From contig JAOVFP010000016.1 of the NCBI GenBank assembly GCA_025738555.1, positions 372,001 to 436,000 of the forward strand: a DNA stretch of 64,000 nt, in the 5' to 3' direction. Origin of the DNA: Cyathus striatus. Lineage: Eukaryota > Basidiomycota > Agaricomycetes > Agaricales > Nidulariaceae. Positions within the stretch are counted from its first letter, which is position 1; each line of letters opens with the position of its first letter. The position numbers and the translations under genes were made by a program. The notes beneath the pieces were generated by a model. It was not told the DNA's origin. It searched no databases and saw only the letters and a program-made list of their open reading frames with translations. Shown piece by piece: positions 1 to 64,000 of this stretch.

Positions 1-234
1 GACGCCTGAAAAAACATATATATGAAATTTAACTAGGTTTGTGTCTTCAATTTAATTTTGCGGGTTAACAGACAATGCAAGTTGGTTCTTCATGTTTCCA
101 TAATGAATAACATTACAACCGTTTGTATCATTAGCAGATTACCATACAAAGAAAACTTCGCATCGCTCCCAAAAGTATAATAATGAATAATAAATAATAT
201 CACAACGGAACATTCACTATCAACCCAGATATAT
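1..234. other. AT-rich flank, no gene seen
   Basis: Downstream flank of the minus-strand 7-TM gene. It is AT-rich with no coding frame of convincing length, and probably holds the 3' UTR and polyadenylation region of that gene. Confidence 0.4.
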
Positions 235-2891
235 TTACACTGAAGGCCTTGATGATTCCTCATCTACGTTCCGCCTTGACGACGCCTCACCCACATCCCA
301 CTCCCTTCCCATCTCACTCTCTTGATTCCCTTCCTCCACAGCAAGTCGCGGCTCTCCCTCTCCCACATCTCCAGCACCAGTATTCGGATTCGCCACAAAA
401 CTCGGATATTGAGGCCTCGTATCCTTTTTCGTAGCCAAACTGATCGACGAATTGATCTTATCCCTAAGAGAGCTCCTCGACCATATCCTGGATCACATTC
501 AGCTTCGTAACTAACAACAGTCCGTCAAAGATTAAAGAGTCAACTTACAGTGATACAATGGATATAACGTTCAGATGGGTGCTTGTAAGTGCCGGGATGA
601 TGAAATAATAAGTTCCGGAGATGTAGTAGAACTGATGGTACATATAAGACAGTTTTCACGGATACAAAACGTTAAGTGTGACGTACCAGGAAAACAGTCA
701 TAATCGCATAAAAACTGCAAGTACATATAGCGAACACAGTTCAAATGATTCAAGAGATACATTTACCTGGTAGCCGCAGCGCGATTCAGAGCGTAAGTAA
801 ACAATGTATCAAGTAACGATTTTGTCCTGTACATAACATAATATCAGTTCCTGTACGTCCTTCTATAAGAAAACACTTACCTATGTGCATTGGTATTGGT
901 CCCATGGAAAATATATACGAGGATAATAGTGATCAATACATCGCAAGAAGCGGTTCCGCCCCCTTGCACAGCTATAATCTAACCATAACATCAGTGCTGT
1001 GCAGAAGAATCCAATATCAGCAAGAAATACATACAATAGGCATGGCACCATCTCTTTTTTCACGAATCCTACGAAATGTTCCAGCTTCGATAATAAACGC
1101 AACTTGAACTTGAAAAACAATGTTAGGTGGTAATCGTATGTCGTTCATATGATAAAGTTCTACATACTCATTCCCGCGACTGCAGTTGACATTTTGATAA
1201 GAGTGTTTGAGGTAATCAAGAAGGCACTTACTAAACTGCATTACTGAAAGTAGTAACTATACCAGCGAGTGTGAAGTGGGATTAGAAGAATATAAAGAGC
1301 TTGAGCACTGACGACTGGTATGACAAGGTATCGGTAACGAGGATCCAAGCTAGAACTAACTGAATGTTCGGTTAGCACTACATTTAACATCATTTCGTGA
1401 CTCCGCTGAGTAGCGTACCGATCCATATGCATCCCGAGAAGAAACTGAGAGACCAAAACATTCGCTTAGCATTCTACCGAAGATAAGGACTACCTGCGTT
1501 ACTGTACTCACAGTTGTGCGATAAAGGTAGTTAGATACTAGTACGATTTTCAGTATACAATCAGAAAAATGTGTGACGAGAAATACGTACTACAAAAAAA
1601 TATTTGGCCTTGCAGTGAGGGTGCTCAATAGGTCATCGCAGATTATCACGGGGAGCGTATACATACCGGGACGGAACTGGAATATACTCAGAATAGACTA
1701 TTGCAAACGAAAACCAAACGTACAATACAATGTTGTTCAAGTCCGCTGCATCTCCAAAACTTAATATAAAGTTCGCATATGCTTGATGATTTGTGAATAT
1801 AGTTTCTAGCGTAGCTAAAAGCCTAGATAGATAGATGTTTCAGCCCATACACTGCGTGCACGCCTCGATATTTCAATGTGAAATAGCTTTGAAATATCGT
1901 GGAAATATTCTTATTATTACATCATTATTTCGCTTTGTAATACTCATAAAATTCACATATAATATTTCTCACATATTTGAAAGTCGCAATAACAAAGAAA
2001 TATTGAAACCCGGATCCCCATTTTCTTTCAAATCCTTTATTCAATATTTCAAAGGTTTTTCATCTATGAAATAACAAAGAAATATTTATTTGTCACACTG
2101 AGTAGTCACAATGAGCTTTGTCTACCATTGTCTCATCTTTGTGACATACATATGTCACAAGGCTCTTATCTAAGAGATCTTAGCAAGATCTTAGTGGCAT
2201 CGTGACATATGTCACAGTCGTCACAGTTGTCGCAGATGTCCCACAGTGTCGCAGTTGTGACGACTGTGACACTTTGGGGCGACGATTGTGACAACTGTGA
2301 CATATGTCACGATGCCACTAAGATGAGACAATGGTAGACAAAGCTCATTGTGACTACTCAGTGTGACAAATAAATATTTCTTTGTTATTTCATAGATGAA
2401 AAACCTTTGAAATACTGAATAAAGGATTTGAAAGAAAATGGGGATCCGGGTTTCAATATTTCTTTGTTATTGCGACTTTCAAATATGTGAGAAATATTAT
2501 ATGTGAATTTTATGAGTATTACAAAGCGAAATAATGATGTAATAATAAGAATATTTCCACGATATTTCAAAGCTATTTCACATTGAAATATCGAGGCATG
2601 CATGCAGTGATATGAATGTGGATTCGCGTATAACTCACATGAGAAGACAAACAGTTCCCTTTACTATGATGGGGTCAGCCATGCCGTATCGTCTTAAATA
2701 CTGCATGCCGACAAAGATCCCCACTCCAAACAGACTAGGTACAGTCAGAGAGTCAATTAGAACTTGGAATGGTAACCGGTAACTACTCACATCGAGTTAA
2801 TAATCGCAGCAATCATCTGCCCACCATATATACCGACAAATGTTGGCGCGACCTTCGGTTGATGTTGTAAGACGTGCTGTGTAGACATATT
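235..2891 (-). CDS. Seven-TM protein, DUF6534-type, with a fold-back element in intron 2
   Basis: A multi-exon membrane protein. Exon 1 begins MSTQHVLQHQPKVAPTFVG and runs into the first TM helix (YGGQMIAAIINS). Exon 2 gives TM2 (LFGVGIFVGMQYLRRYGM, then TVCLLM). Exon 3 starts near 1822 and reads LLATLETIFTNHQAYANF. Later exons read TASCDVLITIILVYIFHG, TKSLLDTLFTYALNRAA, then FYYISGTYYFIIPALTS. The last exon is a soluble Asp/Glu/Ser-rich tail beginning DKINSSISLATKK and ending at 235. This order of helices and the motif between TM5 and TM6 match the basidiomycete DUF6534 family, whose function is unknown although it is built like a receptor. Introns are about 50-90 nt except intron 2 (about 812 nt), which contains the 760 bp palindromic element. 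Exons between about 1130 and 1580 (TM3-TM4) are the least certain, so a defect there is possible. Family call is strong, exact model moderate. Confidence 0.8.
1850..2609. mobile_element. Fold-back (long inverted repeat) element, non-autonomous
   Basis: Two arms of about 288 bp (1850-2137 and 2321-2609) are near-perfect reverse complements, ending in CACTGCGTGC on the left and the complement of CACTGCATGC on the right. A second inverted pair lies inside (about 2207-2250 and 2280-2322). The centre is rich in GTGACATATGTCAC-type palindromes and TGTCGCAGTTGTGACG-like words. ATA flanks both ends (1847-1849 and 2610-2612), a plausible 3 bp target duplication. It encodes no transposase; the identical 72-codon frames on its two strands only reflect the inverted repeat. 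It sits wholly inside intron 2 of the 7-TM gene. Confidence 0.85.
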
Positions 2892-3597
2892 GGGGACGAT
2901 TGCGCAGGAAAGTGTTGAGGTTATCCTACCAGTTCCCTTATTATATCTGTCTCATTAGCGTTGCATGAAAGTAACATGATTCAGAGAATGAATTGAGATT
3001 CCATGTTTCATCTAAAATGTAAGTAGGGACATGCAGGCTTGCAGTGGTTACGTAACTATTAGTAGCTATATAGTCTTTATTGGTGGCGTTCTCAAGACAG
3101 CGGTAGTACAGTCCCTTAGTAAGTACATGGTTGCCGCTACAACATTGAACAAGCCCTTATAAAGTACTAGAACGAAGTCATTAGTAAGGATAAGTTATAA
3201 GCAGGAAATACATAAGACGGGACGCAGAGGGATAACGATGTTGACTTGATGTTGACAATGACCTAGGGCAGGTTCAGGGAGCGCACCACCGTGAGCCACC
3301 CGCCAATGGTCATTGCCCGCCAGACCCGGTACATAACTATTAAATAAAATAAGTACTTAGGCCTTAGGCCTTCGTATTAGTATTACGCGGTCCACGGCAT
3401 GTCGCAATTGCGACAAAGGGCCGATTCGTATAATCTCCGAAAATATGTTTAGACATATTTGTATTCCAATATACAATATATGTACAAATGTACACACATA
3501 TAAATATTTGCGTTACATAATCCAATGTTCGTGTCGACTTTCATGCTCTTAACAGCATGCTTGTCATTTACTTGTCAACTTCGGTATCATTGCTACA
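2892..3597. other. Intergenic: divergent promoter region of 7-TM and F-box gene 1
   Basis: No coding frame is recognisable. The stretch separates the minus-strand 7-TM gene from the plus-strand F-box gene, so it should hold both promoters. AT-rich TATATAAATATTTG-like sequence lies near 3498, about 100 bp upstream of the F-box start. Confidence 0.4.
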
Positions 3598-5349
3598 ATG
3601 AACGCATTCCTAGCTATTCCCAATGAAATTTTGGAAGAAATATTTTCGCATCTAAAAGTAAACGATTTCGTTCACCTGGTTGTCTGCGTTGAAGTTTTAA
3701 CAGATAATCGATAATCTAGGGATACCCTCGAGATCTCAGTCTTATCAGATTAACTTGCAAATCCATGAACAACGCAGTAGAGCTCCACTTATTTCACGAT
3801 ATAGCTCTTTGTTACAGAACTGAAAATCCGGAAAGGCTCATTCATCAGTTGGAAGCGTTAGCATACTCCACCTGGGGCTCTGCCATCAAACATGCACGAT
3901 CGCTTACCGTTGAAGCTCTGGCGGCACCTGTGTGTTCCTGTGGAAATATAATACATTCAAGTGTAAAGATATACTCTTACGCATGCATGCGATTATTGAA
4001 GTCCAATGAATTATTGGAGCCCATGAGGGCAGTGTTATCGATGGCGGTTGGAGCATTGAAGGGAGTATCGATTGTTAGGTAAGCACGATTGACGTACAAA
4101 ATGCGAGTTATCGTTACTAACACAATTTATGAAGATGGAATATTAATGGTGCCAGAAAAGGAGAACCTGAATGGGTTCGCGACGAAGTAGTCGCCGGACT
4201 ATCTCAAATAACGAGCTTGAAATCACTGAAGATAGAGTTTGACAAGCTATTAGATCCCGGCTGCTCTCCTATACGCTTTCACTCCATCCCTGCTCTGGCG
4301 GAACTTTCGATCATAGCGCTTAACCTTAACGTTAAGGAGTGGGATTCTGCATTCCATGGTTTACCTGATTTTGCCAACCGAAGTTCTCGATATCTTACAA
4401 AACTTCACCTAGAACGGCACTCTATTATTAAGCGCACCCCGTTGTACCGTTCTTGTTCTCATATCGAGACATTGCTTCAGAACGCCCTGCCTCTAGAAAA
4501 TCTCACTGGACTTACGGTCGTTGGATATGCGCTCCTAATATCAGACATAACAAGACCCCATTTCCAAAATCTGACGTCGTTATCCATTCAAAACGGACAA
4601 GATCCAAATATACAAGAGGAAAACATCATTGCTGCGTGGGGAAACGGAAAGGACGTCACCATTATCGAGCCTGGGACTGACATCTGGACCGGATTAACTG
4701 AAGAAAAGATTTGGCTTCAGGAAATAGCCATCGACGAACCAACGGAAACCCTGATACAATATCTTAGAAGTTACTCAGGCTTACAGCGCATGACTATACA
4801 CGGAGCCGTTTCTTATACCGATAATCGCTCAGATTATATTGCCAGGCGCTTTTATGAACTTGCGTTGCAGAGACATGTTCAAACATTGGAGATACTCAAA
4901 ATTGAACCGAGTTATGAAGGGAAATGGTGCTTTGGGGAACATAACGCAGATATTATTCAGAGTCTTACTAGCTTGCGGAAACTATCTATAGCAACAGCCA
5001 GAAACAACACAGCTGAGCACAACACCTTCAATAACGATGCTATGGTAAGTTTAGGTATTATTACTACTGTACTACTAGACTTCTTACTTAACTTAAGCAC
5101 GTATTACTCAATGCCGCCTGTTCACTTTCCACGCTAAATCTTGTCACAATACTTCCCGTGTTATCACGCAAGGAGCGGAATCAGAATGAACTCCAACTGG
5201 TTACTGACAAAATTTGTCAGACTATAGAGGGATTTGGTCCTCTGGAAGCTTCTAAATGCCACTTAATCATTCACGTTGCGCCTGTGACTTATCTCGGTTC
5301 TAGTCGTCCAATAATACCCTGTAGAGCAGGCCTTCTGCCTGCACTGTAG
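3598..5349 (+). CDS. F-box protein with divergent LRR-like tail (copy 1)
   Basis: Likely substrate adaptor for an SCF ubiquitin ligase. Exon 1 (3598-3657) encodes MNAFLAIPNEILEEIFSHLK, the first half of an F-box. After a 62 nt intron, exon 2 (3720-4078) continues GYPRDLSLIRLTCKSMNNA and the rest of the domain. Exon 3 (4135-5044) carries weak leucine-rich units (ITSLKSLKIEF, LTSLRKLSIAT). Exon 4 (5098-5349) holds ACSLSTLNLVTILP and the family motif GFGPLEASK. Intron positions match copies 2, 3 and 4. Unlike copies 2 and 3, the last residues (PCRAGLLPAL and stop) are encoded by a short GC palindrome at about 5322-5350, so the native C-terminus seems replaced. The substrate is unknown. Confidence 0.75.
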
Positions 5350-5350
5350 A
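5322..5350. repeat. Short GC palindrome (GCAGGC/GCCTGC type)
   Basis: GTAGAGCAGGCCTTCTGCCTGC forms a stem of GCAGGC with GCCTGC within wider GTAGAGC/CACTGTAG flanks. A close relative, in opposite orientation, lies at about 42957-42983. It provides the stop codon of F-box copy 1. Confidence 0.6.
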
Positions 5351-6949
5351 ATCGATGTTCTGACGCGTTCCGATGTCATCACGTGACCTTCCCATCAAGC
5401 GCGTCAACGCGTCTGCCGTTGAATTGTCCTGAACGCATCTCAACGCTCTCGCCATCGGACCAAATCCGCCTAACTCTCAAACCTTGGACACCATGAAGGA
5501 TACCTCAGGCACTCGAATACGAGTTGCAAAGCAACGGACTGCGACGCGTACGCACAGGACAACAAATTTCATTCGGACATCGGTCACACCACATTGCTTG
5601 GTCTAACAACTCTACATCTGCCCCTCCCCCTCGCCGTCGCTTCAAGACTTCTCTACAACTATTTTTCATTCTCTTAATATCACACTCCTTGAAACCGTAG
5701 TCAAGTTCCTATCACCTCCTTGGACTTAATAAAATTTTATTCACTCCTTTTAGGTATATTTCCTCTCCTTTTTCTTATTTAAACCGTGTATCTAGGCCTA
5801 TCGTACTCTAGTGAAATTCACCCCTCGTTTCTACCTCTCACTCTCTCTCGTTCTGTCTCTGAGTCGTCGTATCACTCGTTCTGATTGTTCTCACCAAGTC
5901 TCATTTTTCCGAATTCGTTCCAGAACTTCGTCTCGAAGTTCTGCTCCTTGTTGTGTCGTCGTTTCACTCAATTACGTCGCTAACACACTCTTTTACCCTA
6001 CCTTAGAACCTTAAGGTTAGACGGACGCACTAACCGCTCGCATTCTTCGTCGAGGAACCTTCAACAACACTTCGTCCTCTTCAACCCTCGAGATGGTATG
6101 TATTAACGAAGAATACAGAGTCGGGTGGTTATTGGTATAAGCATATGAACATTGGTAAGTCATGGTTTTACAATAGAAAAATGAGGAGTTCTTATCCTCT
6201 TGATCAGCTGATGTATGAAGTACATCTGTCATACCCATTTTATTGCATTTACCTCAACTTCCCGTCCAATTCAGCAACAAAATATAAAGCTTTGTGATTG
6301 TATGGCGCAAATTTTAATAGGTGTTTGTTGTTTCCAATGACCTTTCTAACGAACAGAATATTCTCTTTTCATGCGTTCTTTCACCCACTTAACTTGATCT
6401 GACCATGATGCTTTCCAACGTTCCCAACCAGCTTACAAGTTCGGATACTATTCACTAATCATGTAAGTGAGCTATTTTGTAACTAGATAAGTTTGTAGTA
6501 AGAAAGTGCGTGTTTACATGTTATGTCGCCAACAGCTTTAAACCGAAAGGAGGCAGAATTCTGTTGAGAACCTGAGTTTCAGTAAGCATGCCACCCCAAC
6601 TTGTCACTCCAGATAGATAGCATGTGATGTGCCGTTGGCTGAATATATGTGCCATTCTGGAGCCACACACATCTGGCTACATGCCTCGGTCACTCAGTAC
6701 TATCACTGTCAGTCTGAATCTTACCACGTACGCCGACGCTGATGCGAATACAAGTATCACCATACTAGGTATGTTGTCGATGGGGTACAACATGGAATTA
6801 TGAAATATGTGCAATTGTCTTCGAAATTATAAGGGAGAGAGAATAAGAGCAGAAATTGTGTGTATCGAGGAAAGATGTGAATATGCTGTGAAACAGATGG
6901 TATATGAATTGGTTATTGTTGAACGGATACCTGTTTTCAGGTTCACTGG
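5351..6949. other. Intergenic, no gene recognised
   Basis: About 1.6 kb between convergent F-box gene 1 and the P450. It includes a pyrimidine-rich stretch (about 5610-6000). Short open frames exist on both strands but none has a recognisable domain, signal peptide or consistent splice pattern. Confidence 0.4.
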
Positions 6950-9046
6950 CTAGAGTTCTCGATGAACCGATCGTGGTTTAAACCGGCAATCGAACTTAAA
7001 AGGATATCTATAGTGCCCCGTGATTCGTTAGTGAACAATTACAACAATACTATTGGTAGAGTACTTACGACACCATGCCCGATTCAAACTTGGGATTCGG
7101 TTCGAATTCTTCCCCGTGTGCATTTAGCGGCTTCAGGATATCAAAGTTGGCGAGAATGGAAACAGCGGTGTACCACACCGTCGACCATGCAATGTGCGAT
7201 CCAGGACATATCCTAATAGCTGAGTCAAACGGTAGGCGAAGTGGAACAGAAGTGTTGGCACCTTCGTCCAAATCCAAATAGGAAGGACCGAGGATCTCTT
7301 ATCGTATCATCAATTTCTCCATTTTTCAAATACCGATCAGGATTGAATGTATACGAGTCGGGATAGTCGTTTTCGTTATGTGCCATTGCCCTGTAGAATA
7401 TGTTAATATAAGATAAAATAGAATAGTAATCATTAGGCCCTAGCTTACCAGATATTCATGACAACCCAAGACCCGCTTGGCATTCTGTACCCATTATAAA
7501 TGTCGTCTTTATCCAGGAAATGAGGAACCCCTGTTGAAATTTATGTGAGGCGAATCCGTAAATAACGTTTAATCAAAATGAAACTAATTACCCATAGGGG
7601 ATGGAGGATAACGTCTAATACATAGAGTAAGACTCGATGCAATTCTATGTGAGAAATATCCCCACCTCAAAACCTCCAATAAAACTGCGGTAAAATACGG
7701 AAGATTCGGCTCGTCCTCAAATTCAGGTAACCGATCGTTTCCAATTTTCTCATCTATTTCCTCTTGAACCTTTCGTTGTATGTCAGGATAGCGTGTCATC
7801 AGCAGAACGAAGACGTGTAGAGCAGCCATCGAGGTATCGGATCCAGCTTAATAAATATGAACGTCGGAGTCGGCGTATGCTTATCACAACTTTTCTTACC
7901 GGAGTAAAATATCGAAGCCACGTCTTTAATCGCTTCTAACGTGCTTTCATCTTCCTTAGTTCCAGAGAGTTCATCAAGACTCATCGAAAGAAACAATTGA
8001 GATAAATTTGTTCCGGCAGCCTAGTAACATCTATGAGATACAAGCTAAACACGAATATACAAGCATTACTTACCAATTCCTGCCTTCCCTGTTCAAAAGG
8101 CCGATTCTTAAACTCCTGCGAAAGACCATACCACACCTTCGCTTCACGTTTAAATCCGGCACCAGGAAACCACTCAGGTAAGTGTAGTAAAGCAGGTATA
8201 ACATCGACCAAATAGTTTCCTGGTGTCCCTGCTTTAAGCCCTTCTCCCAATGCCGCCTTCGAAAATTCCACGTGTGGATCGTTTATCGGCTTGACTTTAA
8301 TACCATAGCCAGTCGCAAGAGCAAGTGCACCCGTCGTACTGTTCGGTAGCCTTAAGACAGTTACGTGAGGGGAAGTAGGAAACGAACTGTTGGATCCTTT
8401 CGTAGAATGATTTTGGCTCCTCTAATAATCCTTTCTCCAAGACTCGAACGAAATACTTTATGAGCGGTCGGTAGTTATGATGTAGATTGAGAGGGAAATG
8501 TTTCTGGAAGAGGCGTCTCCTCTCTCTCCATTTCTCCCCGTAAGGCATAACGGAGAATTGGAATCCCCATCCCATCCTTCACAACTATTAAGTAAAATTT
8601 AAAATTATCTGAAATTTGACATACAGCTCTGCTCCCATGATCAACCTCGGACTGTCGATGGTATAAGCAACAGAATAAAATAGCTTATCAGCTATAGATG
8701 GCTTACCGACTGGAGTATATACTAGACCTTTTCGTTAAAAGGTCATCTGCAGCTTTAACCGAGTTGAGGATAATGAACTTTACACCAATCGTCTCGGCAA
8801 ATACCACATCGGAGCCTAGTTGTGAATATAAACGAAAGCCATAGAATAAAATTTTAACAACCCACTATAGTCTTTGCCCCACTTCGTAAATGCTTCCCAT
8901 TGAAATGTTTTCGGAATATCCAGGAGATTACCAATTACTGGATATCGACGTGGCCCAGGAGGAAGCGGAAGGCGTCGTTTTTGAACGTAACCGTATATAG
9001 CCACCGAAACACAGAAGATGACAAGCAACAGTTCCATATTGCTCAT
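6950..9046 (-). CDS. Cytochrome P450 monooxygenase (agaricomycete microsomal type)
   Basis: Haem-thiolate oxygenase, probably ER-anchored. Start at 9046: MSNMELLLVIFCVSVAIYGY is the membrane anchor, followed by the proline hinge LPLPPGPRRYPVIGN. Further exons give the C-helix region YGEKWRERRRLFQKHF, an F-G region PEWFPGAGFKREAKVW, the I-helix AGSDTSMAALHVF (oxygen-activating AGxDT), the K-helix ExxR in VLLEVLRW, and PDSYTFNPDRYL. The haem loop is split by an intron of about 49 nt: FGFGRR at about 7261, then ICPGSHIAWSTVW from about 7211. Together they give the canonical FxxGxRxCxG. The last exon (YPFKFDCRFKPR) ends at 6950. All key motifs are intact across about 11 short introns. It resembles the CYP5150/CYP5144-like groups common in basidiomycetes; substrate unknown. 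Confidence 0.88.
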
Positions 9047-10164
9047 TTTGGGCAGATCAGCGATCAGCTAAGGTGCTGGCGGATGGTATTGAGGAAATTG
9101 AGCGGCGTGTACGATTCTTACTTATACATGTTTTCCTTGAGCGCTTAAATATCATCGAAACGAGAACTAATACTGTTTGCGTTACCGTACTGCTCGGCAC
9201 CGGGGTGAAACGGATTCAGGTTTGTAGCTTCATAAACTTAACGTACGCAAATGAACAAAGTTACGCACATTATTATTTTAGATTTTCGAACATAGGGAAT
9301 CATACAATGTCGTAGATTCTTTCATAGTAAGAGGGTTCCTTTCAAACTCGGGTGTATGCGCTTAATGTCAAAACAGTGGCATCTTCGTGGCTTGGCAGTA
9401 GGTAAGTACCCCAAATAAGATGTGGCTCATTGCAGTAACATCCCGCTCAACAGTACACGCACAGCACTCCAATGCCGCTCGTGACGGATTCTGAGGCTTA
9501 AAGGAACCTCGCCATTGCCGCCGCGCTCGGTTCAAGTACTAGGTGTTTCTGAGTGAACAAGGATGCAATTTGGAATCAGAATATACGTACACCAGTTGAT
9601 TGAGATTAAGCAAAACATGACTGAGGAAGAATTAAGATGATCACCTGGTGGAGGTTGAACGAGAGTCAGACATTGGTCAGACAGCTCGTGGAATGTTCCG
9701 GGACATAGCAACACGCGGTCACTACCGGAAACCCCCGGGCCCCGGGGGGCATTAAGCGGATTGCCGGCCCTATACCCGACGATGAAAAATTGAAAATCGA
9801 CTGAAATTTATTGTCGAACTTGGCAAGTTGAACTTTCAGTCACCTCCTTTCATATATTGGCATGATTAAGTATATCGCATTTTTTCTTAATGCCTAAATC
9901 ATTTTAGCAATGAATCAAACTGTACAACAGTGAGCGGCACAGAATGCGGACGTGGCATTGCCAGACGCACATACATGCTTAGCACCATCGAATCCTCAGT
10001 ACTCAGTACTCAGTGAGTACAACTCAAACCTTCAACATTTGCTTCGAAAACTGCGGCGACCTTATGTATTCGTATCCTTTTCAAATTTGATATATCATAC
10101 TATGTTGTCCGATGTTTATCACTCTCCCCAGGATATAAATGTCTAGTCTGTCGACATCGGATCT
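9047..10164. other. Intergenic, divergent promoter region with GC-rich palindrome
   Basis: Lies between the minus-strand P450 and plus-strand F-box gene 2. Nothing coding is recognised. A G/C palindrome (CCCCCGGGCCCCGGGGG, 9732-9748) stands out from its AT-rich surroundings. Confidence 0.4.
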
Positions 10165-11989
10165 ATGATGGCATTCAAAACATCAATACTCTCCCTTCCG
10201 TTCCATATTCTCGAAGATATCACAACCGGGGTACGCAATGCAGTCATTTTATTTATATGCCATTTAACAATTATAAATAATCACAAGATAAAACTCAAAA
10301 AATCACTTCGACTAGTATGCCATAATTTCAACGACGTGATAACTCCTCAAGTCTGTTCACGCGCTGTCTTACAACTAAGAGGTACCTCAGGAGACTTCAT
10401 CAACATTCTATCAGAGTTCGCCATTGGAACTTCCAAGAGCCATTTACACACAAAATTCCTCACAGTCCGTGATATATACCCTCCTGATCGCGAGAAGCGC
10501 TTCCAGTTTATCCCTGGTTCTTTTATGGGATACGAGAACGAAGATGACTGGGATGTTATTCGAGACTTGCTTCCCATTGCTATCTCAGCTTTTAAGAACG
10601 TGGTTTCTGTAAGGTGAGTCGTTTTCACATAATCTAACGCTTAGAACCCCTTCTAACGCATATATCTGCCAAGGTGGTACATTAGAGAATTCAACACGGA
10701 GAGCTGGATACCGACAATGGTTATTAACGGGCTGTGCAACTTGCCACAGATACAAAATCTGGATGTTTACATGGAAGGAGGGAGTAACTGGCATCCAGTC
10801 AACCTAGCCTCAATTCCACCACTTCAAGAGCTAACTCTACGCACCTGGACGTTCTACCGAATTCCCAGCGACAGCATGATTCTAGGGCTGTCGGAACTAA
10901 TCGAAAAGTCATCCAAGAATCTTGTAAAACTGACTTTTCTGAATTACAACGACGCTTTTGGACCTAGAGATATATCGTCTCTTGATATCATTCCTAATTT
11001 TCCTATTCTTCAAATTCAAGAGTTATCCTTGACTGGATACGTGATAACGCAAAATAGCACTCTCATACCCCATCTCCGCTCATTGACGTCATTGTCCATA
11101 ACCGACTCACAGCATCCAAGGCCAAACTTCGACCCGTGGAATGACCGCCTGCCCGTCGTAGATGATGTTTGGGTGGCTCTGAAAAGAGAAAAGATCCATC
11201 TCTCTACAATATCCGTTGACACTCCAACGTCGAGCCTAATTCACTATATAAAATCATACACTGGTCTAAAGTCTCTTTCCTTGACCGCTCCAAAGCGAGA
11301 TTCATCATCGATATCGAAAGAATTCTATAACGCACTTGAATCGCAATCGGCTTCTCTTAAAACGTTGGAGATAAAACCACACTTTGAGGGTGAATGGTGC
11401 TACGAAGAACATAACTCCCATGTTTTCTTATCTCTCATCAATTTGACTCGCCTTTCAGTATGTGTTATAGCCGATCCTTACTTTAGGCCTATTACGATAA
11501 CTGATGAAGAAATCAATGCTGAACTCGAGGCGCTCATTCGAGGAGAAACTGGGGAATCACGCTTAGATTCATATAACTTCTCTGTTATACGTTCCTAACC
11601 TCCCATTAGAAACGGATACTAACGTCTGGACAATAACTTCTATTTAGAAACCACTCATCGAGATGGCATCGATGCTTCCTAAACTTCAAGTGCTTACGAT
11701 TTTAAGCGCTGATTTAGGAGAAAATGAAGGAAACTGGTGCGGAACGGACAGAAGGAAGCACGCTGTTCCAGTCTCAGAACTGATTCAACAACAAGTCACC
11801 ACTATAGGTCCACTTAATCCCGCTGAGTATCAGTTCAATATTGTGAACGGGAGAAGATATACGGTACAACAGGATACAAGTGGTAGATATTGGTATTGTG
11901 ACTGTACATCATCTGAAGACAAAGAGTTGGTCACGGAGGACCACAGCGCTTGCAATCCTAAATTTTGTCGCAATGCATGGTATAATTAG
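10165..11989 (+). CDS. F-box protein with divergent LRR-like tail (copy 2)
   Basis: Paralogue of copies 1, 3 and 4. Begins MMAFKTSILSLPFHILEDIT (F-box start). A 57 nt segment, 10231-10287 (GTACGC to CACAAG), falls where copy 1 has an intron; it is in frame, so it may be spliced out or retained. Then KKSLRLVCHNFNDVITPQV completes the F-box. Splices follow at 10613/10674 (VSVR then WYIREFN) and 11583/11648 (donor GTTATA, acceptor TTTAG). The middle exon has LRR-like stretches (LQELTLRTW, LKSLSLTA). The last exon carries MLPKLQVLTILS and the family motif IGPLNPAEYQF, ending at 11989 in a Cys-rich tail (WYCDC). No disruption is visible. Expected role: SCF substrate recognition. Confidence 0.78.
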
Positions 11990-12123
11990 ATGTAGCAAAT
12001 CGCGTGCTGTATAACTTCCTAGAGAATGAACTATAGAATATAACGAAGTGATGGGCAATCATATTTGCAACAATGTTCCTCTGCAAGAATTGGTATTATA
12101 CACGCTGGTATTGGTTCAACAAA

Positions 12124-13269
12124 CTAAAAATCGGACTCATCAGAGTCCTCCTCACGATCAGGCTGACGAGGAGGAATCTCTCCTGAATCCATCATAAAAC
12201 CTTCCAAATGATTCTCCCAGCGACCTTCATAATTCATCTGAATGATGTTTGGTTCTTCAAGTGGGTTGTATCTGTCTCCGAGTCCACTAACGTCTCTTGC
12301 CCATTGTCGTCTCTCTTTCTGTTCTTGAGTAGGATTTCGAGCCCGGAATGCGGCTTTGACACTGTTCCAACCGGGTATTGCGCCAGAGTCTTCGACAGGA
12401 GCGCAACCTGTTCGATATACATTGTTCAAGGAATCATAAAGGTGGGGCGATATAACGAACATACCTGTGGCAGAAGTAACGAGGGGACGAGCTGCGCTGG
12501 CCATTTTTTGTCCACGAAACTCGAGGAGGTGCTCCCAGTGGTCCTGTAATCGTTGTGAGCTTTAAAGGGTCGAATTAAGGCACAATATTACCCCAAAGTC
12601 GTAAAGATATAACAACGGAAACGCCTTGCCGGTAGCCGGATCAGTGGTCAACGCTTTCAATCTCCCTTCGTCTCCATAGACGTCCTTCAACTTAAGTATC
12701 TCTTCGAATTCGATTTTTCCTCTCGATCCCAAGGTCAACTCATGTTCAAGGCTATCCCCCTGAATGATACGCAAGACTTGATCTCGCATTGCCAGAATTC
12801 CGTAATCATTTCCGGAAGGCGATGGGCGAAACACTGTGAAGTCATGAAGATGCGTAAGCTGCCATGGGCCCATGATGTATTGAATCGTGTAATGAAGCTG
12901 CCGAAATGTGAACCACGAAGGTACATCGAAGGTGCGTTTGATGGGTGGATTAGAAGAACCAACGAGGGTCAAATCGAACGTGTATGAATATCTGACGAAA
13001 CGATAAGACTAGATAACATGTCGACATCGTGTACTCACTTTCCACAATACTTTTTGTGAAATTGCCAGTCCTATCATTAGAAGGTGATGCCAACATCAGA
13101 GAAGGGCGAGCATACAAGCGTGCGACTCGTACCGTTTTTTGACAGTCTTTACTGCAATACATCGCTGGAGGAACGGCGTCCCTGCATCTCGTACATCGAA
13201 ATTTCCCATCTTTCTGGTGACACCAGCCACATTTGCGGATAATTGGCTGAGCTGGAGAAGTAGACATCG
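12124..13269 (-). CDS. MYND zinc-finger protein with plasmid pRiA4b ORF3-like domain
   Basis: Five-exon protein of about 300 residues. The N-terminus (start 13269, MSTSPAQP) is a MYND finger: CGWC, then CTRC, then CSKDC in exon 1, completed in exon 2 by DWQFHKKYC, so the C-C-C-C-C-C-H-C set is complete once a 63 nt intron is removed. Exon 3 begins YTFDLTLVGSSNPPIKRTF and includes FTFRQLHYTIQYIMG, HLHDF and LLYLYDFG; exon 4 gives DHWEHLLEF. These are hallmarks of the pRiA4b ORF3-like fold (ordered YDFGDxWEH motif), also found in mobile-element genes of bacteria and in many fungi. The last exon begins CAPVEDSGAIPGW and ends in an acidic tail at 12124. The MYND finger suggests protein-protein contacts; molecular role unknown. 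Confidence 0.85.
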
Positions 13270-13707
13270 CTGGTGCTGTGATTGTGGTAAAGGGTGAAGT
13301 TGGAGGAAAGAACAAGAGAGGCACGAACAAGGCCCAAACTCAAATTTTAATTTACGACGGATAAGGAACGGTCACGTGATAATAATATGTACGCTTATGT
13401 ACACTTATGTAAGTAAGTAGTACTTCAACTTTGCATTGCGCAACAAGTAGATTTGAAGTAGAACTTAAGTGGAGTACACGTAAAATTATGATGAAAAGAT
13501 ACCAAGGCCTGGGATTGAGATAAACCAAGCGATTCTTTAAGCTCACGATTATACTATATCTTTTAAAAACCTTGAGACTTGAATTCTCGTTGAAGACTGA
13601 AGTAGACAATAAAATAAAATATTACTATTTTATTTACTGCACAACAATTGCAAGCTGAACAAAAGTACACGTAGTTAATACGATAAAGTAAGAAAGGAAG
13701 CTTGAAA
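13270..13707. other. Intergenic between two minus-strand genes
   Basis: Contains the promoter of the MYND gene and the 3' region of the secreted-peptide gene. No further gene is seen. Confidence 0.4.
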
Positions 13708-16050
13708 TTAATCAAGTTCATCGATCCCGCGTTCTCCCATATCTCGTCCATATAGCGTGTCCTCTAAATCGCGAACATAAAGCTCGTCTGAGCCGTCAAG
13801 TTCACGTCCGTAGAAACTACCTCCCGTAGCCCTGTGTATTTGTAAGATTAATTTCACATAAATCGATGAATTATAGATTGAAAATAAAAGGCTTACAGAA
13901 TGTTGAGCCCGGTTTGAGCAGCAGCTTTACCAACAGGTCCAGTTGCCACTTTCTTAATACTATTCGCAACACGCTTGGCCCCGTTTTTAACCCCATTCTT
14001 GAAGCCATTCCACGACCTTTCGTCAAGCTCAACCCAGTCACGATCATATAGAGACCCATCAAACTCCCGAGCATTGATCTCATTCAAGTCTTCGATGTCA
14101 CGGCCGTAGAAGCTACCTCCCTGGGACCTATGGAGCGGTTCACCTAAACACCGCTACTTTTGTACAAGATAAATTACTCACTCATATTTTAACCTACTCT
14201 TTATTTGTCTTACAGAAGTGTTTGTATTAGGGATATGAATAAAACTGTAAGACAGATTTTTCTGAAAGTCAAAACTACGCGAGATATTTTTCTTTGTTCG
14301 AAAGATTTTGGCCACCTTATGTAATGAATGCCTAATTAGGGAATTATATTATGTAATATATCAAATGCACGGGCCATTCCAACGCCAATCTCCAAGCTTT
14401 TCACCAATTCCTCTCCCTCAAGCTCACCGAACTCATTATCACAATTTATTTCAGAGCTTGAAATTTCTGTGCTATCCTTCCTTTAAGTTGATTTGTATAT
14501 ACTTGTAGGACTCAAATATACAAAGCTCGACCCAGCTTGGTTCTCCAAAGTAATTATATCATTACCTTCACTGTTTACAGAGAGAAGTTGGAACAATTTG
14601 AATAAAGTAGTGATGGTCCTCTTTCTGATTCTTAGAATGATTTATATTGTATTTGAATTTGTGAGCTCTTTGCCATGCCGAATGTGCCACTTGGTATGTT
14701 AATGGATTTCACCAATTCCTCTCCCTCAAGCTCACCGAACTCATTATCACAATTTATTTCAGAGCTTGAAATTTCTGTGCTATCCTTCCTTTAAGTTGAT
14801 TTGTATATACTTGTAGGACTCAAATATACAAAGCTCGACCCAGCTTGGTTCTCCAAAGTAATTATATCATTACCTTCACTGTTTACAGAGAGAAGTTGGA
14901 ACAATTTGAATAAAGTAGTGATGGTCCTCTTTCTGATTCTTAGAATGATTTATATTGTATTTGAATTTGTGAGCTCTTTGCCATGCCGAATGTGCCACTT
15001 GGTATGTTAATGGATTTCACCAATTCCTCTCCCTCAAGCTCACCGAACTCATTATCACAATTTATTTCAGAGCTTGAAATTTCTGTGCTATCCTTCCTTT
15101 AAGTTGATTTGTATATACTTGTAGGACTCAAATATACAAAGCTCGACCCAGCTTGGTTCTCCAAAGTAATTATATCATTACCTTCACTGTTTACAGAGAG
15201 AAGTTGGAACAATTTGAATAAAGTAGTGATGGTCCTCTTTCTGATTCTTAGAATGATTTATATTGTATTTGAATTTGTGAGCTCTTTGCCATGCCGAATG
15301 TGCCACTTGGTATGTTAATGGAATTGGTTCTGGTTGCTGTTGCCACTAGTTGCTTCCAGTGTTGGAAGCTTATGCCATGTTGTGGTAGCTTTATCAGCTT
15401 TCACTGGCTGCATGTATATGATAGTTTCTCAAGCTGTTCTTCTTATATTGACCCATGGTATGTGTACATATATAGGAATTAAGAGGAACAGCAAAAACCT
15501 CTTCGCCTGTACTATATATGTAGTAATACTTACATGTTACAAGCATAGCGCCAGCTTGGCTTTCAGGCGCTTAAAATAAATTCGTTCAGACAGTAAATTG
15601 GCCGCTATACAAAAGTAGCGGTGTTTAGGTGAACCGCTCCATAGACATTATATTGTAAAACCAGTTTAATGTGTAGAAAAGTAGTAGTAGGTCTACATAC
15701 AGAATGTTAAGTCCGGCATTGGCGGCAGCTTTTCCAACTGGGCCAGTTGCCACCTTTTTAATAGTATGAGCGACCTTTTTTATCCCTTTCTTGAAACTAG
15801 CCCAGGACCGAGCATCCAACGCTTCATGCAAGTCCCGAAGTTCGAGTAAGAATTCTCGGCCATAGAGCTCCTCCAAATCACGGCTGCATAAAGGATGTAA
15901 GTCATCCATGCCAATGATATCCCGGCGAGTAATATCTCACACAACAATCTGTTGACCCACGTCAACATTTCCAGCGGGGTGTGGAAGAGCGGTAGATAAA
16001 AGGGGGAACAATAAGAGGGTAGAAGCGGCAATAGTGTTAAGTTGAACCAT
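13708..16050 (-). CDS. Secreted precursor with two cecropin-like cationic helical modules
   Basis: Four exons (16050-15941, 15883-15701, 14127-13897, 13831-13708) total 648 nt, exactly 216 codons with the stop. The N-terminus MVQLNTIAASTLLLFPLLS is a signal peptide. Two modules follow, each an acidic linker then a cationic helix beginning SW after an arginine. Helix 1 (residues about 63-98) starts SWASFKKGIKKVAHTIKK; helix 2 (about 136-175) starts SWNGFKNGVKNGAKRVANS. Both end KKVATGPVGKAAA then N/Q and GLNIL. Linkers repeat YGR and RD/RE words (LEELYGREF, SFYGRDIEDL, SFYGRELDGS). W2, FK at 5-6, an amphipathic basic helix, a GP hinge and an Ala/Gly-rich second half are the layout of insect cecropins. 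Introns 2 and 3 split the same codon at the end of each module, so exons duplicated as units. I infer an antimicrobial or signalling peptide precursor; I know no named fungal family for it. Intron 2 holds a 1.5 kb element. Confidence 0.75.
14131..15641. mobile_element. Non-autonomous DNA transposon with TIRs and TA target duplication
   Basis: The ends are inverted repeats of about 35 bp: TGGAGCGGTTCACCTAAACA continuing ACCGCTACTTTTGTA on the left, and its complement on the right (from about 15606). TA flanks both sides (14129-14130 and 15642-15643), as in Tc1/mariner-type insertion. No transposase is encoded. The interior holds a three-copy 308 bp tandem array. It lies in intron 2 of the secreted-peptide gene, with its edge in the splice acceptor. 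Confidence 0.85.
14399..15322 (+). repeat. Tandem repeat, 3 units of 308 bp
   Basis: Three consecutive 308 bp units start at 14399, 14707 and 15015, each beginning TTTCACCAATTCCTCTCCCT and ending ATGTTAATGG. The same 69-codon frame is identical in all three, showing near-perfect identity and recent amplification. That frame has no recognisable domain and is not annotated as a gene. Confidence 0.92.
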
Positions 16051-17044
16051 GTCTGTTGATAAATTGATTAAGCAGGGGGGATTTGGAGAAACAGTCAATG
16101 TTTTCTGAGATGTTGTAGTAGGCGTGCAGTTGAGACCAGCTGAAGAAACATACCCATTCTACCAGCACTTTATATAGTATAAGAAAAAGGAACCAGTGTA
16201 TGTTCTTTTTTTTCCAAATTTGATCATCTTCGTGGTAGAAGCTAGACGGAAGTTGAACTGCCTCGAATGGCCTATGTCGGAAAATTTACGAGATGGATGT
16301 GATTGATAAGTTGATGTATCTATTTCTCGATCTGATCGTGGCATTTTGAATTAGTCTAGTAGAAAGGCGCTTGCGTCGATATAACATATGTTCGTTTCTG
16401 TTATTTTTCTTCAAGTAGTATCGTTATTCAGTGGAAAAATAAAAGTGAATCTGCATTGTACATTCAATGCCTCCGTATGAAAGCTACTTTATGATCTCTG
16501 AACGCTCAGCGGCTTTCCTAAAATAAGGTTAGCGCCAGCGTTCCGTCCGCCATCATTCTGTTCTTAAGGAACATCGTTATTGATCACTCTCCTCAGCCAC
16601 ATAGTAGTTGATCAAAGAATTCTGCGTTGAATAAATATCTACGGAGCAACTTTGCAGGCAAGTTTAGCGCTCCTCCGAGGCACCTTATGAATATAAGATC
16701 AATTTTAAACCGATGTTCACCGTAAGCCGCCTACATATCAAAACATTCGGTTAGCCAAGCCCATGATCTTTCAAAAACATACAACAAACGCTGTTCTATG
16801 CAACACAGACGAAGCTACACTGCCTGTATACATCGATGATAAAGGAGCTGAGACAGTATCGGTTCACAGCTCGTCGTCGGTTGGCATTGCCATGTCAAGC
16901 AAGTGAGTTATACTTAGATGTCACGTATGGCTTCCAAGGGCTTGAAAGAGTGAACTGAACGGTAGCTGTCTCGATAGCGAATTACTAATTAAACAACATA
17001 CATGTCATTTGCTTAGGCAATTCAGAACTGTTACAGTAAAATGA
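16051..17044. other. Intergenic, no gene recognised
   Basis: Promoter side of the secreted-peptide gene and 3' side of the hydrolase gene. No coding frame with recognisable content. Confidence 0.4.
16168..16176 (-). promoter_or_regulatory. TATA box of the secreted-peptide gene
   Basis: TATATAAAG read on the minus strand lies about 118-126 bp upstream of the start codon at 16050, a normal distance for a fungal core promoter. Confidence 0.5.
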
Positions 17045-18281
17045 CTAAACTTTATCAGCAAGGAACTCTCCTAACGCCTGATTCAACTCATCCGGTTTCT
17101 CAAACATCACCCAATGACTCGAGTCAATTTCCTTCACAGTTAAATCATCACAGAATCTCCGGAGCGTTGCCTCATTTGTAGAAGGTATACAAATATAATC
17201 TTTCAATGTCGCAACGAATAAGGTGGGCATGTTGAATTTAAAGTTCTCTTCAGGAACAGCTGGGAACGGAAAGTAAGAATGTGATATGAGAAACAGAAAC
17301 TTGGCATCATGATATCTCACTTTCATCGTCTTTGTTATCCAAAGCTCTTACTCGAGCAGCGTAGTAGTTAAGTGGTCCTTGGAGGCCGCCGTGCATCAAA
17401 CGGGCTTGATGTTTACGTTTGTCCTATCGGTTGTCAAAACAATGAACGATGATTAGAATCATCAAACATATATTACTACGGAAAACTCGACTTACCTCTT
17501 CCGTCCAGTAGGATGGTAAACCAGATTGCCTGTTACTTTCAATCCAAGAGCGTATCTTTCCTCTAGGAGCCATGTCTGTTATCCATAGAGTGGGATCTGC
17601 TGGGAATAACAAGCTGTAGAAGGAGTCCAGCTATTAAATTGTTAATGATTAATATGCGTATCTCAAGGCTGCTGGTAATCAGGGCAACGACTAGGACTTA
17701 CGTTCTTTTCAATTAAACTGGCAGCGTCGGCAGAGGCAAAGAAATCCCAGTATCCATAGATATCATAACCGACGGTTTTGTTATAATACTGAATTTCCTT
17801 TTCCCAGTCCCATTGTGGACTAGGCTGGAAGCATCCGAGGGAAATGAACACGCTGGCCAACACACGATTTGCGTGATAATTAACCAAGCGTGTGCCAACG
17901 ATAACTCCCCTTGAATCCGATCAACATAGTCACATGTAATGATGTAAGACAGATGTCGTACCAGTCATGAGAGACGGATACAGCTTTCTGCACTCCTTCC
18001 TTGTCCAGGATATCAACCATATCCTGAGCCATAGGCTTTGCTCTATATGCGTCTGCATCAGTCGGCTTATCAGTTCCACCGTACCCAAGCATATCAGGCG
18101 CAATGACACCGTAGTCATGTTTAGCGAGGTAACTGTATTGAGGTGACCAATCTTGGGCAGTTGAGGGAAATCCCATCAAGAGGAGAACGGTTGGCCTTCC
18201 CTTGTTGGGATTGGGGGTATGGTAGTAGCCATATGTATACCCGCGTTGAGTAACAACTTTGTTGTAAGATGCAGATTCCAT
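17045..18281 (-). CDS. Alpha/beta hydrolase, soluble epoxide hydrolase-like
   Basis: Begins MESASYNKVVTQRGYTYGYY at 18281. The oxyanion region is LLLMGFPSTAQDW (HGFP-like), followed by APDMLGYGGTDKP. The nucleophile elbow is VSHDW in exon 1 joined to GVIVGTRL across a short intron, giving SHDWG with Asp as nucleophile, the epoxide-hydrolase signature. The cap exons include SPQWDWEKEIQYYNKTVGY and SGLPSYWTEE. The C-terminal exon has TLKDYICIPS (likely acid residue) and SSHWVMFEKPDELNQAL, where the His completes the triad. About 330 residues, normal for the family. No signal peptide, so probably cytosolic. Natural substrate unknown; haloalkane or ester activity cannot be excluded from sequence. 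Confidence 0.85.
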
Positions 18282-19730
18282 GTCAGTTTGGATATGAGCT
18301 ACAATTTCGAGGTCGACAACAGATATTAAATACCTTTGCTTGTCTTCGTATTCTCAGCGCTATGTTCAAACTCGGATGGCGAGACCGAAAGTAATGGCTT
18401 CCATTAGGCCTGCCGCCCTGTATTTGGTACTGATCACCTGTTCTGTGTCATATGCTCCACACGAATGTTGTTTCTGTCTTACTAAAGACCAAAGTTCCAA
18501 ACCCTATATTAAGCATATCCTAGAAAATGATATGTAAGCCACACGATGTATGTTAGCTTAGCAGGCTTGTGCCCGAGTTACTATCATGTAAGCTGCTTAC
18601 TTGGAACCCGGGGAGTTTGTAATTTCTTTGTCCTTGAAAGCGATATAATGTGTAATACAGAGTTATCTATATTGTACGACAGTGGGAAAATCCCAGTCTA
18701 GCCCTTGTATTCGAAGCTCTAACACCGTGGAAAATATCACAGCGAAATGTAAACATTCCACATGAGATTTAGAAGGTAACCACGACATACTCATTTCTCT
18801 AATGCCGTACAATTAAATTTAGACTTATATAGCGATATCCACTCACACTGTGACAAACTCCAGAATGAAGGTTCAGGACATATCAGTATGGTACCTATGA
18901 TAGACGGCTTTTGAAATTCTCAGGCCAGGGCTTCCAGCAGTGGGATATTGGTGAGATAAATCCAGGGATATTACACTTAACAGCAGCAATGTGTGCAGGT
19001 TGAAGGAGCATTGCTAAAATTCACTGTTTATGAGTGAGACTCATATGAAAGCATAAATACTTAAAGAAGTCCAAGTATTATAAGTGTATTTTCCTGCCAG
19101 TGGACGAATGTTTGAAAAGCCAGTTCATAACAACTGGCAGTTCATCCGTGACTATGGCCACACGTGCAACGAGACTCCGTATCGACGTCTCATAATGCTT
19201 GTAAGTAAGTAACGAGTCTTCTGTCACTGCTGCAACAATATTACACGTTAACCATGATAGTGTCAACCCGGTGTCAACGATATCGGCATAGCTACTGTAG
19301 TTATTCTTTTGTAACGTCGATAGAAGCATAGCATAAATGACCATATTGCATTTTTTATACCACTTCTTTTAATTTGTGTCATTCTTGCATCAACGTTACA
19401 TCACAACATTTGTCTTTTTTTGATGAGACCGAACAAAATGTAAGCACGTGCTAGCTGTCACGTGGCATTGCGACGCTGCAGCTGCGCACCTCCGCTTGCT
19501 TCACTTCCGAACTTCCACGCAAACTTCCATGTTTACTCGGATCTAACGCTGAGTACCACAGGTCTACTATATATTCCCCATATGAAAGGTGCGCATTTAT
19601 CCAGCCGTGACGGTGTGCCCGTATGCATATACTCCCTCGAGTTGCCTCACTGATTAGGCCACCAAGCCCAACTTTTTTCGAGAATATTTCAATCGTCCTC
19701 CACTCTTAACCCAGTATACAATATAGGGAT
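18282..19730. other. Intergenic; short unassigned minus-strand frame
   Basis: An 88-codon minus-strand frame (19078-19344, MVIYAMLLSTLQKN) has no recognised domain and could be a gene relic. The remainder shows nothing coding. Confidence 0.35.
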
Positions 19731-21465
19731 ATGCAGAGTTCTCTTCTTTCATTCCCAAATGAACTTCTTCAAGATATTCTTCAGTTGGCAAGTCCTTACA
19801 TCCAAAATGACAATCCGCTAGGAGGCTCTGTGGTATCATTGGATCGTCAACCATCAACTATGCCGTCTCTCCGCCTTATTTGCAAAAGATTTAATAATGC
19901 AATAGTTCCACTGATGTATTCTCACACCTTTATCCGACATAACTACCTTAAGGACGACGAATTCGCTGAGTGTCTCGAATCGCTAGCTGCTGGGACACAT
20001 GCTGCTGTCTACTACGCCACGAAGGTTACAGTTTTTACCCCAGGACCTCCTTTGGAAATGGGGAAGCTGAGTGATGAAACCGAGAAGAATTTAAAGCTGG
20101 AAATGATTGAAAGAGTGAAGAAGTTACTTCCTGTTGCGATTAGCAAGTTTGAGTGTGCCACAACGGTTAGGTGAGTCAAACTATACTATCTGTATTTGAC
20201 TACACCGAGTCGAAGCCAAAACTTACAATGAAACCGATAAATTAGATGGTGGATTTTCGATCCTGATTATGACTGGAGTATAGACTACGTAGTCTCAGGA
20301 ATTTCAAAAATGCCCTCATTGACAGCATTAGAAATATCAATCCACTCAACCGATACAGATTCCTTTCGAATTGATTCTATTCCTCCATTAGAAGAATTCT
20401 GGATCCGTGACGACTCAGGCCAGGATGTCTTAGAACGTGGTCGGATTCAAGGTATCCCCGAACTCATCGCAAAATCCTCAACTTGCTTCCGGCAGTTAGG
20501 ACTCGAAACTTGCATTTTATACGACAGAGATCCGTTACTCCTCGATCCATATCTTCAACTCACACCCCCTCTTCATATAACACACCTGACCTTGATGGGC
20601 TATTTTGTGGAACTGAATAGTGCCATTTTACCTCACCTTCGGTCTCTTTCATCGATTTGGATTGAGAACTACGCGGATGCTAGGACGCGAGCACGAAGAT
20701 CAGCCGAACAATATGGCGAACCACATCACCAGGAGCCTGAAGTAGTCACTGTAGACGATATCTGGAAGGGCCTGAATCGTGAAAAGATCCACCTCACAAA
20801 GATTGACGTCGACGAACTGCCAGAAAGTCTATTTCACTATTTGGATTCGTACACCGGCCTCAGTTCTCTTTCGATTGGAGATGCTATGTGGGTTCCAGAA
20901 GCGCAATCTTCTCGTGCAGCTCGTGCGATCTACTCTGGCGCCTTACGCAACCACGCACCTTCCCTTGAAAGATTATCGATCCTGTCACAACCCGATTCTG
21001 AATGGGCTTTCGGGGACCATAGTGTTTCTGCCATTTTATCGCTCGTTAACCTCAAGTACTTGTGCATGACTGTGGACTACAATTTGCGCGATGATTTAGC
21101 TGACCGGGATGATTATGAAGACGTAAATGTCCCCTTCCCAATTGCTTATTACGATCCTAACAATTCTGCGGTTGGTTTATTCCCTAAGCCGACTGGATTT
21201 ATTGCTTACCGTTTTATAGACACGACTGATTAAAACAGCCACTTTGCTTCCAAAGTTAGAAACACTATATATAGCGGGAGATGACAGTGTTTACAAAAAT
21301 TTCGATGGCAAGTCTGTGAACATCCCTGGAGATAAGATTCTTCACAGTCAAATCACATCTTTCGGGCCACTGGATCCAGCGAAATACACCTTTATCATCG
21401 AGACCTTTCAGCGCAGGTACATGCTGCAGAAGTGTGATGGCAATTTTTATTACACTTGCTTTTAA
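19731..21465 (+). CDS. F-box protein with divergent LRR-like tail (copy 3)
   Basis: The cleanest member of the local family. Exon 1 (19731-20170) starts MQSSLLSFPNELLQDILQLA and carries MPSLRLICKRFNNAIVPL, the second half of the F-box. Exon 2 (20246-21170) begins RWWIFDPDYDW and holds leucine-rich stretches (MPSLTALEISIHS, LHITHLTLMGYFV, LRSLSSIWIEN, YTGLSSLSIGD). Exon 3 (21220-21465) gives TRLIKTATLLPKLETLYIAG, the family motif ITSFGPLDPAKYTF and an aromatic C-terminus (FYYTCF). Introns occupy homologous positions to copies 1, 2 and 4; copy 4 is closest in sequence (shared GYFVxLNSxxLPHLRSL). Expected to act in the cytosol or nucleus as an SCF adaptor; target unknown. Confidence 0.82.
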
Positions 21466-22870
21466 AAGGACGGCTATCAGTGAACATACACACCTACAAT
21501 ATGAATAATATTATCAAGTTACGGTGTTCATGATAGGATTTCTGTGTGAGAGAGGCCAAGGGTGTTAAGGGAAATATAGAGCGTTTGAGACGAACGAGAA
21601 GCGACACGCGGTTCCGCGACATAAGCACTGATTCATAAACTCCTTGCTCTATCTCTTGTAACTCGTGAATTTGTTAGAGCTGCATCTCTCGACCTCGAAA
21701 GGCATTTGGAGTCTGGAATCTATCATTGGACAATATTGTATGTATGCCATATTGACTGAAGAAAGGCTGTTATATGTTTCCGAGCCAGCTCCTCGACGCA
21801 CAGACTGTAGGATTATGATGTAAGCCGCATTGTTCTAGATACGATATCTGACTGACACGCTGCTCTATCACCAACTACATCTCCATCCAGAAACTTAACG
21901 CATCAATGATCAAGCACTACAGACCCCCTCGATTTGAGCGAATGCTTTACACGTATTGAGGTGTCGGTTCGAGTTGGATGCCAGAGTCACCGGCACTGAT
22001 GAAAGGTATTGTGTGCAGCGAAAGTTGAGGGAAAGCGTGATTGAACGACGCGGGGATAAGCATCCAGTGGGAAAGGAAAGCATAGCTCCAATACTGAGGC
22101 CTAGGTAAGGTCTGCAGAGTCACTTTGAGCAACTTCCTGCTCTGTTCATGGCATTGCCGGGAATCTTAACGCTGAGGGAGTGCAGGTTGCAAGTGTTCAA
22201 GAGCTTCGCGATCAGGAGAAGCAGGAAAGTATACGAGCCCAAGATCTGCATTCAAGCACGAATGAACGCCACGATAGAACGAAGGAATGAAGGGGACGTA
22301 CAAAGTTTGGGAGTCATTCCAACTTGGTTCTAACTACCGCTAACAATCCACCTGCGAGTATCATGATGTATTGACCCCACCTTCGCAAAAATAATCGTTA
22401 GAATCTTGGCATCAAGGTCGTCTATCGAAATGACTATCATTATCGAAAGTAAGCAAGGAAGAGCCTGGACTGACTTACCGTCATACCAAAATGTAGCGCG
22501 AAATCCTTGGTCTCAGTACGAGAGTACAGATGCCATATGTGTAGACTCAGGTTCAAGTTCAAGTGCAGCTCGTACGCAGAGTGGGCCAGACCAAGGCCAG
22601 ACAGTTCTGTAGCGAAAACCCAAAACCCGTGACTCAAGTGCCGTGTCCTACCGTCTACGGGCGTCGTCGAGTCCATCATTGCCATTGGTCTAGGACCGCG
22701 GGAGGAAATTAGTTGAGCCATTGGTCAGCTGGTTACCATCGCTTTTACTCACGCGCTTACTACATACTAGGCGCCCGGCGTTGTGTGAGCTGCAAGTGTA
22801 CTACTAGCACTAGCCTACCAGTAAACGTTGTGAACTGTCTATGTAACGGAGAATGGTCATGAATCAGCGA
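21466..22870. other. Intergenic, no gene recognised
   Basis: About 1.4 kb with scattered short frames on both strands, none with recognisable content. It precedes a P450 relic. Confidence 0.4.
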
Positions 22871-22884
22871 GGAAATGCCTCTGA

Positions 22885-23170
22885 AGATTCCAGGAAGATG
22901 TATTTCCCTCTCAATCAACATGATCTATCTCAAGCAGGCTGCCGAATAGTACGGCTGGTGCATTTTCTCTAGCGACGCGGTAAGTATGATATCATGCATA
23001 GTCAACCCAATAAACGATCCACACGTAAAAGTATCGTTATTTCCATTCCACGGGGAAGAATTCGAACCAAATGGCCCCAAGTTTGGTTTGGCAATTTGGC
23101 ATGGTGTCGGAATCACGACGTTTAGATATCCTTTTAAATTCAATTACCGGGCTAAAACTACACGCATCGA
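22885..23170 (+). pseudogene. Cytochrome P450 relic with large internal deletions
   Basis: Matches the intact P450 at 6950-9046 in three short blocks placed side by side: the FPLN region (about 22893), VNPINDPHVK (about 23010, compare KPINDPHVEF), and HGEEFEPNGPKF (about 23047) followed by YPFKFNYR (about 23130). The I-helix, K-helix and haem loop are missing, removing over 1 kb. Part of the last intron survives (GAATCAC then TTTAG before the YPFKF block), so this is decayed genomic DNA and not a processed retrocopy. It cannot encode an enzyme. Confidence 0.75.
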
Positions 23171-23345
23171 GGGCAACGTAGTATTCCAATGGGAGATGAC
23201 AGTTAGTCCGTACGAATACTCTTTGTTTCACTACATATTTACATCTTCTCTAGTTACATATACATCATATTTTCAGCTTCAATTCGCTCTTTGAAATTCA
23301 AACCAGTTTCAAATACACCTTTTGCCTTGGAAAATCACTTATTGT

Positions 23346-23973
23346 CTAAGATCCCGGCTGAACATCAGAAGAGCAAGGTCCAGTATTGGGATCAAGCATA
23401 AAAGTAAAATGTCCAGGGGCAGGGTTGATCTTTCCTTTGCCTCCCTATTTCAACCGTAAGCTTTGGAAAGAGGAATGAATACCAATTATCTCACGTAAGG
23501 GCAGCTCCTGACGACGCCGTTCAATACCGTATTGCAGTTTACTTGCGAGGGGCTTCCGGCAGGATCGCTTGTGTCTCTGTAGGCAATGAAGTCACCTTTT
23601 TTAAGGGCGATGTAAATCTTGGTGAAAACAATAAGCAGTGATGAGATGTCATACAGCGTTTGCCATTCACGCCGAAGCATCTACCGCCGTTTTGACCTGG
23701 GCCGAACTGTGTATATAATCAAGTTTTGCTATTAGTATAAGGCCGAAGAAATATAGAAACAATTTCTTACAGTTGCAGAAGCAACATCGGCGCAGAACGT
23801 GTTGATAAACTGAGAGCAGTCGGAAATGCCATCAGTTCCTCCACTGTAGCAAGTTGGAGTCGGTACTTGGGCCAGTGCAGTAGCGCTAATAGCTGCTACG
23901 ATAATCTACAACACACTTAGTTGGATGAAACACATAAAGAAGTAAATGTGCATACAAAAAGCTTCGAGAGCAT
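23346..23973 (-). CDS. Small secreted protein, glycan-binding Y3-like (copy A)
   Basis: Starts at 23973: MLSKLF, a 45-50 nt intron, then IIVAAISATALAQVPTPTCY, together a signal peptide with a likely cut after ALAQ. The mature protein of about 115 residues has seven Cys and the blocks DCSQFINTFCADVA, FGPGQNGGRCFG, DFIAYRDTSDPAG, NCNTVLNGVVRSCPY, GGKGK and FTFMLDPNTGPCS. The CP-x-GGxG and FTxDPNxGxC pattern resembles the mushroom glycan-binding protein Y3 family. Five exons are split by short introns; the third donor is non-standard (no clear GT) and should be confirmed. A TATATAAAA box lies about 80 bp upstream. Family assignment from remembered motifs is moderate; secretion is well supported. 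Confidence 0.72.
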
Positions 23974-24046
23974 GATACTCGTTGAGTTAAGTATGTGAGT
24001 TATTGGTTTGGATAAAACTGAGGACTGAACGCTCATAAACGAGTGA

Positions 24047-24055
24047 TTTTATATA
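24047..24055 (-). promoter_or_regulatory. TATA box of Y3-like copy A
   Basis: TATATAAAA on the minus strand, about 75-80 bp upstream of the start codon. The paralogue has TATATAAG at the same distance. Confidence 0.55.
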
Positions 24056-24954
24056 CCTTTCCGGAGTCTCTACGGAAGTAGAAGTTTGCGGAATAGACTT
24101 AGCGGAATGTGAAAGCTGGCTTGGAAGCGTAAACTTCTTCAACCTCAATAGGATGTAGAATTACCTCTCTACGTTGCTGAGCACGAGGGAAGTTGACCTC
24201 TCTACATCCACCTCCTGGAGGATTTATTCATATTCAACATCAAATTCATTAATATCCATTAGTTTATTTGCTTCGTTCGTGGCTTGGAGCCTCACCTTAC
24301 TGAGGACAGATTATAAGACCAAGCTTGAGATTCCAATTGCGGTTTGGAAGGATTAACGTTATTATCACACTTGTATAGTGACCAGCGCTCAGAATCGTTG
24401 GTCACGAGGATGTGAAATAGTTTACGGAAGTTTCACCATTTTCGATACTTTAACATGGGCAATCCTAACTGTTCTTCCTTGCATTTATTTAGCGGATTTA
24501 GCGGAATTTGAACCGGTCTTGCACGTGTCTGCGATTGTCAGCTGTACATGTACGAAGTGTGGATGATGGAGTAGGTGGTTGGTTCTCTGCTTCAGGCGGA
24601 AGGTGTTAGTACAAAATGGTTAAGCGCGAGTCGTAGATGGGAGTCTTGTGGCTGCTGTAGAATGCACCCCAAACCTAAGTCTCTGAGAAGACAACAAACC
24701 AATGGAAAATGACAGTATGTGGTACCAACATGCAGTACCCCAATATCTGTCGGTATGGTCGATTCTGATCATCGTCGATCCTGTAAAATGGAACTTTTCA
24801 TCCATAAACATTACCTATTTAATGCCCCTAGATAATGTTCTTCAAGTTCACGTGCTAGATCAGCAGAGTGCAGACGAAGGGTGAATGCTTAATAGCGCTG
24901 GAATCATGCTTTCAAGAATAGTGCTAACGATTTAATTTGCAGAAGTACATGTTC

Positions 24955-25020
24955 TTGTCGAATCAAAGGTGATTCTGAATTACCTTTGATTCGACAATGA
25001 CACAGACGAGTCGTCTGTGT
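24955..25020. repeat. Two adjacent perfect inverted repeats
   Basis: Hairpin 1: TTGTCGAATCAAAGGT (24955-24970) pairs exactly with 24982-24997 across an 11 nt loop. Hairpin 2: ACACAGACGA (25000-25009) pairs with TCGTCTGTGT (25011-25020) across one base. They lie two bases apart. Confidence 0.9.
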
Positions 25021-26282
25021 GATTACACGAACTGCTGAATGAACGATATGCACAGTGTACGTTGCTGGACGGAGTTCGCCTGAACCCGATGTAAGATATT
25101 AGCTAGTAGTTCTATATCATATCATTCCGAAATCCCGGAACACCTAAGAAGCACAAGTGTTCTTCGTCGAGGATTGAGCAATTACCTGATATATTGTTCC
25201 GCTGACGACCTCAGCTGACCTCAGTTAGCGTGAGTTTAGAGCTTGAAATTATATTCTATCTGAGGTAGTATGTAGTTTTGCAAGCTTCTATGATACCTAG
25301 GAAGCACTCGGAACTTTTTGAAGCCCGAAGATGTCACAATGGAAGCATACATGATCCGCCACTACAGACTCTAAGCGTTCAACCTTCCCTACCTAAATTC
25401 TTAATCGAAGTACAATAGATTCAGTTCCCAGTAGACAGTGTGAATAAACTTTTCACTCCTAGCACGGTGTAATTGGAGGTGCAGTCTATTGGATAGGTTG
25501 AGGTGTAACAGAGGCTTTGTAGTAAAGCGAGAAGATATGTCCATTCGTTATTGTATCCTTTACGCACGATGACCTCTTTCACCCGCGGGCCATCGTTATG
25601 TAGCGTTATTATCGTTAGGTAGTTGCTGCTATGTTAGGCTGAGGTCTAGTCCAAGTCTAGTCTACGCTGCTGGGGGTACATCGAAGTGCGGGACATTTCC
25701 CATCAATGATTTTGATTTCGAATATGAATACATGCCCGGGATCCGAGTTAGGTGGGCAAGTACTTCAATGCAGCCCTAACGGACTCCATAGCATTCCATA
25801 ACTTATCTATAGGCGTCTTGCCACCAGCGAGATTCATACAATCACGAATAGACCACGTTTATATTATATTAGTACCGCAATTCCAGTGTTCATTAATCTC
25901 TTTTATGACTAAATAATCCGTGTAAAATTACTGTGACGAGATTCTGACGCTCGTGATTGTAACTTAAAAGGCACGAATGAAACATGTTTAAGAATAACCT
26001 TCATCCACGAAGGTGAAAACAACATAAAGGAATATATTTACCAAAGTCCGGAACATAAGCTAGTATAATATCGAGTTAAGCTGTCCAGAGCCAGGAATCG
26101 CCTGTCGCCGGTGGATATGAAATATGATGACATGAAATTTGAATCAATCCGTCTAGAAGTAGTGTTAGTGAGGTAAGCCTGCACGCTTTTGAGTGTTCAG
26201 GTATGGCATTCTTCCAAGATAACTTTCAACAACTAGATAATCTATTCCAAAACTACTTACGTTCAGGCGCCGGTAAGACGTG

Positions 26283-26290
26283 TATATAAG
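26283..26290 (+). promoter_or_regulatory. TATA box of Y3-like copy B
   Basis: TATATAAG about 80 bp upstream of the start codon at 26367, mirroring the arrangement in copy A. Confidence 0.55.
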
Positions 26291-26366
26291 CCCTCGTTCT
26301 AAACTTTCAGTATTCAGTTTCTTCCAAACTAGATATCCAATAGTCCACTCAACCCACTTCATCCTC

Positions 26367-26988
26367 ATGTTCGCTAAGCTTGCCGTACGCACATCACCTC
26401 CTTTGAATGCTCCAGACTCTGACCATCCGTGTTTAGATTTTCGTCTCTGTTGTCAGCACTGTTGCACTTGCCCAAGTTCCCGCTCCATCTTGCTACAGTG
26501 GAGGAACTGGCGGTGTTTCTGACTGTGCCCAGTATATCAACACGTTCTGCGCCGATGTCGCTGCTGCAACTGTAAGAAATAATATTATAATTCATAAATG
26601 TTCGAAACTAATCATCTTATTACAATGAAGTTCGGCCCAGGCCAGAATGGCGGGCGTTGCTTTGGTGTGAATGGTCATCGCTGTGTGTTGTTATTATCTC
26701 CGTTGTCTTTAACTTAGACTCACATGATCCATAAAAGGCGATTTCATTGCGTACAGAGAGACCACCGATCCCGCTGGCAATCCATCCCAGGCAAACTGCA
26801 ATACAGTATTGAATGGAGTCGTCCGTAGCTGTCCTTACGTAGGATACTTATTAAAGTTGATATCTTATCAAAGCTGATAATTGATACAGGGAGGCAAAGG
26901 GAAGATCAGCGCTGCTCCAGGATATTTCACCTTTACCCTTGATCCCAATGCTGGAGCATGTTCGTCTGATGTTCAACCAGGATCTTAA
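26367..26988 (+). CDS. Small secreted protein, glycan-binding Y3-like (copy B)
   Basis: Starts MFAKLA, then after an intron of about 50 nt IFVSVVSTVALAQVPAPSCY, giving a signal peptide that ends in ALAQ. Conserved blocks follow: DCAQYINTFCADVA, FGPGQNGGRCFG, DFIAYRETTDPAG, NCNTVLNGVVRSCPY, GGKGK, FTFTLDPNAGACS, ending SDVQPGS at 26988. Seven Cys match copy A one for one, and intron positions are the same. Coding similarity is high while introns differ, so the pair is an inverted duplication under constraint. Likely a secreted carbohydrate-binding protein. It is followed by a repeat array. Confidence 0.73.
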
Positions 26989-27193
26989 ATGCAATAATCG
27001 CATGTTGGGTTACTTGGATGAAATTGGAGTGATAAATGTATTTTGTGATATTTGTGTTCTGAGATATTAGCAGTCTGTAAATCTGCGAAGAAATAAAAGG
27101 GAGAAACAAATACAGGGGTTGATTTAATGCGATTTGTTACTGGAAACAGATAAGCGGAAGTCACAACAACCGCTTTAAGAAATAGCGAATAAG

Positions 27194-28250
27194 GCCGGCT
27201 ATCGCCGGCAAAGCCCACTAATTACACACAAGTAACCTGTGAGGAATATCAAGCATACTTACTTAGTATGTGGACAGAACTTATTATAATTGCTACACAT
27301 GTAGCACAGTCAATAACTAACAAAGGGTAAAATATATGTAGTAACGACGGTTGGCCGCACAGACCTTAACGAACAAGAGGGAAGGCGAAGTGCCAAGAAT
27401 GTAAACAAGAACAAATGTATTGTAATTTACTGCGAGATCGAGCCCTATATGTAACTCTACTAACTAAAGTTAGTGGAAATATAACAAATAAGGCCGGCTA
27501 TCGCCGGCAAAGCCCACTAACTACACACAAGGAGAATAAGTAGATTCACTTATACTACTATAGCTAACAAAGAAATTTATAGTACTTATTATAACTGCCA
27601 CGCACGTCGCACAGACAATAACCAAGAAGAATATATACAAGTAACGACAGCTGACCGCACAGATCTTAACGAAGCTGAACAAGAGAGAAGGCGAAATGCC
27701 GAGAATGTAAATAAGAACAAATGTATTGTAATTTACTGCCAAAGAATTTCGAGCTCGAGCCCTATAACCCTACTAACTAAAGTTAGTGGGAATAAGGCCG
27801 GCTATTGCCGGCAAAGCCCACTAACTACACACAAGTAAGTAAAGGACTTGAGATTAAGTAGTTTAACTTATACTAATAGCTAACAGGGAACTTCATAATG
27901 AAAGTAACTTATAGAATGGAAATAAAAGCAACGAAGTGCTATGTATAATTTGTCAAATTCTTAAGTTCAGTAGAAACCTGTGAGGAATACCAAGCATACT
28001 TAAATAGTATCTGAATAGAACTTATTATAATTGCCATCATTACATGTCGGAAAGACGATAACTGAGAACAAAGGGTAGAATATATATATGTAACAGCGGT
28101 TGACCGCACACTGCACAGACAGACCTTAACTAAGCTGAACAAGAGAGAAGGCGAAATGCCGAGAATGTAAACAAGAACAAATGTGTTGTAATTTACTGCC
28201 AAAAAATTTCGAGCTCGAGCCTTATAACCCTACTAACTAAAGTTAGTGGG
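27194..28250. repeat. Array of three MITE-like units separated by GCCGGC stems
   Basis: Three related units (27214-27476, 27513-27790, 27817-28250) each start CCCACTAAYTACACACAAG and end ACTAACTAAAGTTAGTGG, so their ends are short inverted repeats (CCCACTAAC/GTTAGTGGG). Each is preceded by a GCCGGC-TATY-GCCGGC stem (27194, 27493, 27797) followed by AAAG. Unit lengths are 263, 278 and 434 bp. Similar minus-strand frames inside (MAVNYNTFVL...) are by-products of the repeat. Confidence 0.8.
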
Positions 28251-28798
28251 AATAATACGACATGAGCACCTTACTGCTTAAAGTCCTACTATTTGTCAAT
28301 TGTTGTAACACTGCGTTATTCTTGCGATATAGGCTAGAGGGGCGGACGTGCGAGTCAGAGTCAGCTGGATGTCTGGTGAGATGAAATCAAAACGGAACTT
28401 AAAGAACCAGACCACAGAACCCTGGCAGGTGCCTTGTGGGAAATTGTTATTGTAATATTCTCACACTCACGGTCCGAGACCCGACGTGGGGGGCCCGTCG
28501 ACGATAAGTACAGCTTAAGATCTACAAATTACAGACATCATTGATAGACCCAACATCGACCGGTCTATGAGAGCCTTGCTGCGCAACCTCAAGTGTACAT
28601 GCATGTATGCACAAACTCTGTGACAAAAAAGTCAAGTTCTGGAATGATTCAAGAACGTCATGTGCTTCTGAACTTCAGAACGCCCACACACGCCCACAAT
28701 AAAAATTGTAAGTTCATGCAACTCCAACTTATCGTTTATCTTCATGTTTCTTCCCCACCATTGTGTTCAAGTTTTGCTGCAGCTATTAACCGAGATAA
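28251..28798. other. Intergenic, upstream of broken F-box copy
   Basis: No gene recognised; presumably carries the decayed promoter of F-box copy 4. Confidence 0.35.
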
Positions 28799-30524
28799 AT
28801 GGTGGACAATGGCATTCTGTCGCTACCTCTCGAAGTGCTTCAAGAGATCACAAAGTTGGCAAGTGCCTCTCTCGCAACTAATGATTCTAGTCCAACTGAC
28901 ACACCGTTCTATTAACAAGGCGCCTTTGACCTCACTTTCATCTCTAAGACTTACATGCCATAAATTCAACGATGCCATTATTCCTCAGATATTTTTCCAT
29001 ACCACCATATGCACCGACTTCATATTCAATCATGGCGACAATTTTGCAGATTTTCTTGAATCACTTTCTCCTCGAAATCACGCAGCTGTTAGACATGCTA
29101 CAAAGGTCTCAATTCAATCAGTGGGACCATTAATTTCTTCAGAGAAGGAGTATTATAATGAAGAAACGGCAGAGAACGAAAAGGGGTACAATGTGGAAAT
29201 GTGTGATCCTGATCACCCAGTCTCGCAAAGGATCAAAAGCTGCTTCCACGTGCAATAGCTGCCTTTGAGAAAGTAACTACCGTTAGGTGAGCTCGCCTAT
29301 CTTGTTCGTGCTGCCATTTTACTGATATTAGCAGATGGATCATCGAGAATTACGCTACATCTGAATGGACGAGGTATTGGGTCATATCAGGCATTGCTCA
29401 AATGCCGTCCTTGACGACATTAGGTCTGACATTGGAGGGTGAAACCGCAACTCCCATTCATATACACTCTATTCCTCAGTCTCTTGAGAGTTTTTGGATC
29501 GTCGATGATTCTGGTATCAATGTCCTACAAGACGGCCGGATTGAAGGGATTCCTGAAGTGATTGCGAAGTCGTCAAGTGATCTATATCATATATCATTCA
29601 ATACTTGTGTGTTATATAATGGGGACCACATAACGATGTACCCTTTCCTCCAACTTACCTCACCTCTACAAATAACGCACCTTAATACCATGGGATACTT
29701 CGTACAGCTGAACAGTACAGTTTTACCTCATCTTCGCTCGCTTAAATGTTTGTGGATGGGTAACGGTGCCGATCCCCAAACGCGAGCTGTACGGAATGCT
29801 GAGTTTTATCGTAGACCAGTTGATCAGAAACCGGACTTGACGCTCGTAGACGATATCTGGAAAGGATTGAAGCGAGAAAGAATACTTCTCACGAACATTA
29901 GTCTCGAGGAACCGACGGAAACTTTCATACAGTATTTGAAGTCCTATTCCGGCCTTAACTCTCTTACAATTATGGATGCATTGTGGGTTCCTCGATACGG
30001 GAGTGAAATTCCCTTGAAAGCCTCTCAATTTTGACTGTCGACCACTCAGGAAAATGGTCTTTTGGGGACGATTGTGCTTCTATGCTTTTAACTCTCGTCA
30101 ACCTCAAGCATCTGCTAATTTCTGTATCGTATGATTTACACCAAGATCTTCCAGACAGAGATGACTACGAAGACGAGGACATAGCTCCCCCCACAACTTT
30201 ATACCGTACTAACAATTCTGTAGTAAGTCCGACCTAGCCATTGATGTATCGATGACTTTTAAAATATTACAGGCACGACTACTGGAGATGGCCGTTTTAC
30301 TTCCAAACCTTCTCTCCCTTTATATAGTTGGGGATGACTCGTTTCATCTGAATTTCGGTGATAAGTACATCAACATCCCCGAACAAAAGATACTTGACAG
30401 TCAAATTACGTCTTTTGGACCGCTGAATCCTAAGAAGTATCTGTTTTTTGTGGAGACTCATAAACGGAGATACAGATTACAACGCTGGGGACTGAAAGGT
30501 GAATTTTGGTACAGATCCTTTTGA
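28799..30524 (+). pseudogene. F-box gene, broken copy 4
   Basis: Closest to copy 3. The frame starting MVDNGILSLPLEVLQEITKL (28799) stops near 28914, while the matching continuation (LTSLSSLRLTCHKFNDAI) is in another frame. A second shift occurs near 29240, where the expected LLPRAIAAFEKVTTVR lies in a different frame from the preceding RIK. A third break near 30000 combines a deletion of roughly 57 nt with a frame change between ALWVPRYGS and the SLSIL block. The splice sites at 29286 and before 30274 remain, and the last exon (LLPNLLSLYIVGDD, ITSFGPLNPKKYLF) is open to 30524. Three independent lesions make a functional protein unlikely. Confidence 0.8.
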
Positions 30525-30653
30525 AATGGAAAATATAAGTTGGCTTTATGCAACGTTTGAAGGTCGGATAAGTAAGAAATTCCTCGAAGCCTCGGCACGT
30601 GCAGCTTTTCGAAAATTTAAAAGATGCATTACCGAAAAATCGATAGTATATAA

Positions 30654-31757
30654 TCAAAGAGTACTCCAAGCATTATCCATAGGGATAATGGCACCGCTGA
30701 CAGCCTGAGCCCCGTCAGAGATCAAGAACAACATCATACTTGAAAAAGCGGTAGGATCAAGCATCCCTCTTCCAGTTAAGGGATTCATAACTAGTTCCGC
30801 TACCGCCCTAACATTTCGGCGTCAGTCAGGGGAAACAACGTATAATAATGATATATACTTTGTCTTCATCATGGAGCCCAGATCGAACTTGGAAAAGTCA
30901 GGTGGGGCTTTCATGGGTGCAGAAATTGCTGCAACGTGTATTAAAGGAAACAGTAAAGGGATAATGCGATTGCGACTCACCTCCAGGGCAAATTGCATTG
31001 CACCGAATACCGTCAGATCTCAAAAGGAACGCAGTGTTCTTCGTCACACCAACCTGTTACCACACTGATAAGCAATCTACTCAACCATATACTAAAAACG
31101 ACTCACCAAACCATGCTTACTCGCCGTATAAGCCACACCAGCAACAGCTCCACTAGTCCCCGCCTTACTCGCAACATTCACAATGCACCCGCCCTTCTGC
31201 TTCTTCATAACCTTCACAACCTCTCGCATAAGCTTCATGGGGGCAGTGAGATTGACATCGATAACTTTCTCCCAGATATCATCCGTAAATTTATCAACAG
31301 ATGCTAGATGGTCCGAAATACCAGCGATGTTGAGCAGCGCATCGATTCTTCCTCCGAATGCTTCAAGACACTGCTCTACGACTTGCGCTGGGGCGGAGGC
31401 ATCTGTGAGGTTAGCTTGGAGGAACACGAAGTTCTCTGACGAAATAGGAGGGGGAGGTGAAATGTCGACGCCGAAAACGAAGCATCCTGAAGCAAGGAGT
31501 GCTGTAGTGGTTGCCAGGCCCACTCCGCCAGATGCACCTGTGACGATGACAATCTGCCACAGGAATTAATCAAAAAGCATGAACAGCTGGCTAGGGGGGG
31601 GCAACACAAGAACCTTTCCATCAAGACCAGCCGAGTTTATCGTCGTGGGCGTAAACGTATTATTTGGGTTTTGCGACCAGAACTTAGCCAAGTAACGATA
31701 GCATAAGTACAAGGAGATAATGAGACGCCCAGTCAGCTGTTGGAAGAGGTGTAACAT
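30654..31757 (-). CDS. Short-chain dehydrogenase/reductase (tandem copy A)
   Basis: NAD(P)-dependent oxidoreductase. Start at 31757: MLHLFQQLTGRLIISLYLCY forms a hydrophobic N-terminal anchor, then AKFWSQNPNNTF and, after an intron, IVIVTGASGGVGLATT, the Rossmann TGxxxGxG. ALLNIAG is the NAG motif. SKAGTSGAVAGVAYTASKHG holds the catalytic Ser and YxxxK. Later exons give NTAFLLRSDGIRCNAICPG and the end LTGRGMLDP, GAIIPMDNAWSTL at 30654. All catalytic residues are present and the introns are short. It is a tandem duplicate of copy B, with the same exon plan. The N-terminal anchor is unusual for classical SDRs and suggests membrane attachment. Substrate unknown. Confidence 0.86.
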
Positions 31758-32769
31758 AAATGAAACTGGTTTGAGTGAAGACGTTGTCGTGGGCAGGTTA
31801 CACTCCTTCAAGGGGGAAAACGAAAAAGATACTTTGCGATTGAACCTCGTTGAACTCTTATACGCTAGGTACCACGGCTATTCGGGCGGGAAACTAGAAA
31901 TCATCGTGGGTTGTGCATGCACAGTTAACTCTGTCTAAATACATAACGTTCCGTGGACCTAAAAAGTTATTAGTCGACTCTGTATAAATACATGCTGTCT
32001 AAATACATACTCCGCTTCATTTAACACTTTCTCGGTTCCACCAAGTCCGGCTTAGCCACTAAGGATCCTTCTCACTATTACATACTCTGTACTATTTATA
32101 GTTGCCTAAATACATAACGTTATTAAATACTATCGTCAATTAATACTCAGTATTCATCAGGGGTTAGTGTTGTCACAGTCGTGACGCTGTCCCAATTTGA
32201 ACTCCGTTGATAGTTTTGATCGCACTGTCGCATGCTTGGAGCAATTAAGTATCGTGATAAGTATAGGAGATGCAAGTTGGGTCAATAGTTTGAATATTTG
32301 AACATTAACAATTATATGCCGCTGTATACATATAATACATTAATCACTACATATACAGAATTTGTAAGTTCCATACCTTTTAGCGACAATCGCTGCTTGG
32401 ATATTCTTCTCATAATTCACATCATGATAAGCACGACTTTCGCTTTGGTAACTTCTGTTAACCATAATATCCCCAGAGGCTTGAGTAGATATTTCGGTTT
32501 GAGTGTCCGTGAGCGTTAGTGTCAATGATACATATATCCTTCAATTCGACAACCTCATTTACTCCTGTGCGCATTGCTGTCCAAACTGTTAGACTTAAAG
32601 CACAGAATTCATTTTTATCATCGAAGATGCCGTTAAGAGAAGTATACTCATACTAACGACGACAGAGGCAGGACTTGAGTATTTGGGTTCATACGTAAGA
32701 CAATCCAAATTAAATTGCGATCTATTTTAAAACATGCATGCATCACCGCGAAAATCGATAATAATATGA
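31758..32769. other. Spacer between tandem SDR genes
   Basis: The first 100 bp (promoter side of copy A) resembles the same region above copy B, so the promoter was duplicated too. The rest holds transposon ends and no recognisable gene. Confidence 0.45.
31921..32130. repeat. Diverged pogo-type terminal repeats (solo ends)
   Basis: CAGTTAACTCTGTCTAAATA and, about 60 bp on, CTCTGTATAAATACATGCTG resemble the left and right termini of the element at 40045-40769, including the following GGACC/AAAAGT and TTCCACCAAGTCCGGC words. A third CCTAAATACATAACG lies near 32105. No transposase is present; these look like decayed ends in the spacer between the SDR genes. Confidence 0.55.
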
Positions 32770-33887
32770 TCAAAGAGTACTCCAAGCATTGTCCATAGGG
32801 ATAATAGCACCATTGATTGCTTCCGCGCCATCAGAAAGCAAGAACATAATCATGGTTGTGAAAGCGTTGGGATCGAGCATCCCTCTTCCAGTTAAGGGGT
32901 TCATAACAAGTTCCGATACCGCTCTAACCGTTCGGCGTTAGTCAGAGGAAACAATGTATAGGATGATATGGACTTACTTTATCTTCATCATGGAGCCCAG
33001 ATCGAACTTGGAGAAGTTGGGCGGGGCGTTCATGGATGTGGCAATCGCTGCAAAATGTAAGGAAATATTCCAAGGGATAATACGACGTGACTCACCTCCA
33101 GGACACACTGCATTGCACCGAATACCCTCAGACTTCATAAGGAACGCAGTATTCTTCGTCACACCAACCTGTTGCAGTATTCATAAGCACTCTACTCAAA
33201 CCGTTCACCAAAACACAACTTACCAAACCATGCTTACTCGCCGTATACGCCACACCAGCAACAGCTCCACTAGTCCCCGCCTTACTCGCAACATTCACAA
33301 TACACCCGCCCTTCTGCTTCTTCATGACCTTCACAACAGATCGCATAAGCTTCACGGGGGCCGTAAGATTGATAGCGATAACTCTCTCCCAGAGATCATC
33401 CGCAACGTTCTCAACAGATGCCAGATGGTCTGTAACACCAGCGATATTGAGCAGCGCGTCGATTCTTCCTCCGAATGCTTCAAGACATTGATCGACGACC
33501 AGATCTGGGGCGGAGGCTTCTGTAAGGTTAGTCTGGAGGAATATAAAGTTTTCTGACGAAATAGGAGGGGGAGGTGAAATGTCGACGCCAAAAACGAGAC
33601 ATCCTGCAGCAAGGAGTGCGTTGGTAGTTGCGAGTCCTACTCCTCCAGAAGCACCTGTGACTATGACAATCTTGAACAATGAATTAGAACACAACTTCGA
33701 TCACTCTCTAGACACGTAGTGTACGAACCTTTCCTTCAAGGCCGGACGAATTTATCGTCGTGGGCTGGTTAACCGGTCCACCAACCGAGTTCTTTGATTT
33801 TTGTGACCAAAACTTAGCCATGTAGCAACTGAATAGGTACGACCAGGTGAGGAGACGCCCAGCCAGTTGTTGGAAGATGTTAGACAT
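32770..33887 (-). CDS. Short-chain dehydrogenase/reductase (tandem copy B)
   Basis: Start at 33887, MSNIFQQLAGRLLTWSYLFS, chosen because it aligns with copy A; an internal Met at 33821 (MAKFWSQK) is an alternative. Following motifs: IVIVTGASGGVGLATT (cofactor binding), GVDISPPPP, ALLNIAGVTDHL, INLTAPVKLM, ASKAGTSGAVAGVAYTASK (catalytic Ser, YxxxK), NTAFLMKSEGIRCNAVCPG, LTGRGMLDPNAF, ending GAIIPMDNAWSTL at 32770. Protein similarity to copy A is high throughout. Both genes point the same way, about 2.1 kb apart, consistent with a recent unequal duplication. Probable role in oxidation or reduction of a hydrophobic alcohol or ketone at a membrane; substrate not inferable. Confidence 0.86.
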
Positions 33888-34299
33888 AGGTGGGACTGGT
33901 TTGAGTGAAAATCTTGTGGTGGGCAGGTTCCACTCTTTGAGGGGGGAAAACGAAAATGATAATGGTTGGCTCTACGCTAGGTATCACGTATTTTTGACGT
34001 TTGACATAGAAGGTAGCCTTAGTAAAGATCTCTAATTAAAAAAATTAGCACTAGTTCGGATGCCATACATACTTCGCTAGCGGCTAGCGATAGTGCAGCA
34101 ACCTTGATTTAATGTGATTTCGGGTTATTCCGAGTGTCGGCACTGTAACGGCACCACCTTTAGATCAGCTTATTTAATGCTGCCGGTAAGTCGATATTCC
34201 CGCTCAAACTTTCGTAGATGGGTGGGTGGAAGAACTTCAGCTGAATTCATGCTTCACTCTTTTATCCTACTAACTTCATTTATTTTTATTCTATGTACG
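33888..34299. other. Intergenic, promoter side of SDR copy B
   Basis: No coding signal. The part next to the SDR start is shared with copy A. Confidence 0.4.
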
Positions 34300-34974
34300 T
34301 TATGTAGTAAATGGATCATCTGATATGTGCGATAATGATGAATGAGATGTGTTTTGTTCTGAATTATTGTAAGAAGCATCGGCTGTAGTATCAGTAGGGT
34401 ATGTTATTATTAATCGAGGAATTGACCTGGATGAATTATGTTCTAAATTTAGGGTACGACGTGCACGTTGCGGGGATTCTGCCTGTAAGATACGAGTGCT
34501 TGAGTTCTGATGGTTGCGCAATCGCCTCGTTTCTGAAGTTAAATATACAGGGGAATTGCCAATGTAATCTGTTGGAACACCAAGCTTTGCTTGCTCTGCG
34601 TCGATGTTCAAGATTTTGTATGGCGGCGGATTAACGTTATCGATATCATGAATAGTAAATGGGTAAGTTGAATAGGGAGATCCCAGAGTCCAGTGAAAAA
34701 TTTCCCCCGGACACGGAGAAACTGGTGGCTGGGCATGAGGAATGTTTACGAAACCTGGGCTTAATAGTGTCTCAAAACATTCGATAATGTGTCCTATATA
34801 AGTATAATGAACTTTAAAAATAGAATCTTTATGCACACCCGTGAATGCTCCCCTACAACTCTTACTTTTATGTTCCGTCATCTGAGACTCTCCAGGGTTG
34901 TTACCATGACTTACATAGCGCGAACATCGATTCCAAAGGACTCCCTGGCTCCTAGACGAGCATCTCCTTTGCAA
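34300..34974 (-). CDS. Hypothetical protein, single long frame
   Basis: A 224-codon minus-strand frame with no recognised domain. The central part (IGHIIECFETLLSPGFVN, SPCPGEIFHWTLGSPYSTY) reads like folded protein; the C-terminal half is Ser/Thr/Asn-rich and probably disordered (NHQNSSTRI, NNSEQNTSHSS). The start is uncertain and upstream exons are possible, for instance the frame at 35459-35677 (MDVAHAECTWELLYDLFNRL). No signal peptide or membrane helix is evident. It may be a lineage-specific gene or a relic. Confidence 0.4.
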   Translation of the reverse strand: MQRRCSSRSQGVLWNRCSRYVSHGNNPGESQMTEHKSKSCRGAFTGVHKDSIFKVHYTYIGHIIECFETLLSPGFVNIPHAQPPVSPCPGEIFHWTLGSPYSTYPFTIHDIDNVNPPPYKILNIDAEQAKLGVPTDYIGNSPVYLTSETRRLRNHQNSSTRILQAESPQRARRTLNLEHNSSRSIPRLIITYPTDTTADASYNNSEQNTSHSSLSHISDDPFTT

Positions 34975-35458
34975 TGCAGAACACTGTCGAGAACTCCAAA
35001 CAAAAATGAGAAAATAGGACCTTCATGTGCGGAAAACGATGTCATATTGACATTGAAAAAATCGGCTGTATTTACATGCGACGAGGGTCCACTATGTACA
35101 CCACTATGTACAGGTGTGATTTGCTATTCCGTAGAAACCTGTGGTGATGATGAAACACGTCAAAACGACGCGTCTTGCAACGCGAGCTCAACTTGAGATA
35201 ATGGAACGTAACGCGGGTAAGTCAAGGGTGACGTCAGCTGAGAATGTGCCAGCGGTGCAAAGGGCTGCCGTCGGAAATTCAATACGGCAGAACTGCACTA
35301 GTCTATATTTGGGGGGAGGGTACTTCGAAGTTCGGGATGTGTTCCGAGATCGGTGGATCTGCCGAACATGCAGGTTGACACGGTCAGATCCTTGTCAACT
35401 CAGCTGAAAGCGTCCGGACAGTTCAAGCCTGGTTCAAGCTAAGCTTACCTTTCGGTAT

Positions 35459-35677
35459 TTAAGGATACGAGGAGATCTCGCCGGAGAATACTTCACTATG
35501 CTCATCTGTGAATGCTGTCGATGTACGGGACTCATCTTGCACAGGCGAACTAATGAATTCGATAATATTTCTATCACCGTAAATATAACCGAACTGTCCA
35601 GGCCATGTTTCATGCACGAGTCGGTTAAACAGGTCGTACAGCAATTCCCATGTACACTCAGCGTGCGCGACGTCCAC
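35459..35677 (-). CDS. Short hypothetical frame, possible exon
   Basis: Seventy-two codons, MDVAHAECTWELLYDLFNRL to SGEISSYP, mixed composition, ending in an acidic tail. It could be an isolated small gene or the 5' exon of the hypothetical gene at 34300-34974. No family is recognised. Confidence 0.25.
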   Translation of the reverse strand: MDVAHAECTWELLYDLFNRLVHETWPGQFGYIYGDRNIIEFISSPVQDESRTSTAFTDEHSEVFSGEISSYP

Positions 35678-35824
35678 ACAAACGCTTAACTACAGGCTAT
35701 ACATACCTTTACTCTGTCCCTTTATGTCTCGTTGACCTTCACACTCACTGTTCTCCGTTTCCGCCTTCCGCCCTTCCTTCCTTATTTCCGGTTTCTCATC
35801 TCATTATTTGGGGCGGCAGCGAAG

Positions 35825-36539
35825 ATGCCGCAGATCTTTTCTATCCTTTTACTACTGAGCTTCGTGTGGCCCAGCTTAGGAGTCAAATTTACTTTCACGA
35901 AACAGCCATCGGGGTTTTCATACCGTGCTCATTCACAGCTCCTTGCTTCTGTAGACAACGATCTTGGTTTAATTAATGATCCCTGTTGCATTGGATACTG
36001 AGAGTACGGATTTATGGTACGTCAGTGAATTTTACTATTCCACATTATCTAAGACCTCGTGGGACAGGGTTATGCCACCGGACGGCCTGGAACAGTTTGA
36101 GAACACGGAATAGGCCTTAACCTAAAATATGGCGATGGTTCGTATGGAGTGCAAGGAACGACTGGTGTCGCTCCTTTCGAATTTGGAAATTTCACAGTTG
36201 AAAGGCAAGGTAAGTATCATGTTTCTGTGTAATTCATAGTTCTTCTGACCAATCTTCGTTATTCAGCTTTGTTGTATGTGAATAAAGTAGGTTCAATGAT
36301 TAACCATGCAAATTCAGCTCCAGGGCGGTCATGTGGTCTCCACTAACAGTAGTGTGAGAAATGTGGCTAAGACATATGCCTGTGTAGTTGTGGGCCTTCT
36401 GAACGCCAACCTTTTCATAGGAGTCGTTCTAGTTCTTCTTGGTGTTGGAAACTATGTTCGTGCTTCTCCTAGACCTGACAAATATCCCAGCCAAGAACGA
36501 CGAATGCCGGACAGACTTACCAAAACTGTGCTTGCTTGA
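35825..36539 (+). pseudogene. Membrane-anchored A1 aspartic protease, degraded (copy 1)
   Basis: The signal-peptide exon is present (MPQIFSILLLLSFVWPSLGV) with the start of a propeptide (HSQLLASVDNDLGLIN) cut short near 35984. A later exon piece (about 36126-36210) reads KYGDGSYGVQGT and APFEFGNFTVERQ, the pepsin-family flap strand. The C-terminal exon (about 36306-36539) has TYACVVVGLLNANLFIGVVL, a TM helix seen at the end of basidiomycete membrane-anchored A1 proteases. Both catalytic DTG/DSG regions are missing and several in-frame stops occur, so it is inactive. A different remnant of the same gene is at 42985-43110. The family assignment rests on motif recall. Confidence 0.6.
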
Positions 36540-36774
36540 TAATTTGTGTCAGTCAGTCGGACTTGTCTACGCTGTAATACGGTGTGCAATGGAACAGAAA
36601 ATGGACTGATGTACCAAGTATTGTAGTATATTAAACAACTATCTGTACCTAACTTACTTGTACTACAGGTTTATTAGTGCGTTAATGGACTCAATCGTAG
36701 ACTCCGACTTATAATGGTATACCAACGAAGTGGAATTTAGTAGTATTTATCATTACAATATCAAGTAATATATA

Positions 36775-39700
36775 TTTAAAAGTCCAAATTTGCTTCAACT
36801 AACATAATGGAACTTCATATTTCCAACTAGTTTCGCGATCTCTTGTATCTCCATATTCCTCCCCATGCCTACGGCAGGTCGTTCTCCGACTAATTCGTCA
36901 GCGTAGAACGCAGCCATCCAAGAATATAACTCAAATCCGCGCTTAGGCACTGCTAGGGGAAGTTTAGGAACGAATAGTGCCGCAAGGACACCCATAAATA
37001 ACACAATAATAACGACCATAATCATTTGCACTGGCTCGATGTCTGCTGTGGACAATGCACGATCGTTGTAGCTCCGTGCGAGATTGTCTCCACTTCCTGC
37101 GAAATAAGGAAGAACGTTGCTGGCATCTGCCATTGCACGAGATATTGCAAATAGATCTTCGGAAAGCACGGTGTATCCCGTTGCTCCTTCGCCCGCATCG
37201 CAATAAGACAAGATAGTAGGAGAAGGGACATAATAAAAATCTCTTCCATTATCCTGATATGTATCAGAATTAGGGTATTCAGATGATATGGTAAGAATCA
37301 CCTTTAAGATTTTATTGACGCTGTTTTGATGAGCGACTGTGTAGCTATATACATAAATGAGCTCGTGACAAAAGGTAACTTCTGGAACTACTTACACTCC
37401 ACCAAGTCCAGTCGAATTAAGCTTCGATTTGACATTAGGATCATCCAATTTTTTCCCACTCAGCCTCTCATTGGAATTATCGTTTACAATGCTAGGACCT
37501 TTCCCGACGATACGTGTCGAGCTTGGTGCACCCACTGTACTATTGTAAACTTCAACAACCCAAGGTTCATAGAGCTCTAGGCATATGGCGGCATCATAAC
37601 CAATGTGCATCGTGTCCCCATCCACGTCAACATCAATATTGCGCAGGAACGTGCCATTCGGAGCATAATCGGTGTTCATACGAACGAGAACTACTTCCAA
37701 AGTTTGCCAGCCATTTCCCTCTTCTCCTAAAATATCGATAAGAATGTCAAGATTCACAACACCACACAGTTATCGCTTACCCATTGTCAGAGGATAACTA
37801 AACAGACTGTGTGCAACGCCATTGTCAGAGAAAGTAGCTACGAAATATTCATGATCAGCTTTCCGCAAGACATTCGTCTAACATCAAAAAAAAAACACAC
37901 CTGACATTGCCAAATCTTCACGCTTGATAGTCGCGGGCAGTGTGTCATTTGGAGCCGTCATATTCGACATATTTAGAGGAGCATTGAAAACACCAGGAAG
38001 AGGCATCTCAAACCAGGAAAATAATCCTTGAAGTGTGTCCCGAGGTACGAAGACATACGTACGATTAGTCGAGCTTCCTCGAAGGATCCTATTACTGGTC
38101 AACTTTACCGATCTTAACGAAAAACATCGAATACGAACATGTCTGCATTTCCATCAGGAATTCTGGCACATTTTATCCTGATGCCCCACTTCGGGAAGCT
38201 GCAGGAACGTAAATTAGTTTCTGGAAAGTAAGTGCTTTTTTATTCAGGTCGGCGGCTCACCGTAAAGTTGAGCCAGGTTCTACACTACTAGTAGCAGCAC
38301 GCTCTATCTGAACTGATCCTTGTTGGGTGCTGTCATGATCATTGTCTGTTGAGACTGCTGTTATTTTCTCGTCGAAAGTTCCGAAACCACTTCCACCGGG
38401 GAGAAGTTGTGACATAATGGTCTCGGCAAAGTATACAGTATTGTTTCCGTAAGTGAAAGAGGAAACAGATGGAAGACCACCATGGGCCGAGAAGGGGGCA
38501 AGTGTCCAAGTGAATCGGGTGTCCTAAGGGATACGTTTGAAAATGATCTTAAGAATTTAAATAAATGCAACGTACATCAAACGAAGCCTTCGACTCGTTA
38601 GCCCTCTGAATATCTACATCCGACATGTCGCCTTTAATGCTAATCTCCTCATAGGTTTCGCCTTGCCGTATTACACTTGTCTTGATTGTTACTACACGAC
38701 CAAAAACGAATGAAAGACATGAAGTAGTCCCAACAAGGAGTAGGAAGAACAAAATAAACAGCGTCCAAGGACGACGACTGGAGCGCAATTAAATATTTTC
38801 ATGATAGCTGAACTGGAAGAAACTCACTCGTAAGTTCTGCGATAATCTCGTGCCGCCCCTTCATAAGTATTACGGTCCCAGAGCAATCGCAAAGCAGACA
38901 AAGAGCTTGTGGCGTCGCTTGTGTGGGCCGCAAGGTCTCGCAACCTTACACCAGGTCCATCCGGAATCTTAGATTGATGAATAACCGTGGCCCAAGCTAG
39001 GTGGCCTCATGTTGAATACTAAGGAAAGTAGACGGTATGAAATAATGCTCACTGGCTGCCTCTAAGATATTCCTCCCCAATTGCAATAGACTAACGCCCA
39101 AGACAAAACCAAGTAACCCACATCCTGCTCCAACGAATAGACGCGACCAGAATAGCGATTTATTCCTTGCGATGACAACGAAAATCTGAAGAATAGGATA
39201 TGCGATAAGACAAAGAACGACATGTATAAGAAGCTGACGCCAGTTGGGAGCTTCGAAGCTAGAAGAGAATGGATGTTTTTTGGGAGGCTTCGGCAGGCCT
39301 AGGGGGAATAAAGAAGGTGATAATTTGGACCCATGGAAGTCCGGCGTCGGAGGTGAACCGAGTCCTTCTTTTCCTACTCCTGCGCCACCTATAGGATATA
39401 GCCTCTCTGGATCAAATTCTGGCTGGGAACTATCATGCACGGCCTCTAAGACAGTAAGATATTGTGACCGTCGTGATAACCGACTGTCATTATATGGAGC
39501 GTCAGCAACAGACAACATTTGCGGTCTTCGGTTCGGGACGATAGGTGCATGCTGTATCCCGCTTTCATCATCAGCAATTGGGGAGTAGACATGGGACTTT
39601 CCAGTGATGCCCATCTTCGAGTGGCTCAAGATAGGCATAGGTAAAGTCGGCGTAGCTGGTACACTGGGAGGAGATTTTGGTGAGGGTGGAAAGCGTGGTC

Positions 39701-40020
39701 CACTGGGGCGAGATCCTGACCTTTTCATAGATATGTAAGCACACAGCAACGAGCCCGATACAGTAAGAGAGGGGAATACTGATACCAATCGACACAGGAC
39801 CGGAGAATGCATGTAAAATGCATGTAACAAGACGAGTGCGTTGGAGTCTGCGGTTTGCACGGCTATTGACGGAGACATGACGAAAACGCGGTGTTGTATC
39901 GATTGTTATATCTCGATTGGATCTTCATGGCTAGTCTGCAGAGCTGAATGCGCGTTTACCACAAGTGTACCTAAGTAATTAGTTCTTGATACTTGACACC
40001 TATTCATTAAATTTGACGGT
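36775..40020. repeat. Segmental duplication, unit 1
   Basis: About 3.2 kb repeated in direct orientation at 44803-48080 plus 49951-50313. It begins TTTAAAAGTCCAAATTTGC in both and keeps an offset of 8,028-8,030 bp along the whole gene. The 3' end (GCAGAGCTGAATGCGCGTTT then TTAGTTCTTGATACTTGACA) is in the second copy separated by a hAT insertion and about 270 bp of other sequence. Confidence 0.9.
36795..39878 (-). CDS. Large multi-exon membrane protein of unknown function (duplicate copy 1)
   Basis: Minus-strand gene of perhaps 800 residues. The N-terminal exon (from 39878) has a hydrophobic stretch (SLTVSGSLLCAYISMKR), a long Pro/Ser-rich cytosolic region (SGPRFPPSPKSPPSVPATP) and a TM pair (LIHVVLCLIAYPILQIFVV, LFVGAGCGLLGFVLGVSLL). 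Middle exons include SALRLLWDRNTYEGAARDY, another TM (LFILFFLLLVGTTSCLSFV), and a probable extracellular portion with N-x-S/T sites (NMSNMTAPND, NSTVGAPSS). The last exon has SYCDAGEGATGYTVLS, then a TM (MIMVVIIVLFMGVLAALFV), ending at 36795. The family is unknown to me. A near-identical copy lies at 44823-47824. Relative to it, a 4 nt difference near 39765 changes the frame at the N-terminus, so the start of this model is doubtful. Confidence 0.6.
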
Positions 40021-40044
40021 GCTTAGTCTGAGACGAGCTGAGTA

Positions 40045-40769
40045 CAGTCATCTCTGTCTAAATACATACTAATCGGTGGACACGGAAAAGTATTAAATTC
40101 TGCAGAGCATATAATAGTGCAGAAGACCCTTATCCCGGCTAATCCGGACCGTTTATTCCGGACAGCACCGCTATGTGACCGCTACGACCAACCAACCATA
40201 GTACCTAACCGACCGCAAATACAACCCTACGACGAATAATGACTGGACCCATTCTTCATTTCTAGTTATCGTTGAAATAATCTGGAATGTGAGAGGCCAC
40301 GAGAGCACGAGAAGCCTCAAATTGCATTTTGCGCCTATATCTCGCAAGAGCAGCCTCCAGCAACCGCGCATCCGGATCCTCGGCATCAACCACATATTGC
40401 TGAAGAAGCATCGAAGCTGCAATAGCTTCTTTGCGTGTTGGTTTGGGAACAATTATATCCACCTCCCCCTCTATATCGTCGCCCCCATTGACCTCGGACA
40501 TGGAAATTTAGGTAGAAAACATGGCATCCTCTTACCATAAAGTGCACGTAAAATGCATTTACATTCGGTCCCGTACAAAACTTTGACAGCGGATCCATGA
40601 TACTGGAAAGTTATGTATTTTATGTATTTTGGCTCTCCAAAAAAGTTATGGATTACGGAATAGTGGAAAATAATACATAACTCCCCGCCTACCAATTCGG
40701 TGGACCTGAAAAAGTATTAAAATATGCAGAGTATGTATTTAGGCAGTATGTATTTAGACAGAGATGACT
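40045..40769. mobile_element. Pogo/Tc1-like DNA transposon, internally deleted
   Basis: Inverted termini CAGTCATCTCTGTCTAAATA with CATACT on the left and the exact complement on the right (ending 40769), flanked by TA on each side (40043-40044, 40770-40771). Beyond the first 26 bp the ends diverge but share GTGGACC/AAAAGTATTAAA words. Length 725 bp, far too short for a full transposase, with a C-terminal fragment left inside. Confidence 0.82.
40262..40501 (-). pseudogene. Transposase C-terminal fragment (pogo/CENP-B-type, tentative)
   Basis: Seventy-nine codons: acidic start (MSEVNGGDDIEGEVDIIVP), then TRKEAIAASMLLQQYVVDAE and RKMQFEASRALVASHIPDYF. The helical LLxQY plus ExxR...DYF ending resembles tails of fungal pogo/Fot1-type transposases. 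DDE catalytic and DNA-binding regions are absent. Identification is by context (TIR, TA) and recollection. Confidence 0.45.
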
Positions 40770-40771
40770 GT

Positions 40772-41436
40772 ATCACTTACTATGTCCGGTTTAGCCGAGC
40801 GCGTAGAGTAGTAGCCGTCGGAGATACTTGTCAGCAAAGGTGCGTAACGAGTATCAACGTGGTGGTCAGAGTGAATCGTGACGACCTTAAGACGGTAGTA
40901 GTTCGTATACAGAACGAGTCTTGTAACCTTACTAATACTAGATAGTGATTGCAGTATCTAATATTTTCATTCTGAGTGAGTTGGCCAGGGGGCAACGAGT
41001 TTAAAGGTAAAGTAGATGATATTCTTCGGTTCAAACTACGGACACTATACACGATATCTACTGTATAACTAGAACATTCACATATAATCTATACTACGCG
41101 AGAATGTTCTAACTGCTTCTATCATTATGTGGGGTCTTCCGTAACCGAAATGAATCAAAATTTGTGAGCAAGGTAAATAGGTAATTGAATACCATAGAAG
41201 AAATACGATGGTATACTATGTAAATATGATAAAGAAATAGGGCCAGCAAGCGGCAGGGCCCACTACCGCAGACGTCGATGCGGAGGCGAAAGGGCGGAGG
41301 TGGGAGGTGGGAAGTGGGCGAGATGGTTGTCTTAGTAATGGTGTTTGTGGTGGGGAAGGGATAACCAGGGAGGGAGGATGTGTGCGTTGAATGGGTTCCG
41401 AGGGGCACTGTTTTCATCGTCGTGTACAATTCTGAC
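40772..41436. other. Intergenic, no gene recognised
   Basis: AT-rich to mixed sequence between the pogo element and the Arg/Gly-rich frame. Nothing recognisable. Confidence 0.35.
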
Positions 41437-42450
41437 TCACCACCTCTTCCTCCTCGACCGCATCCAAGACCTCTTCCAGCAAAACCCCTGGCACCATCTG
41501 ACAACAGATGCATTTCTTCCCACTGAGCACTTGAAAACCCCTCTTGTCGTAGATGCGAACCATTGCCACCACGGCCCAAGTCCACGCCCCGTGCTAGGAA
41601 TGAGCCTCGGGGTGGTAGTCCTCCCCGGCCTGTGCCACATTGTTACTGTGGTTGTTGGGGGACTATGGTAGGGGGAGACATGGTCAGAGAGAAAGGTCAC
41701 TGCAGGAGGGAAGGGGTTCGGGTTTGGAAGTGCGCATACGCGGAAGAGTGAAGGCGGGAGGAGGTGAGAGAAAGGGACACCATAGCAGCAGGGGTAGAAA
41801 ACGGTAATATGCTTGAGGAGTTGTAGAATTGGTGGCAGTGGTTGAGGCCGGTGTTGCCAAGTGAAATGAGGGGGAGAAGGACAGGTGGGTTGGGATAAAC
41901 TTGTGGGCGGAGGATGATGACGTGGTAAAGACACATCGACAAGACAGGAGAAGAAGGGTTTTGTTGTGGGAAGTATGCGTGGAGGAAAAAGGGATGAGGG
42001 GAAGTTAGGGTTGGCATCCAGGACGACAGGGTTATCCAAAGGAGAACACACTAGTGCACAAAAGGAGTGAGTAGCTCGATGTGGGTACAGCCGAAAAGGT
42101 GTGTGTGTGGCACGGGTGGATGCAAATGGGGTGCCCGGTGAACGACGTAAAAGAGGAGTTGCATAAGGGTAATCAACGTGGTAAACGGATGCAGGATATA
42201 GTGCGGAATATTTTCGTGGGTAGAGTGAGGGTTGAAAACTGAAACGTTGATGTTGGGATCGCAAGGTCCATTTGTGTGAGGGTCGATGAGGGTCGATGTG
42301 AAGGAGGGGGATGAGGAGGGGGAGGGGACAAACCTGATCGGGAGCACCTCGAGCCTGCTCAACATTATAATCATTACAAAACTCTTCCAAAACCTTCCAA
42401 TGTGGGGGCAAAGCACCCGAAACACTCAACCGTGAGCACTTGAGCACCTA
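41437..42450 (-). pseudogene. Possible Arg/Gly-rich protein, two exon-like pieces
   Basis: An upstream piece (about 42440-42335) reads LKCSRLSVSGALPPHWKVLE, EFCNDYNVEQARGAPDQ and meets a GTTTGT donor. A downstream piece (about 41640-41440), after a CCACAG acceptor, reads GRGGLPPRGSFLARGVDLG, then GFSSAQWEEMHLLSDGARG and GCGRGGRG, an RGG-like composition. The roughly 690 nt between them is pyrimidine-rich and would be an unusually long intron here. No family is recognised. It may be a real gene with an RNA-binding-like tail, or a fragment carried by a repeat. Confidence 0.3.
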
Positions 42451-42956
42451 TCCCATCCTCATCAGTCTCTTTCAACCCCCCTTTCAAAACCGAACGAAAG
42501 AACTCACAAAATATACAAAACACCCATTGTATTCCCTCTCACATCGAGCACATACAGCGGATCTTGACCGCTTGAGAGGGGACTTGCCCACATTAAACCG
42601 CTTGTTGAATTAAAGAGTACCAGGAAAATGTGAAAGACATAGAAAACAGGGTGACATTAATGAAAAGGGAAAGAACGAACGAGCGGGAAAGTTAGTAGTG
42701 AAGATGAAAACGAGAAGATAATGACAGGGGGCAAAAGGATCTGAGACGAGTGAAATTCGTCAGCAGTCACAAGACCGTCACTGGGGATGCCCAATCCCCG
42801 GTTACGCGCTTCCAGTCGAGTAATAGTGGCGTTCAAGCTGTGTCGGCGTTGGAGGGAAAACGACGGAGAAAGTGAGACGAGCGCGAACAATGCGAGCGAA
42901 CGCGTCGGTGCATGCATCAGCTGATTACGTAATGGGATCGGTAAAATATCGATTTT
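42451..42956. other. Intergenic, no gene recognised
   Basis: No convincing coding frame. It ends at the GC palindrome that borders the protease fragment. Confidence 0.35.
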
Positions 42957-42983
42957 TGTAGTGCAGGCGAAACGCCTGCTCTA
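42957..42983. repeat. Short GC palindrome at edge of duplicated protease fragment
   Basis: GTAGTGCAGGCGAAACGCCT followed by GCTCTAC gives a stem of GCAGGCG with CGCCTGC. It is related to 5322-5350 in the opposite orientation and directly abuts the point where similarity to the protease copy at 35930 begins. Confidence 0.6.
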
Positions 42984-42984
42984 C

Positions 42985-43110
42985 ATCATTCACAGCTCCT
43001 TGCTTCTGTAGGCAATGATCTTGTTTTAATTAATGTTGCTGGATCTGCAAGTGATGCGAATGAGAGCAGGACAGAGATTGGCAATATCAATGATATTACA
43101 GGTGTGTTTC
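42985..43110 (+). pseudogene. A1 aspartic protease propeptide fragment (copy 2)
   Basis: Matches the propeptide region of the relic at 35825-36539: SQLLASVGNDLVLIN, continuing in frame to VAGSASDANESRTEIGN and INDIT, a stretch lost in copy 1. No signal peptide, catalytic motif or C-terminus is nearby. A later TGATCCCTGTTG word (43232) also matches copy 1 (35978). The two relics have lost different parts. Confidence 0.6.
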
Positions 43111-44802
43111 CCTTGTAATTTATCACATGCTTTTGTTTCTGAAGTAGTTTCGGTATACTACCACTGTCAGCGTTAATGGAAGATGTAAATCCATATTTTG
43201 TGCTTAACCGAGATTATGCTGAGCTGAGATAGTGATCCCTGTTGTCTCTATTGCTCTTCCTGCGCCGTTCTTCCTTCCTCCTTCGTATACCCATCCACCG
43301 CCCGACTCCGTCGTGCCAGATACGCCTATTACGGTTCTCTGCCAACTTCATCTTCATCCAGCGATCCTCCTCTCCTCTCCTGCATCACGACGATGACACC
43401 TCTTCCGCTGGCAAACATAGACATCCTCTTCCTCTCTTCTGTGTCACAATGTTCACACCTCGACCGACCGCATGATACCCATCCATGGATACACCCACCA
43501 CCCAGGTTCAGGGCTATCAGAGTAGACGACGCTGACATGAAGCTTGACAACTCTAGTGAAACAAACCTAACAGTTGCAGTGTATTGACCATTCGTACTTC
43601 CACATGGATTTTGAAGACGAGGGCAGGAGGGTAGGGAAGCATACTAGGAGAAACTGGTGTATAGGTTCGTGCTTTCATTATCATGTAGATGTGAACTAAT
43701 GATCATGTTTGAACGGCACATCTATCCATATTCATCGTGTCAGATGGACCCCTGCTTTTGAGACAGCAACCTCCTACCCCTCCTCTGCCTCCTGGAGCTC
43801 AACAGCTACCTCATCCCCGACTACAAGCAGTCCCACCTCTGCTACTTCTCGCGCAACTTGTCAGCATATTCACGGATGAGCCGGAGGCCAATCCAGGCTC
43901 AAACTCTCTGTCCCGTCGTATCGACGTGTCAATGCCGTACCATTGACATCCCAGCACAACCGCGCCGCCAACATCTTTACCTCTCTCCCCCCTCCCCTTC
44001 TCCCCTTCATCCCAGCACGATAGTAGTCTCGACCACCACCACCACCTCACCTAGGACTTGTGCTCACAACTGGCACTGCCGGGTGTCGTGCTTGTCGGTT
44101 CGTATTTTCCCCTTTTACTTCAGCCCTTCCTTTCCACTTTCTCTTCACCCTCTGCTCTCTTCCTTCTCTTATCGATCCCTAAACTGACCTTCCCCCTCCC
44201 CTGCAGGATATTCACAACCTACCCCCACAAACATCCAAAGCACCTCGCACCACACCTCGCAAAGACGTTCATCCCCCAAACACCCGATGCGGAACTATAC
44301 AACTGTGCAAATACTTTCTCCAGTTTTCTTACCACAAACCATGACGTGTGTCTGTTTTTAATACATACGACTTTTCATTTCTCAATCTTATTTTACTGGA
44401 AGCATGAGATTGTTACGTATAGGATCCCGGATACTTACTGTTGGGATTCTTAAGTATTCAATCCCATTCTCATTTAATCATTCCGCCTCTCTTTCCTAAA
44501 TTGCATGTATCTTACTTCCATTAAGTCTCAATCCTATTAGCTATCATATTCATCAGTCTACAGTGATTCGTACCAATCATGAATTGAATACCGTAAATCT
44601 TTTTTTAACAGCATGGCGCATAAGAAGCGGAAATGAATGATGGGGGCTCGAATACCGTAAATCTTCGTTACTTCGAATAGAGGCTTTATTGTTCTCGCTT
44701 ACAAGATAAAATAGTATATTATTTCTGTGCATAGTTACAATATATTTTATCTATAATCTCTCACTAGTCAAATTGTTGAGGTAGTGGGTTGTGCCGCTTG
44801 AC
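43111..44802. other. Unassigned 1.7 kb with pyrimidine-rich stretches
   Basis: Mostly C/T-rich on the plus strand (about 43240-44200). A plus-strand frame at 43737-43946 has Pro/Leu-rich residues and IFTDEPEANPGSNSLSRR, with no recognised domain. This stretch replaces the rest of the protease copy 2. Confidence 0.35.
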
Positions 44803-44822
44803 TTTAAAAGTCCAAATTTGCT

Positions 44823-47800
44823 TCAACTAACATAACGGAACTTCATATTTCCAACTAGTTCCGCGATCTCTTGTACCTCCATATTCCTCCCCATGCCTAC
44901 GGCAGGTCGTTCTCCGACTAGTTCATCAGCGTAGAACGCAGCCATCCAAGAATATAACTCAAATCCGCGCTTAGGCACTGCTAGGGGAAGTTTAGGAACG
45001 AATAGTGCCGCGAGGACACCCATAAATAAAACAATAATAAGGACCACAATCATTTGCACTGGCTCGATGTCTGCTGTGGACAATACACGATCGCTGTAGC
45101 TCCGTGCGAGACTGTCTCCACTCCCTACAAAATAAGGAAGAACATTGCTGGCATCTGCCATTGCACGAGATATTGCAAATAGGTCTTCGGAAAGTACGGT
45201 GTATCCCATTGCTCCTTCGCCCGCGTCACAATAAGACAAGATGGTTGGAGAAGGGACATAATAAGCGTCTCTTCCATTATCCTGATATGTATCAGAATTA
45301 GGGTATTCAGATGATATGGTAAGAATCACCTTTACGATTTTATTGACGCTGTTTTGATGAGCGACTGTGTAGCTATATACATAAATGAGCTCATGACAAG
45401 AGATAACTTCTGGAACTACTTACACTCCACCAAGACCAGTAGAATTAAGCTTCGATTTGACATTAGGATCATCCAACTTTTTCCCACTCAGCCTCTCGTT
45501 GGAATCATCGTTTACAATGCTAGAACCTTTCCCGACAATACGTGTCGAGCTTGGTGCACCAACTGTACTATTGTAAACTTCAACAACCCAAGGTTCATAG
45601 AGCTCTAGACATATGGCGGCATCATAACCAATGTTCATCGTTCCATCCGGGATGTCAACATCAATATTGCGCAGGAACGTGCCATTCGGAGCATAAATGG
45701 TGTTCATACGAACGAGAACTACTTCCAAAGTTTGCCAGCCATTTCCCTCTTCTCCTAAAACATTGATAAGAATGTCAAGATTCACAATGCCACACAGTTA
45801 TGACTTACCCATTGTCAGAGGATAACTAAACAGACTGTGTGCAACGCCATTGTCAGTGAAATTAGCTATGAAATATTCATGATCAACTTTCCGCAAAATC
45901 TTCATCTAACATCCAAAAAAAAACATACCTGACATTGCCAAATCTTCAGGCCTGATGGCCGCGGGCAGTGTGTCATTTGGAGCCGTCATGTTCGACATAT
46001 TTAGAGGCACATTGAAATTAGCAGGAAGAGGCATCTCAAACCAGGAAAATAATCCTTGAAGTGTGTCCCGAGGTACGAAGACATACGTAAGTTTAGTCGA
46101 GCTTCCTCGAGGGATCCTATTACTCGTCAACTTTACCGATCTTAACGAAAAACATTGAATACGAACATGTCTGCATTTCCATCAGGAATTCTGGCACATT
46201 TTATCCTGATACCCCACTTCGGGAACCTGCAAAAATGTAAATTAGTTTCTGGAAAGTAAGTGTTTTTTTTATTCAAGTCGGCGGCTCACCGTAAAGTTGA
46301 GCCAGGTTCTACACTACTGGTAACAGTACGCTCTATCTGAACTGATGCTTGTTGGGTGCTGTCATGATCATTGTCTGTTGAGACTGTTGTCATTTTCTCG
46401 TCAAAAGTTCCGAAACCACTTCCACCAGGTAGAAGTTGTGACATAATGGTCTCGGCGAAGTATACAGTATCGTTTCCGTAAGTGAAAGAGAAAACAGAAG
46501 GAAGACCACCATGGGCCGAGAAGGGGGCAAGTGTCCAGGTGATATTGGTGTTCTAGGGATATGTTTGAAAATGATCTTAAGAATTTAAATAAATGTAACG
46601 TACATTAAACGAACCCTCCAACTCGTTAGCCGTCTGAATATCTACATCCGACATGTCACCTTTAATGCTAATCTCTTCGTAGGTTTCGCCTTGCCGCATT
46701 ACACTTGTCTTTATTGTTACTACACGACCAAAAACGAATGAAAGACATGCAGTAGTCCCAACAAGGAGTAGGAAGAACAAAATAAACAGCGTCCAAGGAC
46801 GACGGCTAGAATGTAACTAAATATTTTCATGACATAGCTGAACTGGGAGAAACTCACTCGTAAGTTCGGCGATAATCTCGTCCCGCCCCTTCATAAGTAT
46901 TACGGTCCCAGAGCAATCGCAAAGCAGACAAAGAGCTTGTGGCATCACTTGTGTGGGCCGCAAGGTCTCGCAACCTTACACCAGGTCCATCCGGAATCTT
47001 AGATTGATGAATAACCGTGGCCCAAGCTAGGTGGCCTCATTTTGAACACCAAGGAAGGTAGACGGTATGAAATAATGCTTACTGGCTGCCTCTAAGATAT
47101 TCCTCCCCAATTGCAATAGACTAACGCCCAAGACAAAACCAAGTAACCCACATCCTGCTCCAACGAATAGACGAGACCAGAATAGCGATTTATTCTTTGC
47201 GATAAAAACGAAAATCTGAAGAATAGGATATGCGATAAAACATAGAACGACATGTATAAGAAGCTGACGCCAGTTGGGAGCTTCGAAGCTAGAAGAGAAT
47301 GGGTGCTTTTTGGGAGGCTTCGGCAGGCCTAGGGGAAATAAAGAAGGTGATATTTTGGATTCACGGAAGTCTGGCGTCGGAGGTGAACCGAGTCCTCCTT
47401 TTCCTACTCCTATTCCATCTATTGGATATAGCCTCTCTGGATCAAACTCTGGCTGAGAACTATCATGCACGGCTTCTGAGATAGTAAGATATTGTGACCG
47501 TCGTGATAACCGACTGTCATTATATGGAGCGTCAGCAACAGACAACATCTGTGGTCTTCGGTTCGGGACGATAGGTAGTACATGCTGTATCCCGCCTTCA
47601 TCATCAGCAATTGGGGAGTAGACATGGGTCTTTCCAGTGATGCCCATCTTCGAGTGGCTCAAGATAGGCATAGGTGAAGTCGGCGTAGCTGGTACACTGG
47701 GAGGAGATTCTGGCGAGGGTGGAAGGCGTGGTCCACTGGGGCGAGATCCTGACCTTTTCATAGATATGTACGCACACAGCAATGAGCCCGATACAGTAAG

Positions 47801-47824
47801 CGGAATACCGATAACAATCGACAC
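44823..47824 (-). CDS. Large multi-exon membrane protein of unknown function (duplicate copy 2)
   Basis: Near-identical to the gene at 36795-39878: same exons, TM segments and glycosylation-type sites, with scattered substitutions (SYCDAGEGAMGYTVLS here, DNGRDAYYVP instead of DNGRDFYYVP). The N-terminus differs: the helix reads SRVFLGLVSIVIGIPLTVSG in frame with the rest, following a good acceptor (TGCTGTAG, about 47860), which looks like the ancestral first TM helix. Upstream, about 107 nt absent from copy 1 separates this from a matching ATG region near 48023 that runs into a stop, so the true first exon is unresolved; I start at the internal Met at 47824. Function unknown; TM count and N-x-S/T sites suggest a surface or secretory-membrane protein. 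Confidence 0.6.
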
Positions 47825-48099
47825 AAGACCGAGGAATACTCTGGAATACTACAGCAAAAAGCCGCCAACTAGCAAGCCGCAGATTAGTCTTCGAAATAAG
47901 TACTAGTATTGCCACAGAATGCCACTCTGTACAAGTCAATGTAGATTGCCGAGATGCATGTACAATGCATGTAACAAAACGAGTATGTTGGAGTCTGCGG
48001 TTTGCACGGCTACTGACGAAGGCATGACGAAAAACGCGGTCTTGTCACTTGTGTCGATTGTTATATCTCGATTGGATCTTCACACGTGCATGTGACCTC

Positions 48100-49825
48100 C
48101 CGCAGGCTAGTCCGGGTACTCGTAACATTAATTTCGCTTTCCTATACTTCATTAGCCTAACAACTGATAGCGCATCTGTAAATGATGTCCCGGTTAGAGA
48201 TGTAGCACGCGAGCTGCTAAAACGCTATGGGGTTTCATACACACCTGATTGTCACATTCAATGCATCGCGCATGTTATTAACCTTGTTGTACAGTCTTAT
48301 ACATCTTCTAAAGATCAACCTATTCACTATGATATTGACAATGAAACATTTGAAGAAAGTTCTATTGAAAGCGATGAAGAGCTACATATAGCTGAAGATG
48401 AGAATCAATTCATGGGTCAAGTCCCGTGAAACGTGTAAGTACTGGATTCCATTCTGCACTGAATTTTGCTTACAAAATTATGAAAAGCTATGTTTTATTA
48501 CAACAAAAATTGTTTCTTCTCCACAGCGTCGATTGCTGTTCTTCAAAATTTCGAAATCACTATATCCAGATGATTTGAGAAAGCAACGGTTAATGGTAAT
48601 ATATGATGTACGTACATGTTGGAACTATACATATGCAATGATTCGAAGGGGATTGTTACTAAAGAGGTGAGTTGCGTAAATTAAATGCTCCAACCAAGAG
48701 TTAGTGACAGTTGTCATTTAAGGCAATTGACAAATGGACATTCGACATACTAGCACTACGTGGACAGGTCTTGACACCTGATTTCTGGAAATACTTGGAA
48801 AGAACTGCAGATCTTCTTTAGTATGTACCAGCTACTTTAAGATTATAAAACCTATTCAAATACATGTTTACATTGACAGCCCTTTACCAAAGTGACTGAG
48901 CAAATGTCAATATCTTCACGTCCTACCATTCTTTTTGTGCTTCCTCTCTATGAAGTAATGGAGCGACATCTCTTGAAGGCTATGAATGATAATAAGCTTT
49001 CATTTAAAGTACAAACTGCCACATAGAGTGCAAATGAAAAGTTGCAGAAGTACAAATCTGCCGCCATCGGAAACCAGTACTATATAATAGGAACGAGTAA
49101 GTAACAATATTAGATCTTCATAATAACGATTACTTATCTATTATATCTCTTTTAGTTCTTCATCCGAATTTGCAAGCAAATTGGTTCAAAACAACGGTTC
49201 GTAACGTCGGACAAAGGTAGCATTTCAAAAAGAACAGGATGAAGCTGTCAAAAAGGCCACTGTTTTATTTGCTCACGTTGCGCAAACCTACTACAAGAAC
49301 TCACCATTGAAAGATCAAGAACAGTTACAGAGCAATAAGAAAACAGCGAGCACTACAGAGAATAATTGGTTAGCAGATGTGTGCAACGTAGATGCCTTCG
49401 TACCAGAGAGGTCGGTAATGATAAAGGAAAGTTGGAAGGATGAAGTAGAACGTCACCTTCGCTTCGAAGGAAGGACGTGTGCCTTAAATGACCCCCTTTC
49501 ATGGTGGAAGGTACGTTATTAATATTGTGATATAGCTAAAAATAGCTGAGCTGTCGAACTACTGAATTCCATAGAAGCACTGCCATTCCTTTCCTACACT
49601 TTCCAGAATGGCACGCAACTTTCTTGTTATATTTGCTACTAGTGTTTCTGTTGGATGGGTATTTTCAAAGTCTCGCCACATTTGCTCAGATCTTCGAAGT
49701 TCACTCAAAGCAGAAACTATACGCAAAGCACTTCTAGCAAAAGTATGGATTCGTGATGGACTTCTTGACGCCAATCCGCCAACAATGAAGCAGAAGAAGC
49801 ACAGTGATGTCAGTAACATGTGACA
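48100..49825 (+). pseudogene. hAT-family transposase relic
   Basis: Plus-strand coding blocks in changing frames: SLTTDSASVNDVPVRDVA, CHIQCIAHVINLVVQSYTS, IVSSPQRRLLFFK, VIYDVRTCWNYTYAMIRRGL, FWKYLERTADLL, then after several lesions CNVDAFVPERSVMIKESWK, DPLSWWKV, and MARNFLVIFATSVSVGWVFS, KSRHICSDLRSSLKAETI. The last blocks are the hAT dimerisation domain, where the usual SVERVFS reads SVGWVFS. The N-terminal BED finger is missing and frames are broken, so it is inactive. CAGGCTAGTCCGGGTACTCG at about 48102 may be the left terminus; no matching right terminus is seen. Confidence 0.8.
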
Positions 49826-51192
49826 TGTGACATTTTGGATGCACATGATCTATCTGTCTATATACTAGTTATATACAGTTAAATAGTGTGTAGAAACCAT
49901 ATATGTATGTTTACGCCTTCAGAGTATACATATACTATATAGTCGGAGCCTTACGCAGAGCTGAATGCGCGTTTACCACTGGTTTACGCGTCTACCTGAG
50001 CCAAGCATGGGAAATACACGCCAGTTCAGCGCCTTTAGCGTTGTTTCTATCATTCTTGGGGTGTTTCTAAGTGCAAGTACTATACTTTTTAAATATGAAC
50101 TTACGAATGTGGTTGTAGAGGGTGTTTGATTGGCTTGAAATCTTCGTATTTCGCAATTATATAGTTGTGCTCCTTGGAAATAAGAATCTACTTGTAGTAA
50201 GTATTTAAATCTTATTGAAGGACGGTGGTGAGACACTTCCGGAGGGTAAATGTACCGAAGTAACTAGTTCTTGATACTTGACACCTATTCATTAAATTTG
50301 GCGGTAGCTTCACCTGAGCTATACTTATTGGCGGGTATTATGTATTCCATCAGGCACTGTGAAAGCTTGATATTGATATCGTACGTGGACGATGAATGTT
50401 GAAAGCTTACAAACGCTCGGTACGTTATCAGATGCTTGCCGCGTCTCAATCGGTCGGAGAGGAGACGCACCTCAAATATGCCTATACACGATATAGGTTA
50501 GCATGTGTTAGGATTTCGAGTAGTCGACTATGGTAAAAATGGCTCGCTTGCTATACTTAGCTCAGATGTATATAAGAAAAGAGTTCGAAGGTTGTGCACC
50601 TTTCTTTGCCTTGCAAACTTTTTTCTTTCGCCCGGAAGCTCCATTGATCTGACGTCATGTCATGTTCATGACGCCTAGAACGTCTTCGACAAGTTCAAAA
50701 GGGAGAATATTTGTGCACCTACTAAGAACCAAGTATCGTACGATAATCGCGGGACATTCTATTAAAACGATATGGATGGTTTCCAAGGCTTTAAAAACCG
50801 TACAATACCCCACATCTGGGTCAAGGCTCGAATCCATCCACCTTGCACATGTCTTCCTTCGTGGGCACCGTCAGAAACACATGTATCAAGAGAGCGGCCA
50901 GAGCGCAGTTTCCCGTTCCACACCGGGAAAAAGGATGTTCTGAAGGAGCTTCGTAAGTGCTTTGTAGCGCCCATACACACGCGGAAGCTATCATGCGGCC
51001 CTTCCTCCCAAGGCACTCCTTCCATGGATGCCGGCACATTTCTATTCTGGCTAGCATCAGTGATATTTCCCAGCGGGGTTTACAACCAGGCTTACGTGCT
51101 GGGAAATCCACTTTTGGTTGCTTCTCCATCAACATGCTTCGTACAAATGTCAATCGGTGGAATAACTCGGCTCGAAGCAAGCCCTTGCCTTC
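49826..51192. other. Flank of duplication and promoter region of 7-TM gene
   Basis: Includes the tail of the duplicated segment (to 50313) and about 270 bp of extra sequence (49979-50250) absent from copy 1. 50640-51190 has overlapping frames on both strands with no recognised domain, so none is called. Confidence 0.4.
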
Positions 51193-52489
51193 ATGCCCCA
51201 ATTCCCCGACGCCCTTGTGCAAGCCAGCCTCGACTCGTATCTCGGTACAGTCGTTATTCAGGCGTTCGTTAGCGGTATGATGCCTAGGTGCTCCATAGCA
51301 CTTCCACCTCCTAACGTTATTCTTCGTCTTTAGGAATATACACGCTCCTTTTGTTCCGCACGATCCGTTCAGCAGGTGGGTGAAGCTCGAAATTTTCTCT
51401 TCCGCAAACGCAGCCTTACTAAGTCCTTCCAGTCCCCAGCCTCCGCAATGGAAGACATATCGTCCTCATGATTGCTTTGGTGGTCCTCTACGCCCTGACC
51501 ATGATTAATTTCGCAGTTACTTGGGCAGTAGTGAGGTCAATCTTCGTCACGAACAATGCGACGCGACAGACCATGGCTACGAAGATGTTCCTCAACTCCA
51601 TAAACACGCTTCAGATCGGGAATGGCGCAGGTGTAATAGCGATATTGATAGCAGACTCGCTTCTGGTGAGTGATGGACTTGATCTGTCTCGGATGAAGTA
51701 TGTCAAACAGCTGTTGCGCTAGGTGTGGAGATGTTACATGCTTTGGCTCAAGAACAAATGGCTGTTAGTTGCGTTCGGAATCCCTCTCCTAGCCGAACTC
51801 GGTAAGTAAGGAAGGTGTTCAACGATGCTCATGCTGATAATCACCTCCTAGCTCTGATCCCGGTTCTTCTTGCGCTTAACCTGAGAATTGGCCCCAACGG
51901 CATCCCAGTTATCTGCATATTCTTCTTCATATCCATGGGCATCACGATCTTCGCAACCTCCATGATCATCATTCGCATTCTGACCGTATCAAGAGCCGGC
52001 GGAACAGCAGGACGGTACCGATACGTTATCGAAATCCTCGTCGAATCAGGGATCCTATACTCCACTCTGCTCTTCATCACAGGTGTTCTGCAGGCTCTTA
52101 CAACCGCACCTTTGCCTGTATCAGAAGCCGCTACTTATTTCACGGCGGTTTTGATTCCGGTTACCGTGAGTACTAAGTTCCCGCTTCATCTACCTTTCTT
52201 GGCTAATTTCCCGACGCAGGGTATCGCACCGACGCTGATATCTGAGCGTATCATGACCAGCACGGAACGCGACGAAGAGAAGTGGTCACAGCCCGTTTCC
52301 TTCTTGAAGTTCAAGCACACCGCGAAGACCAACGGAACCGGGACAACAATGGCCGGTCTTGATTCTCTACCATTCACAATGAAGACAGCCGGAACTAACA
52401 GCGCCGATGAAGAAAATGCATCCCTTAAGGTGGATGAGATGCACTACGCTCCCCCGGATAGCCCACAAGATTCTGAAAAGAGGTTGTAG
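51193..52489 (+). CDS. Seven-TM-like membrane protein (paralogue 1)
   Basis: Start at 51193: MPQFPDALVQASLDSYLGTV, VIQAFVSG, then after an intron IYTLLLFRTIRSAG. Further exons: VLMIALVVLYALTMINFAVT (TM), GNGAGVIAILIADSLL, VWRCYMLWLKNKWLLVAFG, LIPVLLALNLRIGPNG, a TM pair around FFISMGITIFATSM, and VIEILVESGILYSTLLFI. The C-terminal exon is a soluble tail from GIAPTLISERIMTSTERDE to 52489. It is built like the receptor-type 7-TM families of agaricomycetes. Compared with paralogue 2, about 20 residues following the LLAEL helix (paralogue has GGLFIVFVHGVETRTNG) are missing here, so one helix/loop is shortened. Ligand and function unknown. Confidence 0.75.
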
Positions 52490-55400
52490 TTATTCGTTAT
52501 CGTTATTCAAAAACACATTAGGTAGTTAGAGTATCTTCGATTCTTTTGCTTTGTTAATTGGACTCCAGCGTTAATCTGTAAAATACATAGGCACGTAGAA
52601 AATCCTGAATAATGACATGGTTTTGCATGGGAACTTTGTGAAAAGGGGTTCGAGGGTTGGTGACGACATGGGGTGCGGGGGGATAAGACGGCCTGCCGCA
52701 GGGATCGGATAAGTTGACACCCGAAACGTTGATTACCGTAGTTGGGAGGTGCTTTTCTTGGTAGGGTCAGGCAGCACCGCCGCGCGCGGAGGCACATCAT
52801 TCTGCAAAGATCTGGCAAGTCACTGGCAAGTATAATGGAGACCTTGGAGCTTAAAGTCGGACCAAGTTTGCAGCTCATCATATCACACTGATGCCAGAGA
52901 ACAGAAGTACTGTAGAATGTACTACGATGGAAGATGACAATAGTACGAAAATTGGGCGTCCTTATCGCGAGTTTCAGCGCACGGCCGTCTAGAGTCTAGA
53001 GTCTGACTAAATCGGACATTTATATGTTGAGTAATTCCGTTGAGGCCTCTACGCCGGGCATACGATCGACCCAGGAAAACCTACGAGTCAAATGCCCAAC
53101 TGCCCAGCTAGCGCTGAAGTATGCCACATGAAAATTGAATTAGCAAAGGAGTCCGGTGCCTCCCTTGCCTACCTTGGAGGAGTTGTGGCGCAACACGGAG
53201 CAAGGGAGCAACTTGGATGATGTGGAATTTACGGATTCCCCCCAAGACTGTTCGCACGATTCGTACGAATGATTTGACAAGAGGACCTACATAGTAGTGC
53301 AGACGAACGGCTGCTGAAACCGAACATTCAGAAAAGTCTAAAAGTGTTGAGATCGGGAACTCACAGTTATCGGAAGACGCAAAACCGTAAAGAGGGAGGA
53401 AAAGATTTGAAGTTACGTCATAGGACGGGTGCGGAGCCCAATATAATCCAGCTGGGAATGTATCGACTGCCAACTGGGAAAAAGTGGCCCTATGTGGCAT
53501 TCCCCTCTATCCGGTGTCTAACTTCCCTTCCGCCAGTCGACTGCGACCCAACCAAATGGAAGCCCATTGTCAACTTTCACACCCCCAACTTTCGCTGAAC
53601 AATGTTCTACATAACCGCCGCATCTTTGGTGATGTCTATTAGACTCCTAGCAACGACTCACATATGCGTGGAAGGTTCGTAACGTTGTCAAGTTGTCCAG
53701 GAGCGAGAGAGGAACATGCACGCTGTAACGATCCCTGTTACAACAGTAATCCAAGACCGTACGCGCGTACGCGTAGGTTCTCGTAAGATCAACGTTCAGA
53801 GTGGTTGACATTTTGCCATACAATTCACATCCAGCATTCCAGGACGAAAACTTCCAACTCCCCATCTGGTACGATGTTCCTTGACAAGATGTTCGACTAC
53901 GAACGTATGTTTCCTGGACAATATAGGACACGCTGGGCGTAAAGATCAAGTTGCGAGAATAGAATTCTCTTCATCGTTGGATTACTATCATACCAATCCC
54001 ACCCGCTCGGTCTACGCCAACCTTTTAGAATGACACCTGGAAGCCCGAGGACTGGATCCAAGTTCTGACCAATTTGCTCCTTTCGTTGCATCAGTCGTTG
54101 GATTGGGTGGAGGGCTGATCAATGGGACATACTGGGGGAGGAGTGCAACTGGCTCACACATGGACGTGTTGGGGTGGCTGGAAATAGTGGCGCTGGAACG
54201 TCAAAAATATCCCAGTTTCGCATACAGGCGCCACCAGACTTCTCTACGATAAACCTTGAGAGGAATTGACTGAGACTGGGAACCTGACGATATTAGGATA
54301 GAGTAAAACTCATGTGCACTATAATGTGACCAGCTAGACACGTACCCTTGAATCCTGTGCAATCACTATTCCCACTACTTCCGTTATCTAGACAGAGTAA
54401 GCAGTCACTTTAGGAGTCGCGCTCTCGTCTCGTAAAGATATGGTCATGGTTATCTGCTTCTGGTATGCCCTGGACGAGCCGGAGTGGTCCTTTCCAGATC
54501 TAATGTGGTAGACCAATTTACCCTTATCTATCTAAACCGGAATAATTCAATACGATAACTGCGCAATACGAGTGAACTACGTACCGGGAACCAGCCAGCG
54601 ACACAATCGTCTCATCATACGTCATCGAGCTTGCAAGGGTTACAGAACTTATCCGGGTGGGTAATTCGATAACGAAAGCAACAGTACTCCAGGTACGACA
54701 TACGATCCACGATGTATCCCGCGGACTTGACCAAGCTTAGTAAAAATGGTAGCTGGGGTATATAAGAGAGGACATAGGAGTTGTGGATCTACCGGAATGG
54801 TGGATGTTTCAGTGGCGTTTCAATTGTACTACGTGATCATCGACATACCAAGGAAACAGGAGGATCTTCCACCACATTTCAACAATGTTCCTTCAGACGA
54901 CAGCAACGATAGCATCATCCGGACCAGACCGATACTCCGCTGCAATAAACCCTTGGATGTCCTTAGTGTAGGCCAACTACCGCATTATGGTATAAAAGTA
55001 CTACATAGCGCGGTGGATCCATAGGCAGTACTTATGTTTTCACCTGCCATCCTTGCTGACCGCGGATCGGGTAGGGAACAAGAGCGTAACTCGAGCAAAG
55101 AAGCAGAAAGGGGGGTTTCGTGCGTAGGCTGTTCGAACCTGCCAAATGGTTGGTCGAAGGGTAAGTTGGTCGAATGAATGGGAGGTATTGATAACGAACA
55201 CTTAAGCAGCAAAGGATAGCGTCGGTGTTTGGTCCTTCTCTTCTATCATCCTTCCAATACCCCAAGTCTCAGGCAGAACCTTACGCAAGAGTGGAAAAGA
55301 AAGCCTTTACGCCTCCGGTGAAAGATGTGCTAATGAATTGTCAAGGATGGCGCCGTTGGACGATGGGGCCTGACTCTGAAATGCGGTAGATGAACCCATT

Positions 55401-56739
55401 AGCCAGTCTATTGGAACTATGAACAGAGCACAGCAAAGTGCGGGCCTATCTGGCTGGAATATGAGAGGTGGTGCTGCAAGTAGGGAGATTCAGCCGAAGT
55501 CGAATGAGAGTTAACTAAACGAACTTATAAACTAACATCCTCTGCATACCGTGCCCTACCGCATCGCAAAGGAACCAGGCAGCTACACCACCCCTCCACC
55601 AAAGCCTGACAGTTGGCCCCCAACGCGCCCACTGAGCCGTATGAATGGCTGACCCGCCACGAGCTACATATGCTCCAACACCACCGCCGTGTTAGAGCCA
55701 AAACCCCATAACGACCGAGCAAGTACTTGAGGAGGCGTCCGCGAGGGAAAGCTCGAAGGTCTGACGAAGGACATGTGCACAATCAGACGAGGTCAGATGA
55801 ATATCAAATGAGACATACAGTCACTTGAAACTGCCCTCTACCAGCCTCCTCCGAATGGATTCCCATTGACCCTGACACGATCATTTATCGAACGAAAGTT
55901 TTGGCGTAGGTAGCGCATGTGCAGATTTTCTCTGCGCTATGTTGTTTCCCCCGGGATGATTGCCATCCTCATACACGACCCGCCGAGAAGCACGACAAGG
56001 AAAGCTACGGCTATCGTACATCAGCGACGAACACACGTGCAAAGGTGAGGATCGAAACTGGAGCAAGTGGTCTATGGGGAAAAGTTTCAGCCACGTCCAT
56101 ACAATACCGACAGCCGTAAGACATACTAGTGATCATACGCGCTGCGCAGCTATCTGCATACACCCAGACCTTTCACTCCATACCCTACATACCACACAAG
56201 CACTTCCAAAGTGTTACTTACGCCCGCAACAATGTTACGTGTCATTCGGGTGAACGAAAAACGAGACACACCATACGGACCGCGCTCAAGTACCAATTCG
56301 TCTAAACGTCCAGAAGGGACTGCCAACGAGGAATACGGATGTGGCCCTTCCAGTTTCCTCCGATACACTTCGTGTAGATAGCGCAGGTTTGTTTCGTTCA
56401 CGCTACGTTCCTTTCATTGCTTGCCATCAGCCGATATTTGACCGGTGGTGAACAAAGATGCAGAGGTTGCTCGAATGCTGAGCGGGCGTAAAAGACAGAC
56501 TCAGAGCGAGCGCGTTGGTATATCAAGAGGTAGATGGAAGATCGAAGCTACTTAAACGGGATTCGGTCAAGGCCGTACAGTATAGAGCGCAACAGCCATG
56601 CGAGTGAAAACTCATATCCCGGTCCACATACACCCAGACTTTCCATCTTATATTCTGAGTAGAGCCCACAAGTACTTCCGAGACGGGTCGTCGATTTCGT
56701 GTCCGTAGCTATTACGTGACAGCTGTCCGTGAGCCACTT
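52490..56739. other. Gene-poor 4.2 kb
   Basis: Many overlapping frames of 60-130 codons on both strands without recognised motifs, signal peptides or consistent splice sites. A plus-strand stretch near 54030-54240 stays open for about 70 codons (FAPFVASVVGLGGGLINGTY) but cannot be placed in a gene. Confidence 0.35.
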
Positions 56740-58260
56740 CACGAAGCAAGCATACTACTCTGCCCCGACTCTCGGGGACGCTGGTGAATCCCAGTGTGAA
56801 ATGGACCAAACATTACAGTAATACACGGAGCTGGGCAATTTTCTAACTGCTCAGGCATATTAATATTCATTTCTTCGGAAGCTGTAGAGGGGGAAACTCT
56901 ACAGCATGACTCTCCGAGGCCGAAGTGCCTGCAAGAGAATATGAGTCGGCGTACGCAGAACATTGCAACGAACAGTATCTAGTACTCCATCACGCTGTGA
57001 CCCATAACCCCTGCGATCCCTGCTCCACTACACGAAGAGTAGATGTGCGTGTTGCCGAGGCCCCCAGCGAACGAAAATACATCCCATACTGGCTTCAGTG
57101 ATGGTACCCATACGAGCGTTCCCGTGTCCAGCAGCGGTAGGCCGTGAAATACAAAGCGCACCCTTCGTCCGAAGTCCATGTCATCCACCTCGATAGCCCA
57201 ACTTCACGAGAATTGGTGATAAAGCGCTTCGTCTATTCCAGTTGCGTGTTGTTGGCGAGCCGCTTCCCAAGGCAGATGTGCTTCCAGAGTATCACGCCAT
57301 TCCAACTGTGTTGTGACATTTGGAAATGCTGGTGTATTCCGGTGTGCAGTGGACTAGATAAGTTGGTAACACACGGGGATGAGAGCTTCAGTCCTTCGGG
57401 GATCGTAGAGGGGACAATCTCTACAGCATGAAGGCTCTCCGAGCCCAAGGTGCCTGCAAGTAAACATGAGTCATCGTACACAGAACAGCGCAACGAACGT
57501 ACAGTACCTGGTACCCTAGCACGATAAGACCCATAACCCTTGCAATCTCTGCTCCACTATACGAAAGAGTACGCAGAACAACGCAACAAACATACAATAT
57601 CTGGTACCGCAACACGATAAGACCCATACCCCTGCAATCACTGCTCCACCACACGAAAGAGTATATGTGCATGTTTGCCGAGGCCCCAGCGAACGAAATT
57701 ACACCCTGTTGGCTTCAGTGGTGGCACCCATACGAGCGTTCCCGTCCAGCAGCTGAAGGCGTTAGACTATGCAGCGCAGTCTTCGTTCATGCCATTCACT
57801 CAATAACCCTTTGTACCAGCATAACTTCACAAGAGTTGGTGATAATGCGTCTCGTCTATTCCAGTTGCGTGCTGTCCGCGAGCTGCTTCCTGCGCTAACT
57901 CTCGGGGACGCTGGTGTATCCCAGGTATGCAATGGATCAGATATACTGGTATCACACGGGGGTGGAGAAGCCTGTCAAATGCTGGCTCGGGCTTCGATTC
58001 TACAGGCCCGAGAGAGGCCCGAGACAATGCCTACAGCGTGACTCTCCGGTACGCAGAACAACCTGGCGAGCGTACCGTATCTGGCACTCCAACACGTTAC
58101 AATCCAAGATTCCTTTAACCCATGCTTCACTACACGAATGGCAAGGTGGTGGGAATGTGTGTGTTGCTGAGGCGTTCAGCAACAAAGCTACACCTCATAC
58201 TAGCTCCATGATACCACCCATACAAGCGTTCTCGTGTCCGATGACTGTAGGCTAGACAGT
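56740..58260. repeat. Degenerate long-period tandem repeat
   Basis: Blocks recur in the same order at about 520-630 bp spacing: CTCTCGGGGACGCTGGTG (56770, 57899), CTACAGCATGACTCTCC-like (56900, 57421, 58029), GTACGCAGAAC with CAACGAAC (56950, 57480, 58040), CCCATACGAGCGTTCCCGT (57106, 57727), and CTATTCCAGTTGCGTG (57233, 57857). Copies are strongly diverged, so the array is old. Confidence 0.7.
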
Positions 58261-59930
58261 GCAGTTTTCGTTCATGTCATCCACCTCCATAGCTCCTCTA
58301 GCCAGACGAACAACACGAAAAAGAAGAGACGACGAAGCGCATATAGCTGTATCTGGACCGTCTATATGTCACGTTAAGATAGAGCAACAGAACAGAATGC
58401 AACGTAGACAACTAACCTTTCCTCCTTCCCTCCGCATCCAACTGCCACGCAGTACTTCGACGTGGGCCCTCGTACCATCCAAATGCTCATATAGTCATTC
58501 AACGTGAACCTCACACAGTTGAAGAGCACACAAAGCGCAAGGTGAATATCTAGTACCTGATCAGCACCAGAATATACGGAATTCGCGTTATCCACTTCGA
58601 TGGTCTATCGAGCGAGAGACGGGGCGCGTATAGCTGTATCTATGGAGTCTATATACCGTGTTAGAGCGAGGGACAATGCAGGATTAAACGTAGATCACTA
58701 ACCTCCCCTTCTACCCCCGCATATCAATGCCCATTGATCACTTCGACCTGACCCCTCGTACGGCACACAGTTGTGAAAGCATGCCAAGGACAAGTAGATA
58801 TCTAGCACATTGTTATCACAAGACTACAAGGCGTTCATGTTATCCAGCTTAACACCTGATCAGCACCAGTACATAAAGCGCAGTCTTCGTTCACATCATC
58901 CACCTCGATGGTCTATCGAGCGAGAGACGGTGACACCTGAGCAGTACTAGACCATACAGCGCTTTTCGTCGCGTCACTCACCTCGATAGCCTATCGAGCG
59001 AGAGACGGGGCACGTATCACTGCATCTACACTTTCTATATGTCGCGTTAGAGCAAATGACGGTGCAGAGTGCAATGTAGACCACTAACCTTTCCTACCCC
59101 CTACCCTATCCCCGGTATGACAATGCACACTTGGTACTTCAAGATAGCCCCTCATGTACGACCATACAACAACGAGAGTACAAAGCGCAAGATGAATATC
59201 TAGCGCTTAGCAACTGATCAGCACCAGACCGTACATCGATCTTCGTCACGTCATCCACTTCGATACCCCATCGAGCGAGAGACAGTGATAAGCCGTGTAT
59301 AACTGCATACCGCCCATATGACATGTTAGGGTACGATGGTGCAGAATAGAATGCAACGTCAACAACAAACCTCTCCTCCCTTCCTCCGCATCCAACTGCC
59401 CACATGGCCCTTCGACATGAGCCTCACACAGTTGAAGAGCACACAAGCACAAGGTGAATAGCTAGCACCAGACCAGACAGCGCAGTTTTCGTTAGCGTCG
59501 TCCACCTTGATGGTCTATGGAGCGAGAGACGGTGCTCGTATCGCTGCATCTACATGACGCGTTAGAGTACGAGCCAGTGCATGATTGAACATAGACAGCT
59601 AACCTCTCCTCCCTATCCCCGTATCCAAATGCCCACGTAGCACTTCGACAGACTCTCGTACAGCCACGCAGTTGAAGGGCACACAAGGAACAAGGTGAAT
59701 ATTCAGCACCTTATCAGCACCAGACCAAACGGTCTATCGAGCAAGAGTCGGCAGCGAGACGTGTATAGCTGTACCTATACCATCTCTATGACACGTTAGA
59801 GTAGGAGACAGTGCAGTATCGAGCATAGACAACGAACCTCTCCCACTTTCTCTCTCCCCCGCCTGTCCATGCCCACTAGCACTCCGATGTGGGATAGAGT
59901 TGCGAAAGCACGTCAGGGGAGATGCCTAGC
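58255..59930. repeat. Degenerate satellite-like tandem repeat, period about 230-250 bp
   Basis: About seven diverged units share GAGCGAGAGACGG (58611, 58919, 58997, 59273, 59520), CACTAACCT/TTCCTCC, TGCCCAC then TTCGACATGA, GAGCACACAA then AAGGTGAATATCTAGCAC, and GATCAGCACCAGACC. Some units are truncated. No coding content is inferred despite numerous short frames. Confidence 0.75.
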
Positions 59931-60613
59931 ACTCGTATGCGATGTAACCTCTGTCCACCTTCCACCTCAAATAGGCGTGATTGGGAGAAGAATGTCGAAT
60001 TCTACGTGGCCTCTCAGTGCTAGCTAAAGAAAACCTAGAAATGAAACGAACCGCTCGAGCCACCTCACTCCCCAGCTCCAGCTCCGTTACACACGACAAT
60101 CGTCCCCTAGACAATTGTGCAATGCTGCTGTCCTCCATCGTCATATATAACAGGCAGATAACAGCCTTGGCGCCATGTATCAACGTGCATAGCATAGAAA
60201 GCATCATACTAGTACACAGAGAATGTTGAATCAGTAAAGAACAACGCGCATGAAAGTAAACAAACCTCGGAGCTCTTAGCCGCAATTCTTAGAGTTTCCT
60301 GTTCCGGAAGTCTATTCGAACCTTTTACTGAGAGAGTGGCTGGGTGAAAGACGCGTGTCATAGAGGAGAGCTTGTCGTTGTGCCAGTCGGATGATGTTCA
60401 GAATCAAAATCTTAACACGTGTACCTGGTCATTCATAGCCGCGCAATCTTATACCTATTACCAGCGTCCAAAGACACTCCAAACGCACCTCAATCAACAA
60501 CCACGATGACACAATTAAAATACATTAATGCATTACATTTTAAATATCCAGTACAGACGGTACCAAAAGCATAAGTAACATCTAATAAAATTACCAACAT
60601 ACACCACATCCAC
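59931..60613. other. Intergenic, no gene recognised
   Basis: Between the satellite-like array and the 3' end of the 7-TM paralogue 2. Nothing coding is recognised. Confidence 0.4.
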
Positions 60614-61989
60614 TTACATAAACCCATTCCTCGCACTCAAAGCCTCACTACCAATCCTCGGCGCATCCACCTGCGGACTAACAGGACTAACAGGACTCAC
60701 AGGCCCAGCAACGGCAGCAAACTCCAAATCCGGACTCTCATTGCCCACACTACTACTCGACTGTTTCTCCAAATCAGCATCGTGATCACGATCAGCATCC
60801 CTACCCGACCCGATAGTATGCGTCTTGGTAGCTACACCGAAATCACTCTGCGTGGGATTATTCAGCGTCGCTGACCCGGCATTCCGTTTATGTATGGTTG
60901 TGAATACGAGGAACGAAGCAGGCTGAGACCATTTCTGTTCATCTTCGTCCGTATGTGTGAGGATGCGCGCTGAAATTAACGTTGGTGCAATTCCCTATCA
61001 TCATCTCTATCAGTCTCTCTTCCTCCACGAGAAATAAGGGAAGGGACATACAGTAACTGGAATCAAAATGCCCGTAAAATACGTAGCAGCCTCGAAAGTA
61101 CCTAACGAAGCATTCGGTATGACCTGTATCACACTCGAAATGAACAGAATAGTGGAGTACAAGACTCCACTTTCTACGAGAACCTCGACGATGTAGTTAT
61201 ACTCCGATGCATACACGCCGCCTCGGGAGACGGTTACAACGCGGTACGCGATCAAGCCCGTTGCGACGACTGTGATTCCCATGCTGAGGAAGAGGTACAG
61301 TGAGATGATGGGTACTTGTGCAGGACCCAGCATAGCGTTCAGCTTAAGCAGGATCGGAATCAGCGCTGTACAACGTCCATTAGTTCTCGTTTCCACTCCA
61401 TGAACAAAAACGATAAACAACCCACCCAATTCACCAAGCAACAACAACCCGAAAAACACCAGCAAAAACTTATTCCGACTCCAAAGCATATAGCACCTCC
61501 ACACAAGCAACGAGTCCGCAATCAAAATGGCCACAACACCACATCCGTTCCCAGCCTGGCTCAAGATCGTCGATTGGGGATCATCAAAAAGCCATGTGGC
61601 CATCGCGTCGCGGCTTTCATTGTGCGTGATGAATGTATGGCGAGCGACGGACCACGTGGTTGATAAATTCGACATTATAAGGCCGTAGAGGAGGACGAGG
61701 AGGAGCATGAGGAAGACGTTTGATCCTTTTCGTAGTCCAGCGGCTAATACATCATTAACCACCGACCATTTTCAGAAGAAGGGAGAAAAGACAAACCAGC
61801 AGAACGAATAGTGCGATACATCAATATAGTGTATATGCCTACCAATCACCATCATCAGCACCCTAATCACGAATGCAAAGAGCCCCACGTACCACTGACA
61901 AAAGACTGCACAATCAAAGCACCGAGGTACGAGTCAAAGTTCGCCTGGATCACATCCAGCGGAGGAAGGTCACTTCCACCATCCGACAT
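60614..61989 (-). CDS. Seven-TM-like membrane protein (paralogue 2)
   Basis: Start at 61989: MSDGGSDLPPLDVIQANFDS, YLGALIVQSFVSG, then a donor GTACGT. The main exon (to about 61060) has LMLLLVLLYGLIMSNLSTTW, GNGCGVVAILIADSLLVWRC, YMLWSRNKFLLVFFGLLLLG, GGLFIVFVHGVETRTNGRC, LYLFLSMGITVVATGLIAY, VEVLVESGVLYSTILFISS, and AATYFTGILIPVT. After a short intron, GIAPTLISARILTHTDEDEQ leads to a long Ser/Asp/Pro-rich tail ending SARNGFM at 60614. All seven helices are visible. It is clearly paralogous to the plus-strand gene at 51193-52489 (shared LIADSLLVWRCYMLW, LVESGxLYST, GIAPTLIS). Presumed plasma-membrane receptor-like protein; function unknown. Confidence 0.82.
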
Positions 61990-64000
61990 AATGTCTCAAA
62001 GTTGACTGTGTTCGACAGGTACGGAGGGACCAAGTATCCAACAAGGGGACACTGACAAGCGGAGTGAATGGGTGCAAAGCAAGAAGGAAAGTACTAGGTA
62101 CTACTCAAATGAAACCTCGGGTTTGACGTTGATAAATATCGTGTGGAACCAGCCCGTTATACATGGAAGGTCCAGACAAGTATACCCGTAAGTAAGCAAG
62201 ACAACCATGTCATGATCAACGCCCACTGAACCGCCCACACGGGACGACACACCGCCGTTTTTTCGCCGCCGGGGATACTTGGGAAAAATATGGTTCAATC
62301 TCCTTTTCATCAGGGCGGCTATGCTTTGTTCTATAAATACATTTTGATTGACACGAGGCTTGCGCTTTTTGTTCTTTGTCGCTGTGTTCTTTGGTAATGG
62401 CAAAGATTTACTTGTCACAATGTCAATCTATCATTCAAGTTATAGGTTGACGTGGGCCACAATCACATAGAGCCATATCAGCGATATCAATGAAAACCAA
62501 GCATTATCATAGATATGATCATGGGAGAAGAGTAAAGATACCTATCTGTATCATTCATTCATTGTGATTGAATTGATCCTGAAGCCTGCAGGCTTAGAGC
62601 GGAGGTACGCTAAGAAGCTTGATGAAAGTAAAATTTACTTCTGATGTGAAGACGGAACTTCACTTGTAAATGTAAATATGTTAATTTTGTACATTCGAGG
62701 GCGCAAAATCCATTCGGGCTTTCTTTTCAAGTGATGACGGTTCCCATGAACAATCTTATAGCTCGTGGAACGGACCCACAATGTCCACAACGATCATGAT
62801 CAGCTGTGCGACATAAACACACTGTACCTTACTAGCCTGTCGGTGCGCCACAAACAGGCTAATTCGTCCCTGAGGCGCAGTTTACATTTTCCTCCGTCCT
62901 CGATCCCATGGTCTGCGCCGAGTTATGTATGTATCTCATTCCGTACCGCTGGAGACTGAGTATGTAGAGCCCAGATATCATGTGAACACTGTAGGAGGTT
63001 TGAATCTTGATCGAGAGTACGAGACTGAGTGGCAGGCACATGAATACATTTAGACCACACACAAATCATCAACTACTCCCAGCACCACTAACAACGTTCT
63101 ACATTTTCTGATAATGGTGGGTAGCAGTGGGTAGCTCGCACATACACGTATGGGAATTATCCATATTTTTGTGCCCACATCACGGTCATTCGTTCGCCCT
63201 GAGGTAATTATATCTAAATTTCTCGTCATCACTGTCATGTCAGGTTCATAGCGCACAACTGACAGTGGACAACAAGAGCGGGGGTGGTGGTGTTATCTAT
63301 CACTCGAAGATATCGGTCATATGCTCTTCCAATCTTACGGTTTACTTTACAAGAGTAGTCTATTATACTGGATAACTTTCGAGAATTGTATTCACTTAGT
63401 CGTACGGCACAATCCTTTTCGTGTGTCCCTATAACCTAGCAAACACCACTCTTTCTCTTAATCTTGTATCTTTAACAGTAGATCAAATGATATATTGACA
63501 ACCAGATAGTGATATGTATTATCTCCTGCTCGATGACATCGGTCATCTGTCCTGTTGTTTCTAGAAGTAGGTCACTTGAGCAAGTCTAATTCTGCGGACC
63601 TTCAAGAAAGCGGAGTACCGTAGATATGACTTATTCTGCTTCTTTAATTTATTTTTACACTCACTGTATCACCCACTGTCTAGTTTGAATGGATAACAAA
63701 CCTTCTGACTTCAACCTGGGGTGAAGAATAGTAGCCGACATCAGAAGGCATTGGTTATCCATGCTCGTAAGCCTAATAGGGATCTTTTTCCTATTGCAAC
63801 GCAAACTCATTGTAGCATAGATTCTTCTACTCGGAAAATGCGATTATTTATGCCAAGTCGTTCATTATTTGGATAATGATCTGCAATCCATGGATAAGCT
63901 GATAGTATCTCCCCGCTGGAATAATGTTATTGATAGTGATCTACTATGAAGGATATGGTTAACGCGTTTACGAGATTATGCTGCAGATAGAGGGGATAGA
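61990..64000. other. Right flank, no convincing gene
   Basis: A 105-codon minus-strand frame (62101-62418) begins with basic residues (KNTATKNKKRKPRVNQN) and lacks a domain. Other frames are short. An imperfect inverted repeat lies at 63689-63762. Confidence 0.4.

Follow-up and report, generated by a model that had tools for sequence, protein, structure and literature searches.

The gene at 13708–16050 of a 64,000-base window of Cyathus striatus DNA (positions 372001–436000 of contig C16, in a 107-Mb assembly of 24 contigs) encodes, on balance probably, a secreted precursor from which kexin-type cuts at [LIVFM]xxR would release two cecropin-like peptides, likely to act by disrupting the membranes of microbes. 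A broader proposal is that these peptides belong to a genus-level, cysteine-free, cecropin-like defence family in which lysine provides the charge of the cargo, hydrophobic-x-x-Arg marks every cut and processing destroys the mask; we consider this quite possible, though somewhat short of probable. If true, mushrooms would thereby gain a new chemical class of processed peptides, linear and helical, that has converged on the insect cecropin design. Fungal antimicrobial peptides (defensins, AFPs, cylindracin) are described, in the available excerpts of the literature, as cysteine-rich or cysteine-stabilised.

Gene structure of the predicted precursor

Joining the four predicted exons of the window gene, which lies on the minus strand and has introns of 57, 1573 and 65 bases that are all GT...AG, yields an open frame for a 215-aa protein that ends at position 13708 (Table 1). 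The positions and sequence words given for this gene by the sequence-only reading proved correct. The protein opens with a hydrophobic stretch (12-residue mean hydropathy up to 2.2), which was judged by eye from its hydropathy to be a putative signal peptide; it continues with two consecutive units, each consisting of an acidic linker and a cationic helix, and closes with an acidic tail. These two modules are 62% identical to one another. Both contain LDAR/SW or LDER/SW, with a tryptophan at position 2 of the helix (W2) and F-K at positions 5–6, as well as an identical KKVATGPVGKAAA. That the gene holds two linker-helix modules, as had been claimed, is further borne out by the recurrence of the module in paralogues, beyond what is expected by chance.

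Table 1. Coordinates and properties of the window gene, its predicted peptides, the inserted element and the paralogous loci
Feature	Position	Strand	Description
Exon 1	15941..16050	-	Predicted signal peptide (MVQLNTIAASTLLLFPLLSTALP, by eye), then first part of the pro-region; final codon completed in exon 2
Exon 2	15701..15883	-	Module 1: acidic linker RDLEELYGREFLLELRDLHEALDAR, then cationic helix
Exon 3	13897..14127	-	Remainder of peptide 1, then module 2 (acidic linker, cationic helix)
Exon 4	13708..13831	-	End of peptide 2, acidic tail to ERGIDELD, stop
Intron 2	14128..15700	-	1573 bases, of which 60 remain once the element and one TA are discounted
Predicted peptide 1	15701..15807, then 14127-14100	-	SWASF...LNIL + SQGGSFYGR; 45 residues, +7 after Arg removal
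Predicted peptide 2	13897..14015, then 13831-13804	-	SWNGF...LNIL (last codon split) + ATGGSFYGR; 49 residues, +7 after Arg removal
Inserted mobile element	14131..15641	.	Length 1511 bases; ends inverted, with 37-bp arms that include the TA
Three identical 308-base units in the element	14399..15322	.	
Paralogue	C16:905k		2 modules; 210 aa; intact
Paralogue	C16:919k		5 modules; 426 aa; intact
Paralogue	C15:668k		2 modules, the second without hinge; decayed; C. striatus counterpart P0004
Paralogue	C4:5.30M		1 module; decayed, stop in linker

A family found in Cyathus striatus

As judged from its sequence relatives, the window gene belongs to a genuine family of precursors that are modular and predicted to be secreted. 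The family comprises five loci in this genome: the window gene and the four paralogues listed in Table 1. The closest proteins are four hypothetical proteins of C. striatus (Nidulariaceae, Agaricales), P0001, P0002, P0003 and P0004. P0001 is 96% identical to the window protein over 83% of the query and differs from the product of exons 1–3 at 8 of 175 residues; it is annotated with another C-terminal reading, in which there is no acidic tail. The models that we spliced from the DNA for C16:905k and C16:919k agree exactly in length with P0002 (210 aa) and P0003 (426 aa), respectively, which supports the splice rules used. Between strains, the helices are no better conserved than the linkers (14/326 vs 14/289 differences).

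Among 5.8 billion proteins, no relatives outside C. striatus were identified, either with the single protein (E<=1) or with profiles (E<=1 and E<=10); since the protein search requires shared five-residue words, and one profile search scored the best 7999 candidates, distant relatives of the family could be missed. A genome search for genes having linkers or the tail alone returned, among the scored candidates, known loci only. A plasmid collection gave no match, and Pfam produced nothing over its cut-off for two whole precursors. As far as searched, the family was thus found only in C. striatus.

Divergence between several modules is, on the estimates obtained, biased to synonymous change, with many pairs saturated. 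Between the two window helices, pN is 0.16 and pS 0.62 after removal of a four-residue insertion from the second helix, and between the exon 4 and exon 5 helices of C16:919k the values are 0.07 and 0.54. The estimates leave aside the exon 3 helix of C16:919k and the second C15 module, which is decayed; the pooled figures include pairs with pN of at least 0.45.

Division of arginine and lysine between linkers and helices

All 13 lysines of the window protein lie in the helices, while one arginine lies inside and 12 lie outside them (Fisher p 2.7e-6). Each of these 12 non-helix arginines is found in the context [LIVFM]xxR, as compared with a mean of 3.43 when the other non-helix residues were permuted (0 of 20000 shuffles reached 12); the pattern was noticed in the same data before its testing, and, because the repeated modules share ancestry, the shuffle and binomial figures count more independent observations than there are. 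By contrast with P4, the neighbouring positions P3 and P5 each hold a hydrophobic residue at 1 of the 12 sites. The residue following the arginine is D or E at nine sites, S at two and G at one, and the second residue past it is L, I, M, F or W at all 12. The background was taken from 13 further ORFs of the window, which are stop-to-stop frames and perhaps include some intron sequence. In these, [LIVFM] occupies P4 of 40 of 133 arginines, and the full motif [LIVFM]xxR[DES][LIVFMW] accompanies 11 of 13 arginines here vs 2 of 138 in the other ORFs. The intact paralogues C16:905k and C16:919k have 11/13 and 22/32 arginines, respectively, in the P4 frame (0/20000 shuffles each), and their lysines are distributed 11/4 and 28/9 inside and outside the helices.

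This pattern resembles the expanded Kex2 motif LxxR, which, in the excerpted text of PMC8528282, has leucine or another aliphatic residue at P4 and a variable P2 that can be glutamate. The aliphatic P4 and the P1 arginine are found at 12/12 of the non-helix arginines when F and M are counted; these make up 3 of the 12 P4 residues and stand outside the aliphatic list in that text. Aspartate at P3 is described there as unfavourable for Kex2 (PMC8528282), and it is present in both LDAR and LDER, the sites whose cleavage would expose the N-terminal SW. The window protein has no dibasic pair outside its helices; a KR lies inside helix 2 (AKR/VAN, residues 149–150), KK pairs are present in both helices, and RR occurs at four linkers of C16:919k. 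The genome has two places with a P_proprotein domain, the type present in kexins. With arginine confined to the linkers in [LIVFM]xxR and lysine placed in the helices, the earlier suggestion of a secreted precursor cut at arginine has gained ground, and processing of this kind appears well supported. The division of the two residues may also serve as a simple searchable signature for such precursors, one that makes the peptide ends precisely predictable.

Applied to the window protein, the [LIVFM]xxR rule yields a signal-bearing piece, two long peptides and ten acidic pieces of 5–11 residues with net charges of -2 to -4. Both predicted peptides end in GGSFYGR. As these ends span an exon junction, the predicted peptide includes more than the exon-encoded SW...LNIL; the two peptides that had been expected to begin with SW after an arginine are recovered by the cut rule, but they extend beyond the exon-encoded helix to GGSFYGR. 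When applied to C16:919k, the rule predicts five SW peptides, the last of which comprises 73 residues and has a basic tail. For C16:905k it gives one SW peptide, the second peptide being cut inside the first helix of its module (FKER).

Properties of the helices and linkers

The helices carry a positive net charge in all 12 modules, ranging from +1 to +7; both window helices are at +7, and those of C16:919k are at +1, +1, +2, +3 and +5. In 12/12 modules the moment of the first helix (an 18-residue moment taken over the first 22 residues) exceeds that of shuffled sequences (shuffle fraction 0–0.043, uncorrected). W2 is present in 10 of the 12 modules and a hinge proline in 11, preceded by glycine in six, serine in four and asparagine in one; the helix alignment used for W2 and the hinge has 11 rows, without the decayed second C15 module. 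Hence, the helix traits listed in the sequence-only reading all hold for both window modules and extend in part to the paralogues, the Gly-Pro form of the hinge being seen in 6/12 modules.

When the exon-2 module was modelled with AlphaFold from a two-row alignment, in which the exon-3 module was the sole companion row, helices were predicted at residues 2–21 (the linker), 24–46 and 48–55 (pTM 0.50); over five models the mean pLDDT ranged from 65.2 (worst) to 80.7 (best). The full-length model of P0001 was discarded at a pLDDT of 35.5. A Foldseek search with the exon-2 model returned one meaningless match (E 8).

The linkers are acidic in 11 of the 12 modules and have a net charge of +1 in the remaining one. 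Among four paralogues, the first linker is less variable than the first helix (pN 0.16 vs 0.31, computed from four first modules, one of them from the decayed C15 gene). As the linkers are conserved like the helices between strains, and the first linker beyond the first helix, they may have more than a neutralising role. That the linkers neutralise the cationic helices, as had been proposed, is plausible given their acidity and their modelled placement beside the cationic helix, but the conservation figures do not fit a mere spacer. A linker acting as an amphipathic packing helix was also considered and dropped, since the moments of 12 linker and tail stretches are not clearly above those of shuffles (fractions 0.05–0.99).

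The C-terminus of the window protein, RGIDELD, agrees with the RSIDELD motif at 6 of 7 residues, and two paralogues end in EINELD. The tail of the family resembles the DELDER stretch of the linkers stopped before ER, and this may fully account for the likeness to RSIDELD.

Comparison with cecropins and other antimicrobial families

Cecropins are antibacterial peptides that have tryptophan at position 2, an F-K-K start, an amphipathic basic helix, a Gly-Pro hinge and a hydrophobic second helix; many members carry a C-terminal amide. The window modules share with cecropins (PF00272) the W2, the FKK, the amphipathic basic helix, the GP hinge and the hydrophobic second helix, and have an Ala/Gly-rich end. 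They differ in being fungal, in deriving from a precursor that alternates acidic linkers with several cores, and in lacking detectable homology: 0 of 11 helices matched the Pfam cecropin profile in hmmscan (E<=10, with HMMER filters that drop weak matches), and a genome search with PF00272 at E<=10 revealed no family locus among the best candidates, only two other sub-threshold places. Membership of the family among the cecropins was rejected on these profile results; the term cecropin-like holds as a description of the window gene, and the resemblance looks convergent.

Three of 11 single helices gave Pfam matches far below the cut-off, to Stomoxyn, CAP18_C and frog Antimicrobial_2 (E 0.03 to 0.13), as compared with no antimicrobial family for 22 class-preserving shuffles (p 0.03). 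However, 3 of these 22 shuffles matched other Pfam families, one of them at E 0.004 and thus more strongly than any real helix, so that the weak matches to antimicrobial families carry little weight. Sequence matches in the PDB were judged to reflect composition, most being designed coiled coils: these accounted for 12/12 matches of one helix and for 8/14 matches of a helix profile, the rest being one CAP18 peptide and unrelated proteins.

Relation to known secreted precursors and effectors

KEP/dikaritin precursors, as presented in the excerpted text of PMC9769878, are secreted, as is predicted for this family, and like it have repeated cores between processing sites and occur in Agaricomycetes; in Coprinopsis, Lentinula and Pleurotus, KEP peptides have been seen by mass spectrometry (PMC9769878). 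In the parts of PMC6339444 and PMC7329392 that bear on their definition, KEPs are recognised by KR, RR or KK between the repeats. The internal repeats are present here, with two modules in the window protein and five in C16:919k, but KR, RR or KK between repeats is absent from the window protein, which has [LIVFM]xxR sites instead, is free of dibasic pairs outside the helices and has clearly cationic cores of 45–49 residues. Since a gene without KR/RR repeats would be overlooked by KR/RR surveys, fungi may possess helical peptides of a class that has stayed hidden. The earlier statement that no such basidiomycete family has been described agrees with the protein matches, confined to C. striatus, and with the abstracts of the literature on cecropin-like peptides in basidiomycetes, on C. 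striatus and on Kex2-processed helical peptides, in which the family does not appear; it needs the qualification that C16:919k, with its RR sites, may stand unnamed in KEP tables.

The window gene shares with Kex2 pro-domain effectors the LxxR motif with leucine or another aliphatic residue at P4 and a variable P2; in the account given in the portion of PMC8528282 considered here, a single N-terminal pro-domain is removed from these effectors. In the window gene the motif instead occurs 12 times and brackets two cores. Ece1, the candidalysin precursor of Candida albicans, has dibasic cleavage, eight cores and one toxic peptide. Candidalysin is KEP-derived (PMC9769878, in excerpt) and is characterised in the abstract-level text of PMC13426942 as an amphipathic helical cytolytic peptide. 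The DELD proteins of Serendipita (Piriformospora) indica are, according to the passages of PMC3192844 on their features, small, secreted and predicted to be helical, with RSIDELD at the C-terminus, where the window protein has RGIDELD. The latter differs in its repeated modules and its length (215 aa vs 101–135 aa in those passages), and the regular His/Ala pattern of DELD proteins is absent from it, with 3 His and 18 Ala in 193 residues.

Proposed processing and function

We propose that the gene encodes a repeat protein in which two lysine-rich units, each a predicted helix-hinge-helix, alternate with acidic, arginine-bearing stretches. The precursor is predicted to be secreted, and in the uncut chain the acidic linker helix would adjoin the cationic helix. 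Kex2-type cleavage in the Golgi, after LDAR or LDER and after FYGR, would free the peptides, whose last arginine would be trimmed, and would shred the acidic linkers into pieces of 5–11 residues, leaving the peptides unmasked. Because the charge is supplied by lysines of the cargo and the cuts are directed by arginines of the linkers, the cargo would largely escape its own protease; the shredding of the linkers, with the cargo largely spared, suggests a mask that is destroyed by its own processing. Outside the cell, the peptides would then act on the membranes of competing microbes, and we infer that their function is likely antimicrobial.

Against the proposed cutting count the P3 aspartate of LDAR and LDER, the KR and KK pairs inside the window helices and the FKER cut in C16:905k, and the annotated end of P0001, which has no acidic tail, does not fit the model either. 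Two features argue against membrane killing: four of the five C16:919k helices are weakly cationic, with net charges of +1 to +3, which fits a surfactant or a fibre more than a membrane killer, and the GP hinge is limited to half of the modules. The first of these bears on a reading in which the same arginine processing releases signalling or surface peptides whose target is the fungus that makes them, for instance as a hyphal coat or a developmental signal. Precedents exist in the excerpted sources: most KEP peptides are without known function and deletion of Coprinopsis kep genes gave no detectable phenotype (PMC9769878), and Rep1 peptides of Ustilago coat hyphae (PMC8528282). We nevertheless regard this reading as rather unlikely, as W2, the amphipathicity of the first helix and the hinge proline are retained in most or all modules and the weak profile matches of the helices, of little weight as they are, were all to antimicrobial families. 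A distinctly improbable reading is that the protein stays intact, as a secreted repeat protein built from helical hairpins, each acidic-cationic, and possibly an effector resembling the S. indica DELD proteins, with [LIVFM]xxR[DE] as a packing motif. The AlphaFold model, which sets linker and cargo in adjacent helices, the conservation of the first linker beyond the first helix in four paralogues and the near match to RSIDELD would all suit such a protein; however, the linkers and tail are not clearly more amphipathic than shuffles, the arginines are irregularly spaced, 5 to 11 residues apart, and the scarcity of histidine does not recall the DELD pattern. Packing would, moreover, leave unexplained why the linkers are free of lysine and the helices nearly free of arginine.

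Finally, the family could be a relic, lineage-restricted, invaded by transposons and with little present function. Decay of two of the five loci (C15 and C4), the recent element in the splice acceptor of the window gene and the missing acidic tail in the annotated copy of the other strain (P0001) point in this direction. We consider it very improbable in view of the spliced frames, which are open in three loci, the synonymous bias of divergence between several modules and the equality in length between our splice models and the independent annotation.

A mobile element in the second intron

The unusual length of intron 2, which the sequence-only reading did not mention, is due to the insertion of a mobile element. 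Its target TA is duplicated at 14129–14130 and 15642–15643, within the TAG of the splice acceptor; the acceptor AG is intact, and the original upstream intron sequence now lies 1.5 kb away. This TA duplication suggests a non-autonomous element of the Tc1/mariner type. One end of the element has at least 40 matches in the genome, corresponding to at least about 26 places when matches are merged within 12 kb. A twin at C16:438030–438930, 50 kb off, has one copy of the 308-base unit and shows 100% identity in the stretches that were compared; accordingly, either the element was inserted or its unit was tripled in the recent past.

A mobile element in the peptide gene and decayed family members

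The splice acceptor of intron 2 of the peptide gene is the exact insertion point of a TA-flanked inverted-repeat element, a twin of which (C16:438030-438930 in the same genome) contains the 308-base unit once, as against three times in the window copy. Two family members elsewhere in the genome are in decay: in L011 (C15:668k) one module lacks the hinge, and in L012 (C4:5.30M) the linker is interrupted by a stop.

Other features of the window

The MYND-type zinc finger ORF adjoins the peptide gene on its downstream side. Among the F-box/leucine-rich-repeat-like ORF groups, one of the three tested gave an LRR_14 match in Pfam, below the cut-off. Two ORFs lie in the duplicated segment, where the one copy tested had no Pfam match; over the reported stretches, its two copies are 93–97% identical, and the tandem short-chain dehydrogenase ORFs share 84–89% DNA identity.

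Features in the window
Feature	Position	Strand	Remarks
F-box/leucine-rich-repeat-like ORF groups (four)	4133-5137, 10147-11598, 19710-21233, 28548-30034		By eye
MYND-type zinc finger ORF	12950-13339	minus	Pfam match at cut-off
Inverted-repeat element	14131-15641		TA on both flanks; three identical 308-base units
Short-chain dehydrogenase ORFs (tandem pair)	31092-31565, 33128-33700	minus	Pfam (second ORF only)
Duplicated segment, ~3 kb (two copies)	36775-39767, 44803-47800		Copies 8.03 kb apart
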